Shown here: positions 1-45,105 of the stretch, piece by piece
Layout: the number at the start of each line of letters is the position of its first letter
How positions within the stretch are numbered: the stretch's first letter is position 1
DNA from: Candidatus Brocadia sapporoensis
GTDB taxonomy: Bacteria; Planctomycetota; Brocadiia; Brocadiales; Brocadiaceae
Assembly (NCBI RefSeq): GCF_001753675.2
Contig: NZ_MJUW02000077.1
Coordinates: 1 to 45,105 of the forward strand
Reading direction: 5' to 3'
DNA: 45,105 nucleotides
Notes under the pieces: model-generated
What the model saw: only the letters and a program-made list of their open reading frames with translations
Database searches by the model: none
Told to the model about the DNA's origin: nothing
Translations under genes and position numbers: made by a program

Positions 1-85
1 GGTTATTCATCGCTGGAAAAAATTCGATCTAACAACATAGTATTTGTCAATGTTTCTATGAAACGTTATACTAGACAATAAAAGC

Positions 86-183
86 AGGGTGGCACGGACA
101 AGCTTGTTTGTCCGTGCTTGTTTAATTCGCGCGCTGGTGTGAATGATAAAACATGGACAAACAAAGTTTGTCCATGCCACCCT
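86..183. repeat. Dispersed palindromic repeat, copy A
   Basis: The unit opens with AGGGTGGCACGG and closes with CCATGCCACCCT, so the whole unit is an inverted repeat. Inside are two perfect or near-perfect small palindromes: GCACGGACAA...TTGTCCGTGC (92-117) and CATGGACAAAC/GTTTGTCCATG (152-176). Related copies lie at 299-458 and 45021-45105. It carries no gene and looks like a non-autonomous dispersed repeat able to form a hairpin. Confidence 0.75.
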
Positions 184-298
184 GAGACGAGGGTTTGCGC
201 CAGTTTCTTAAATTTTGAGATGGTCTGGCGTGAGTTGGCACGATAGAGAAAGAGATCCTGCTACGGTAGTTGATAGGATAAATCTCTAAATAGCAGAA

Positions 299-458
299 AG
301 GGGTGGCACGGCTAAACTCGTTTATCCGTGCTTGCTGGAATAGACGCGTTGGAATGAATGATAAAACATGAACAAACTCTGCTTTTCCGTGTTTACTCGA
401 ATAGACGCATTGGTACGAATGGTAAGACGTGGACAAACAGAGTTTGTCCATGGCACCC
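299..458. repeat. Dispersed palindromic repeat, copy B (internally duplicated)
   Basis: Same family as 86-183. It begins GGGTGGCACGG and ends TTTGTCCATGGCACCC. The central segment containing GAATAGACGC(G/A)TTGG is present twice about 62 bp apart, so this copy is longer than copy A (160 versus 98 bp). The two arms have diverged more than in copy A. Confidence 0.7.
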
Positions 459-882
459 AAAGATAATGCTTCAGTATTTGAAGATATGTTGGTAAAATAA
501 TGTTATTATGGCTAATCTTTATTTGCCTGCACAAAATGGTGGCCAGGTTTTGGAAGATTGTACTGGCGGGGGGAGATAGCGTAAAGCCTATACCATTTGC
601 GTTAGTTGTGGACGGACTGTTCACGTGACCAGGCAGGAGAGCTAACTGGTACGGAGGATGTTTCCCGTGTGTGAGGTGTGCGATGTGAGGGGAGCGAAAC
701 TTAAAAAGATGACAAAAAAAGGGGGGGGTTACAGGAAAATTGTAAGAGGTTGTTAGAGGTACGGTTATGACCGATTTTTTAAAATTTTTAAGGAGGTGAA
801 GGTAAAAAATTATGCTCAAAAAGGGAGGTTACAGGAAATGGCCTTGCAAGTGGTTGTCAAAAGGAGGGTTACAAGGGGCACT

Positions 883-995
883 GTGCGAATCATTGACCTG
901 ATGAATAAGGGATTGCGACTCTGGAATCATATTTGCCACCTTTTCATAAATCCGATTATCGAAAAGTGCGAATCATTGACCTGATGAATAAGGGA
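883..995 (+). repeat. 30-bp direct repeat pair, 83-bp period
   Basis: The segment beginning GTGCGAATCATTGACC and ending GAATAAGGGA occurs identically at 883-912 and 966-995. The intervening 53 bp are unrelated. I see no coding explanation. A local duplication is the simplest reading. Confidence 0.75.
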
Positions 996-1470
996 CGAGA
1001 GATGCGGGAGGATGGACGAAGAAAAAGAATTGATGTCTGCAGAAAATGTTCTCTGTAAACCCAAAGAGCCGAAGGTTGTTTCCGGCAAATCTAGATGATG
1101 GATATTCGCTTGGTATTTTGAAATGGAAATGGCAAGTGTTTTACCTTGCAAGATACCGGTATGCTACCTCTTATGCCTAAAGGGCAGATCATACACAGCA
1201 GGTGGTGAAGACCCCCCTCTGAAAATGAAAAATAGATTAGTTGGCCCTGCACATGGCAAAAGGGATGTGCATGACCGTGACATTCACATTTTTCGGTATG
1301 CACTTTGTGTTTCGCGCAAATGATAGGGTTCCATGGCAGGAGGGTACCCTCTATGAAAGGCTTTTCGTACATATTGGTGGAATAATCAGGCGGCTTGTAG
1401 TCTTTGTTGTTCAAGTTCAGAGGGTTTCGCCCCTTGCTATACATAGCGGCATAGCTTTACACCTGCCTGT

Positions 1471-1527
1471 CATTCCGGGATCGACCCGAGATCCCGTTTT
1501 TTCTGGACTCCTGCTTCCGCGGGAATG
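1471..1527 (+). terminator. Terminator-like repeat upstream of cobU
   Basis: The stem CGGGATC (1476-1482), a 7-nt loop and GATCCCG (1490-1496) are followed by six T residues, the classic shape of an intrinsic terminator reading on the plus strand. It sits inside a wider inverted repeat (CATTCC at 1471, GGAATG ending at 1527) whose minus strand encodes the peptide motif IPAEAGVQ, often seen in spurious ORFs over short interspersed repeats. No plus-strand gene lies just upstream, so it may be repeat DNA that happens to insulate cobU. Confidence 0.5.
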
Positions 1528-1590
1528 GCATATTCGTATCGGATTGCTGACGCTGTGTGTTTAGCATCAAGTTGATTATTATTTAACATA

Positions 1591-2157
1591 ATGGCAAAAA
1601 TAACCTTTGTTCTCGGCGGTGCACGAAGCGGTAAATCTGCTTTTGCAGAAGGTCTTGCCAAAAAGTATAAGGAAGTTAGCTATATTGCCACTGCAGAGGC
1701 TAACGATGACGAGATGCGTGAGCGGATACAGAGTCATCGCGTCCGGCGACCCCTGAGTTGGAAGACTTTTGAGTCCCCTTATCACGTGGACACCGTTGTC
1801 TCGGGCTGCAACGACAAGGCAGGGCTTATCTTGATCGATTGCATTACCCTTTATATTACCAATATGCTTTTACGTGGTGAACCGGCAAATTCAACCGGTT
1901 GTTCCGATATGCGGGATGAGGTTTCAAAACAGAGACGAGAGCTGATACTGTCTGAGATCAGGAAACTCAATCGGGTATGTCATGAGTCGCGGTCAGACGT
2001 TATTATCATATCGAATGAAGTCGGCCTTGGTATTGTGCCCGACAACGCTTTGTCCCGCGAGTTTCGGGATATTGCGGGTTGTGCAAACCAAATACTTGCT
2101 GGCGAAGCAGATGAGGTCTATTTCATGGTAGCCGGAATCGCCCAGAGGATAAAATAA
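1591..2157 (+). CDS. cobU: Adenosylcobinamide kinase / adenosylcobinamide-phosphate guanylyltransferase
   Basis: CobU phosphorylates adenosylcobinamide and then transfers GMP to it, giving adenosylcobinamide-GDP for assembly of the lower ligand of vitamin B12 in the cytoplasm. The 188 residues match the usual family length. The P-loop GGARSGKS is at residues 9-16, and the conserved IDCITLYITN and SNEVGLGIVP segments follow. The start is ATG at 1591. The stop overlaps the ATG of holA by one base (TAATG), so the two are translationally coupled although unrelated in function. No cobalamin riboswitch box is visible upstream. No other cobalamin biosynthesis gene is in the window, but a B12-binding radical SAM protein follows at 6374. 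Confidence 0.93.
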   Translation: MAKITFVLGGARSGKSAFAEGLAKKYKEVSYIATAEANDDEMRERIQSHRVRRPLSWKTFESPYHVDTVVSGCNDKAGLILIDCITLYITNMLLRGEPANSTGCSDMRDEVSKQRRELILSEIRKLNRVCHESRSDVIIISNEVGLGIVPDNALSREFRDIAGCANQILAGEADEVYFMVAGIAQRIK

Positions 2158-3149
2158 TGGACATTTACCAGTTTAAGACCTTGATGAATAAGGGTAAGAC
2201 TTTTCCGGTCTTTGTATTTTATGGGGATGAGGAATTCTTTATTCATGAGGCCCTTACGGCAGCAAAGGCGAATCTCCTGAAGGATAAAGACCCCGGTATC
2301 GCTTTGATTGAATTTAATGGGAATGAAATTTCCGGCGGTGTAGTGTTTGATGAACTGAGGACGGTGCCATTCTTTCCGGGCGTGAACAAGCTGGTTCTTG
2401 TAGAAGAGGGAGACGCTTTTGTTGAAAAAAACCGGGCGATACTGGAAAAATATGTACAAACGCCTGCAAGCCGCGCCCATCTGGTATTGATATGCCATAA
2501 ATGGGATAAACGGACAAAAGTCGCATCCCTTATAGACAAGGTTGGCATTTCTCTTGAGTGTAAAAAGTTAAAGGAACACTCTCTGCCCCATTGGGTGCAG
2601 ACTCATGCACGACAGTACAAAAAAGAAATTACCACCCCGGCGGCACAAAAACTGGTGGATGATGTAGGCGGCAATCTGGCGATCCTGGATAAACATCTTG
2701 AAAAGTTATCCATTTACCTGGGTGAGAAAACTACCATCGATGAGAGGGATGTTGATGCCCTTGTGGGTGTGGATAGAAGCCGGACAGTTTTTGAACTAAC
2801 GGAAGCTGTCGCGCAGAGAAATGTAGCGTTGGCGTTGAAAATCCTTGGCCAGATGTTGACTCACGGAGAAGATTCGGTGAGGATTATCAGCCTATTGTCC
2901 TGGCAAATTAAGCGGCTGTGGCGGGCGAAGCAGATCTTACAGCAGGGTGGAAATGAGCAGAAGGTCGTATCAGAGTTGCAGATATTACCATTCTTTGCGA
3001 AACGATTTTTTGAGCAGGTTAAACGCTATAGCGAGGAAGACCTCACGAAAAACCATGCGCTTTTGCTGGAAACCGATATAAAGAGTAAGACCAGTTCCCT
3101 CAGTATACCGTTGCTGCTGGAACTGCTTGTATTTAGATTATGTACATAG
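2157..3149 (+). CDS. holA: DNA polymerase III, delta subunit
   Basis: This is the clamp-loader delta subunit, which opens the beta sliding clamp during loading. At 330 residues it is of normal length. The N-terminal segment (YQFKTLMNKGKTFPVFVFYGDEEFFI) is the typical HolA opening with the YG(D)E motif, followed by the diverged AAA+ fold without a working P-loop. The C-terminal helical domain includes ILSLLSWQI-like helices around residues 245-260. The ATG overlaps the stop of cobU by one base. It stands outside any replication cluster here. Confidence 0.9.
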   Translation: MDIYQFKTLMNKGKTFPVFVFYGDEEFFIHEALTAAKANLLKDKDPGIALIEFNGNEISGGVVFDELRTVPFFPGVNKLVLVEEGDAFVEKNRAILEKYVQTPASRAHLVLICHKWDKRTKVASLIDKVGISLECKKLKEHSLPHWVQTHARQYKKEITTPAAQKLVDDVGGNLAILDKHLEKLSIYLGEKTTIDERDVDALVGVDRSRTVFELTEAVAQRNVALALKILGQMLTHGEDSVRIISLLSWQIKRLWRAKQILQQGGNEQKVVSELQILPFFAKRFFEQVKRYSEEDLTKNHALLLETDIKSKTSSLSIPLLLELLVFRLCT

Positions 3150-3558
3150 GTGGAAAATCCTTGTGATTATTTCTTTTTCAGAACAATCTATGCAGAAAAA
3201 GAGACCTGGGATTTATAAACAGTACGTGCAAAGAGATTTCCCGGTTGAAAGGATTCATAACTATCCGGCATGCTTTTACTCCTAATTATGATTAAGGTGA
3301 GCAAACATTGATCCCGTAATCTGAAGGAATGTCATAGTAACATCGGCTTCACGATATTCAAATCTCTTGTGTGCCTGGATGTCTATAATTCATTGAAATA
3401 ATATAAGAGTCGACCAAAAACGGAAAAAACTTGACAGTTATTACATTTACGAGTAGGTTATTTCTGCAAATTATGAAATTTTATGGCTCTGACTACAAAG
3501 TTTTGAACCTGCAAAAAGTTATAGTTGAAAGCACGTTGGAACAGATAATTATGCGGAG

Positions 3559-3760
3559 GAAATAACAAAGAAAAAGAGGATTGTATCAAACCCAAAAGTG
3601 ATGACGGGAAAACTGGTTGTTGCAGGGACGCGAATTACGATAGAGCTAATTTTAGAGAAATTTGCAGCTAAGGTTTTGCGGGCAGATGTTGTTTGTCCTA
3701 TCCGTGTGATAGTTTCATGAGATTTTTGGTCGTTGAAGGTGTGGGTTACCAAATTGTTTG
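3559..3760 (+). pseudogene. Decayed DUF433 antitoxin / DUF5615 toxin pair
   Basis: A plus-strand frame from about 3559 to 3720 reads a fragment containing NPKVMTGKLVVAGTRITIEL, the hallmark N-terminal half of DUF433 (VapB-like) antitoxins. It has no proper start, loses similarity after EKFAA and stops at 3718-3720. Overlapping that stop is ATG 3717, which opens MRFLVVEGVGYQIV and then hits TGA. That is the beginning of a DUF5615 PIN-like toxin, the usual downstream partner of DUF433. Both are truncated, and the end of the toxin remnant is not definable. I infer a dead toxin-antitoxin module. The flanks 3150-3558 and 3761-3890 hold nothing I recognise. Confidence 0.5.
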
Positions 3761-3890
3761 AGGAAACAGATACCCTTGTAGCACGTGTTTATTGGTATTC
3801 TCATGCGTCAGGCGGGAAGATGCAGAGGTACTCTTCGTGTCTTGATGCCTAAGTTCTGTTATCAATCATTGAAATAAGAAAGGAAAGAAG

Positions 3891-4538
3891 ATGAAGTTTT
3901 TTATCGATACTGCGGATGTGAAAGAAATCCGGGAGGCGCACAGTTTGGGCATCCTTGATGGGGTGACAACAAATCCCTCATTAATCGCGAAAACGGGAAG
4001 ACCTTTTCGTGAAACGATTGAAGAGATTTGCTCCATTGTAAAAGGGCCTGTAAGCGCGGAAGTGGTGAGCCTGGATACGGAAGGTATGCTCAAAGAGGCA
4101 CGGGAACTATCAAAGATTGCGGACAACATTGTGGTCAAAATTCCTTTAATAAAAAATGGTCTGAAGGCGGTAAAACGATTAGCTGATGAGGGTATTAAGA
4201 CGAATGTAACGCTTTGTTTTTCGTCGAATCAGGCCCTTTTATCAGCGAAGGCCGGTGGTACGTATGTGAGCCCTTTTGTCGGGAGATTGGACGACAGAGG
4301 CCAGTTTGGAATGGATCTGATACAAGAAATCCGTACAATCTATGATAATTACGGATTTCAAACTGAAATTATCGTTGCCAGCATTCGCAACCCTGTCCAT
4401 GTCCGCGATGCAGCGATCATGGGGGCGGATATTGCCACCATACCTTTTAACGTGTTTGACCTGCTTGTTCAGCATCCGCTTACGGATGACGGTGTTAAGC
4501 GATTCCTGGCGGATTGGGAGAAGGTGCCAAAAAAATAG
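3891..4538 (+). CDS. tal: Transaldolase, small (type 3B / TalC-FSA) family
   Basis: Transaldolase moves a dihydroxyacetone unit between sugar phosphates in the non-oxidative pentose phosphate pathway. The 215-residue length is that of the compact TalC/FSA-type subfamily rather than the roughly 320-residue enzyme. Visible landmarks are [10 protein letters not shown] at the N-terminus, GVTTNPSLI (24-32), the Schiff-base lysine K83 in VVKIPL, the TNVTLCFS strand, and SPFVGRLDD. The start ATG at 3891 follows the purine-rich stretch GAAAGGAAAGAAG. F6P aldolase activity cannot be excluded from sequence alone. Confidence 0.92.
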
Positions 4539-4608
4539 ATTCTGAATACGAATAACGGAATTTATGGTGGCAGAACGAAACCGTGCACAAATCCACGAAG
4601 AGTGAACC

Positions 4609-5985
4609 GTGCAAATGAAACTACAAAAAGATTTATTTGATACAAAGGCCCGTACGACAAAAAAAGCTCCTCTTGCAGACCGGATGCGGCCAAGGGAGTT
4701 AAAAGAATTTGTTGGCCAGGAGCACCTGGTGGGTTCCGGCAAGATTCTTCACAGACTGGTTGAAAATAGAGAACTGGTGTCATTGATATTTTGGGGACCG
4801 CCCGGCGTTGGCAAAACAACACTTGCCTTTATTATTGCACAGGCAATGGATGCCCATTTCGTCTCGTTTTCCGCGGTGTTGTCAGGCGTCAAGGATATCC
4901 GGGTTGTTATTGAAGAAGCGAAAGAGCAGCTAAAGTTTTATGATAAAAAAACCATCCTTTTTGTAGATGAGATTCACCGGTTTAACAAAGCCCAGCAGGA
5001 TGCTTTTCTTCATCATGTGGAAGATGGCACGATAACCCTCATTGGCGCTACCACCGAGAACCCTTCCTTTGAGGTGAATGCACCTCTTCTCTCCCGCTGC
5101 AAAGTGTTGGTGCTGGAACAACTCGCCGAGGAGCATCTTAAGAGTATTATGATGAATGCACTCGTGGATAAGGAACGGGGGCTTGGTAATCTGAAAGCGG
5201 AAATACACGATGATGCCTTCGGTTTCATGGCGCGCCTTGCCCAGGGAGATGCCCGGGTTGCCTTAAATACCCTGGAAGCGGCTGTTATGCTATCGAAACC
5301 GGACCAGAGTGGCAAGCGGACAGTGACCATAGAGGCTGCTCAGGAGTCAATGCAACGGAAGGCGCTCCTCTATGACAAAGGAGGGGAGGAACATTACAAT
5401 GTCATTTCCGCTTTTATTAAATCCATGCGCGGGAGCGACCCCGATGCCGCTCTCTATTGGCTGGCACGGATGCTGGATGCGGGCGAGGACCCGCTCTTTA
5501 TTGCCCGGCGCATGGTCATCTTTGCCTCAGAGGATATTGGAAATGCAGATCCACAGGCTGTTCAACTGGCAATTACCGTAAAGGACGCATTTGACTTTGT
5601 AGGTATGCCGGAAGGATGGATACCTCTTGCCCAGGGTGTTACCTATCTTTCCTGCGCACCAAAGAGCAATGCCTCCTATATAGCTTATTTGAACGCTTTA
5701 AAGGATGTCAAAGAGAAAGGTGCGTTGCCCGTGCCGTTCCACATTCGTAATGCTCCCACATCGTTAATGAAGGATCTTGGATACGGTAAGGGCTACAAAT
5801 ATCCGCATAGTTATGGCGGGTATACTGAACAGACTTACCTGCCGGACGAATTAAAAGGGCGGGAATACTATAAGCCGACAAATAATGGATTTGATAAGAC
5901 AATTAAGGAACGACTTGCCTGTTATAAAAAAGGCCAGAATAAAGAAAAGGAAACGCAGTTTAGGGAGGATTCTTACGGCACTTAG
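4609..5985 (+). CDS. rarA: Replication-associated recombination protein A (MgsA/RarA AAA+ ATPase)
   Basis: RarA/MgsA is a clamp-loader-like AAA+ ATPase that acts at stalled replication forks. Walker A GPPGVGKT is at residues 63-70 and Walker B with sensor region VDEIHRFNKAQQDAFL at about 119-134. The MgsA C-terminal tetramerisation region follows, including SEDIGNADPQA and YKYPHSYGGY. At 458 residues it is of normal size. The first possible start is GTG at 4609, with an in-frame ATG two codons later at 4615. Both have only a weak purine-rich stretch upstream, so the start is uncertain by two residues. Confidence 0.92.
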   Translation: MQMKLQKDLFDTKARTTKKAPLADRMRPRELKEFVGQEHLVGSGKILHRLVENRELVSLIFWGPPGVGKTTLAFIIAQAMDAHFVSFSAVLSGVKDIRVVIEEAKEQLKFYDKKTILFVDEIHRFNKAQQDAFLHHVEDGTITLIGATTENPSFEVNAPLLSRCKVLVLEQLAEEHLKSIMMNALVDKERGLGNLKAEIHDDAFGFMARLAQGDARVALNTLEAAVMLSKPDQSGKRTVTIEAAQESMQRKALLYDKGGEEHYNVISAFIKSMRGSDPDAALYWLARMLDAGEDPLFIARRMVIFASEDIGNADPQAVQLAITVKDAFDFVGMPEGWIPLAQGVTYLSCAPKSNASYIAYLNALKDVKEKGALPVPFHIRNAPTSLMKDLGYGKGYKYPHSYGGYTEQTYLPDELKGREYYKPTNNGFDKTIKERLACYKKGQNKEKETQFREDSYGT

Positions 5986-6069
5986 CAAATCGTCGCCCCG
6001 GGTATTGACGGATTTTCTACAGAAAATACTTACAGGATTTGATGGGAGTGCCACAGTGTTGTGCCAGCG

Positions 6070-6366
6070 ATGCACGTGTATGATATTGGTAAAGCCCAAA
6101 CTTCTTGGGATAGAGCAGATGAAGCGAATACCGGCGGAGACGTACTAAAAGCCTGGTCTGTTTTGGTTGCTAATGGCCCATCGTGTAGCGTAGAAAATTA
6201 TGATGAAGTTTGCGGTATTGTTGTGTTATGAGATTATTCGTGAAGATATTTTCCGCAGGTATCGGTTATGCAGCAGAGACCTTATAATGCTGAGGAATAC
6301 GAGCAGTATGGTAACACGCTAACGTTATTGGTCAATGAAGAATTTTTGAGACACCGGACATCCTGA
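6070..6366 (+). pseudogene. Decayed small gene of unknown family
   Basis: ATG 6070 opens 53 codons (starting MHVYDIGKAQTSWDRADEAN) that stop at 6229-6231. The next frame continues across the stop with CYEIIREDIFRRYR. The first frame then resumes at 6268 with MQQRPYNAEEYEQYGN and ends at 6366, eight bases before the radical SAM gene. Joined, the pieces make one acidic, helical protein of about 95 residues, which suggests two compensating frameshifts in an old gene. I do not recognise the family. The remainder of the gap 5986-6373 holds nothing else. Confidence 0.35.
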
Positions 6367-6373
6367 AAGAAAG

Positions 6374-7804
6374 ATGACCCGTATGAAAATTACCTTTCTT
6401 GTACCACCACCCATTGATGGAAATATCCCGGAACGGGTTGCCGGCTGTGCATACCTGCTCTATTATGTTCCGAACATCTTTCTCCTGAGTGCTGCTGCAG
6501 TCCTGGAAAAGGCAGGTTATGAAGTCCGGTATATTGAAACTACAATTAAAAAGTGGGATCGTGGACATTTTTTAACATTTTTAAAAGAAGACCTGAGTGA
6601 TGTCTATGGTTTCTATTCCGTAAACCTCTCCAAAAATACCGACTTTCGGGCGCTCAATGACATTCGGGAAATTCGGGGAGATGTACCGATTGTCTTTTTC
6701 GGTCCCGCACCGTCTGACAGACCCGCAGAATTTGTTGTAGATGACAACACGTACGTCGTTCGGGGTGAACCCGAATACACGATGCTGGAGCTTATACGGG
6801 CATTAGAGACAAAATCAGTCGGTACCGGTATTAAAAGCGTCTCTTTCAAAAAAAATGATGAAATCCTGAATAATGCGAACAGAGAGCCGATTGAAGACCT
6901 TGACGCATTGCCCTTTCCTGCCAGACATTTCCTGGAAGAGAGGGATGTCTACTACAATCCTAAGTTAGGGAAGCGGCCCTTTACCGCCGTCTGTACATCC
7001 CGGGGCTGCTCATACCGCTGTATCTATTGTGTCCCGTCTTCTTTAAGTTTTTCGCGGGAACTCGAATACAAACACTATCTGGGCAAGAAACCACCCGTAA
7101 GAAAGAGGTCGCCAGAAAATATTATTGAGGAATTCAAATTGCTCAAATCCCTGGGCTACAAGGCCGTCAACGTGCAGGATGACCAGTTTGTATGGGGAGA
7201 GGAACGAACGGTAAAGATTTGCGAAGGCATTAAAGACCTTGGCATCGTGTGGGGCTGTTCGGCACGGTCGGATCATCTGACCGAATCTATTGTGAAGTCC
7301 ATGGCATCGGCACATTGTAAGTTTATTGACCTTGGGGTTGAATCGTTTAACCAGGAGATATTGGATTACGTAAAGAAAGATATTGATGTGAAAAAAAATG
7401 AGGAAGCGATCAATTTAGTAAAAAAATACGGCATATCGGCCAAGATTAATATTATGTTTGGCGCTTCGCCACTGGAAACCATGACCACGATTAAAAGAAA
7501 TATGGAAGAGGTAAAGAGGCTGAAGGTGGATCAGGTTATGTATAACATTGCGAACCCTTTTCCGGGGACGGAATTTTACAAGATTGCTAAAGAAAATAAG
7601 TTGTTTGTTTATGGAGATTATAAACCCGTCAATGTGGCAAAGGAGGCGAACATCGCCTATCCTCATCTTGACAAAACGGCGCTTGAGAGTGCTGTACGTC
7701 GTGCAAATTTTGAATTTTTTTTAACCCCTCGGTTCATCCTGAAAAATATTTGGCGGCTGGGTTCCCTGGATTCTTTAAAAGCTATGTTCAGAAAGCTTTT
7801 TTAG
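6374..7804 (+). CDS. B12-binding-domain radical SAM protein
   Basis: The N-terminal half (about 1-180) has the layout of a cobalamin-binding Rossmann domain as found in B12-dependent radical SAM enzymes. The radical SAM core follows, with the iron-sulfur motif C212-x3-C216-x2-C219 in TSRGCSYRCIYC, then a TIM-barrel core (VNVQDDQF, LGVESFNQEIL, NIMFGAS). Such enzymes methylate or rearrange unactivated carbons, and many act on lipids, hopanoids or antibiotics. The substrate cannot be told here. The start at 6374 (GAAAGAAAG upstream) has an alternative ATG at 6383. The glycosyltransferase 43 bp downstream on the same strand suggests a shared envelope or secondary-metabolite role, which is inference. 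Confidence 0.85.
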   Translation: MTRMKITFLVPPPIDGNIPERVAGCAYLLYYVPNIFLLSAAAVLEKAGYEVRYIETTIKKWDRGHFLTFLKEDLSDVYGFYSVNLSKNTDFRALNDIREIRGDVPIVFFGPAPSDRPAEFVVDDNTYVVRGEPEYTMLELIRALETKSVGTGIKSVSFKKNDEILNNANREPIEDLDALPFPARHFLEERDVYYNPKLGKRPFTAVCTSRGCSYRCIYCVPSSLSFSRELEYKHYLGKKPPVRKRSPENIIEEFKLLKSLGYKAVNVQDDQFVWGEERTVKICEGIKDLGIVWGCSARSDHLTESIVKSMASAHCKFIDLGVESFNQEILDYVKKDIDVKKNEEAINLVKKYGISAKINIMFGASPLETMTTIKRNMEEVKRLKVDQVMYNIANPFPGTEFYKIAKENKLFVYGDYKPVNVAKEANIAYPHLDKTALESAVRRANFEFFLTPRFILKNIWRLGSLDSLKAMFRKLF

Positions 7805-7847
7805 GAATAATAATATTTTTTGCTGACCCTGTGATAAAGGTTTTTTC

Positions 7848-8897
7848 ATGAAATTGTCGGTCCTTGTCCCGGCTTACAATGAGGAACAATCTGTCTTGTC
7901 CTGCCTGAACTCCCTCATATCACTTTCTTATACAGACAAGGAAATTATTATTATTGATGACGCATCGGTTGATCGCACTCCACAAATTGTTGAAACATTT
8001 CTCAGTAAAAACGTAATTCTGGTTAGACGGGAGAAGAACGGTGGAAGGGCTGCTGCCCTGAACTCCGGGTTGGAAATAGCCACCGGTGACGCTATTATCA
8101 CAACGGATGCGGATACGGTGGTGCCAGCCGATTGGTTGCAAAGGTTTAAATCACAGCTTGAACGACCAGGTGTCGTAGCAGTAGGCGGTGCTTACCAGGC
8201 ACAAAACAGGGATAAACCCCTGGCGAATGCTACAAGCATTCTGGATCAAATAATGAATGGAGTATTTAAGAAGTCGTTCGTTCCCAATAAGTTGTCTGGT
8301 GTGAATTCTGCTATTAAGAGAGATGCACTACTAAATTCAGGGGGTTTTAATGAAAATTCCTGGTGGAGCGAGGACTCTGAGTTAGGATGGAAATTAAGCA
8401 GAATAGGCAAGGTTGTTTATGATCCTGAAAATATCGTGAGCACCCAATATCCCGACACATGGTCGGGCATTTGGAGGAGGAAGTTTTACTGGGGTTATGC
8501 AATGGGATTAAAATTTCGTGAACAGATACCCTTCAATATAAAATTGTGGATAAGACCCACACTATTTATGGCGCTTTTTATCAGTTTCCTGGCTTTTCTG
8601 GTTACCGTACCGTACGGAATACGTGTCTCTTTTGTGCCGGGTGTGATCTTCCTGGTATTATGCAGTTTTTTGACACTCTTATACGTTCCGCCAGGCGTTT
8701 TCATTATGGCAAGAACCGGGGATCGTATGTCATTAAAAACGTTATTCGTGCTTGCAATCTTACCGCTTGTACGGGAGTCCGCTTATGTGTATGGTTTGTG
8801 TCTGGGCTTTTGTAAAGGGAGAGCGGGTTCAATAACCCCTTCGTGGAAGGAGAATATAAAACGCGGAGGCATAGAGGCCACAGAGACAAAACGTTAA
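7848..8897 (+). CDS. Family 2 glycosyltransferase with C-terminal membrane segments
   Basis: A GT-A fold transferase that adds a sugar from a nucleotide donor, probably at the cytoplasmic membrane face. Seen in the sequence: the N-terminal LSVLVPAYNEE, the DDAS motif at 38-40, the metal-binding TTDADT (86-90), and the acceptor-site ED in WWSEDSELGWK. These are followed by three or four hydrophobic helices from about residue 235 onward, as in processive or polyprenyl-linked GT2 enzymes. The start at 7848 is ATG, 43 bp after the radical SAM gene. The acceptor is not predictable. Confidence 0.87.
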   Translation: MKLSVLVPAYNEEQSVLSCLNSLISLSYTDKEIIIIDDASVDRTPQIVETFLSKNVILVRREKNGGRAAALNSGLEIATGDAIITTDADTVVPADWLQRFKSQLERPGVVAVGGAYQAQNRDKPLANATSILDQIMNGVFKKSFVPNKLSGVNSAIKRDALLNSGGFNENSWWSEDSELGWKLSRIGKVVYDPENIVSTQYPDTWSGIWRRKFYWGYAMGLKFREQIPFNIKLWIRPTLFMALFISFLAFLVTVPYGIRVSFVPGVIFLVLCSFLTLLYVPPGVFIMARTGDRMSLKTLFVLAILPLVRESAYVYGLCLGFCKGRAGSITPSWKENIKRGGIEATETKR

Positions 8898-8909
8898 TTT
8901 ACTTATTGC

Positions 8910-8934
8910 AGGAGCGAACCATCGTCTTGCTCCT
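8910..8934. repeat. Small hairpin after the glycosyltransferase gene
   Basis: AGGAGC (8910-8915) pairs with GCTCCT (8929-8934) around a 13-nt loop. It sits 12 bp past the glycosyltransferase stop but has no T-run, so it is a weak terminator candidate at best and may be another small interspersed repeat. Confidence 0.3.
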
Positions 8935-9038
8935 ACTCTAATGATAAGGAATTTCAAACATTCCCCTCCCGTAATTCCCTGTGAATGGGCTGAAACAGGG
9001 GGGAAGTCGCTGAAGACCTGATTAATTATGGATAATCT

Positions 9039-10109
9039 ATGACAAAAAAAATAAAAAGAGGACTATCTTACAGAGATGCCGGAGTTGATATTGACACAAA
9101 AGGTCAATTTACTACAGATATTTATTCAAAAATGCGAACGACCTTTGATCAGAGGGTGATTGAAAATCCTGATGGTTTTGGCGGATTGTTCACTTTAAAC
9201 TCCCGGGTGAAGAAATATCGTCAACCTGTTCTTGTCTCTTCTACGGATGGAGTTGGTACCAAGTTAAAGATTGCATTTATGATGGATAAGCACGACACCA
9301 TCGGGATTGATCTGGTGGCCATGTGCGTCAATGATATCATCGTATTGGGCGCCGAGCCCCTGTTTCTCCTGGACTACCTGGCCAGCAGCAAGATCGTGCC
9401 AAGGGTGCTTCACGAGGTATTGGATGGTATTGTGGATGGTTGTCGTCAGGCAGGCTGCGCCCTCATTGGCGGTGAAACACCGGAGATGCCCGGGTTTTAT
9501 CACGAGGGGGAATACGATATCGCAGCCTTTGTAGTCGGCGTTGTTGAAAAAAACAAAATTATTAATGGGAAGACAATAAAACCCGGAGACGTGGTGATTG
9601 GTTTGCAATCGGGCGGAATCCATAGCAATGGATTTTCCCTTGTGAGAAAGGTCTTCTTTGACAAGGCAAAGATGAAGATAACCCAGAGTCTAGACAAGTA
9701 TGGGTTGAAGACTACCCTGGGAACGGAATTACTGAAACCAACCAGGATCTACGTAAAGTCGATTCTGAGCGTGCTAAGCAAGCACAAGACCCGGAGGATC
9801 ATAAAGGGGATGGCGCATATTACCGGGGGTGGCCTGTTGGAAAATATACCCCGTATCTTACCGCAAGGTTGTGCCGTTCGTTTGGAAAGAAACAAATGGA
9901 ATATCCCGGAGATATTTAAAATTGTTCAGAACGTTGGCAACATTGAGGATCAGGAAATGTTCCGTGTGTTTAACATGGGAATAGGGATGGTATTGGTTGT
10001 ATCCAAATATGATGTGAAAACAGTCTTAGCCGATCTTAAACACGCAAAAGAACCGGGAACGGTTATTGGTGAGGTGGTAAAAGGAAGCGGGATTGTGCAT
10101 GTTGTGTAA
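9039..10109 (+). CDS. purM: Phosphoribosylformylglycinamidine cyclo-ligase (AIR synthetase)
   Basis: PurM closes the imidazole ring in purine synthesis, turning FGAM plus ATP into AIR. The 356 residues carry the family's landmarks: the SYRDAGVDID opening, VSSTDGVGTKLKIA, the metal and nucleotide-contacting GGETPEMPGFY, GLQSGGIHSNGFSL, and ITGGGLLENIPR near the C-terminus. The first ATG at 9028 stops after four codons, so 9039 is the start. It is followed, after a 635-bp gap, by guaA, another purine gene on the same strand. Confidence 0.95.
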   Translation: MTKKIKRGLSYRDAGVDIDTKGQFTTDIYSKMRTTFDQRVIENPDGFGGLFTLNSRVKKYRQPVLVSSTDGVGTKLKIAFMMDKHDTIGIDLVAMCVNDIIVLGAEPLFLLDYLASSKIVPRVLHEVLDGIVDGCRQAGCALIGGETPEMPGFYHEGEYDIAAFVVGVVEKNKIINGKTIKPGDVVIGLQSGGIHSNGFSLVRKVFFDKAKMKITQSLDKYGLKTTLGTELLKPTRIYVKSILSVLSKHKTRRIIKGMAHITGGGLLENIPRILPQGCAVRLERNKWNIPEIFKIVQNVGNIEDQEMFRVFNMGIGMVLVVSKYDVKTVLADLKHAKEPGTVIGEVVKGSGIVHVV

Positions 10110-10744
10110 AAAGATTTTACGCAAGATCGAAAAAAAACAAAAATATAAATATTGACGGCAAGATAAATCATGTTCCTTTGGGTAAGCTTAACCTCACCCT
10201 CGTCCTCTTGCTGGGAATGTTAAAGTCTTTACAAAGGTTATAAGGCTAATAATGGCTCATGATCTCTATTTGTACGGTTTCCATCATTTTTGAACGGCTT
10301 TATCGGGTACCCAGTGAACTCCGGACTTCATAGATTTCCGCCTAAAACATGCGGGAACGATCTTCCGAGAGGAGTACAATAAGGTATGTAAATCCCCAAC
10401 CGGACAGCATTGATTACTTCATAACTTTTTTTGCACGGAAAATATTCTTCTACATCTGCTTACTTCCTCAGCTACTTGCCCTGTGAAAATTCTTAAACGA
10501 TATTTTGGTATCCATAGAATATGATATTGACAATGCTATATCGTATGCGATAATTTGCGAAACCGACTCCTTCGTTACTTCCGTATTGATGTTATCGGGA
10601 TAAATTAACTGATATTGTAACAATAGGGTGTTTTACTGACAAAATCACCCTTTTCTGACTACACTCTCTGGGTGTAGATTTTTACATTGGTACTAAAAAG
10701 ACAAGAAATCATTCCAATAACTACTTCATGTTCCGGGAAACGAA
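10110..10744. other. purM-guaA intergenic region, no gene seen
   Basis: No supported gene on either strand. The minus strand holds scattered short open stretches between about 10200 and 10450 with many stops, so an ancient remnant is possible but unrecognisable. Two hairpins lie just before guaA (see 10625-10676). I see no purine or other riboswitch motif. Confidence 0.5.
10625..10676 (+). terminator. Two consecutive hairpins upstream of guaA
   Basis: AGGGTGTTTT (10625-10634) can pair with AAAATCACCCT (10641-10651) with one bulge and runs into TTTT. A second small hairpin TACAC...GTGTA (10660-10676) is followed by GATTTTT. Both resemble weak intrinsic terminators and could form an attenuator in the guaA leader, but the stems are short. 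Confidence 0.3.
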
Positions 10745-12295
10745 ATGATGGATGACAAGAAGGAAAAGATTTTAATCCTCGATTTTGGCTCTCAATACGC
10801 CCAGCTTATTGCACGCCGGGTAAGAGAGAATAACGTTTATAGTGAGATTGTGTCACACAAGATAACTATAGCGGAGATACAAAAGGCCAATCCAAAAGGC
10901 ATTATCCTCAGCGGTGGTCCAGCCAGCGTGTATGCGAAAAATGCCCCGCGATGCGACGAAGGGATCGCTGCTCTGGGAATACCCATATTAGGCATCTGCT
11001 ACGGAATGCAACTGGGATGCCAGATGCTGGGCGCTACCGTTCGCCCAACTACCGCAAGGGAATACGGAAAAACTGCCTGCACGTTCAACACCGAAAGTAA
11101 GTTGTTCAAAGCATTGGCCAGAGATGCGGTTGTATGGATGAGCCATGGCGATCAGGTGGTAGAATTACCGGCAGAATTCGAATCACTTGCATTTACCAAT
11201 AATTGCCCTTTTGCAGCAGTAAAACATAGAAGGAAGGATTTTTACGCTGTACAATTCCATCCTGAAGTTTCACACACTCCGCAGGGAAATCATATCATTC
11301 GTAATTTTTTATATGAAATTTGCGGTTGCGCCGGTGACTGGAAGATGCACTCCTATATAGAAAAATCGGTAAGTGAGATTCGCAAACAAGTTGGAGAGGG
11401 AAGGGTCATTTGTGGATTATCGGGCGGGGTCGATTCCGCTGTAACAGCGGCGCTCATCCATAGAGCCATTGGAAATCGCCTGTCCTGCATTTTTGTTGAT
11501 AACGGACTTCTAAGAAACTATGAGGCCGATGAGGTTATAAAAACGTTTAAAGAAAACTTTACTATAGATCTGCACGCCATTGATGCACAGAACCGTTTTT
11601 TAGAAAAACTAAAAGGCGTAACTGATCCGGAAAAAAAACGTAAAATTATTGGACACGAATTTATTGAGGTTTTCAAGGAAGAGGCAAAGAAGATATCTCA
11701 GGCAAAATTTCTTGCGCAGGGTACGCTTTATCCCGACGTCATTGAAAGCATCCCCGCCCATGGCGGTCCGACGGTCACCATCAAGAGTCACCACAATGTG
11801 GGTGGCCTGCCGGCAGAGTTAGGTTTTGAACTCGTTGAACCACTGAGACTTTTATTCAAAGACGAGGTGCGAAAGATAGGAGAAGCGCTTGGATTGCCGG
11901 AAGAATTGGTCTGGCGTCATCCCTTTCCTGGCCCTGGACTAGCCATCCGGATTATTGGTGAGGTTACAAAGCCACGCCTCGATATCCTTCGGAATGCGGA
12001 TAGGATTGTTATCGAAGAAATACGCAAGGCAGGTCTCTATCGTTCCATAGCCCAGTGTTTTGCCGTACTTTTACCGCTCAGTACTGTGGGGGTTATGGGG
12101 GATGAAAGGAGTTATGAAAACGTCATTGCCGTTCGTGCGGTAGAGACAACCGACTTTATGACTGCCAATTGGTACCGTATACCCTATGACGTATTGGAAA
12201 TTATTTCCAGCCGGATTATCAACGAAGTCAAAGGCGTCAACCGCGTAGTTTACGACATCAGTACCAAACCACCGAGTACCATTGAGTGGGAGTAG
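10745..12295 (+). CDS. guaA: GMP synthase (glutamine-hydrolysing)
   Basis: GuaA aminates XMP to GMP with glutamine as nitrogen donor. The N-terminal class I amidotransferase has the nucleophile motif GICYGMQLG and the [10 protein letters not shown] histidine/glutamate pair. The ATP-pyrophosphatase domain has the PP-loop LSGGVDSAV. The C-terminal dimerisation domain ends in the invariant [11 protein letters not shown]. The 516 residues are typical. ATG codons lie at 10745 and 10748. The 3' end is intact and directly borders the cassette array that starts at 12423. guaA 3' ends are known integration sites for genomic islands in other bacteria. Confidence 0.96.
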
Positions 12296-12422
12296 GCATT
12301 TTTGCGCAATGAAATGGGTCGTATGATCCAACAAATAAGTTCTTTCCGTAACCGGGCAACGATAAAGCTGAGTTGCGCCCAACAAAGGTAGCAACCAGGT
12401 TTGAATAAGACAAACTGTCTAT

Positions 12423-12484
12423 GTTTAACAATCGCTTGAACGGAGACTCGCTCTTGGGCGTCAATCTCCAGCAACTTGTTAGAT
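12423..12484 (-). mobile_element. attC-like recombination site closing the toxin-antitoxin cassette
   Basis: Read on the minus strand, the site opens with R'' ATCTAAC (RYYYAAC) and closes with R' GTTAAAC (GTTRRRY). Between them TAACAA/TTGTTA, GCT/AGC and GGAGA/TCTCC can pair, with unpaired extrahelical bases, as in an attC hairpin. The toxin stop codon (12479-12481) lies inside R''. Its R'' is complementary at 6 of 7 positions to the first bases of the same cassette (G/TTGGAT at 12995-12989), as expected for a gene cassette that has existed as a circle. Confidence 0.65.
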
Positions 12485-12775
12485 TTTTTCTTTATCGAAC
12501 ATACGTTTTCCATGTATTACGGTAAGAATATGAATCTCATTTGCTTTGATTTCATAAACGATACGATATTGGAAAACAAATAATTCTCGAATAGATTCAT
12601 CGCCAACCTCTGGCACAACTCTGCCTATTTTGGGGTGTTGGATTAGCGACTGAGGAGCTTCAAATATTTTTTGAATTGTAGATTCAGCATAAAACTCAGA
12701 ATCTCTTGCGATAAACTCCCCAATTGCCTCTATATCTTCTAAAGCTTCAGGTGACCAAATTATTTTGTAATCCAT
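12479..12775 (-). CDS. ParE/RelE-superfamily toxin
   Basis: A 98-residue protein of the ParE/RelE toxin fold, which poisons gyrase or cuts ribosome-bound mRNA depending on the branch. The sequence has the ParE-type order: IIWSPEALEDIEAIGEFIARDS helices, HPKIGRVVPEVGDESIREL, the FQYRIVYEI strand and a closing VIHGKRMFD strand. The E(S)IREL...YRIVYEI block favours ParE over RelE. It overlaps its antitoxin gene by 16 bp, a sign of translational coupling. It is cargo of an integron-type cassette, where such modules are thought to stabilise the array. Confidence 0.85.
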   Translation of the reverse strand: MDYKIIWSPEALEDIEAIGEFIARDSEFYAESTIQKIFEAPQSLIQHPKIGRVVPEVGDESIRELFVFQYRIVYEIKANEIHILTVIHGKRMFDKEKI

Positions 12776-12948
12776 TTTGAAAGTCGTACTTTGGCTTCCT
12801 CGTAGGAAATACCTTTACCGTTTTTTATGGATTCTTGGCCCTTCCTGATCTTTTCTAGCACATAAAGATGGTATTGGATGTCTTCCAGTGTGGCATCTTC
12901 CGGCAAGTGATGAATCATTTTTGTAATGTTGTCTTTTAAAGTACTCAT
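12760..12948 (-). CDS. Antitoxin partner of the ParE-type toxin
   Basis: A 62-residue protein starting at ATG 12948 (MSTLKDNITKMIHHLPEDAT). An upstream in-frame start at 13017 would run through the attC site and is unlikely. It resembles the small helical antitoxins paired with ParE/RelE toxins, with the usual LP(E/D)DAT(L)EDIQYHLYVLEKI first half and a K-rich C-terminal arm containing SYEEAKVRLSKW. I see no classical ribbon-helix-helix, so DNA binding is inferred from the palindrome just upstream of its start (12957-12976). The toxin follows with a 16-bp overlap. Confidence 0.75.
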   Translation of the reverse strand: MSTLKDNITKMIHHLPEDATLEDIQYHLYVLEKIRKGQESIKNGKGISYEEAKVRLSKWITK

Positions 12949-12956
12949 AACAATAT

Positions 12957-12976
12957 TATAGGAAATTTTTCCTATA
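12957..12976. promoter_or_regulatory. Probable toxin-antitoxin operator palindrome
   Basis: TATAGGAAA and TTTCCTATA form nine-base perfect arms around TT, ending 8 bp before the antitoxin ATG. A palindrome at the promoter and ribosome-binding position is the usual autoregulatory operator of type II toxin-antitoxin operons. It lies within the short leader of the cassette, so the cassette would carry its own regulation. Confidence 0.55.
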
Positions 12977-12988
12977 GAATGAAGTAAA

Positions 12989-13064
12989 ATCCAACGCTGC
13001 GCATAACCGGCTGGCAATGAAGCGCAGCGAAATTGCCAGTCCGCGTTGATGCGGTTGTTAGCGG
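12989..13064 (-). mobile_element. attC-like recombination site closing the TIR cassette
   Basis: On the minus strand the site runs from R'' CGCTAAC (13064-13058) to R' GTTGGAT (12995-12989). The centre forms a strong hairpin: CTGGCAAT pairs with ATTGCCAG, flanked by GCGG/CCGG-type and CGC/GCG pairs with bulges. The TIR stop codon (13058-13060) lies inside R''. R'' departs from the RYYYAAC consensus in its first two bases but is exactly complementary to the start of its own cassette (GTTAGCG at 14075-14069), which is a stronger test than the consensus. Confidence 0.75.
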
Positions 13065-14038
13065 TTCCCTTTTGGTTGCAAAGCCTTTCTTAACTCTCCG
13101 ATGCCCTCACTCCACTTTGATTCATCTGAGAAATCTATGTATTTCAGTCTTCTAATGAGGTTATCGATAGGTTCGGGGAAACTCTCTTCTTTTGTAAGCA
13201 CTACTGGAATTATGTTTTTACCATCAGCGAAACCCATAAATTGGGACACCTCGAAGTTGACCCAGCTTGACTCTGTTGAATGTCTGGAAATCACAAGAAG
13301 CAAGTAGTCTGTGTCGCAGGAACGAAGGCTGTTCGTAATCGTCTGCTGAATATCAGCACCGGCAAGAATCTCATTCTCGTCAATCCAGAATCGAATATCT
13401 GAAGACAGTTCATGAATGAGCTTTTTAACAAATGCTTTGTCTTTGCTGGAGTGGCTAATAAAGACTGTAGATTTTGGAAGTTGTCTTGTTATTGTTTCTT
13501 TGAATTGATGATTCACCCGGTCATGCCAAATTAGATTTTCAGATAAAAAAGTCTCGGACAGTTTTTGTGCAAGATGGTGCGTCCGTTTTACTTCGATGCA
13601 AGCATTGATAGCTTCTTTCAGTTTATGTGGGAATCTGTCAAAGGTGCTACAAGCGAAACCTGCAAAAAACTCAGGATAATAGTGATAGGTTGACCAGCCA
13701 CCCGGTTTGGGAACGCCACCACCTTCAAGGCTAAAAAATATAAAAGTTGGGTCGTTCTTGAGTGGTATTCCCATTGTCTTAAATTCATTTCGCATATATC
13801 GCCAGTCTTCGTCCGGAATGATGTTCCCTTCATAAATGAGTGGCGTGAATATGTGAAAGTTCTTACCGCTGAATGATGATATCCTGTCTTTGTTATTTTT
13901 AAAGTAATCCACATACTCATTGTCGAGTGACGAGAAAAAAGCAATCATGAACCGAGAATTTTCCGGCTTCAATTGCTGTTCATTCATCAAACGGACTACT
14001 TCCTCAATCCACTTCTCAGTCGGATGTATGTACCACAC
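13058..14038 (-). CDS. TIR-domain protein with unrecognised N-terminal half
   Basis: The C-terminal part (about 190-305) is a TIR domain: TVFISHSSKDKAFVKKL as strand A and box 1, WIDENEILAGADI as the BB-loop region, DYLLLVISRHSTESSWVNFEV with the probable catalytic glutamate E263, then IIPVVL. Bacterial TIR domains of this type often cleave NAD+ and serve as effectors in phage defence. Whether this one does is inference. Residues 1-180 are unknown, rich in aromatic residues (SLEGGGVPKPGGWSTYHYYPEFFAGF). The start is GTG at 14038, chosen because AAGGAG lies 7 nt upstream. The stop is inside the attC R'' box. Cargo of cassette 1. Confidence 0.85.
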   Translation of the reverse strand: MWYIHPTEKWIEEVVRLMNEQQLKPENSRFMIAFFSSLDNEYVDYFKNNKDRISSFSGKNFHIFTPLIYEGNIIPDEDWRYMRNEFKTMGIPLKNDPTFIFFSLEGGGVPKPGGWSTYHYYPEFFAGFACSTFDRFPHKLKEAINACIEVKRTHHLAQKLSETFLSENLIWHDRVNHQFKETITRQLPKSTVFISHSSKDKAFVKKLIHELSSDIRFWIDENEILAGADIQQTITNSLRSCDTDYLLLVISRHSTESSWVNFEVSQFMGFADGKNIIPVVLTKEESFPEPIDNLIRRLKYIDFSDESKWSEGIGELRKALQPKGNR

Positions 14039-14078
14039 GGTTCACTCCTTCATCCTGTATTGTGTTACCGCTAACAAT

Positions 14079-14106
14079 GTTATTAACAAGTTTTCCTTTT
14101 AATAAC
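14079..14106. promoter_or_regulatory. Inverted repeat upstream of the TIR gene
   Basis: GTTATTAA (14079-14086) and TTAATAAC (14099-14106) are perfect inverted arms around 12 bases, about 40 bp upstream of the TIR start and just outside the cassette boundary. It could be an operator or part of the resident integration site. Nothing else recognisable lies between here and 14437. Confidence 0.35.
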
Positions 14107-14564
14107 AAAAAGGTACAACGTTTGTCAACTAAAAAGGCATTTAAATTGACCTATGAAGTCTTTATAAATATAATTTCTACCTCGTTAGTAACACAGATTG
14201 AGTGATAACAAGAAATAGGATAAGTATTCATGCTCAATATCCCTGCCGCTCTTTTTACAAAATAGAGCATAACACTAAGTGAAAAATTGGTTCCGGTTTC
14301 CATTCATAATAACAATCCCAGATGTGTAGCCCGGTTCAACTCTATCTTTACCAAATAAATTGGGTATCAGATCTTGTTGTCCCTTAGGTTATTTCAAAGA
14401 CAAATTCGACACTTTTAGCAAAGATGTGAACAAAATTAACCCTGTCAGAGTTTGAAACTCTGACAGGGTTGAAGTACAAATTTTGCGATTCCTATTTTGT
14501 CTTTTCTAATTTGTTTGGGCTATGAGACATTTAACCGTAAAGCCCTTCATAACACGGCGTTCCT
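14107..14564. other. Gene-free stretch between TIR gene and barrel gene
   Basis: No gene seen on either strand. The only notable structure is the palindrome at 14438-14470. The rest is AT-rich with frequent stops. Confidence 0.5.
14438..14470. repeat. Perfect 33-bp palindromic repeat, possible terminator
   Basis: AACCCTGTCAGAGTTT and its exact complement flank a single G. It lies 95 bp past the stop of the minus-strand barrel gene, and on that strand it is followed by TTAATTTTGTT, so it could end that transcript. A second member of the family, sharing AATTAAC before and GTTGAAG after, is at 40705-40736, which marks it as a dispersed repeat. Confidence 0.65.
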
Positions 14565-15611
14565 TTAAAATGCCCAAACAATAGCTGCCATTGCTCTCCA
14601 GTCCACTACCTGTTGAACACCTCTGGCATGCTGGTAAAGAGGTTGTTGAAATTTCAGATCAATGCTCCCGCCCGTTTTTGGTATCCTTATCTGAAGAGAG
14701 GGTGTTATTGAAACAGAGGTAATACCTGTGTTGTCAGGGTTGTCTATAAGAGATACATCTGGTCTTGAATATTTACCGTCGTGATCTTTATCCTGTCCAG
14801 CATGAAATAGGTTGAGCTCCAGTCCGGGATTTAGATAACCGATTATCGGGTATCTGGCGACGAGATCCAGAGACACCTTGTCGCCAAATTCATAACCCTC
14901 ATCTCCTTCTGTGGTTACATGATACATAAGATTGGTCTGAAAGACCACAGGGGACAAGGTATGCATGTAGTTGACAAGAAAAATAGGATCCCAGGAACCT
15001 GTACCGGGCTGCATCATGGCGTGGACAAGATGGCCAGAATCTGTCCCTTCGTCGTTTTTACCTGTTGGAAGTTTTAGTCCCATGCCGGCAGTGAGCTTCT
15101 TTGTTGGAAAATCAGAATTATCCGTGTAGACTTTGTAAAGACCCATAAGAGTCATATCTCCAAACCCCTCGACGGCATCCATCTCCATCTTCATCTTCAT
15201 ATCCATGCCCATTGGACTCCTCATTACCATCTTCATGTCCATATCGTTGATAACATAGGGAATTGTAGCCATGAATTGGAGTCTCTTGGTTGCAGAGTAT
15301 GTCCCCAGCAGGGTATATTTTTGCATAATCATTCGTGTCGGGACAGAAAAACTTTTTTCCTCTTTTGGCATTTTGGGCCACGTTGAAGCAACATCATCCA
15401 ATACTGAATTAGGGCTTCTGCTATGGCTGCCCTCCCGTATCGTCTCCATATTGGAATACTCGTATTGAAGTGAGAGACCAAAATTTGTTGCCGTGATGAC
15501 ATTTGAGGTGGTTGCCTCGCAAAGCGATCTTGAGAGGCAACATTCGCCATGTGCGTAAGCAACGCCGGAAGTAAAAAAGAGGACTAAAAAAAATGTACCA
15601 AAGATTCTCAT
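14565..15611 (-). CDS. Outer-membrane barrel-type protein with Met-rich loop, probably metal-related
   Basis: The chosen start (ATG 15611, GAGGAAAT upstream) gives 348 residues with a clean signal peptide cut after AYA-20. The longer frame from 15683 adds a tail unlike a secreted protein. The mature part alternates amphipathic strands and ends in an aromatic residue (IVWAF), typical of outer-membrane beta barrels. It resembles the putative transporters grouped with phenol-degradation MetA proteins. Residues 124-144 hold nine methionines (DMDMKMVM, then GMDMKMKMEM), a likely soft-metal site such as Cu(I). The mature N-terminus has a HGECC motif. The gene lies downstream of a YcnI-like His-rich protein and a Cys-rich protein on the same strand, which supports copper or similar metal handling. 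Confidence 0.7.
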   Translation of the reverse strand: MRIFGTFFLVLFFTSGVAYAHGECCLSRSLCEATTSNVITATNFGLSLQYEYSNMETIREGSHSRSPNSVLDDVASTWPKMPKEEKSFSVPTRMIMQKYTLLGTYSATKRLQFMATIPYVINDMDMKMVMRSPMGMDMKMKMEMDAVEGFGDMTLMGLYKVYTDNSDFPTKKLTAGMGLKLPTGKNDEGTDSGHLVHAMMQPGTGSWDPIFLVNYMHTLSPVVFQTNLMYHVTTEGDEGYEFGDKVSLDLVARYPIIGYLNPGLELNLFHAGQDKDHDGKYSRPDVSLIDNPDNTGITSVSITPSLQIRIPKTGGSIDLKFQQPLYQHARGVQQVVDWRAMAAIVWAF

Positions 15612-16141
15612 AATATTTCCTCGGAAAATTGAATAACGTATAATCAAAAAAGTGTAATTTGCGCCAGAGTCGATCCCATGCACCCCATTGCAGAAGGAGG
15701 CTTAGTTTGCGATAAATATTCTCACATTTTAGCAAAAATGTTTTTTGGTGATAATGAGGCGCACCTTGCCACTCCGGTCTTTTCCGGTCCATTCTGGTTC
15801 GGGGATTTGTTTAATTAGACATTTGGCAACTTTGTATCTGTAGAGCGATAAGCCTCGTCGCTCTACAACCGTAGCTTTGAAATTCCTTAACATTAAATCA
15901 GGCCTGCAGCTAATGGTATTTGGTTAACCTTATCCCTAGCCTCCCCGTAAACAGGGAGGGAGACAGACTTCCCTTCGTTTACGGGAGGATCAGGAGGGTA
16001 ATTAAAAATTTAATGCATTAAATGCAGAATTTCCCCAGCGAACGGTCAATATGCAAAAGATGACTGTCCTTTTCCTGTCTGCATTCAGGTTACAAGGAAA
16101 ACACCGAACTACCATAAACTATAGGGAACGCAGGAACGGCT
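15612..16141. other. Intergenic region with two hairpin repeats
   Basis: No gene. A perfect 10-bp stem, TGTAGAGCGA (15839-15848) with TCGCTCTACA (15858-15867), and a longer imperfect inverted repeat CTCCCCGTAAAC (15941-15952) with GTTTACGGGAG (15977-15987) are present. Neither has a T-run, so they look like interspersed repeats rather than terminators, though either could end the transcript of the gene at 16142-17008. Confidence 0.55.
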
Positions 16142-17008
16142 TTAGTGGTTATGGCCGCCGTGGTGGCCTCCATGATCTCCATGGTCTCCGTGATTACCAT
16201 TTGCAGGCCAATATCCGGCAATCGGCAGAAATTTATCGATAGCCTCATCGGAAGGATATACACCAATCTCAAATCCTTTGTCACACCCCTCCGGTAGAGG
16301 ATTCTTTTCCAGGTCTCGTACGACTCTGAGGTTTGGCCAAAAATCCACCGATACGATGTCAGCGTCGTCGAACTTTTCCGTTAACCGACCTAACCATATA
16401 TCCGCGCGATCGTCATCATTCTTGTTGCTGGATTTGGTGCAATAGTTAGCAATAGCAATGTACACGGTCAGCGCCGTTGCGCAGGAATCTGATTTAAACG
16501 TGGGAAATGATGCGCTCCATGGAATGACTCCCAGCAAACCGTCCTGTAGTTTACCATTGGTAAAAACAAAGGCCCTGACGTCTTCTGTTAATTCTGAACC
16601 ATGTGAAATAAATGCCGGAACAGGCCCTGTCAACGTCTTGATTATTTTGAAGAGACTGTTTACTGCAGGTTTCGGAGTCATTACGGGATTACCTACGATA
16701 TGATCCTGAAGATTTACGGATTCTTTTGTATCCATGCGTTCAGCTATAGAGTCCTCACCATTGGGAAAAACAACGCTCTGCGCCCGTACAGGCTGATTTT
16801 TTGTGCCGTGAGCGTGGACCGCCGTTGCCCCGCATCCATGGGGTATACTAAACCAATTGAAACCACTCGTTCCCTCAAGCTCATCACGAGAGCTGTAATT
16901 CGTAGGAGTATTTTTCGACATAACTGTTGTGTGTGCTACAGCGTTTTCTGATATAATCAGTGTCGCAAAAATTGTGACAACGATAAGATGTTTTGAAAAT
17001 TTTACCAT
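16142..17008 (-). CDS. YcnI/DUF1775-like periplasmic metal-binding protein with His-rich tail
   Basis: Starting at ATG 17008 (GGAGGAAATAT upstream) gives 288 residues with a signal peptide that ends AVA before H26, so the mature protein begins His-Thr-Thr-Val. In the YcnI family the mature N-terminal histidine binds copper, and the following IPHGCGATAVHAHG segment (55-68) matches the family's PHGC motif. The last 20 residues are built of HGDHGG units with at least seven histidines. The middle is not recognised. It lies between the Cys-rich gene and the Met-rich barrel on the same strand. Copper is the favoured ligand, but nickel, cobalt or zinc binding by the His tail is possible. Confidence 0.7.
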   Translation of the reverse strand: MVKFSKHLIVVTIFATLIISENAVAHTTVMSKNTPTNYSSRDELEGTSGFNWFSIPHGCGATAVHAHGTKNQPVRAQSVVFPNGEDSIAERMDTKESVNLQDHIVGNPVMTPKPAVNSLFKIIKTLTGPVPAFISHGSELTEDVRAFVFTNGKLQDGLLGVIPWSASFPTFKSDSCATALTVYIAIANYCTKSSNKNDDDRADIWLGRLTEKFDDADIVSVDFWPNLRVVRDLEKNPLPEGCDKGFEIGVYPSDEAIDKFLPIAGYWPANGNHGDHGDHGGHHGGHNH

Positions 17009-17337
17009 ATGATATTTCCTCCAACTCTTAAAAATGATGTAGTTATTACGTATTTTCACGCTCGTCATGGGCAAGATAAGCATAGAAGATGGCTGATGGG
17101 AAACAAAAACATACAATATGATATCCCTGTGAACAGGCCAATGCCGGGTTGCCGGTAGTATCCTGCCTATGTATCGGATCTATTGATTAGCAATGTTCTA
17201 GTAAACGCCTAAAATAAGTTGACGGGTAATAGACCTCAAGGGCGGCAATAAAACGACCCCAATATAGGGATTGTTTCAGTGCGAAATATCCTCATGGCAA
17301 CTTTCTTTCGTCGTTTACGAGAATATGAGATTGGACT
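17009..17337. other. Intergenic region, nothing recognised
   Basis: About 330 bp between two minus-strand genes of the metal cluster. No ORF with family resemblance and no strong hairpin. It probably holds the promoter of the YcnI-like gene, since the spacing is too large for simple cotranscription to be assumed. Confidence 0.4.
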
Positions 17338-17784
17338 TTATACGTGACAACGTGGAGGTTTTTCGGGAGGTGATACCATGATTTCACAGAGGCGAGTCAG
17401 GGTATCGCTGGTAAGAAAACATAAAAATGGTATTTGAGGAATTCCACAACACTCCTCTGGTATGTATTTAAACTCGGCATATATACCAGTAATTACATCA
17501 CTTCCTGATTTACATCTGAGACTGCCTATGAATGATTGAAAACTGTTTTTTTGTTTGTTTACGCCAGATTGAGACATTAACAGATTTCCGTGTGAAGAAC
17601 AACAGCAATGCGCCTTGCAATCAGCCGCAGATTTGCAACCGCATGCATGGTTTTTACAGGGAAACTCATCCGGCTCTATTGATGTATTAAAGGAAATACC
17701 GTTGTTAAACAAGGCAAGGCTGAGAAGAAAGAGGATTTGAATAGAGGCAAGTACCTTATTTACGTTACTTATAGTTGTCCGCAT
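17338..17784 (-). CDS. Cys-rich small exported or membrane-anchored protein
   Basis: A 148-residue protein with an N-terminal hydrophobic segment (about 11-30) that may be a signal peptide or anchor. Next comes a dense cysteine patch at 43-62 (PCKNHACGC, then DCKAHCCC) with two histidines, giving seven cysteines in 20 residues. A second pair, ECC, and further single cysteines follow near the C-terminus. This looks like a soft-metal chelating motif. I do not recognise a named family. It is the first gene of the minus-strand cluster with the His-rich and Met-rich proteins and diverges from the RND efflux operon. Confidence 0.6.
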   Translation of the reverse strand: MRTTISNVNKVLASIQILFLLSLALFNNGISFNTSIEPDEFPCKNHACGCKSAADCKAHCCCSSHGNLLMSQSGVNKQKNSFQSFIGSLRCKSGSDVITGIYAEFKYIPEECCGIPQIPFLCFLTSDTLTRLCEIMVSPPEKPPRCHV

Positions 17785-18420
17785 TTTTCCTCATCCATAG
17801 CATTACCCATAAAATTCAATTATAAACCAGGAAGTTACTTTGGAAAATAGTCGTTTAAAAAGATACCGTAAAAGAACGACATTCGCAAAAGAAATGCCCT
17901 ATACTAAAATAATGTACCACCCCTTACGTAAGGTGTTTCTATTTCTTTAATAAAAAGATTATTATGGATAGACTTTCCTGAAAAAACTTATCCTATCTGA
18001 ATTTCACGGTTGATATATATCATGCAATCCTGGAATAAGTCAAAGAGTTTTTGATTTATCATTGTATAGTGAACGCAGGGTGTCAGTTTGTCGAAGCGGT
18101 ACACATGATTATAGCCAGGTTGATAGACGGCGTGAGAAGGCATGTTGCTGAGTACTATGTTCGGGCAGAAAGTGATTTTTATCTTTGACTTGGGGTATTT
18201 TTTGTGTTGAAAACACCGTGCAAGGGAGGAGGGTATGTCCCCGTCCCGATTTTCGCTATACGAAAATCATTTGCAGAATTTAGACTTTACTGGTATTCTT
18301 ACTAATCCAATTTCATGGTATACAAGGAACATTATTCTAGCACTTTCTGTTAATACATTACTGTACTGTGCTTACGGAAAGGGTAATTTTCTATCACATT
18401 TTTTATTGCTAATGATCACT
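17785..18420. other. Divergent promoter region between metal cluster and RND operon
   Basis: No gene on either strand that I trust. The region must hold the promoters of both divergent units. A perfect 12-bp palindrome CCTTACGTAAGG lies at 17922-17933 and is a candidate operator. An ATG at 18235 with a strong GGAGGAGGG just upstream opens the frame of the adaptor protein 62 codons early (see that entry). No regulator gene is nearby. Confidence 0.4.
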
Positions 18421-19563
18421 ATGAAAAACAAATTCATGTATTTGAGTGTCTGGACAGTTTTATTCATAAGCGCATGTTCATCGGATAAAAAAAGTAGCGT
18501 TAAGCAGGAAAAATTCCCTGTTACCAATCCTATCGTGATGGATATGCCCTATACGCATGATTATGTAGCGCACATACAGTCTTTGCAGCATGTAGAGCTA
18601 AGGACCAGGGTTAAAGGATATATCGAAAAAATTCATGTTGACGAAGGTGATAGCGTAAAAGACGGACAAATCCTTTTTAGTATTAGCCGCAAGGAATATG
18701 AAGTGAATTTATTAAAAACGAAGGCAATGCAGAAAAGTGCCATTGCAGATGCAAAGACTGCTGAACTGGATTTGCAAAATGTAAAAATACTGGTAGAAAA
18801 AAACATTGTCTCAAAAACAGCGCTTGAAATGGCTCAGGCTAAACTGGATGCATTTCGTGCAAAAGTTGATGAAGCGCAATCTCAGGTAACAAGCGCTAAA
18901 TTAAATCTTTCTTACACAGTAATAAAAGCGCCATTTGATGGAATTATTGACAGAATTCCCAATAAGGTTGGAAGTTTAGTCGATGAAGGAACTCTGTTGA
19001 CTACCATTTCAGATAATACAAGGGTATTTGCATATTTCAACGTACCGGAAAAAGAATATTTAGAATTTACCACGATCATGGACTCAGGAAAGGAGAATGA
19101 TGTGGTATTTGTTTTAGCCAATAATCAAATTCATAAGTATAAAGGATGTATTGAAACCGTTGCAGGAAAAATTGACAAAACCACCGGAAACATAGCTTTC
19201 AGGGCTTCTTTTCCTAATCCGGACCTTCTTTTGAAACACGGTTCCAGCGGAGAAGTCAGAATAATAAAGGAAGAAAGAGGCGCCTTGATAATTCCGCAAA
19301 AAGCTACCTTTGAAATTCAGGATAAAATATATGTATTTACGGTGGATTCTGACAATATAGTAAAAATGAGAAGCGTTGTTCCCAAACTCCGTGTTCCCCA
19401 ATTATATGTAATTGAATCCGGGTTATCTTCCAATGATAGAATTGTTTATGAAGGCATTCAGTTGGTGAAAGAGGGAGATAAGATCATTCCTGAAATGGTT
19501 CCTATGAAACAAATTCTGACGGAACAATCAAAATCTCAAACCATGTTTACAGTTCAAAATTAA
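18421..19563 (+). CDS. RND efflux periplasmic adaptor (membrane fusion lipoprotein)
   Basis: The periplasmic adaptor links the inner-membrane pump to the outer-membrane channel. From ATG 18421 the protein begins MKNKFMYLSVWTVLF with lipobox ISAC, so it is a lipoprotein as in AcrA/MexA. The lipoyl-like half (VELRTRVKGYIEKIHVDEGDSV), a coiled-coil hairpin (about 85-150) and the second half-motif KAPFDGIIDRIPNKVGSLV follow. An upstream in-frame ATG at 18235 has a better ribosome binding site but adds 62 residues before the lipobox, which is not credible for export. The pump gene follows by 10 bp. Confidence 0.88.
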   Translation: MKNKFMYLSVWTVLFISACSSDKKSSVKQEKFPVTNPIVMDMPYTHDYVAHIQSLQHVELRTRVKGYIEKIHVDEGDSVKDGQILFSISRKEYEVNLLKTKAMQKSAIADAKTAELDLQNVKILVEKNIVSKTALEMAQAKLDAFRAKVDEAQSQVTSAKLNLSYTVIKAPFDGIIDRIPNKVGSLVDEGTLLTTISDNTRVFAYFNVPEKEYLEFTTIMDSGKENDVVFVLANNQIHKYKGCIETVAGKIDKTTGNIAFRASFPNPDLLLKHGSSGEVRIIKEERGALIIPQKATFEIQDKIYVFTVDSDNIVKMRSVVPKLRVPQLYVIESGLSSNDRIVYEGIQLVKEGDKIIPEMVPMKQILTEQSKSQTMFTVQN

Positions 19564-19573
19564 AAAAAACATA

Positions 19574-22500
19574 ATGAGCTCTAAATTTATCCATAGACCT
19601 ATTTTATCCATAGTCCTGTCTTTAATCATCACCTTGTTAGGGGTGTTGTCTTTAGCCAAATTACCAAAGGAGCAATTTCCCAGTATAGCCCCGCCAGTGG
19701 TAAATGTTTCTGTTAAGTTTACTGGCGCCAATGCAGAAACTGTAACAAAAGCCGTTATTGTGCCTTTGGAACGTGCTATCAATGGTGTCCCGGGAATGAA
19801 ATATATGTCGTCGTTGGCGGGAAATGATGGTATGGGAATAGTGCAAATCATTTTTAAAGTGGGTACCGATCCCGACATAGCCGCAGTTAATGTTCAAAAC
19901 AGAGTAGGTACCGTAGTGGACGAACTCCCTGCGGAGGTAATAAAAAACGGGGTAAAAATTGCCAAGGAAGAGAGATCTATGCTGATGTATTTAGATATCT
20001 TCAGCATTAATAACGCGTTAGAGGAAGAATTCCTGTACAATTTTACGGATATTAACATACTGCCGGAATTAAAAAGAATTAATGGCGTTAGTTATGCAGC
20101 TATATTGGGAGCCAAGGAATACGCAATGCGTATCTGGTTAAAACCCGATAAAATGCTTGCCTACAATATTTCAACAAATGATGTACTGAACGCATTACGA
20201 GAACAAAATGTAGAAGCTGCACCGGGTACTGTTGGAGAAAGTTCGGACAAATCAGCACAAGCATTACAATACGTGATAAAATACACGGGAAGATACAACA
20301 CCGAAGAACAGTATGAAAATATACCGGTAAAATCGAACTCTGACGGAGCTATACTTCGCATAAAAGATATCGCTGACGTGGAGTTTAGCGCAGTTTATTT
20401 TGGTGTAGAGTCTAGACTAAATGGCAGACCTACAGCTTCAATTATGCTGAAGCAGTTGCCAGGCTCTAATGCCAGCGAGGTAATCAGTGAAGTGAAAAGT
20501 CGAATGGCTGAAATTAAAGAATCCTCATTCGTTGAAGGTATGGATTATGCGATCAGTTATGATATCTCGCGTTTTTTGGATGCTTCTGTTCATAAGGTAT
20601 TAAAAACCCTCATTGAAGCGTTTTTACTTGTATCATTCGTGATATTTATTTTTCTGCAGGATTGGCGTTCAACACTCATTCCCGCTATTGCTGTACCGGT
20701 TTCCTTGATTGGCACCCTCTTTTTCATGCAGATATTAGGCTTCTCTTTAAACCTGATTACCCTTTTTGCATTAGTTCTTGCTATAGGTATTGTGGTAGAT
20801 AACGCCATAGTAGTGGTGGAGGCGGTGCATGCAAAAATGGAGCACTCGAATATTGGAGCAAAGGAAGCTACCGAACAAGCAATGAAGGAAATAAGTGGCG
20901 CCATCATTGCAATTACCCTGGTAATGTCTGCAGTTTTTGTTCCAACCTCTTTTATGACAGGTCCTGTTGGCGTTTTTTATAAACAGTTCTCCATCACCAT
21001 AGCCATATCGATTGTTCTTTCAGGTATTGGTGCGTTAACGCTTACTCCGGCGCTCTGTGCCTTGTTTTTAAAAAATACACACGCCGGGCATAAAAAGAAA
21101 AATATTTTAGATCGTTTTTTTACAGGCTTTAATAATTGGTATGGAAATCTTTCTGCAAAGTATCAAAAGCTGCTCGGCCTCATTGTAAACCGCAAGGTCA
21201 TCACATTCTCAATCCTGTTACTTTTTTGCGCAGGAACGGGTATTTTCGGGAAACTCCTGCCTTCAGGGTTTATTCCCAACGAAGACCAGGGGACATTCTA
21301 CGCCAGTATCGCTACTCCTCCCGGCTCAACATTAGAAAGAACTAAAGAAGTAGTAAATGAAGTGCAAAAAGTATGCGAAGAGATAGAAACTATAGCGTCC
21401 GTTTCTTCCTTGGCAGGAATAAATATTTTGTCCGATGGAACGGGCGCTACTTACGGCACTTGTCTAATTAACTTAAAAGATTGGGACGACCGGAAGGAAT
21501 CGGTCAATGACATCATTGAACACGTTGCCGAAAAAACGAAGCACATTAAAGATGCAAAAATTGAATTCTTCCCTCCGCCAGCCGTGCCGGGCTATGGGAA
21601 TGCCAGTGGTTTTGAATTGAGATTATTGGATAGGACAGGCGTCGGTGATTTTAAAAAAATGGAAACGGTGGTCAATCAATTCGTTAAAGATTTAAAAGAC
21701 CGGCCTGAGATAGCAAGGGCTTTTACTATTTTTGATGCAAGCTACCCGCAATATATGATTCATGTTGATACTGATAAGGCTGCTCAAAAAGGAGTAACAG
21801 TTAATAATGCGATGAGCACATTACAAACCTTATTAGGAAGTGAGTATGCTACAAACTTCATTCGTTTTGGTCAAATGTACAAGGTTATGGTACAAGCATT
21901 ACCAGAATACCGGGCTAAGCCGGATGATATTCTTAAGTTGTATGTGGAAAACGATGAAAATAAAATGGTGCCCTTATCTGCGTTCATAACTATGGAACGC
22001 ATATATGGGATGGATCAGATTACCCGTTACAATATGTATCAATCTGCTGAGTTGAACGGTGAAGCGGCCAGCGGATACAGCAGTGGGAGCGCTATCGCAG
22101 CCATTCAGGAAGTAGCCAAAGAAAGACTACCGAAAGGTTACAGCATAGATTGGGCGGGTATGACCCGTGATGAAATCCTGGCTGGCAATGAAGCAATATC
22201 TATTTTTATTATCTGCTTGGTATTTGTGTATCTGTTGTTATCTGCGCAGTATGAAAGTTTTCTCCTGCCCATGCCCGTTATTCTTTCTTTGCCAACCGGA
22301 ATTTTCGGGGCATTTTTACTTCTGATGCTGATGGGTTTAGAAAACAATGTGTATGCGCAGGTAGCTATGATTATGCTTATCGGCTTACTGGGGAAAAACG
22401 CCATTCTGATTGTTGAGTTTGCTTCCTTAAAACACCGGGAAGGGCGAACACCCATGCAAGCCGCCATTGAAGGGGCAACCGTGAGGTTACGGCCGATTCT

Positions 22501-22729
22501 CATGACCTCTTTTGCTTTTATTGCCGGATTGATTCCATTAATGCTTGCATCCGGTGCCGGCGCTGTCGGTAACAGAACAATTGGCGCAGCGGCCGCAGGG
22601 GGCATGCTATTCGGAACTATATTTGGAGTAATTATTATTCCGGGACTGTATGTTGTTTTTGCAACTCTTGCAGAACTGTTTTCGAAGAAAAAGATCAAAG
22701 AGGAAATAGCATTAACCGAGGCAATATAA
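19574..22729 (+). CDS. RND efflux pump, inner-membrane HAE1-type transporter
   Basis: A 1051-residue proton-driven pump of the AcrB/MexB class with the duplicated 6-TM plus periplasmic-loop plan. Family marks include FIHRPILSIVLSLIITLLG at the N-terminus, GFIPNEDQGTFYASI in the middle, and the proton-relay lysine K941 in LLGKNAILIVEF. In TM4 the usual aspartate pair DD appears as D409-N410 (GIVVDNAIVVVEA), so one relay aspartate is replaced. The HAE1 type exports drugs, solvents or lipids rather than metal ions, so the neighbouring metal cluster does not by itself make this a metal pump. Confidence 0.92.
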   Translation: MSSKFIHRPILSIVLSLIITLLGVLSLAKLPKEQFPSIAPPVVNVSVKFTGANAETVTKAVIVPLERAINGVPGMKYMSSLAGNDGMGIVQIIFKVGTDPDIAAVNVQNRVGTVVDELPAEVIKNGVKIAKEERSMLMYLDIFSINNALEEEFLYNFTDINILPELKRINGVSYAAILGAKEYAMRIWLKPDKMLAYNISTNDVLNALREQNVEAAPGTVGESSDKSAQALQYVIKYTGRYNTEEQYENIPVKSNSDGAILRIKDIADVEFSAVYFGVESRLNGRPTASIMLKQLPGSNASEVISEVKSRMAEIKESSFVEGMDYAISYDISRFLDASVHKVLKTLIEAFLLVSFVIFIFLQDWRSTLIPAIAVPVSLIGTLFFMQILGFSLNLITLFALVLAIGIVVDNAIVVVEAVHAKMEHSNIGAKEATEQAMKEISGAIIAITLVMSAVFVPTSFMTGPVGVFYKQFSITIAISIVLSGIGALTLTPALCALFLKNTHAGHKKKNILDRFFTGFNNWYGNLSAKYQKLLGLIVNRKVITFSILLLFCAGTGIFGKLLPSGFIPNEDQGTFYASIATPPGSTLERTKEVVNEVQKVCEEIETIASVSSLAGINILSDGTGATYGTCLINLKDWDDRKESVNDIIEHVAEKTKHIKDAKIEFFPPPAVPGYGNASGFELRLLDRTGVGDFKKMETVVNQFVKDLKDRPEIARAFTIFDASYPQYMIHVDTDKAAQKGVTVNNAMSTLQTLLGSEYATNFIRFGQMYKVMVQALPEYRAKPDDILKLYVENDENKMVPLSAFITMERIYGMDQITRYNMYQSAELNGEAASGYSSGSAIAAIQEVAKERLPKGYSIDWAGMTRDEILAGNEAISIFIICLVFVYLLLSAQYESFLLPMPVILSLPTGIFGAFLLLMLMGLENNVYAQVAMIMLIGLLGKNAILIVEFASLKHREGRTPMQAAIEGATVRLRPILMTSFAFIAGLIPLMLASGAGAVGNRTIGAAAAGGMLFGTIFGVIIIPGLYVVFATLAELFSKKKIKEEIALTEAI

Positions 22730-22733
22730 ATCA

Positions 22734-24266
22734 ATGAAGAAATCTGACCTGAATGAATCGGAAAAGACTAGGCTGGAAAGATACGCTTTGATATTGCAAA
22801 AAATATTTTTGCTGGAAATGTTAAAATGTTTTTTGCAGGATGCTAAAAACATACCAGCTTTTGGATTCGTGGCTGCATGCTTGCTTGTGGCAGGTTGTCA
22901 GACAACGAGAAATATTGAGAATGATGTCACAAAACAAATACCGGAAACGTTTGCACACACGAAGGATTCCGTAAATTCTGCAACAATTGTCTGGCGACAA
23001 TTTTTCTCGGATACTACATTAATTGATCTGATCGATATAGCTTTTAAAAACAACCTGGACGTATTGATGACCTTGCAAAAAATTGAAATTGCACGGGCTG
23101 ACCTGCGATTACGTAAAGGGGCTTTGTTTCCTGAAATTTCCGGTGGTGGCTCCGTTTCTCAAAGAAGATTCGGACGTTACACTATGGATGGAGCGGGAAA
23201 CAGGACAACGGATATTACCCCCGGACACACAGTACCCACCGATCTTCCTGATTATCATATCGGTTTACAAACTACATGGGAAATGGATATTTGGGGTAAA
23301 CTCCGCGGCAAGAAGGAAGCTGCATTTGCTCGTTACCTTGGCAGCATCGAAGGAAAAAATCTCGTACTTACTAACTTAATTTCGGAGATAGCGATTACCT
23401 ATTACGAGTTGTTGAGTTTAGACACGGAATTGGAAATTATCGGAGAAACCATCAAGCTGCAGGAAGATGCGATTTCCATCGTTACCACTCAAAAACAAGT
23501 TGCCACAGCTAATGAGTTGGCTGTGCAGCAGTTTGAAGCGCAATTGTTACATTCAAGGGCATTGGAAGTTGAAGTTCTTCAAAGAATTACCGTGAGTGAA
23601 AACAGAATAAATTATTTATTGAGTAGGTTTCCACAACCGGTCAATCGTAAAAAATCAATTCTCACTAAAGAAATTCCTGCTCAGGTAATGATCGGTATTC
23701 CATCCGATTTGTTAGAAAACAGGCCTGATATAAAACAAGCTGAGTATGAGTTGATGGCCACGAAAGCAGATGTAAAATCAGCAAAGAAGGCATTCTATCC
23801 TTCTTTCAACATTACGGGGGCAATGGGATTCCAGGCTTTTAATCCCTCTTTTTTATTTCGATCACCTGAATCAATTGCGTACACAGCAATAGGTAGTTTA
23901 ACTTTTCCATTAATTAACCGGAGCGCGATTCAGGCACAATTTAAAACTGCACAAGCGAAACAGATAGAGGCATTGTACAATTATCAAAAAACCATTATCC
24001 ATGGTTTTATTGAAGTATATAATGAAATGAATAATATTAAGAATCTGGAACGGGCATACAAACTTATAACCAAAAAAGTGGCTGCGTTAACTCAATCTAT
24101 AGAAATATCGTTGGAACTGTTCAAAACCGGCAGGGCAAATTATTTAGAGGTATTAATAGCACAACAAAATGCCCTCCAATCGAAATTAGAATTAGTAAAC
24201 ACCAAACAACAACAATTTAATGCCGGTATAAATATTTATAAGGCACTTGGTGGCGGTTGGAGATAG
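22734..24266 (+). CDS. TolC-family outer-membrane efflux lipoprotein (NodT type)
   Basis: The outer-membrane channel of the tripartite pump. It has two repeated TolC-type halves with VWRQFFSDTTLIDLIDIAFKNNLD near the start and ENRPDIKQAEYELMATKADV in the second half, then a long alpha-barrel helix. A lipobox LLVAGC lies at about residue 55 from ATG 22734. An in-frame ATG at 22818 would place the lipobox at residue 27, a more usual signal length, so the true start may be 22818. It begins 4 bp after the pump stop, so the three genes form one operon. Confidence 0.88.
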   Translation: MKKSDLNESEKTRLERYALILQKIFLLEMLKCFLQDAKNIPAFGFVAACLLVAGCQTTRNIENDVTKQIPETFAHTKDSVNSATIVWRQFFSDTTLIDLIDIAFKNNLDVLMTLQKIEIARADLRLRKGALFPEISGGGSVSQRRFGRYTMDGAGNRTTDITPGHTVPTDLPDYHIGLQTTWEMDIWGKLRGKKEAAFARYLGSIEGKNLVLTNLISEIAITYYELLSLDTELEIIGETIKLQEDAISIVTTQKQVATANELAVQQFEAQLLHSRALEVEVLQRITVSENRINYLLSRFPQPVNRKKSILTKEIPAQVMIGIPSDLLENRPDIKQAEYELMATKADVKSAKKAFYPSFNITGAMGFQAFNPSFLFRSPESIAYTAIGSLTFPLINRSAIQAQFKTAQAKQIEALYNYQKTIIHGFIEVYNEMNNIKNLERAYKLITKKVAALTQSIEISLELFKTGRANYLEVLIAQQNALQSKLELVNTKQQQFNAGINIYKALGGGWR

Positions 24267-24453
24267 ACGAAAGAAAAGTATTTAGCGGGCGTAAGATTGC
24301 CCAAATGCTTATCAGAAAAAGGAGTTTTTACCAAACGCACATTTCTTTGTATTACATTCCATTGTTTAGCCGATAAGCCGTTCGCAAATGGATGACTTTT
24401 CTCTGCAAATTCTAACGGGTAAGGACATTGCTGACCCTGTCCATGACGGTCAG

Positions 24454-24589
24454 CACTTTCTTTTGCATATTATCCGTGATAATTCACAAAACACGCTGAT
24501 TGCAAAAGAAAGTGTGGCGTTGGCCTTCACAATGGCACAACCTGAACATAACATTCACAAAACACGCTGATTGCAAAAGAAAGTGTGGC
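24454..24589. repeat. Inverted repeat with one arm duplicated in tandem
   Basis: CACTTTCTTTTGCA (24454-24467) pairs with TGCAAAAGAAAGTG at 24501-24514. A 37-bp block containing that right arm (starting ATTCACAAAACACGC) is repeated exactly at 24482-24518 and 24553-24589. A smaller inverted repeat, GCTGACC/GGTCAGC, precedes it at 24430-24454. It sits between two convergent genes, so the hairpin could end both transcripts. The open frame at 24388-24570 runs through these repeats and is not a credible gene. Confidence 0.6.
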
Positions 24590-24610
24590 TATTACCAAAA
24601 TAATTGATTC

Positions 24611-25651
24611 TTACCATCCAAGCACATAGGCAAAAATCAGTGGTGCAACAATGGTAGCGTCCGATTCAATGATAAATTTTGGGGACTCCTTGCCAAGCTT
24701 GCCCCAGGTAATTTTTTCATTCGGCACTGCACCAGAATATGAACCATAGCTTGTCGTTGAATCACTAATTTGACAAAAGTATGACCAAAGTGGAACTTCA
24801 GGGCGTCTCAGGTCTTGGTGGAGCATCGGTACGACACAAATAGGAAAATCTCCGGCAATGCCGCCGCCGATTTGAAAAAAGCCCAGTCCATCCGGAGCGA
24901 TTTGTGTGTACCATTCCGCCAATAAAATCATATATTCAATTCCGGTTTTTACTGTGTGGATGTTTTTAACCTCGCCGGAAATGCAATGTGCGGCGTACAT
25001 GTTGCCTAGCGTTGAATCCTCCCAGCCAGGAACAAAAATTGGCAGATTTCGTATCGCAGCTTCCATAAGCCAACTATCTTTTGGATCAATCTGATAGTGT
25101 TCCTTGAGTTTACCACTTAAAAGAATTTTGAACATAAACTCATGAGGGAAAAATCGTTCACCCCGATTATCAGACGCAATCCATTCTTCAAGGACTGCGT
25201 TTTCAATGCGTCTTAATGCCTCTGCTTCCGGGATGCAGGTGTCGGTTACACGATTCAGGTGTCGCTTACATAAGCTTTCTTCATCAGCAGGAGTCAACTC
25301 CCGATAGTTTGGGATACGTACGTAATGGTCATGTGCTACAAGATTAAAGACGTCTTCTTCCAGATTTGCACCCGTACAGCAGATACCGTGAACCTTATCC
25401 TGGCGAATCATCTCTGCAAGGGATAGTCCGAGTTCTGCGGTGCTCATTGCGCCTCCCATTGTCAAAAACATCTTTCCGCCGTTTTCAAGGTGCTGCGTAT
25501 AAGCCCTGGCTGCATCAATCATAACAGCAGCGTTAAAATGCCGGTAATGATGGCTTATAAATTGAGAAATGGGGCTATGAGTCATTTTATATTTTTTTTC
25601 ATGCGACTCCGCTGTCTTTGCAAAATCCAACCTATTAAAATCTTTTATCAT
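24611..25651 (-). CDS. Deoxyhypusine-synthase-family protein
   Basis: A 346-residue member of the deoxyhypusine synthase fold, NAD-dependent enzymes that move an aminobutyl group from spermidine to an acceptor. Landmarks: MFLTMGGAMSTAELG, GICCTGANLEEDVFN, a GGGIAGDFPI nucleotide-binding loop, DSTTSYGSYSGAVPNEKITWGK with the family's catalytic lysine at K318, then ESDATIVAPLIFAYVLG. Bacteria lack eIF5A, and several bacterial homologues make homospermidine instead, so a polyamine role is likely but the product is uncertain. The start ATG 25651 has AAGGAG 8 nt upstream. The methyltransferase gene (25699-26379) lies 47 bp upstream on the same strand. Confidence 0.88.
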   Translation of the reverse strand: MIKDFNRLDFAKTAESHEKKYKMTHSPISQFISHHYRHFNAAVMIDAARAYTQHLENGGKMFLTMGGAMSTAELGLSLAEMIRQDKVHGICCTGANLEEDVFNLVAHDHYVRIPNYRELTPADEESLCKRHLNRVTDTCIPEAEALRRIENAVLEEWIASDNRGERFFPHEFMFKILLSGKLKEHYQIDPKDSWLMEAAIRNLPIFVPGWEDSTLGNMYAAHCISGEVKNIHTVKTGIEYMILLAEWYTQIAPDGLGFFQIGGGIAGDFPICVVPMLHQDLRRPEVPLWSYFCQISDSTTSYGSYSGAVPNEKITWGKLGKESPKFIIESDATIVAPLIFAYVLGW

Positions 25652-25698
25652 TATGTTCTCCTTTTATTTATCAAATGCTATGTTGCACTTTTAAAATA

Positions 25699-26379
25699 TT
25701 AGTAATGCGGCTTGCTTGCCGTCATTAAATACGATGTTTGAAAATCCTGCAGTTCTAGAGGGATAAAGTTACTTTCAAGAAAAAGCCGTTTCATTTCTTC
25801 GGCACAGGGAGAAGTATCGTTTGCTACAGCCCCGCCAATTTTTTTATGCAGATCATTGAGTTCCTTGCTACCCAAAAGATTGCATATCACTAAAATACCA
25901 GATGGTTTCAGCAATCGGTGAAATTCACTGAGCGCAACCATTTTGTTGTCAATGTGTGGAAAGGTACAAAAACATATTATCCTGTCTATACTTTCCGAGC
26001 TCAGCGGTATTTGTGCAATATCTGCCTTAATAAAAGAAATATTTTCATTATGGTATTTTTGTTTTGCTATACGAAGCATTTCTTGTGAAAAATCTATTCC
26101 ATATACATAGCCATTTTTACCAACGTTAGTGTATAAAAATGGAATGAGACGTCCGGTACCACAACCTGCGTCAAGCACGGTCTCTCCCTCTTTTAGTCCA
26201 AAATAATCAATAACTTCACTTATCTGTGAAAGCTCTTTGGCATTGGTGGACGACTTCTCCCAATTGTTTGCTGCATTGTCAAAGAATATCTCCTTTTCTG
26301 ATTTCTCAGCATATACAGGAATTGAAAATAGACATATCTGTAAAAATACAAATGTGAAAATATAAAACGTTTTTTTCAT
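25699..26379 (-). CDS. Class I SAM-dependent methyltransferase with N-terminal signal peptide
   Basis: The core is an ordinary UbiE-like methyltransferase: VLDAGCGTGRL (68-78) as motif I, VYGIDFSQEML as motif II, then FIKADIAQIPL and a late EFHRLLKPSGILVI. The odd part is the N-terminus: MKKTFYIFTFVFLQICLFSIPVYA is a textbook signal peptide with a VYA-E cleavage site at 24. Such enzymes need cytoplasmic SAM, so either the segment is an uncleaved membrane anchor with the enzyme facing in, or the start is wrong. An internal start is possible but none has a good ribosome binding site. The substrate is unknown. The deoxyhypusine-synthase-like gene follows it. Confidence 0.8.
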   Translation of the reverse strand: MKKTFYIFTFVFLQICLFSIPVYAEKSEKEIFFDNAANNWEKSSTNAKELSQISEVIDYFGLKEGETVLDAGCGTGRLIPFLYTNVGKNGYVYGIDFSQEMLRIAKQKYHNENISFIKADIAQIPLSSESIDRIICFCTFPHIDNKMVALSEFHRLLKPSGILVICNLLGSKELNDLHKKIGGAVANDTSPCAEEMKRLFLESNFIPLELQDFQTSYLMTASKPHY

Positions 26380-27388
26380 ATACTTCTAATACATCCGTTC
26401 AAGTTAATGAGCAGTCGAGATTCAGTGTCATTAGGTTAAATTACTAACGGTAAAATTCCCTCTTAAAAAAGAGATACAGAGCGTTGTCTTGATAAAATAA
26501 TTGCTAAGCTGAATCCCCAACTACATTGAAGGGATAGCAAAAGCTATACTGAAGTATTTGAAATAGAGATACTTCTTTCTTAGGATGACCCTTAGGTTGT
26601 TTTTGTGGTCAATCCGTACGAAGGGAGTTGAAAGTGAAAAGAGTTTAGCACATGCAGAATGAGAATGCAAGTATTACATGGTATGGGTATCGAAGAAAGG
26701 ACATAAAACCATTCTTGGAAAACCTCGGCGTGAGATAGGAACAACCTCCAGTTTTTGTAATTCCAATGAATACCGACGTCTACCGTATGTCTTGAAGTTC
26801 CAAACGCCAACCTGTCAGCATTGTTATATGAGTAATTTCCTCAAAATATCAAACGATTCTCTATGGCCTGTTGGTCCGCTGCGACTTCAACACCCCTGTT
26901 TGTTGAATTCCCCGTATGCATTTCCTCATAATTTGGGCACTGACCGCAGATAACGATACTATCGTTAAACAAGGTATAAAAATGTACAAAAACATAACTC
27001 AAATTCTTTATAGGGGTCTGATGTACACCAAATTCGTAATTGACCAATGTCGCAGTGGCAAGGTCTGGCGCTGCTACAGGAAAGGGGAGAAATATCTAGC
27101 AAATGAGAGATGGATTTCTAAATAACTTGCAATAATTTGACGGATAGAAAAGAATTTACTAAAAGTGATCGAATAGTAGGAAATAGATTCCCCGTGATGG
27201 GCTTACTCATTGTATAGCTTATAACAAAATATGCTTTCATTGTAATTTTAATTCTCAATGTCATTACGAGTTAGAGTTCACACATCAAGATTTAACTAAA
27301 ACGAGTTGTGAAGGTATATCATTTGCTCAAATCATTCCATAGGAAATAAAGAGATTTCCACAGGAAAACCTATACTGAAAGACGGGTC
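26380..27388. other. One-kilobase region without a convincing gene
   Basis: Short frames on both strands overlap one another and show no known motifs. The best candidate is a 47-codon frame at 26982-27125 (listed separately). The promoter of the minus-strand methyltransferase/deoxyhypusine-synthase pair should lie near 26400 and that of the plus-strand unknown gene near 27340. Confidence 0.45.
26982..27125 (+). CDS. Possible 47-residue basic peptide
   Basis: ATG 26982 with AAGG 8 nt upstream opens a lysine/arginine-rich frame starting MYKNITQILYRGL and ending in AAA-TAA at 27125. It has two cysteines and several aromatic residues, no hydrophobic segment and no known motif. It may be chance or a remnant of a longer gene. 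A longer in-frame start exists at 26916. Confidence 0.2.
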   Translation: MYKNITQILYRGLMYTKFVIDQCRSGKVWRCYRKGEKYLANERWISK

Positions 27389-28435
27389 ATGATAGAGGCA
27401 TCAAAAGTAGGAAGAAGTAGTAAACCGATAGAGTTTGATGTTAAATTTGGTGCATATAGTAGCAGGGAGACTTCTCCTTTCAGAAAAATCATCTATGATG
27501 AAGTAGAGAGGTGTGATCGTGAGTTGAATAAAAGACAAACCTATGATTATGATACGGTAACAAGCAGAATAGAGGGTGGGGCATTATCTTTGCTTGAACG
27601 TAATGCATTTGAAACATTAGTAACAAATGCAGAGATAAAGAAAAAGATACAACCCATGTCATTAAAAGATCAATTTCAGAAATATAAAGAGGACCAATTG
27701 TTATCAAATCCTGGCGGGGATCACTTCAACCTGGATAAGAAGACTCATGTAATAGACTATCAGGGGGATCAATCTCAGTTTGCGGTACGGGTAGGGAAAG
27801 ATATGAAGGATGCCGGGAAAAATATCATAAATATCTTTAAGGATTTTGGCCCCGGTGCACCGTTTAAATATATTGACAAAGACGGTCTCGTCCAGGAAGG
27901 TAAAAAAGTGGGATTAGGAGGTACGTTGGTTAGTTTTTTCAAAGATATGGCAAGTGGCGTGACGTTAGGTAAATATGCACCGAAAGGTGAGAAGCTACCG
28001 ACAAATGCGTTGGAATCTACAAAGCATTTCTTTAAGAAGATATTTGTGGATGCCTTGTTTAGAGATGTGGTCGTGGGTGTGCCAAGAAGCGCTATTCATA
28101 TAAGTGAAAACGCGGTATTAGCCTGCATGAATCTTGCAGAAGTAGTTCCCGATGCGACCATAGGTAATTGTAAAAAAGGACAGGAGATAACTACCGAGGT
28201 GTTTGATGATGCACAGGTGCTGGTGGATTTTGTTGCCGATATTGTTCCAATGGGAGAGGCAGGCGCCAGGACAATGGCTGTTACTTTCAAGAAAGGGCTC
28301 AAAGGATTTCCTCTTATCAACAACATCACTTCTCCGGAGCATGGAACGACTGATGAAAAATGGAGATATGTTCGAAATACACCTTTCAGAAAGACGATTG
28401 AATCCGTTGCAACGTTGATCCCGATTCGTATATAA
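27389..28435 (+). CDS. Unrecognised 348-residue protein
   Basis: I do not recognise a family. The frame is long, uninterrupted and of normal composition, so it is very likely a gene. It has no signal peptide and no clear membrane helix. The N-terminal 120 residues are charged and helical (KKIQPMSLKDQFQKYKEDQL). The centre has glycine-containing hydrophobic stretches (KVGLGGTLVSFFKDMASGV), and around 225-300 a more hydrophobic helical part (VPRSAIHISENAVLACMNLAEV) contains the only two cysteines. It stands alone between a 1-kb empty region and the convergent rtcA, 17 bp away. A toxin-like or structural role is possible but unsupported. Confidence 0.7.
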   Translation: MIEASKVGRSSKPIEFDVKFGAYSSRETSPFRKIIYDEVERCDRELNKRQTYDYDTVTSRIEGGALSLLERNAFETLVTNAEIKKKIQPMSLKDQFQKYKEDQLLSNPGGDHFNLDKKTHVIDYQGDQSQFAVRVGKDMKDAGKNIINIFKDFGPGAPFKYIDKDGLVQEGKKVGLGGTLVSFFKDMASGVTLGKYAPKGEKLPTNALESTKHFFKKIFVDALFRDVVVGVPRSAIHISENAVLACMNLAEVVPDATIGNCKKGQEITTEVFDDAQVLVDFVADIVPMGEAGARTMAVTFKKGLKGFPLINNITSPEHGTTDEKWRYVRNTPFRKTIESVATLIPIRI

Positions 28436-28452
28436 AAACTTGGTAATTCCCC

Positions 28453-29496
28453 TTAGACATGACAATGTATTTTTACTAAACCTTCCTCATCAGGATTTCC
28501 AACGACGACGATCGTTGCCGGCAAAAATAATTTTACAATTTCAATATTAGTAAGCAGATGTTGGGTAATTCTGGGGGTGGTATATTGCGATAGTCCTTTT
28601 GTAAGAGCGAGGGGAATGATGAGCTGGTCTGCCAGGTACTCATCGATGACGCCTTTGGTTTCAAGAAAGTAGAAGAACTTATCGCAAGCCTCGTCTGCGA
28701 CGGTTTCCGCACGTTTGCCAATGGCGCCCAAACTAAAGTAACAGCATTGGCTTTTTCCAAATTTTCCCACCAGAAGTAGCATCGTACCCTTTCCTATTGC
28801 GGGTATTTTTGAAATTTCTATTTTATGGGGGATGCTTCGTTCTATAAATTTCTTCCTGGCCTGGGTTTGTTGTCTCTGTGCAATGTTACTATCCAAGTTG
28901 CTTACAGTGGATATTCCATGCACTATCAGGAGCTCCCCTCTCTCTTCCAGATGGATTGGATTCAGGGGGTTTTGGGGATTTATTTTGACAATGATCTCGC
29001 CGCCACCGCGCGGGTAGAATCCTGCCCGCAGGGTTTGTATTTCAGCAGCAAAGCCGATTTTCTCAAGAAAGTACAACCATTGGTGCGTGAGGTAGTCTGC
29101 AGAGGGGCTATGACTGACGTGTGTGCCGCCAATGATAGTAAGCGAAGAAGGTTTATTCGCAAGGCTGAGCGGATAAAATATAGTCTGCAAAACGAGTGAA
29201 ACAGAGCCGGCCGTCCCAATGTCAAAATGATAGGTGCCAGCTTGTATCTCCCCTGGAAAAAATTTGAGATTGGTGGATCGCAAATGATTCCCGATAACTT
29301 CTGCGTTGCAAATGCTGGCTGTGGCATTGACTGATTGCAGGTGCTGATGGCTGAGGCCGGGTGTTTTTCTATGCGCCCGTATATTGTGTATTTCAAAAGG
29401 TCTTTGGGTAATGGCGGATAGCGAAAGGGCTGTGCGCAAGATTTGACCTCCCCCTTCGCCAAAGGAACCGTCAATGGTAATAACATCCGTCTTCAT
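28453..29496 (-). CDS. rtcA: RNA 3'-terminal phosphate cyclase
   Basis: RtcA uses ATP to turn a 3'-phosphate RNA end into a 2',3'-cyclic phosphate, in RNA repair. Family marks: DGSFGEGGGQILRTALSLS near the N-terminus, GTHVSHSPSADYL, FYPRGGGEI, and in the C-terminal part DEYLADQLIIPLAL followed by ITQHLLTNIEIV, which holds the histidine expected to carry AMP. The start ATG 29496 is preferred. An in-frame ATG at 29529 lies in the loop of the terminator hairpin of the upstream cytochrome gene. The usual partner ligase rtcB is not in the window. The gene converges with the unknown gene ending at 28435. Confidence 0.92.
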   Translation of the reverse strand: MKTDVITIDGSFGEGGGQILRTALSLSAITQRPFEIHNIRAHRKTPGLSHQHLQSVNATASICNAEVIGNHLRSTNLKFFPGEIQAGTYHFDIGTAGSVSLVLQTIFYPLSLANKPSSLTIIGGTHVSHSPSADYLTHQWLYFLEKIGFAAEIQTLRAGFYPRGGGEIIVKINPQNPLNPIHLEERGELLIVHGISTVSNLDSNIAQRQQTQARKKFIERSIPHKIEISKIPAIGKGTMLLLVGKFGKSQCCYFSLGAIGKRAETVADEACDKFFYFLETKGVIDEYLADQLIIPLALTKGLSQYTTPRITQHLLTNIEIVKLFLPATIVVVGNPDEEGLVKIHCHV

Positions 29497-29509
29497 GGGT
29501 GCGGAAAAC

Positions 29510-29542
29510 AAAAGGGTAGGACATTTCATGCCCTACCCTTTT
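29510..29542 (-). terminator. Intrinsic terminator of the cytochrome c gene
   Basis: AAAAGGGTAGG and its exact complement CCTACCCTTTT form an 11-bp stem with an 11-base loop. On the minus strand it begins 33 bp after the cytochrome stop and runs into TTTTGTTTT. Because it covers the first possible rtcA start, it also settles the rtcA start further downstream at 29496. Confidence 0.75.
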
Positions 29543-29574
29543 GTTGCTTGAATAATATCTGTTTGCAGGTTAAT

Positions 29575-29922
29575 TTATTTACCATTAAATTCCCGAACGA
29601 GTTTGATAAGCGGGTCAAGATCGGCAGTATCAACTCCAAGGTCGGAAAGTTTAACATAATTTGGGTTTTTGGTGCCTTCAGTCATGGACTTTTTCATGTC
29701 TGCGTCAGTTCTCGACTTTTGATATTCTGGATTTGTGAAATCCGGTACGTTAAACTGCTTTCCCGCCTCGCTCCCTTTTCCATCAGCGCCATGGCATAGT
29801 TCGCAGGTATCTTTATAAATCTTTTTCACGTCTCCGGCATGCGCCGTAAAACTGGGAAGACCTAAACATATGCCAAACATCGTTACAATGGGAATTGCGC
29901 AATAGGTGAAAATCTTTTTCAA
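29575..29922 (-). CDS. Small monohaem c-type cytochrome
   Basis: A 115-residue exported electron carrier. Signal peptide cut after AHA-29, haem motif C40-E-L-C43-H44, followed by GADGKGSEAGK, the usual class I spacing. A methionine near residue 80 (KKSMTEG) is the probable sixth ligand. Start TTG at 29922, chosen because AGGAGG lies 8 nt upstream and gives a correct signal peptide MKKIFTYCAIPIV. Partner enzymes are not in the window. It has its own terminator at 29510-29542, so it is probably a single-gene transcript. Confidence 0.88.
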   Translation of the reverse strand: MKKIFTYCAIPIVTMFGICLGLPSFTAHAGDVKKIYKDTCELCHGADGKGSEAGKQFNVPDFTNPEYQKSRTDADMKKSMTEGTKNPNYVKLSDLGVDTADLDPLIKLVREFNGK

Positions 29923-30048
29923 TGGACTATCCTCCTAATAAGAATTACCTGAACATTAATAAATGCACGAAAAATAAGTTTTGTGAAATAATTATAGTAA
30001 CACATATTTACAGGCTTTTTCTGAAATCCTCATCACCTCCTATCGGGT

Positions 30049-30549
30049 TTACATCATCTTGGATTCAATAAAATGAATAGCTTTATCTAAATCATCTTGC
30101 GTAAAACTGGGCGCGTGAGAAGATGTTTTTGCAGTATTGGTAATCCTCAAACGATGTTTATATTCTTTGTTTTTTGATATCATGTGTTGTTGGTCTTGCT
30201 GGATTTCAATAGAAGGGTAATTCCAATGCTTATACCCCTCTACGAATATAACATCAACATCCCGGTAATTAGTTTCAATAAGAGTTTTTATTGAAGGCGA
30301 TTTTCCTCCACCCCTTTTTATAATCGCAAGTTTTTCCGGCGATGATATAGAAACTACATCTGCCCCCGCTGCATAGTGTCGATGCGTATCCTTGCCTTCG
30401 TAATCAACTTGAAAGAAGGGTACATTATATTTAATAGTTCCAATCCGGTATCCCTTCTTCTTTAATAAAGGAATAAGTATCTCTATAAGTGTTGTCTTTC
30501 CGGTATTCTGTTTACCAATGATTGAAACAACGGGAATGGCTTTTGACAA
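30049..30549 (-). CDS. mobB: Molybdopterin-guanine dinucleotide biosynthesis accessory protein MobB
   Basis: MobB is a GTP-binding helper of MobA in making the guanine-dinucleotide form of the molybdenum cofactor. The 166 residues show the P-loop GKQNTGKT (12-19), TIKYN (a variant of the usual TIKH), the DTHRHYAAGAD block with DS/DT-H, and VDVIFVEGYKHWNYPSIE. The only upstream start is TTG at 30549, with no clear ribosome binding site, so the N-terminus is slightly uncertain. A strong hairpin lies 28 bp upstream of it. No molybdoenzyme or mobA is nearby. Confidence 0.9.
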   Translation of the reverse strand: MSKAIPVVSIIGKQNTGKTTLIEILIPLLKKKGYRIGTIKYNVPFFQVDYEGKDTHRHYAAGADVVSISSPEKLAIIKRGGGKSPSIKTLIETNYRDVDVIFVEGYKHWNYPSIEIQQDQQHMISKNKEYKHRLRITNTAKTSSHAPSFTQDDLDKAIHFIESKMM

Positions 30550-30576
30550 TGTTATTTATCTGGAATTCTGTAAATA

Positions 30577-30594
30577 GCACCGGATGTCCGGTGC
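30577..30594. terminator. Strong hairpin upstream of mobB
   Basis: GCACCGG and CCGGTGC form a 7-bp GC-rich stem around ATGT. On the plus strand CTTTTG follows, but no plus-strand gene ends nearby. On the minus strand it lies in the mobB leader, 28 bp before the start. It could be an attenuator, a repeat or a leftover terminator. Confidence 0.4.
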
Positions 30595-31119
30595 CTTTTG
30601 TAATAAATACCTCTAAGATTTTATTACTTTGCGAAAATTTAAATAACAAATACTCTTTACGTTATCTACTGAAACAAGTACTCCGACATCAAAGATTTTC
30701 AGATTTTTAACGGTGAAAAAAATCGTAACATCTCTTGCATATAGTGTCAAGGACTTTCCTTTCTGCAGAATTTGTAAAATGGGTATTTTAAATCGGGAAA
30801 ATTTGCTATATAATAGCTACCCGTATTATGCCATGATGTCTGAAGCTTACTAGTATCTATATTGCATAACAAAGCCATAATCAATCCTCCTGTTAAGATA
30901 GCTGAAGGGGGGTAAAAAACTTGCAATAAAAAAAGCCCTTTCATGACAATACTACAAGGAACAAATCCAGCGATGTTCGCTGTTTAATAACAAAGTACAT
31001 GATGAGAATTCTGGCCACGACAACATTTGTAAATACAAGGTTATTTACAGATGCTAAGCTGAAAACGTTTTAATACGAGGTATCTAATTTGTGCAATTCA
31101 CATTTTAGCGGAGGGAGCG
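30595..31119. other. Divergent intergenic region before the moxR operon
   Basis: No supported gene. A 65-codon minus-strand frame at 30747-30944 lacks a ribosome binding site and family resemblance. The promoter of the long moxR/bat operon should lie between about 31000 and 31100, and GGAGGGAG immediately precedes the moxR start. Confidence 0.4.
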
Positions 31120-32109
31120 ATGGAATCAGACGTTAAAAAAATTACGGAAAGGGTGAAGCAGGAAAGTGATTTTGTGAATACCCTGATGTATGAAGTTGGA
31201 AAAGTAATTGTAGGTCAGAAATATTTAATTGAAAGATTGCTCATTGGTATCCTCTCCAACGGCCATGTATTACTGGAAGGCGTACCGGGTCTGGCAAAAA
31301 CAATGTCTGTTATGACCCTGGCCAAGGCAATGCAAGCCGGATTTCAAAGGATCCAGTTTACACCGGATTTACTCCCTGCCGATCTTGTTGGCACTCTTAT
31401 TTACAATCCCAAGAGTGGTGATTTTACGATACGGAAGGGTCCTATTTTTACCAATATTGTTCTTGCCGATGAGATCAACCGGGCACCAGCAAAGGTGCAG
31501 AGCGCACTCCTGGAGGCAATGCAGGACAGGCAGGTTACCATAGGGGATCAGACATTTCAGTTAGAGGATCCTTTTCTTGTGTTGGCTACCCAGAATCCCA
31601 TTGAGCATGAAGGAACCTATCCATTGCCTGAGGCGCAGGTAGACCGGTTTATGCTAAAATTAATCATCACGTATCCTGACAAGAAAGAAGAACGTGAGAT
31701 TCTGGAACGCATGGCATTGACCAAGAAAGATTTTAAGGTAACCCCCGTTATATCTCCTGCAGATATTCTGCGTTTGCGTTCCATTGTTGATGAGATTTAT
31801 ATCGACGATAAAATCAAGGATTACATTGTCGATATTGTATTCGCATCAAGGGAGCCAAAGGCATATAATCTGAAAATGGAAGATTTTATTGAATATGGGG
31901 CATCGCCGCGCGCAACGATTTACCTCGCCCTTGCAGCCAAGGCACACGCCTTTATCAGGGGCAGGGGGTTTGTTACCCCGCAGGATGTGAAATCCATAGG
32001 AATGGATGTACTTCGCCATCGTGTAATTATTACGTATGAAGCCGAAGCTGAGGAGATACGCGCTGAAGATATTGTTCAAAAGATATTTGATACCGTAGAG
32101 GTTCCATAA
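31120..32109 (+). CDS. MoxR-family AAA+ ATPase
   Basis: MoxR ATPases act as chaperones, usually with VWA-domain partners encoded nearby. In this 329-residue protein Walker A GVPGLAKT is at 54-61 and Walker B LADEINRAPAKVQSALLEAM starts near 115. The family's pattern FLVLATQNPIEHEGTYPLPEAQ and PSPRATIYLALAAKA-like (here GASPRATIY) C-terminal segment are present. GGAGGGAG lies 5 nt before the ATG. It is the first gene of a plus-strand operon reaching 40588: DUF58, BatD-like, unknown, BatA, BatB, BatC, BatD and BatE, the classic MoxR-Bat arrangement for the cell envelope. Confidence 0.93.
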   Translation: MESDVKKITERVKQESDFVNTLMYEVGKVIVGQKYLIERLLIGILSNGHVLLEGVPGLAKTMSVMTLAKAMQAGFQRIQFTPDLLPADLVGTLIYNPKSGDFTIRKGPIFTNIVLADEINRAPAKVQSALLEAMQDRQVTIGDQTFQLEDPFLVLATQNPIEHEGTYPLPEAQVDRFMLKLIITYPDKKEEREILERMALTKKDFKVTPVISPADILRLRSIVDEIYIDDKIKDYIVDIVFASREPKAYNLKMEDFIEYGASPRATIYLALAAKAHAFIRGRGFVTPQDVKSIGMDVLRHRVIITYEAEAEEIRAEDIVQKIFDTVEVP

Positions 32110-32225
32110 AGTGCCGGGTCAGGCAGTTTAATCGTTTCGCAGGCTCAAGCAAGGCAAAGTATTTGTGCCGTGTGTGTATCCTGTAATTGTCTGAACCAGC
32201 AGACATACCAGAGAGATAGATTATC

Positions 32226-33101
32226 ATGATTACGAAAGATATCCTGAAGAAAATCCAGCAGATAGAGATTCATACCCGTCGTCTTGTCAATGAGTCGTTT
32301 ATCGGTGAGTATCACAGTGTTTTCAAGGGACGGGGGATGGAGTTTGATGAGGTGCGGGAGTATCAACCAGGGGATGAAATCCGGACGATTGACTGGAATG
32401 TGACGGCGCGCATGGGTCGTCCTTTTATCAAACGCTACGTCGAAGAACGGGAATTAACGGTAATGCTCCTTGTGGATATGAGCGCATCCGGAAACTTTGG
32501 ATCAATCAGACAATTGAAGAATGAAATCGCGATAGAGGTCTGTGCATTGCTTGCATTTTCCGCTATAAAGAATAACGATAAAGTGGGCGTGATCATGTTT
32601 ACAGATAGAATTGAAAAATTTATTCCTCCTAAAAAAGGCGCAAAACATGTATTGCGGGTTATCCGGGAACTCTTGTGTGCAAAACCGGCGGGGAAAGGGA
32701 CAAATATTTCTGTGGCGCTGGAATATATGGATAAGATTTCCTCACGGCGTGCGATCTCGTTCGTGGTGTCTGATTTTATTGCAAATGATTATGCACATGC
32801 ACTTCGCATTGCAAATAAGAAGCATGATGTGATTGCGATTACCATTGTTGACCCGCGGGAACAAGAATTACCGAATGTAGGTTTACTTGAGTTAAGAGAT
32901 GCTGAGTCAGATGAGATACTCTTGATCGATACGGCAAACACATTGACAAGAAAAGAATTTCATGCGCTCAATACCAGACAAAAGCACGAACGGTCAAGAT
33001 TGTTCCGTTCAATGGGTATCGACGAAATTATCGTCGGTACCGACCGGCACTATGTTGAGCCTATTGTTCGTTTTTTCAGGATAAGGGAAAAAAGATATTG
33101 A
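32226..33101 (+). CDS. DUF58 domain protein (VWA-like)
   Basis: A 291-residue soluble protein of the DUF58 family, almost always encoded next to moxR. The signature GRGMEFDEVREYQPGDEIRTIDWNVTAR with RPFIK(R)Y is at about 36-73. Next comes a VWA-like fold with VMLLVDMSASGNFGS, a MIDAS-like DxSxS element (D-M-S-A-S), and FVVSDFI further on. It presumably is a substrate or partner of the MoxR ATPase encoded 116 bp upstream. Confidence 0.92.
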   Translation: MITKDILKKIQQIEIHTRRLVNESFIGEYHSVFKGRGMEFDEVREYQPGDEIRTIDWNVTARMGRPFIKRYVEERELTVMLLVDMSASGNFGSIRQLKNEIAIEVCALLAFSAIKNNDKVGVIMFTDRIEKFIPPKKGAKHVLRVIRELLCAKPAGKGTNISVALEYMDKISSRRAISFVVSDFIANDYAHALRIANKKHDVIAITIVDPREQELPNVGLLELRDAESDEILLIDTANTLTRKEFHALNTRQKHERSRLFRSMGIDEIIVGTDRHYVEPIVRFFRIREKRY

Positions 33102-33138
33102 TTATTTTTAAAATAATTCATCTTAGGTCTTCTTGAAA

Positions 33139-34146
33139 ATGGTAGTGAAAAGATACCGTTCGTTGCTAAATATCCTATTGCTTTTGATAGGGGTAGTTTA
33201 TACACTAGGTGTGGTTAGAAATAGCGCCTTTGCTTCGGGAAACCAGGCTACAGAAGGCGTACCTTCGATAGAGGCTATTGCGCATGCAGACAGAAATGAA
33301 ATAACCATTGGCGATAAGATAAAATTTGGAATTCGGGTGACGTATAAGGATGGCGTCGTTCCGCGGTTTCCTGAATTAGATCAGCAACTTGGCGTATTTA
33401 CGGTAAAAAAAATGGGAGTTGCTGAAGGACCGAAAAAAGAAAAAGACGGCCGGTTTACGGTCGATTGTTATTATGTATTGAGTTCATATGAAATTGGACA
33501 TCAATCGATTCCGCCATTAAAGATATCGTATCAGGGGACTCAAGGCGAGGGAGAAGTTGTTACCAATGAAATATCTATTGATATCAAGGGAGTTTTGCAA
33601 GGAGATGAAATTTCCGGCGATATTAAGGACATTATCCCGCCTGCTGATGTGCCTGCTAGTTTCAAACGGCTGCTTTCGTGGATAGGCGCTGTATTTACCG
33701 TATTGTTGCTATCAGGGATTATTTTCTGGTTAATCACAAAACGGAAGAAAAAAATGCAGGAACGAGAGTTGATAGTAAAATTACCTCATGAAATTGCCTA
33801 CGAATTGCTGGAAGGGTTATTGAAAGAAGATTTGATAGCAAAAGGATTCATTAAAGAATATTATTATCGTTTAACGGGTATCGTGCGTCATTATATTGAA
33901 AATCGGTTTGATTTGTTGGCGCCGGAACGCACAACAGAGGAGTTTCTTGCAGAAATGGCACATACGAATAAGTTAAATGATATTCATAAACGATTGATTC
34001 GGGAATTCCTTGAACGATGCGATATGGTAAAATATGCGACATATGATCCATCGGTGTCGGAAATTCAGGAGATTTATGACGCTGCAAAACGATTTGTCGA
34101 TGAGACCAAAGAATGCATGGAAAACAAAGAGGCGATTCCTGCATAA
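33139..34146 (+). CDS. BatD-like membrane protein, short form
   Basis: About 335 residues with an N-terminal signal or anchor (LLNILLLLIGVVYTLG), a beta-rich exported domain (about 45-165) of the BatD type (ITIGDKIKFGIRVTYKDGVV), one transmembrane helix (LLSWIGAVFTVLLLSGIIFWLI), and a cytoplasmic helical tail with KEYYYRLTGIVRHYIENRF that resembles the tail of BatD at 37728. The long frame starts with TTG at 33133. ATG 33139 is used here. Two BatD-like genes in one operon are notable. It follows DUF58 by 37 bp. Confidence 0.75.
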   Translation: MVVKRYRSLLNILLLLIGVVYTLGVVRNSAFASGNQATEGVPSIEAIAHADRNEITIGDKIKFGIRVTYKDGVVPRFPELDQQLGVFTVKKMGVAEGPKKEKDGRFTVDCYYVLSSYEIGHQSIPPLKISYQGTQGEGEVVTNEISIDIKGVLQGDEISGDIKDIIPPADVPASFKRLLSWIGAVFTVLLLSGIIFWLITKRKKKMQERELIVKLPHEIAYELLEGLLKEDLIAKGFIKEYYYRLTGIVRHYIENRFDLLAPERTTEEFLAEMAHTNKLNDIHKRLIREFLERCDMVKYATYDPSVSEIQEIYDAAKRFVDETKECMENKEAIPA

Positions 34147-34261
34147 AAGTGAGAGATTGTCTTACAGAGTAAGTTTGTCGATTGCATACCCGGGCGTTCT
34201 CTTTTCGATGACTGTACTTTAAGGATATCGGCTCTTAATAGAGTAAACCTTTTTTACAAGG

Positions 34262-34789
34262 ATGAGAAAAATGGTAAAAGCGCCAGAAAAATTTTTGGAT
34301 GAGTATTTAAGTTACGAAAAGAAGTTGAAAGGGAAGCCGGTTGCAAAGTCATCAGTTACACCTGTGCGCAAGGTCACAACGGAAGAACTTGCAAGACTTA
34401 AAAAAAATATGCAGACTTTATGGGGCATATATTGTACTCCAGAGATCAAAGAAATCCTTGCAAGGAAGCAGGAAATTCGTTTTTTTGAAATAGAGAATGA
34501 TAAGGTACGTGTAAGCCTGAAATATGTTGATAAAGGTATTTCCATGGGGTATGAGGAGAATATGGGCTTCCGGAAAGAGCTTGCAGGAGCACAGGTGTAC
34601 AAGCAGGCAGAAATGAATCTCAGCCGTTATTTTACGTATGTAACAGGAATGGAAGACCTCCTCAAGTCAACCAATGAGGCGCTTCGCTTTCTCGTGAATG
34701 TTTTAACCGACAAGGAAATTCCGGAAACAGATGTCTGGAATGCTATTTCAAAAGGGAAACAGGTGCAATATTCTTTTCCTGTCATATAA
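34262..34789 (+). CDS. Unrecognised protein inside the moxR-bat operon
   Basis: A 175-residue soluble protein of no family I can name. It is charged and mostly helical, with a beta-like middle (IRFFEIENDKVRVSLKYVD) and a tail rich in helix (EDLLKSTNEALRFLVNVL). No signal peptide. It lies 115 bp after the BatD-like gene and 6 bp before batA, so it is very probably cotranscribed. The position matches that of small accessory proteins in moxR operons. Confidence 0.65.
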   Translation: MRKMVKAPEKFLDEYLSYEKKLKGKPVAKSSVTPVRKVTTEELARLKKNMQTLWGIYCTPEIKEILARKQEIRFFEIENDKVRVSLKYVDKGISMGYEENMGFRKELAGAQVYKQAEMNLSRYFTYVTGMEDLLKSTNEALRFLVNVLTDKEIPETDVWNAISKGKQVQYSFPVI

Positions 34790-34795
34790 GTTTCC

Positions 34796-35791
34796 ATGAT
34801 CTTTCGTGACCCATTATTTCTGGTATTTCTTCTTGTTATTCCACCCCTGATCTATGTTTACTTTCGAAGCAGGGGAACCAATCAGGTTGTCTTTCCTTCC
34901 CTGGAAGCGCTAAAAAAGATAAAACCCTCATTTGCCCAAAGGTACAGGCACATACTCATTATCCTTAGATCGACGGCAATTGTACTGTTTGTGATTGCCC
35001 TGGCCCGGCCTCAGTATGGAAACAAACAAACGAAGGTAACAACGGAAGGGATTGATATTGTTCTAGCCGTGGATGTATCGGGGAGCATGTTGGCTGAGGA
35101 TTTTGAAATCGCCGGCAGGCGCTATAACCGGCTTCATGTCGTTAAACAGGTGGTGAAAGATTTTATCATGAAACGTACAAATGATCGTATTGGTTTGGTC
35201 GTTTTTGCCGGACGGCCATATACCCAGTGCCCAATGACGCTCGATTACGGTATGTTGTTACAGCTCCTGGACAAGGTGGAGATTGGAATGGTTGAAGACG
35301 GCACTGCCATAGGCTCTGCCCTGGGTTCATCCATTGAAAGGCTGAAAAATACCAAGGCGAAGAGCAAGGTAATTATTCTTTTAACGGACGGCAGAAACAA
35401 CTCGGGCGAGATCGATCCATTTACCGCAGCAGAAATAGCCCGAACATTTGGAATTAAGATTTATGCGATAGGCGCCGGCACAAAGGGGCTTGCCCCGTTT
35501 CCGGCATTTGATATCTTTGGAAACAAGGTGATGAAACAAGTGAAGGTTGATATCGACGATGATGCCCTGAGAGAAATTGCAAGAATTACCGACGGGAATT
35601 ATTACCGTGCAACAGATACCGAGTCGCTGAAAGAAATTTATGGCCAAATCGATAAACTTGAAAAAACAGAATCAGATGTGACCCAGTACACAGAATATAA
35701 CGAGTTGTTTCATTATTTTTTATTGTCTGCCTTTGGGTTATTATTCGTTGAATTAGGTTTAGCAAAAACAAAATTAAGAAAAATACCTTAA
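34796..35791 (+). CDS. batA: BatA-type VWA-domain membrane protein
   Basis: A 331-residue protein with two N-terminal membrane helices (IFRDPLFLVFLLVIPPLIYV and LIILRSTAIVLFVIALARPQ), then a von Willebrand A domain with an intact MIDAS DVSGS from D93, T(AI)GSALGSS-type second element and ILLTDGRNN third element, and a C-terminal helix anchoring the end. The RPQYG motif before the VWA domain is typical of BatA. The stop overlaps the batB ATG by one base. The role in oxygen tolerance is known from Bacteroides. In other bacteria the operon serves the envelope. Confidence 0.88.
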   Translation: MIFRDPLFLVFLLVIPPLIYVYFRSRGTNQVVFPSLEALKKIKPSFAQRYRHILIILRSTAIVLFVIALARPQYGNKQTKVTTEGIDIVLAVDVSGSMLAEDFEIAGRRYNRLHVVKQVVKDFIMKRTNDRIGLVVFAGRPYTQCPMTLDYGMLLQLLDKVEIGMVEDGTAIGSALGSSIERLKNTKAKSKVIILLTDGRNNSGEIDPFTAAEIARTFGIKIYAIGAGTKGLAPFPAFDIFGNKVMKQVKVDIDDDALREIARITDGNYYRATDTESLKEIYGQIDKLEKTESDVTQYTEYNELFHYFLLSAFGLLFVELGLAKTKLRKIP

Positions 35792-36789
35792 TGAAATACG
35801 GAAACCTTATTTACCTTTACCTGCTTGCGGTTATTCCGGTTTTGAGTCTCGGATACTTCCTTGCCTTCAAAAAAAAGATGCGCGACCTCAATACCTTTGC
35901 AAGTCTTGAATTGTTACAAAAGACCGGACTCTCCATTCATAAAAAAAAGTTGTGGTTTAAGGCTGTTTTCATAATTCTTGGCATCTTTTTTTTGGTTATA
36001 GCACTTATTGAGCCGAAGTTGGGATATCATTGGGAAGATGTCGAGAAAAAAGGGATTGATATTATAATTGCCGTGGATACTTCACGAAGCATGCTGGCGG
36101 ATGATGTAAAGCCCAATCGACTGGAAATGGCAAAACGGGAGATTGAAGATTTGTTGCGTGTCCTGAAAGGAGACCGTATCGGCCTTGTCGTGTTTGCAGG
36201 TTCGGCGTTCCCGTACTGCCCGCTAACGTCAGATTACGGCGCCTTTCGACTCTTTTTGCAGGATGTTAATACGAATCTCGTTCCGCTGGGTGGGACTGCC
36301 CTGGCAGAGGCGATAAAAAAAGGGATTGCTTCGTTTGAAGCAAATTCAAAAAATCACAAAGTTATTATTCTGATTACCGATGGTGAGAATCACGAAGATG
36401 ATCCGTTACAGGCAGCCGCTATTGCTAAAAAGGAGGGTATTGTTATTTATACGGTAGGTGTGGGAAAGAAGGATGGTTCCTATATCAAAATAAAAGATGA
36501 AAGTGGTCAGGATCGATTACTGAAAGATAGACAAGGTCAGGTTGTTAAGTCAAAACTGGATGAAATTACCTTAAATAAAATTGCACTGGAAACTGGCGGT
36601 CTTTATACACCGGCATACGGTACCAGGTGGGGGTTAGAAAAGATTTATAACGATAGTATTGCTAAAATAGAAGGTTCTGCCTATAAAACTCAGCGGGTGA
36701 AAAGGTACGTGAACAGATATCAGATTCCTCTTTTTATTGCAATGATTTTTATTACCGTGGAGAGTTTTCTCCTGGATAGAAAAAGATAA
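35791..36789 (+). CDS. batB: BatB-type VWA-domain membrane protein
   Basis: A paralogue of BatA with the same plan over 332 residues: two N-terminal helices, then a VWA domain with MIDAS DTSRS from D96, the GTALAEAI element and LITDGENHEDD, and a final membrane helix (IPLFIAMIFITVESFLL). Translationally coupled to batA. Both VWA domains keep their metal-binding residues, so both are probably functional and may pair with MoxR and the TPR proteins. Confidence 0.87.
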   Translation: MKYGNLIYLYLLAVIPVLSLGYFLAFKKKMRDLNTFASLELLQKTGLSIHKKKLWFKAVFIILGIFFLVIALIEPKLGYHWEDVEKKGIDIIIAVDTSRSMLADDVKPNRLEMAKREIEDLLRVLKGDRIGLVVFAGSAFPYCPLTSDYGAFRLFLQDVNTNLVPLGGTALAEAIKKGIASFEANSKNHKVIILITDGENHEDDPLQAAAIAKKEGIVIYTVGVGKKDGSYIKIKDESGQDRLLKDRQGQVVKSKLDEITLNKIALETGGLYTPAYGTRWGLEKIYNDSIAKIEGSAYKTQRVKRYVNRYQIPLFIAMIFITVESFLLDRKR

Positions 36790-36816
36790 ATAACGCGAAA
36801 TCTCGTTAAATAGCTG

Positions 36817-37704
36817 ATGAATATGATTTATAGAAAAGGTAAGATTTACAAATTTGGTTATTTCATGATACCGTTCCTTATCGTGACTTCGTTGGGATGG
36901 ATTGATCCTATGGCTGATAAAGTGAGAGAAGGAAACCAGTTGTACCATAAGGGTGCATACGAAGAGGCGTTGGACAAATACGTTGATGCTCAGGTTCATG
37001 CTCCTCAGGTATCTCAGTTGGATTTTAATATAGCCGATACCCAATACCAAAGAAAAAAATACGACGAGGCTGCTCGTTTGTTTGAAAAAATAGTACAAAC
37101 TGATGATCCTGAGATGCAAGCAAAGGCAAGCTTTAATATGGGAAATACCCTGTACCGGCAGGGGAAAATGAAAGAGGCTATGGAATGTTATAAGAAAGCG
37201 GTGGATTTTACCGACGAACTGGAATACAAGGGTGACGAAGCAATGAATTCTCTGAAAAATGATGCCAGGTACAATTACGAGTACGTTGAGCGAAAGATGA
37301 AGGAAGATGAACGGAAGCAACAGGAGCAGAATCAGAAGGAAAATGAGCAGAAGCAAGAGCAAGATACCAGGGACAAAAAAGAAGATCAGCATCAAAAAGA
37401 AGACAAGGACGAGGAAAAGAAAAAAAACGAACCGCAAAATGATAAACAGGAATCCGGGCAAAAAAATACCCAGAAAAACGATGACGACGCAAGAGAAGAT
37501 AAACAGGATCAATCGGATAAGGATAAAGAAAAAGATCAGGATGCAAAACAGCCTCAGCCGATGCAGCCTCAAGGGCAGAGACAAATGTCAAAAGAGGAGG
37601 CTGAACGGTTTCTTGATGCATTAAATCATGCTGAAAAAGAGACGAGACAGATGTTGAAGGATAATCAGCGTCTGCAGCATAAATCCGTAGAAAAGGATTG
37701 GTGA
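36817..37704 (+). CDS. batC: BatC-type TPR protein with highly charged tail
   Basis: A 295-residue protein with an N-terminal hydrophobic segment (FMIPFLIVTSLGW), then TPR units from about 35 to 130 (GNQLYHKGAYEEALDKYVDA, KKYDEAARLFEKI, GNTLYRQGKMKEAMECYKKA). A low-complexity stretch built of K, E, D, Q and N (about 165-250) follows, and a conserved-looking end (KEEAERFLDALNHAEKE) that recalls the C-terminal signature of BatC. Overlapping antisense frames here arise from the biased codons. Confidence 0.82.
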   Translation: MNMIYRKGKIYKFGYFMIPFLIVTSLGWIDPMADKVREGNQLYHKGAYEEALDKYVDAQVHAPQVSQLDFNIADTQYQRKKYDEAARLFEKIVQTDDPEMQAKASFNMGNTLYRQGKMKEAMECYKKAVDFTDELEYKGDEAMNSLKNDARYNYEYVERKMKEDERKQQEQNQKENEQKQEQDTRDKKEDQHQKEDKDEEKKKNEPQNDKQESGQKNTQKNDDDAREDKQDQSDKDKEKDQDAKQPQPMQPQGQRQMSKEEAERFLDALNHAEKETRQMLKDNQRLQHKSVEKDW

Positions 37705-37727
37705 TTTCTTTCTAAAAGGTTTTTGAG

Positions 37728-39569
37728 ATGAGAAGATATAAGTTCTATTGTTGTATTTTGATTTCTGTTGTTATTGTCTTTGGATACGTTGGTAAATTAT
37801 GTGCGCAGGATATTCGCCTAACGGCGACCGTCGATCAAAATATCCTGACATTAGGCGATCAACTGAGATTGACTTTGACCATTCATGGCACACAGGATAC
37901 CGCACCTCCTTCTTTTCCCGTTATCGAGGGATTTACCCTGCTCTACGGTCCAAGCATCTCTGCTCAAACACGAAATGTGAACGGTGTGGTCTCGGTAAGT
38001 AAAGGCTATACCTACGTGTTGCAACCTGCTGCAAAAGGTAAATTCACGATTGGTCCGTCAACGGTAGAATTCGAAGGAAAAATGTATTCTTCTCAACCAG
38101 TAACGGTGGAAGTGGTTGATAAATCCCGCTCATCCGACCCACAAGCCCCGGATCTTGAAAAGCTTGTCTTTGTCGAATTAAGCGTTGATAAAAATGAAGC
38201 ATATGTAAATGAACAGATCATACTATCATTCAAGTTCTATTTTCAAAAAGGATTACCGGTAAGTGATATAAATTATAGTGAGCCGACAACAAAAAGCTTT
38301 ATGGAAGAAAAACTTGGGGATCAGAGACAATATGAGGAGATTCGGGAAGGAGTTCTCTACAATGTTCTAGAGTTACGTACGGCGCTTTTCCCGATGATGT
38401 CGGGAGAGCTTGCGATATCGTCAGCCAAACTGAAATGCAATTTGATTGTGTCGCAGCGCAGAGGCAGGAATACATCGTCTGATAGTTATTTTAGCGACGC
38501 CTTCTTTGATGACTTTTTTGGAAGAGAACAGAAACGATACCCTATTGAAAGGGCAACAAATGCAATTGCCCTAAGCATAAAACCGTTGCCGGAAGAAGGA
38601 AAACCCAAAGATTTTAAAGGCGCTGTAGGTAGCTTTGATATGGAGGTCTCAACGAAGACGCAGCGGTTAAAGGTCGGTGATCCGATCACGCTTTCCATGT
38701 CTGTGTATGGTGAAGGGAATATCCAGACGATTCAAGAACCGGCACTGGTCATAAACAAGGAGGACGATTTTAAAGTATATCCTGCCGAATCTACCACGCA
38801 AATTACAAACAGGGAAGAACTGTTACGAGGCAGAAAGGTGTTTAGTAAGGTCATCGAGCCTCTGAAACCAGATCTAAAATTCACGCCGGCAATCGTATTT
38901 AGCTTTTTTGATCCGCGTGCCGGCCAATATAAAACAATTACCAAAGAACCGATTCCTATTACGATAGAGGCGGGAGAACAGGAATTACCCATCCAGTTAA
39001 CGCTTTCTCATGACAAGCCGGCACTGGCCAAACGTCAGGTACAACTGCTTATGGAAGATATCCTGCCCCCTATGACCAATCTGGCCTCTTTGCGAAACCA
39101 GGGAAACCCTGTTTACCGGAATCCATTTGTCATGGGGTGCCTCTTGATTCCGGCAGTTGCAGTTATTGCCTCGTTTATGTTAACCAGGCATAAAGAGAGA
39201 CTAACATCAGATGTTGGATATGCCAGGACAAGGAGGGCACACGCGGTTGCAAAAAAGAGACTGAATGGGGCCCTGTCTGTGCTTCATCAGCATCGGCAGG
39301 GAGAATTTTATTCCTGCCTTTCCAAGGCAATATCCGATTACCTGGCGGATAAATTTAACATTCCTCCGGCAAGCGCTACGGAAGACAAGGTGATCGTCCT
39401 ATTGCAACAACGAGGGGTGAAAGATGATATTGTTGAGGAAGTTTCCCGCAGTCTGACTGATTTTGATCGTCGGCGATTCTCGAAAGACAGCGGGACATGG
39501 GACGAAATGGAGCATTCTTTGAAGCGCGCGGAAGAACTCATTACAAAGATGGAGAGACAATTGTCATGA
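37728..39569 (+). CDS. batD: BatD-type membrane protein
   Basis: A 613-residue protein with a signal peptide cut near LCAQ, tandem exported beta domains of the BatD (oxygen tolerance) family starting with ATVDQNILTLGDQLRLTLTI, a transmembrane helix (FVMGCLLIPAVAVIASFML) and a cytoplasmic helical tail with QGEFYSCLSKAISDYLADKF. The stop TGA overlaps the ATG of batE (ATGA). The tail resembles that of the shorter BatD-like protein at 33139-34146, which points to gene duplication inside the operon. Confidence 0.88.
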   Translation: MRRYKFYCCILISVVIVFGYVGKLCAQDIRLTATVDQNILTLGDQLRLTLTIHGTQDTAPPSFPVIEGFTLLYGPSISAQTRNVNGVVSVSKGYTYVLQPAAKGKFTIGPSTVEFEGKMYSSQPVTVEVVDKSRSSDPQAPDLEKLVFVELSVDKNEAYVNEQIILSFKFYFQKGLPVSDINYSEPTTKSFMEEKLGDQRQYEEIREGVLYNVLELRTALFPMMSGELAISSAKLKCNLIVSQRRGRNTSSDSYFSDAFFDDFFGREQKRYPIERATNAIALSIKPLPEEGKPKDFKGAVGSFDMEVSTKTQRLKVGDPITLSMSVYGEGNIQTIQEPALVINKEDDFKVYPAESTTQITNREELLRGRKVFSKVIEPLKPDLKFTPAIVFSFFDPRAGQYKTITKEPIPITIEAGEQELPIQLTLSHDKPALAKRQVQLLMEDILPPMTNLASLRNQGNPVYRNPFVMGCLLIPAVAVIASFMLTRHKERLTSDVGYARTRRAHAVAKKRLNGALSVLHQHRQGEFYSCLSKAISDYLADKFNIPPASATEDKVIVLLQQRGVKDDIVEEVSRSLTDFDRRRFSKDSGTWDEMEHSLKRAEELITKMERQLS

Positions 39570-40453
39570 AGATATGTATTGTTATCCCCCTTTTCTTTCT
39601 CTATTCATTATTTCTCTGGGGAACGCAGGTAGCACATGGTGAGTTGTCAAAATCTGAAATGTCTCGGGACGAGGCAGTCAAACTATTTGCAGACGCCAAT
39701 GAAAAATATCTCCAGGCAATAAAGTTGATTGCATCAAAAAACTTACCGGAAGCGGATCATAAGCTAAAAGAAGCGACAGAACAATACGAAACAATCCTGA
39801 CAGGTGGATTCAAAAACGGTCATATATATTATAATCTGGGAAATACCTATTATCGTCGCGGAGAATTGGGGAAGGCGATTGTAAACTACCGGAGGGCAGC
39901 GCGGTTTATACCGAGAAGCGTAGATCTCAGCGCAAATCTGAGGTTGGCAAAAGATTCTACAGAAGACAAAGAACTGTCAACAGAAATTCCAGCCATAGTG
40001 AAACGGATATTCTTTTGGTTATTTTTCCTGAATCAGAACGAATTATCTCTCGTAGCAATATCACTCTATGTTTTATTGATGGTGGTATTGTTCTTTTCGA
40101 ATGTTTGCAAATATGGAGGGATTAAAAGAATCTTCATCGGTATTTCTTCCGTTCTCTTTATCGTGGTGGTTTCCCTCGGTCTGAAAATCTATCTTGAACG
40201 AGGTGTGAATCATGGAGTGATTATTGCTTCGAAGTGCGAGGTACGTTATGGACCGGGAGAAGAATATGAACCGAAATTTGAAATACATAATGGCGCGGAA
40301 TGTGTGATTGAAGATGAAAAAAACGATTGGTATCGTGTATATGTAAAAGTAGGGGTAAAGCTCGGTGCCGGTTCAGAAGCAAGAGCCGGGGAAAAGACCG
40401 GCAATGAGGTAAGAAGTGGGTGGTTACAAAAAAAATATGTAGATACCATTTAG
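39566..40453 (+). CDS. batE: BatE-type TPR/SH3-domain membrane protein
   Basis: The start is ATG 39566, overlapping the batD stop by four bases. The longer frame from 39497 lies within batD and can be dismissed. The 295 residues comprise a signal peptide (IPLFFLYSLFLWG), a TPR unit GHIYYNLGNTYYRRGELGKA, two transmembrane helices (LSLVAISLYVLLMVVLFFS and a second near 210-228), and a bacterial SH3 domain (SKCEVRYGPGEEYEPKFEIH) near the C-terminus. This order is that of BatE. Confidence 0.87.
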   Translation: MKICIVIPLFFLYSLFLWGTQVAHGELSKSEMSRDEAVKLFADANEKYLQAIKLIASKNLPEADHKLKEATEQYETILTGGFKNGHIYYNLGNTYYRRGELGKAIVNYRRAARFIPRSVDLSANLRLAKDSTEDKELSTEIPAIVKRIFFWLFFLNQNELSLVAISLYVLLMVVLFFSNVCKYGGIKRIFIGISSVLFIVVVSLGLKIYLERGVNHGVIIASKCEVRYGPGEEYEPKFEIHNGAECVIEDEKNDWYRVYVKVGVKLGAGSEARAGEKTGNEVRSGWLQKKYVDTI

Positions 40454-40462
40454 GAGTATGAG

Positions 40463-40588
40463 ATGGGCGGATTCTATGGAAAGTTATTGATTGCCGCATA
40501 TAGTACGTTTATTGCTCTCATGACGGGCATTGTTTGTATGAATATTATTTTTGGAAAAAAAGATGACAAAACACCCTCTTCTGAGTAG
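40463..40588 (+). CDS. Small membrane protein at the end of the bat operon
   Basis: A 41-residue frame starting MGGFYGKLLIAAYST with one hydrophobic helix (LLIAAYSTFIALMTGIVCMNIIF) and a charged tail GKKDDKTPSSE. AGGAG lies 6 nt before the ATG, and it begins 9 bp after the batE stop. The ribosome binding site, spacing and membrane-peptide composition make it more credible than chance. Function unknown. Confidence 0.6.
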   Translation: MGGFYGKLLIAAYSTFIALMTGIVCMNIIFGKKDDKTPSSE

Positions 40589-40704
40589 AACCTGATAGCA
40601 AAAGAGTCAATCTGCCATGTGTTGCGGCGAAATTAAGGGATAACGAAATTATAGAATCTTTAAAAGTTAAGTGTGACATTTCTCGCGAAGATAAGGGCGA
40701 AATT

Positions 40705-40736
40705 AACACTGTCGGGTTTCAACCCCAGACAGTGTT
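40705..40736. repeat. Palindromic repeat, second copy, possible operon terminator
   Basis: AACACTGTC and GACAGTGTT are the ends of an imperfect palindrome. The context AATTAAC before and GTTGAAG after matches the perfect palindrome at 14438-14470, so the two belong to one dispersed family. It lies 116 bp after the small membrane protein gene and could end the bat operon transcript, although no T-run follows. Confidence 0.55.
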
Positions 40737-40810
40737 GAAGCACGGCTTTCGTGCATTGTATTTTGACTTTTCCGACGTGTTTTCCAATTGCTTTCCCCCG
40801 GTTTCTTGAC

Positions 40811-43717
40811 ATGCCAAAACCCATCGATAATGAAACAAGAGAAGTTGCCGTATCTGAACTGAAGAAAAACATCGTTGTGATCGCGGGAGCTGGGACAGGC
40901 AAGACAACACTCCTGGTAAACCGCATGTTACACATACTCCTGGGTCATAAAAGGTTTCAGAAAGAAGAAAGCCCTGTCCTCAGGATCGTGGCCATGACCT
41001 TTACAGAGAAGGCTGCCAGCGATATGAAGATGCGGCTGATAGGAGAGTTGGAAAAGATTGTTGCTGTTATCCGTGGAAATGCATCACAACAAGAGCAGAT
41101 TAAGGGAGAAGCATTTCTTTCGCACATCCGAGATGCTTACCATACGACTCATGCTGAGATTGAACGGCGTGCACAGAAATCTTTGAAGGACATGGATAAG
41201 GCCATAATCGGGACTATTCACAGCTTTGCAGCCCATATCTTGCGTCTCTATCCTGTAGAATCAGGGGTAGTCCCCGGATTTACCGTGGATGAAGGTGATG
41301 TATTTGAGGAGATGTTTGATAAAGAATGGAACGCTTGGGCCGAGGCAGAACTTACACTAACTGCTCCCAATGCACACCGATGGAAAGGCGTGTTGAAGAG
41401 ATTGGATCTAGAGAGCCTCAAAGACCTGGCAAAGAGATTGTCGGAGTTTGCTATTCCCCCGGATTCGCTTTTGTCACAAGCGAATGATGAATCAAAAGTC
41501 CAATTGCTGATCGATTCCCTTTCCCGCAGAATTAGGAAAATCGTTCCTTCCTGTAAGAATCCTAAAAACAATCTTCTCATTCAATTACAGGAATTGTCAA
41601 GCATTTTGGATGCTATAAAGAAACACGGTATCAATTACTTATCTACCTTGGCATACGATCTCGAGAGAGGTGTCTCTCAGGCAAAAAAAGATTGGACAGA
41701 AGAAGAATTTGCATCCGCACAAAAGCTAGTAACGGAATGTCAAGTAACACTAAAAAAACTCAAGATGGTCGATCACGTCCTTGTTGCAACCGCAATAGAA
41801 CTCGTTCTCCCATTTGCAAAAGCCTTTCGGCAAACCTATTTATCCCAGGGATATGTCTCCTTTGACGGACTTCTTATCCTGGCCAGAGACTTACTGCAAA
41901 AGAAAGAATACCGGTATATTCGCGACAAGCTGAAGAACGATTTCCGGGTTCTGCTTGTTGATGAGTTTCAGGATACGGATCCTGTCCAATACGAGATTGT
42001 TCTTTTCCTTTCCGAGTCGTTAGAACATTACCACACGGATGCGCGAAAGGTAACCCTTGAGGAGGGAAAGCTCTTTATCGTGGGCGATCCCAAACAATCC
42101 ATTTACGCTTTTCGCAAGGCGGATATTGAGGCTTATGAATATGTGGTTAAGCAGATATGCGGACAGGATGAGCCGTTGAAATTACAGGAAAATTTCAGAA
42201 GTCATTCCGGTATTATTGAGGTGGTAAACCAGCTATTTGACGGCAGAATTATGGTAGGGCAGCCTGGTTTGCAACCGCACTATATTCCTCTCCATGCGAG
42301 CAGACAAAAGAAGTATCCTTTCCAGAAAGTTGAGGCAGTCCTGGTTTCCGATGGAGAAGGAAATGGACTGAAAGCAGATGATGCAAGGGAAGCTGAAGCC
42401 GAGTGGATTGCACGATGGATTACCAAACATGTGAATCATGAAACCGTGGAAGATGCATTAGCCGAAAACGGGATTCGTAAGCTTGCATACAAAGACGTAG
42501 CATTACTTTTGCGGGCGTTTACTCAGGTACGACCTTATGTTGAAGCATTGAAACGGTATGCAGTTCCTTATCTTGTAGAAGGTGAAAAATATTTTTATAC
42601 TACCCAGGAAATTCTCGATTTCATAAACCTCTTGCGCGTAATCGAAAACCCTCACGATCTGATTGCATTGGTGGGTGTGCTCCGCTCGCCGATTGCAGGC
42701 CTGACAGATCGGGAGATATATGAACTTCGGGTAAATCATTCATTAGATTACCGCAACGATGCCCTGGGTAAGACTCCGGCAGAACCATTTTATGCTTTTT
42801 TAAGAGAAATCCATCCACGGGCAAGCATCATTCCCGTTTCTCACCTTATCGCAGAAATTTTAGACAGCACTCATATTGCAGAGATTACTGCCAGCGCCTG
42901 GCATGGTGAACAGAAGCTGGCCAATCTCTGGAAACTATACGGGATGGCTTGTGACATGGAACAACAGGGGAGTATTTCACTTAAAACCTTTCTTAACCGT
43001 ATTAAGGCGCGAATAAAGGAAGGCAGGGAAGAAGGTGAAAGTCCTCTGTCGGATGAAACGCTGGATGTTGTGAAAATTCTTACCATCCATAAGTCTAAAG
43101 GGCTGGAATTTCCTGTTGTTATTCTGGGCAACCTCCATGGCGAAGTAAGAAATGACAAAGAAGCGTTGAACGGTGTGGTATTTGATTGGTCTACATCTAC
43201 CACAGGTGTTGTTATTGGCCGGGGGGATCAACAAGTGAGGAACCTGCAAAGTATGGCGATTGAAAAGAAGCTCAATGATCGTTCGTGGGAAGAAGAGAAA
43301 CGTGTCTTGTATGTAGCTACAACCAGGGCAAAGGAACGATTGATCCTTACGGGGGCAAGAAAGGACGACAATAAATCGTATATGGGACTTATTATACAAT
43401 CGATAAGAGACGCGGCTGGTAGTGAGCTTTGTGATGAAATATTCATGAATTCCGGTTGCTCTAAGGAAACGGTGAGCTTCCCTTTAGGTAAGGCAGAGGT
43501 CTTTGTCGAACATTTCATGTTTGATGGAATACGCCCCCCCAAAAGCGCTGCAAAAGAGAAATTTCTGAATGCTGACTGGGCGACTTTTGTAGAAGCATGG
43601 AAGAAGAGAGATGCTGCAATGTCTGAAGCAGCAAAGACACCTCTTTTTATTTCTCCAACGTCAATAGCACATGAAGAAACAATGGAAATAAATATGTCCG
43701 CAGCACCAGAGAGCTGA
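40811..43717 (+). CDS. AddA-type UvrD-family helicase, nuclease part detached
   Basis: ATG 40811 is used. The open frame begins upstream at 40751 but that part is not helicase-like. The 968 residues contain all superfamily 1 helicase motifs: IAGAGTGKTT (24-33), VDEFQDTDPVQ, GDPKQSIYAFRKAD, LQENFRSH, TIHKSKGLEFPVVIL and VATTRAKERL. In an AddA-like protein a PD-(D/E)XK nuclease of about 180 residues should follow. Here the frame stops at 43717, and that nuclease appears as a separate frame at 44217-44771. Added together the two pieces equal a full AddA length. AddB is not in the window. These enzymes process double-strand breaks for recombination. Confidence 0.87.
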   Translation: MPKPIDNETREVAVSELKKNIVVIAGAGTGKTTLLVNRMLHILLGHKRFQKEESPVLRIVAMTFTEKAASDMKMRLIGELEKIVAVIRGNASQQEQIKGEAFLSHIRDAYHTTHAEIERRAQKSLKDMDKAIIGTIHSFAAHILRLYPVESGVVPGFTVDEGDVFEEMFDKEWNAWAEAELTLTAPNAHRWKGVLKRLDLESLKDLAKRLSEFAIPPDSLLSQANDESKVQLLIDSLSRRIRKIVPSCKNPKNNLLIQLQELSSILDAIKKHGINYLSTLAYDLERGVSQAKKDWTEEEFASAQKLVTECQVTLKKLKMVDHVLVATAIELVLPFAKAFRQTYLSQGYVSFDGLLILARDLLQKKEYRYIRDKLKNDFRVLLVDEFQDTDPVQYEIVLFLSESLEHYHTDARKVTLEEGKLFIVGDPKQSIYAFRKADIEAYEYVVKQICGQDEPLKLQENFRSHSGIIEVVNQLFDGRIMVGQPGLQPHYIPLHASRQKKYPFQKVEAVLVSDGEGNGLKADDAREAEAEWIARWITKHVNHETVEDALAENGIRKLAYKDVALLLRAFTQVRPYVEALKRYAVPYLVEGEKYFYTTQEILDFINLLRVIENPHDLIALVGVLRSPIAGLTDREIYELRVNHSLDYRNDALGKTPAEPFYAFLREIHPRASIIPVSHLIAEILDSTHIAEITASAWHGEQKLANLWKLYGMACDMEQQGSISLKTFLNRIKARIKEGREEGESPLSDETLDVVKILTIHKSKGLEFPVVILGNLHGEVRNDKEALNGVVFDWSTSTTGVVIGRGDQQVRNLQSMAIEKKLNDRSWEEEKRVLYVATTRAKERLILTGARKDDNKSYMGLIIQSIRDAAGSELCDEIFMNSGCSKETVSFPLGKAEVFVEHFMFDGIRPPKSAAKEKFLNADWATFVEAWKKRDAAMSEAAKTPLFISPTSIAHEETMEINMSAAPES

Positions 43718-44216
43718 AGAGTTACCCCGGCTTTATCCGAATGAATTTAAAGGATGCCAGACGAGATAAGACACTTTGAGTCTGTCCCAAAGGATGTTTT
43801 GTCTTCTAACCCGAATAAGTCGGTAAAGGCAAAACCCGAAGTGCCGAATTCATGTCTCAACCCGGTCAAATTCAATTCTAGCCTTACAGCCAGTTTCACT
43901 CCGGGCACGTTTCAAAATAGTCACATAGGAGGCATTGTCATGAAGGACACAACAAATATAATAGGGCTAAGTTGCCCATAATATTTATCGAAAATGTCAA
44001 AATGATCCTTGGAAGATACTCTAGTGAACGCAAAAAGAAAGTCGTCGTTGAGAGCACATTCGCATTGTTCAATGTAAATTCCGCGAAGCAATCCGGGCAC
44101 TGGAGATTGCTTCGGGCTGTCATCCTCGCAATGTAATTGCATGTATACTTATTTGTTACGTTTTCTAGGTAAGGATAAACCGCTGTTTTGCAGGCTTAAA
44201 TAAGGAATAAAGATGT
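43718..44216. other. About 500 bp separating the two halves of AddA
   Basis: Stop codons close all three plus-strand frames between the helicase and nuclease parts. The plus frame at 43754-43981 is not recognised. A TusA-like remnant occupies 43940-44136. I see no terminal repeats or transposase, so the origin of the insert is unclear. Confidence 0.5.
43940..44136 (+). pseudogene. Decayed TusA/SirA-family sulfur carrier fragment
   Basis: ATG 43940 with AGGAGG 7 nt upstream opens MKDTTNIIGLSCP and then stops. GLSCP is the cysteine motif of TusA/YedF-type sulfur carriers. After a frameshift the reading goes on with IIFIENVKMIL and then VVVESTFALFNVNSAKQSG, whose VxV...A..NV..A...G pattern fits the second strand and helix of the fold. 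It stops at 44134-44136. The match is short, so the family call is tentative. Confidence 0.35.
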
Positions 44217-44771
44217 ATGGTCAAAGAAATTCAACCTGACACTGATCAGACAAGTCCAAGCCATGCTGTATTAGTTGGCTCCATCTGTCACCGTGTATTG
44301 GAGGAATGGGATTTTCACGGAACTTCCCAGGAACTTCAAAGGATGGTCGAGTCAGTGGTAAAATGGTCTATGAATTTTGAAATGACGAGGGAAGAATCAT
44401 CTGCACAATTTCAGAATATGGAATATATAAAAACAGAGGTAGTAAAGATACTTTCTGCTTTTATGAATTCTGATGCGTATAAAGAACTACAGATAGCAGA
44501 GATCCTTGGCCGTGAAGTGTTCATCCTGCTTAATTGGAATGGCCAAATCATGAGGGGATCCATTGACATCCTTTACAAGATTGGAGATCGTATCATTATT
44601 GCCGATTATAAGACGGATTACGTCGCCACGACCGGGCTGCCAGCAAAGGCAGAAGAATATGCGTATCAAAAAACGGTCTATGTGGAGGCTGCCAGGCGCT
44701 GCCTGAAAATAGATAACCCTGAATTTAAGCTTATCTTCCTCAGGGCAGGTAAAGCAGTAGCTATTTCTTAA
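44217..44771 (+). CDS. PD-(D/E)XK nuclease domain, detached C-terminal part of AddA
   Basis: A 184-residue protein that looks like the C-terminal nuclease of an AddA/RecB-type enzyme. It has HAVLVGSICHRVLEEWDF with the upstream histidine, E100 in GREV, D117 in GSIDIL, and the catalytic pair D130 and K132 in ADYKTD. It has its own ATG with AAGGA about 10 nt upstream, so it may be made as a separate subunit. Alternatively it is the stranded end of a broken gene. The open frame and intact catalytic residues favour continued use. Confidence 0.8.
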   Translation: MVKEIQPDTDQTSPSHAVLVGSICHRVLEEWDFHGTSQELQRMVESVVKWSMNFEMTREESSAQFQNMEYIKTEVVKILSAFMNSDAYKELQIAEILGREVFILLNWNGQIMRGSIDILYKIGDRIIIADYKTDYVATTGLPAKAEEYAYQKTVYVEAARRCLKIDNPEFKLIFLRAGKAVAIS

Positions 44772-45020
44772 TGTAGTCAAATGTCTTCCCCGAGTAAGTT
44801 CATTCTTTCATCTCAATTTTATCTACCCATACTACTTCCAGCCATTGAATTTTTCTGATTAGGCATGGATTTTGAGCATATCCTTAAGCTATTACACACA
44901 ATTCTGCTGAATTATACCGATATTTTTCACAGATTGACCTGATTTTCTCAGGAAACACCGTTTTTTATATGAAATCTAAATTTAATTGTATAGGAATTTT
45001 TATTTTATTTAAGCGGGTCA
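44772..45020. other. AT-rich tail of the window, no gene
   Basis: No gene seen. The stretch leads into the third copy of the dispersed palindromic repeat. Confidence 0.5.
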
Positions 45021-45105
45021 CAGGGTGGCGCTGACAAACTTTGTTTGTTCGTGTGATATATTCCAAATCCGTGTGTATATTCAAACAACATGGACAAACA
45101 AGTTT
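45021..45105. repeat. Dispersed palindromic repeat, copy C (cut by window end)
   Basis: CAGGGTGGCGCTGACAAACT opens the unit and ACATGGACAAACAAGTTT is the last visible part, matching the central segments of copies at 86-183 and 299-458. The right arm GTCCATGCCACCC should follow outside the window. Confidence 0.7.

What the first reader, a model, noticed from the sequence alone, without database searches (positions are those of the whole stretch)
12423..14075. Two integron-type gene cassettes without integrase at the guaA 3' end
Seen: two attC-like sites on the minus strand, each with R''/R' boxes and a bulged hairpin, and both upstream stop codons inside R''. The decisive detail is that each cassette starts with the complement of its own R'': CGCTAAC pairs exactly with GTTAGCG for the TIR cassette, and ATCTAAC pairs with GTTGGAT at 6 of 7 for the toxin-antitoxin cassette. 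This is expected only if each unit was once a circle closed by its own attC. Known: attC clusters lacking an integrase exist in many genomes, and guaA 3' ends attract genomic islands. Inferred: this lineage acquires defence and addiction genes through cassettes.
Basis: partly seen in the sequence, partly recalled or inferred. Interest (0 to 1): 0.85.

Follow-up and report, generated by a model that had tools for sequence, protein, structure and literature searches.

The report
Integron cassettes cut off from integrase
Two small mobile gene units, one carrying a likely antiviral TIR enzyme and one a toxin-antitoxin pair, still sit at their original docking site in an anaerobic ammonium-oxidising bacterium, while the recombinase gene that would have placed them appears broken, with its larger part elsewhere in the genome.

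Summary
The window comes from an anammox genome and carries two integron cassettes on the minus strand: a TIR-domain gene (14074-12995) and a ParE-type toxin-antitoxin pair (12994-12360). With an attC model trained on sites outside the window, the two best hits in 45 kb are these sites (41.0 and 29.8 bits; next 13.5). The second site is longer than reported: 12354-12484. The interpretation needs correcting. Window 14071-14312 is the attI site, the intI promoter and the first 27 codons of intI, 76-83% identical to a region upstream of guaA in four congeners, each with different first cassettes. The rest of intI, with an open core, is at the end of another contig (93% DNA identity to a congener). 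So this is not an off-target insertion at guaA and not an integrase-free genome, but the array end of a guaA-linked chromosomal integron, separated from its integrase: a CALIN that has kept attI. New member of a known kind. An anti-phage role of TIR is inferred; an assembly join is not excluded.

The parts
10745..12295 (+). guaA (GMP synthase), next to which this integron lies in several congeners
   Evidence: Pfam GATase and GMP_synt_C; 84-90% identical in 9 of 10 congeners, split into two frames in the tenth
12354..12484 (-). attC of the toxin-antitoxin cassette, long form: R'' ATCTAAC 12478-12484, R' GTTGCCC 12354-12360
   Evidence: model R2, 29.8 bits, E 4.5e-5; homology to the G020 copy runs to 12369
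12360..12994 (-). toxin-antitoxin gene cassette (second in the array)
   Evidence: 5' boundary at the R' box shared with the G005, G004 and G020 copies, each behind a different attC
12479..12775 (-). ParE/RelE-type toxin gene, 98 aa; stop codon inside R''
   Evidence: PF05016 1.7e-19; TIGR02385 28.4 bits against a cut-off of 27.9; 95, 93 and 89% identical copies in G005, G004, G020
12760..12948 (-). probable antitoxin gene, 62 aa, overlapping the toxin start
   Evidence: open frame upstream of and overlapping the toxin; no Pfam match, no NCBIfam match over cut-off; conserved beside the toxin in the copies aligned
12955..12976 (-). possible own promoter and operator of the TA cassette: TATAAT with the inverted repeat TATAGGAAATTTTTCCTATA (plus strand)
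   Evidence: read from the sequence; inference; not reported by the promoter scan
12989..13063 (-). attC of the TIR cassette
   Evidence: 41.0 bits with R2; 94% identical twin in G004
12995..14074 (-). TIR gene cassette (first in the array, next to attI)
   Evidence: starts GTTAGCG at the attI crossover, own R'' CGCTAAC
13058..14038 (-). TIR-domain protein gene, 326 aa, GTG start; stop codon inside R''
   Evidence: TIR_2 1.7e-24; bacterial TIR proteins of solved structure, among them NAD+ hydrolase AbTIR, match profile positions ~183-272
14069..14128 (-). attI core with crossover box (14069-14075) and possible cassette promoter (TTGACA 14128-14123, weak -10 at 14104-14099)
   Evidence: homology to G009, G010, G005 and G001 begins at this box; promoter by eye, inference, not reported by the scan
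14146..14174 (+). intI promoter, TTGACC-17-TATAAT
   Evidence: 11 of 12 consensus positions, but such hits are not rarer in shuffles (2 found, shuffled mean 5.9); the evidence is its conservation in G009 and G010
14230..14312 (+). 5' remnant of intI: ATG and about 27 codons with TAG at codon 12 (14263-14265), then breakpoint
   Evidence: alignment with the G009 intI frame; 87% over 14214-14312, the rest of intI found from C17:187 on

Best explanation
This is the attI-proximal end of a chromosomal integron that in this anammox genus lies next to guaA. IntI (in the past) inserted each cassette at attI by attI x attC recombination: first the TA cassette, then the TIR cassette, so that TIR is now first. 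Later the intI gene was broken after about codon 27, and its remainder (core domains open) is now elsewhere in the genome, beside what looks like an IS110-type element. The array thus became a CALIN that still has its attI, and the side of guaA on which it lies changed. Shown: cassettes, attI, intI 5' remnant, separate intI remainder, different first cassettes at the same attI in congeners. Inferred: the order of events; that a rearrangement and not an assembly error made the junctions; that TIR is read from an attI-side promoter and acts as an NAD+-consuming anti-phage effector; that the TA pair has its own promoter and helps to keep the array.
For: Window 14070-14313 is 83, 81, 76 and 78% identical to a region upstream of guaA in G009, G010, G005 and G001 (before a full intI in G009 and G005); homology starts at the crossover box, and the sequence beyond it differs in each genome. 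intI pieces: C44:14214-14312 (87%) and C17 from 187 on (93.4% over 1213 bp to G009), with 85 bp of the G009 gene in neither. The C17 frame has SAM-like and catalytic domains and 346 bits to TIGR02249. The two attC are the top two R2 hits of the window. Start/R'' rule for the cassette at attI, read from the printout: TIR 7/7, G009 7/7, G005 7/7 (its attC scores only 14.6 bits), G010 5/7; no attC was found for the first cassette of G001. TA copies elsewhere begin at the same R' box behind other attC sites of 47.5, 30.9 and 24.5 bits.
Against: The guaA-array junction (12296-12353) and the breakpoint at 14312 have no counterpart in the loci compared, so a wrong join in a 123-contig assembly is possible. 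The mechanism of the rearrangement is unknown; the IS110-type element is seen only from an 82% match over 119 bp at a contig end. attC 1 was weak with R1 (21.8 bits, E 0.335 genome-wide). No expression or recombination data.
Confidence: 0.8

Rival explanations
1. Off-target insertion: cassettes were placed at a non-classical (attG-type) site after guaA by an integrase encoded elsewhere.
For: The genome has an intI core elsewhere, and such insertions are described (Loot et al. 2024, seen only as a citation and in passages of PMC12901181).
Against: The array is joined to a 240-bp attI/intI leader homologous to that of four congeners, not to a chance site.
Confidence: 0.06
2. Assembly artefact: the integron is intact (array-attI-intI) and contig C44 joins two unrelated pieces.
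For: Draft of 123 contigs; C17 begins 186 bp before the intI homology; draft assemblies are known to split integrons (PMC9024848, passages).
Against: The intI 5' remnant carries a stop codon at codon 12, and 85 bp of the gene are in neither piece, as expected of a decayed, truly broken gene.
Confidence: 0.12
3. Genomic island at the guaA 3' end of the usual kind (tyrosine integrase, duplicated guaA end).
For: Position right after guaA; such islands are known (recalled).
Against: No phage-type integrase match on the contig; no second copy of the last 21 bases of guaA in the window with up to 3 mismatches.
Confidence: 0.01
4. Ordinary defence and TA genes side by side, the attC-like hairpins being chance.
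Against: R2 scores, 94% twin of attC 1 in another array, TA homology boundary at the R' box, attI.
Confidence: 0.01

Closest known systems
CALIN (cluster of attC sites lacking an integron integrase; IntegronFinder)
   Same: two attC sites in one array with no intI match on the contig
   Different: it keeps attI, the intI promoter and the first codons of intI, so an origin by breakage can be read from it; PMC8618304 (passages) lists loss of intI and genomic rearrangement among the proposed origins of CALINs
Sedentary chromosomal integron (recalled type: Vibrio, Xanthomonas, Treponema)
   Same: chromosomal attI with variable first cassettes, TA cassettes, cassettes that begin with the complement of their own R''
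   Different: small arrays in an anammox planctomycete, next to guaA in several congeners; integrase displaced, fragmentary or gone in three (G000, G010, G001) of the five genomes that keep this attI near guaA
Integron of Candidatus Kuenenia stuttgartiensis
   Same: an intI from this anammox species is already in a published tree (PMC3607928, passage)
   Different: no comparison with that published record was made; the 4.4-Mb relative G020 may be it (inference)
Defence genes as integron cassettes (Darracq et al. 2025, Kieffer et al. 2025, as summarised in PMC12409362, passages)
   Same: candidate anti-phage gene as a first-position cassette
   Different: here a TIR-domain protein; no activity shown

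Membership tests
Integron gene cassette | attC site with R''/R' boxes and folded stem at the 3' end of a short gene | tested here: met
   both sites are the top R2 hits of the window; covariation score of the 43 training sites reached by 0 of 500 shuffles (that alignment was fitted to the structure, the independent one of 18 gave 0 of 500 too)
Integron gene cassette | cassette start complementary to its own R'' | tested here: met
   7/7 and 6/7; control arrays 10 of 20 pairs at 7/7, 0 of 10000 permutations as high
Integron gene cassette | same cassette found at other places with boundaries at the att boxes | tested here: met
   TA cassette only: 5' boundary in G005, G004, G020; their 3' ends lack a complete attC. 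TIR cassette: no copy found in 38 relatives
Complete integron | attI next to the array | tested here: met
   14069-14312 homologous to the region between first cassette and intI in congeners
Complete integron | functional intI adjacent to attI | tested here: not met
   only 83 bp of intI with an internal stop remain; core on C17
CALIN | at least two attC sites without nearby integrase (IntegronFinder 2.0 rule, passage) | tested here: met
   two attC, no integrase match on C44; IntegronFinder itself was not run
TIR NAD+ hydrolase | TIR fold with catalytic glutamate | tested here: inconclusive
   TIR_2 1.7e-24; E263 in WVNFE invariant in 5 of 5 aligned sequences, its catalytic role recalled; AlphaFold model poor, mean pLDDT 56.6; activity not testable here
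Type II toxin-antitoxin, ParE/RelE | toxin of the ParE/RelE family with an upstream antitoxin gene | tested here: met
   PF05016 70.6 bits; the upstream 62-aa frame has no family match, so its role is inferred from position
guaA genomic island | integrase and duplicated guaA 3' end | tested here: not met

The most novel reading that the evidence does not exclude
A split, two-locus integron: the detached attI-array platform at guaA is still served in trans by the decapitated but complete IntI core encoded on another part of the chromosome, so that loss of linkage did not end cassette capture.
Probability: 0.15. Interest if true: 0.6.

Novelty: new member of a known kind. Interest (0 to 1): 0.4.

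Why it matters
How a CALIN arose usually has to be guessed. Here attI, the intI stub, the rest of intI and the intact arrangement in congeners are all visible, so one proposed route (array cut off from its integrase by rearrangement) can be read from sequence. The locus also shows that integrons with variable first cassettes recur next to guaA in an anammox genus, and it offers a TIR-domain cassette in first position as a candidate anti-phage gene.

Tried and rejected
Off-target (attG) insertion was my first working idea; it was dropped when the sequence beside the TIR cassette proved to be attI. A home-made R''/R' plus folding scan gave many chance hits and served only to pick training sites; covariance models replaced it. 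Rfam gave one sub-threshold hit to an unrelated family. The TIR structure prediction was too poor to search with; no fold search was made. PADLOC gave partial matches only, 16 families, best 48.5 bits, over the TIR domain in the main. TIR homologues in four Bacteroidota/Chlorobi loci have no attC detected by R1 (E <= 1) or R2 (E <= 2). The gene that follows guaA in congeners was not found in this genome (the tool warns that an empty answer alone shows little). Literature, seen as listings with abstract starts: integron + anammox + attC gave 2 papers, at least three of integron, Kuenenia, Brocadia, gene cassettes gave 8, integron + guaA gave 66 of which 10 were listed, mostly on clinical or resistant strains. 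I make no claim that this locus is or is not in print beyond these searches.

Limits of the models: R2 was trained on 43 R1 hits, among them the G004 twin of attC 1 and the attC upstream of three TA copies; no window site and no TA attC was in either training set.

The start/R'' count used 28 of 41 hits; one search repeats it with all 41.

Full report
What was checked. The window is one whole contig (C44, 45105 bases) of a 2.93-Mb, 123-contig genome, 99.1% complete. A hydrazine synthase alpha match (0 of 14 control genomes) makes it an anammox bacterium; the genus is probably Candidatus Brocadia, which is recalled and was not tested.

The two cassettes. On the minus strand a 326-aa TIR-domain gene (14038-13058) is followed by attC 1 (13063-12989), then a 62-aa probable antitoxin gene and a 98-aa ParE/RelE-type toxin gene (12948-12479), then attC 2. 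To test the sites without using them, I built a covariance model (R1) from 18 attC sites near intI genes of relatives (84.0% of cells paired, 0 of 500 shuffles as high). R1 found 12 sites in this genome at E <= 0.01 and at least one in 33 of 39 genomes, own included, but was weak on the window: attC 1 21.8 bits in the genome search, E 0.335, and 9.3 bits for attC 2. A second model (R2) from 43 R1 hits in 21 loci, again without the window, gives 41.0 bits (E 8.6e-8) for attC 1 and 29.8 bits (E 4.5e-5) for attC 2, with the next of 9 window hits at 13.5 bits. R2 contains the G004 twin of attC 1, so that score is partly helped; it contains no TA attC.

Cassette boundaries. Of 20 pairs less than 3.2 kb apart 10 match 7/7 and 12 at least 6/7, mean 5.95 against 4.67 permuted, 0 of 10000 permutations as high; with no distance limit 11 and 13 of 22. 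The window gives 7/7 and 6/7. The TA cassette recurs at unrelated loci, with toxin identities of 95% (G005), 93% (G004) and 89% (G020). In these three, homology begins at the R' box (GTTAGATTTTACTTC; GTAAGAT in G004), each copy behind a different attC with 47.5, 30.9 and 24.5 bits; in G020 blastn runs 16 bases past the box. In G015 the box is altered and no attC was found there; the more distant G030 and G037 copies have no attC. At the 3' side the G005 copy diverges within R'', G004 a few bases after R'', and G015 and G020 later, inside the attC, sharing one downstream flank. No model hit covers the 3' end of these four copies (R1 on all four; R2 on G020 and G015), so the window copy is the only one seen with a complete site. 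attC 1 recurs at 64 of 68 bases behind another gene (an acyltransferase by its residues, recalled) next to a full intI in G004.

attI and the broken integrase. Window 14070-14313 matches, at 83, 81, 76 and 78%, a region upstream of guaA in G009, G010, G005 and G001. In an alignment homology begins at the R box next to the cassette, and the sequence on the cassette side differs in every genome: different first cassettes at one attI. The block includes the intI promoter (conserved; the consensus scan alone proves nothing, 2 hits against 5.9 in shuffles) and the intI start; in the window the frame has TAG at codon 12 and stops being homologous after 14312. The rest of intI starts at C17:187 with 93.4% identity to G009 over 1213 bp; 85 bp of intI lie in neither piece. 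The C17 frame keeps the SAM-like and catalytic domains and scores 346 bits against a cut-off of 265. C17:1-118 is 82% identical to sequence just upstream of an IS110-like transposase frame in G010 (family named from its residues, recalled), so an insertion element may lie at the break. A further short match to the intI leader, 82%, is on C102.

guaA neighbourhood. In 4 of 10 congeners the attI block lies upstream of guaA (G001, G005, G009, G010); in 3 (G002, G004, G007) it is not near guaA; in 3 (G003, G006, G008) the contig ends 265-406 bp upstream. Full intI is present there in G005 and G009, fragments in G010, none was seen in G001. In 9 of 10 congeners the same ~220-aa gene follows guaA; in G008 it was not found before the contig end 1054 bases on. 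In the window guaA is preceded by a purM-like gene (9039-10109, named from its residues) and followed by the array. So the array has moved from one side of guaA to the other relative to congeners. How is not known. A phage-type guaA island is not supported.

Function. TIR: family matches cover about residues 165-322; the closest solved proteins are bacterial TIR proteins, among them NAD+ hydrolase AbTIR. Full-length or nearly full-length relatives at 55-61% were found in 4 Bacteroidota/Chlorobi loci (L053 is cut by its contig), none with a detected attC; 11 of 38 relatives have some TIR-domain match but none full-length. This suggests capture from outside the lineage. Being first behind attI, the gene would be read from a cassette promoter there if one exists; my candidate is weak. 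The TA cassette has a TATAAT and an inverted repeat of its own. Anti-phage function is inferred from the family and from published integron defence cassettes (PMC12409362, passages).

Verdict. Known kind; useful as a readable case of how a CALIN forms.

Noticed in passing
L089:7231-8610 (G009 intI): The guaA-linked intI of G009 encodes 459 aa; Pfam reports two SAM_4 stretches, the better at 148-228, so there may be a second SAM-like domain in the long N-terminal part.
   Followed up: partly
L050, L051, L052 from 5001 (4986 in L052): Three of four TIR homologues found outside integrons are 458-460 aa, about 130 residues longer at the C-terminus than the 326-aa cassette protein; the fourth (L053) ends like the cassette version.
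   Followed up: no
L152, L153, L154, L160 (TA copies): TA cassette copies in G005, G004, G020 and G015 lack a complete attC; G020 and G015 share the same downstream flank, which in G020 begins a transposase-like frame (transposase recalled from residues).
   Followed up: partly
L094:9075-11382: G004 has intI and a cassette in the same direction with the cassette on the 3' side of intI, an order described for Treponema.
   Followed up: no
genomes G005, G008, G010: Blocks similar to this attI match 6, 4 and 4 times per genome, which suggests several integron platforms or remnants.
   Followed up: no
window 14438-14470: Near-perfect palindrome AACCCTGTCAGAGTTTCAAACTCTGACAGGGTT just beyond the intI breakpoint, with similar copies in loci of two relatives (L079, L157).
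   Followed up: no
G000 contigs C77 (L107) and C110 (L108): Two further small attC arrays in the same genome, four and three attC by R2; some frames look like toxin-antitoxin genes (recalled, no family search).
   Followed up: partly

Follow-up and report, generated by a model that had tools for sequence, protein, structure and literature searches.

Three adjacent minus-strand genes of Candidatus Brocadia sapporoensis encode a small Cys-rich protein, a YcnI-like exported protein and an outer-membrane barrel, each with its own patch of metal ligands, and their arrangement raises the question of what the three do together. The window analysed here is a 45,105-nucleotide stretch (contig C44) of a 2.93-Mb genome of the Brocadiaceae, within the anammox (ammonia-oxidising) Planctomycetota; relatives of this genome include Brocadia pituitae and Kuenenia hertensis. 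A preliminary description suggested that the three proteins could form a relay for copper from the outer membrane to the periplasm. All three genes, with their ligand patches, are present in the window. A relay of three carriers is not, however, the best reading of the system, which we take instead to be a regulated metal-transport operon with a putative nascent-chain sensor. We hold with moderate confidence that the operon is headed by a metal-sensing leader peptide of the CutF/CruR type, which would set expression of the YcnI-like protein and the barrel.

Gene order in the window and in related genomes

The Cys-rich gene comes first (17338..17784, minus strand; 148 aa). A consensus scan placed a weak promoter-like site, TTTCCA-16-TATAAT (17819..17846, minus strand), 5′ of it, the best of nine sites where 9.3 are expected by chance. 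A gap of 329 nt (17009..17337) separates it from the YcnI-like gene (16142..17008, minus strand), which starts at ATG 17008 and encodes 288 aa. After a further 530 nt lies the barrel gene (14565..15611, minus strand; 348 aa from its best start, ATG 15611), and 3′ of this is a strong intrinsic terminator with a 15-bp stem and a T tail (14438..14470, minus strand). Because of the 530-nt gap, co-transcription of the YcnI-like and barrel genes is not certain. The 329-nt gap has a weak hairpin with a T run (17271-17256) and is otherwise unconserved; no conserved RNA structure was visible when leader-to-gene gaps were aligned, and Rfam gave no matches in this region of the window.

The preliminary description had named co-occurrence in other genomes as a check on the trio, and the expectation was borne out. 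We searched 98 relatives for the YcnI-like gene and found it in 13, in 10 of which the Cys protein, YcnI-like and barrel genes are adjacent in the same order on a single strand. The trio is complete in eight of the 13; the barrel is a decayed remnant in G010 and is frameshifted in the assembly of G004. Two of the remaining three genomes (G019 and G030) have loci truncated by contig ends. The third, G036, yielded no leader with the family profile; 65 nt upstream of its YcnI-like gene is a different Cys-rich ORF, NNCCCIGICNCRHDCC ... RPPKKGIRIS, whose ending and position speak for the leader model. Throughout the Brocadiales, the wider constant unit is the Cys protein plus the barrel. The YcnI-like gene is an optional insert between them and is missing from most loci with the pair; in some loci its position is taken by another exported protein, c39 (~220 aa, no Pfam match; L095, L096 and L097). 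The host genome also holds a second copy (L082; G000:C45, 4168-6241), in which a Cys leader accompanies a Met-free PF13557 barrel and a YHS-domain gene.

The Cys-rich protein as a candidate leader peptide

Residues 43-62 of the Cys-rich protein (CKNHACGCKSAADCKAHCCC; 17599..17658, minus strand) do contain the seven Cys in 20 residues that had been reported, out of 13 in the whole protein, and include a CutF-type CxxHC. Composition shuffling reaches this clustering in about 1% of cases; the patch is nonetheless not due to chance, since C43, H46, C48, G49, C50, C56 and C60-C62 are invariant in 29 diverse relatives (alignment A2). Three elements are fixed in the family alignment: an N-terminal hydrophobic segment, judged by eye in the window protein; the patch CxxHxCGC-x5-C-x3-CCC, with the consensus CxxHxCGC…DCxxHCCC; and a C-terminal Pro motif, SPPEKPPR or PPxPPPR. 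The last of these, absent from the preliminary description, is near-invariant as SPPEKPPR and forms a putative ribosome-arrest motif at residues 138-145 (17350..17373, minus strand), three residues before the stop. Its placement is tightly held among the 48 Brocadiales copies, with the last PP 3-5 residues before the stop in 42 and a CCC-to-PP distance of 78-81 residues in 44. PP falls within the last 11 aa of 46 of these leaders, compared with 7 of 358 control ORFs. Codons in the tail vary freely, every Pro using all four and Arg at least five, and so it is the peptide rather than the RNA that is conserved.

A wider search recovered 13 homologues of 130-330 aa from Planctomycetota outside the Brocadiales. 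In 12 of them a PPxPPPR, PPP or SPP tail lies close to the stop, a feature shared by 5 of 233 other ORFs (Fisher 1e-15); the sample is largely, not wholly, independent, because the homologues were picked mainly via the Cys patch but the profile also matched the tail in a few. By sequence, then, the Cys protein is a member of a Planctomycetota-wide family. At one locus (L167, 9629-10311), a Cys-patch ORF and an ORF ending PPEPPPRIS lie in different overlapping frames, reflecting either an assembly error or a frameshift.

What lies downstream of the leaders, after a gap of 100-650 nt, is a gene for an exported or outer-membrane protein, and these belong to unrelated families. They include PF13557 barrels of two types, YcnI-like proteins, siderophore-type receptors (L093 and L105) and the TonB copper receptor TIGR01778 (638 bits in L112 and 695 bits in L113; the gene in L166, at 448 bits, is just under the cut-off). 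In other Planctomycetota the leader is followed by DUF1559 genes and then by PepSY_TM or BamB-like genes. Within the clade of the window copy (11 leaders, support 100/99), the next gene encodes a YcnI-like protein, a Met barrel or a TonB receptor; when a TonB copper receptor was sought in the host genome, only sub-threshold matches were obtained. One conserved leader with changing targets has the look of a cis-acting regulator. We read the Cys protein as a regulatory leader because of its fixed C-terminal Pro motif, the 100-650-nt gap and the unrelated downstream genes; by analogy with known systems it most likely senses metal and acts in cis as a leader peptide, rather than serving as a carrier.

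One of these systems is CutF of Rhodobacter, which is small and exported, carries a CxxHC copper motif and ends PEPEGPPPRL (PMC8456105). Both the motif and the Pro end are required to produce the downstream copper oxidase (PMC8456105, PMC9973294), and the Pro tail alone gave no stalling in LepB fusions (PMC9973294). CutF of R. capsulatus (cutFOG) shares with the window leader its small size, lack of a Pfam domain, CxxHC, a GPPPRL-type Pro motif at the stop and a position upstream of metal genes, and the leader may be exported as well. Five published rules for CutF-like proteins (PMC8456105) were compared; for that of a predicted signal peptide, inspection of the leader shows an N-terminal hydrophobic stretch, and the leader follows the other four: at 148 aa it is shorter than 170 aa, it has no family at E<=1 in Pfam, it carries a CXXXC (C56-KAH-C60, both Cys invariant in A2), and it has the C-terminal PP, as in the 46 of 48 copies above. 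It differs from CutF in having a nine-Cys/His patch where CutF has one CXXXC, in its long gap without the conserved stem-loop of CutF, in its targets, which are outer-membrane channels or receptors and YcnI rather than a copper oxidase, and in its host group, the Planctomycetota.

In Bordetella, the uORF CruR (DUF2946) senses copper. It contains a CXXC and carries RAPP three residues from its C-terminus, and the genes that follow it encode a TonB receptor and a PepSY_TM protein; related operons contain OprC-type receptors (TIGR01778) and YcnI (PMC9426467). Its arrest has been toeprinted, and RAPP uORFs precede YcnI genes (PMC12992588). The earlier statement that no named system has this trio was accordingly too strong, since published CruR and RAPP-uORF operons already contain TonB receptors, YcnI and PepSY_TM (PMC9426467, PMC12992588). 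Compared with CruR of Bordetella pertussis (cruR-bfrG-PepSY_TM), the leader has KPPR/PPPR in place of RAPP, and its Cys motif is richer and nearer the N-terminus; the CruR rule of RAPP 45 aa after CXXC does not describe it, the distance from CCC to PP being ~80 aa. No copy of the leader family matches PF11162 (DUF2946), and membership of DUF2946 via Pfam was rejected on this ground. We file the leader as CutF-like by published rules and CruR-like in mechanism by analogy, in a separate sequence family. The sole PF11162 match, at 20 bits and below the cut-off, was an unrelated ORF of G037 ending RAPPA (L122; G037:C331, ~1294-1800). This ORF, whose full ending is LSRAPPA, has a CxxC and lies directly before a gene whose product is porin-like over a long C-terminal stretch; it is probably a true CruR-type uORF in the same order.

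The YcnI-like protein and the outer-membrane barrel

The label "YcnI-like" proved right at the profile level, but Pfam misses the protein: no match to PF07987 (DUF1775) rose above the Pfam cut-off, and DUF1775 membership by that route was dropped. In hhalign the family aligned with the proteobacterial PHGC-type YcnI (alignment A5; prob 94.6, E 6.8e-8) over the PHGC and GG(K/R)L regions, and gave no match to the Bacillus/Actinobacteria type (A4). A PDB profile search with the family returned nothing real, and the AlphaFold model is poor (pLDDT 47), its fold search being uninformative. In B. subtilis YcnI, the mature N-terminal His and a Trp hold Cu(II) (PMC8424229). The window protein shares both with that protein (7ME6): His26 (16931..16933, minus strand) is the first residue after the signal peptide (AVA|H) and, as had been proposed, forms the mature N-terminus, being invariant in 11 relatives (alignment A1), and W205, also invariant in A1, aligns with the YcnI Trp. 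The Glu ligand position is replaced, as in many proteobacterial YcnI, a branch with which the protein has the PHGC motif in common. The reported His tail was confirmed too, with 7 of 14 His in the last 30 residues; its His-rich segment (residues 272-288; 16145..16195, minus strand) is present in Brocadiaceae and lost in G036. Unlike YcnI, the protein is below the Pfam cut-off, is twice as long, has an extra C-terminal part with the His tail, and has no CopCD/YcnJ partner visible at its locus. On these alignments it is a divergent DUF1775 relative in which the His and Trp ligand positions are kept.

The barrel is assigned to the PF13557/COG4313 type by Pfam (PF13557, 40 bits against a cut-off of 22), by an AlphaFold model that forms a barrel (pLDDT 78.5) and by Foldseek, which matched the model to 4rl8 (E 2.9e-13, TMt 0.67). 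Among solved structures, those nearest to the model are the Pseudomonas putida COG4313 channel (4RL8), whose fold the barrel is predicted to share, and FapF. The Met patch at residues 124-144 (15180..15242, minus strand) is real, although it holds ten Met rather than the nine first counted, a density in 21 residues reached by 0 of 20,000 shuffles. The Met occupy every second residue along a beta-hairpin of strands 111-131 and 137-143 in the model. Where the first strand lies in the membrane, its odd-numbered residues are hydrophobic (L111, F113, A115, I117, Y119, I121) and its even-numbered ones mixed (Q112, T116, N122), and for this reason the even-numbered Met should face the lumen near one mouth; they also share parity with the lumen-side residues of strand beta-3. 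The model thus suggests that the alternating Met probably face the pore of a COG4313-type channel. One barrel type, that of the window, retains this ladder, with 8-11 Met per 21 residues; the type B barrels of the same genomes lack it. Several Brocadia barrels carry an HHH-bearing insert at the hairpin tip beside the ladder.

A model for the operon, its metal and the alternatives

Conservation, gene order, motif position and the predicted barrel fold form the basis of the leader-operon reading. In this model, the first gene would encode a CutF/CruR-type leader peptide that is exported co-translationally and senses metal. The Cys patch on the emerging nascent chain would bind a soft metal, most likely Cu(I), and binding would alter ribosome stalling at the C-terminal SPPEKPPR, setting expression of the genes beyond the 329-nt gap; metal might act in the CruR direction, switching the operon off, or in the CutF direction, switching it on. 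The YcnI-like protein would bind copper in the periplasm via its mature N-terminal His, and the 12-strand COG4313-type channel, its mouth lined by the Met ladder, would pass copper across the outer membrane, in or out. Several observations count against the leader model. The Pro motif differs from RAPP/RGPP, for which arrest is proven, and the Pro tail of CutF did not stall by itself in LepB fusions (PMC9973294). PF11162 does not recognise the family, the aligned downstream gaps show no conserved RNA structure, the YcnI-like protein is poorly modelled, and the 530-nt gap leaves co-transcription with the barrel gene uncertain. Roughly half of the leaders, moreover, are in cobalt/cobalamin or nickel operons, not copper operons.

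Four features lead us to favour copper as the metal, namely the Met ladder, the YcnI relative, the TIGR01778 receptor and the PepSY_TM partners, and the copper theme of the preliminary description is in this respect retained, together with its ligand patches, which are conserved. Cobalt or nickel is the main rival since about half of the family is in cobalamin/CbiQO operons; the leader mechanism would be the same, with the leader adjusting an outer-membrane Co/Ni channel that feeds a CbiMNQO ECF importer and cobalamin synthesis. Within 8 kb of 29 of the 48 leaders are cobalt/cobalamin or nickel genes. The ancestral Brocadiaceae order is grpE-dnaK-cbiB-cbiQ-cbiO-c3-leader-barrel-cobB, in which several genomes show a 4-nt overlap between c3 and the leader; a second locus reads nikR-cbiM-nikL-cbiQ-cbiO-barrel...leader-YcnI-barrel. 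CutF-like proteins upstream of HupE/UreJ likewise suggest Ni/Co versions (PMC9973294). We nevertheless consider this alternative unlikely for the window operon: the four features just named favour copper, the window copy and many members of its clade lie at a distance from cbi genes, and seven of eight loci scanned have no cobalamin riboswitch. The single match in that scan precedes cbiM in L106, and none is near a leader, so that control of the leader-barrel pair by a cobalamin riboswitch was rejected. The c3 product (L084 and other cbi loci) is a ~265-aa Cys-containing, cytosolic-looking protein without a Pfam family, conserved between cbiO and the leader; in L078, L092 and L100, unlike the other cbi loci, c3 directly follows cbiQ and cbiO is missing.

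More tentatively, the two sets of metals may both belong to the family. A large class of metal-sensing arrest peptides might be particular to the Planctomycetota, carrying the non-RAPP motif PPx(K/P)PPR at the stop and controlling outer-membrane metal entry; the anammox paralogues would be tuned to different metals, with a cobalt/cobalamin set and a copper set, the window clade, acting on Met-lined channels that replace the TonB copper receptor. If paralogues do sense different metals, the family is a natural experiment in nascent-chain metal tuning. Nascent-chain metal sensing has been studied mostly in Proteobacteria; the leader-operon model would extend it to a planctomycetal family that spans the phylum and has a different arrest-like motif. 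The model also proposes a Met-lined COG4313-family channel as a metal pore. It is a concrete, testable model of how anammox bacteria may acquire copper-type metals and set their uptake.

Copper detoxification, with the leader and YcnI-like protein acting in resistance and the barrel as an exit channel, seems to us improbable. In its favour, CutF responds to excess copper by inducing a multicopper oxidase, many CutF-like genes stand ahead of RND efflux genes (PMC9973294), and RND efflux genes do lie divergently upstream of the trio (18235-24266, plus strand). Their adaptor is, however, of the multidrug type, neither a copper oxidase nor a P-type ATPase was seen in the vicinity, and the channel lacks a periplasmic duct. 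An RND pump beside the trio was looked for in relatives and not found, and linkage with the divergent pump was rejected for that reason. Slightly less probable still is the relay originally proposed, in which three stable carriers pass copper from the outer membrane to the periplasm: all three N-termini look exported, all three proteins bear metal-ligand patches and the adjacency of their genes is conserved, but the Cys protein is built like a regulatory leader of the CutF/CruR type, its fixed Pro motif and stop spacing and the swapping of its downstream genes are not expected of a carrier, and the YcnI-like gene is absent from most leader-barrel loci.

Two further features lie in and beside the operon. 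An imperfect inverted repeat, CCTCCCGTAAACG...TGTTTACGGGGAGG, in the gap between the YcnI-like and barrel genes (15940-15990, minus strand) occurs once in the window; similar repeats are found in the gaps of L083 and L098, and it has the look of a repeat element of Brocadia. Just past the 3′ end of the operon (12479-14038, minus strand), a ParE-type toxin and a small partner gene stand beside a gene for a protein of 326 aa with a TIR domain at its C-terminus (Pfam TIR_2), possibly a defence-type cassette.
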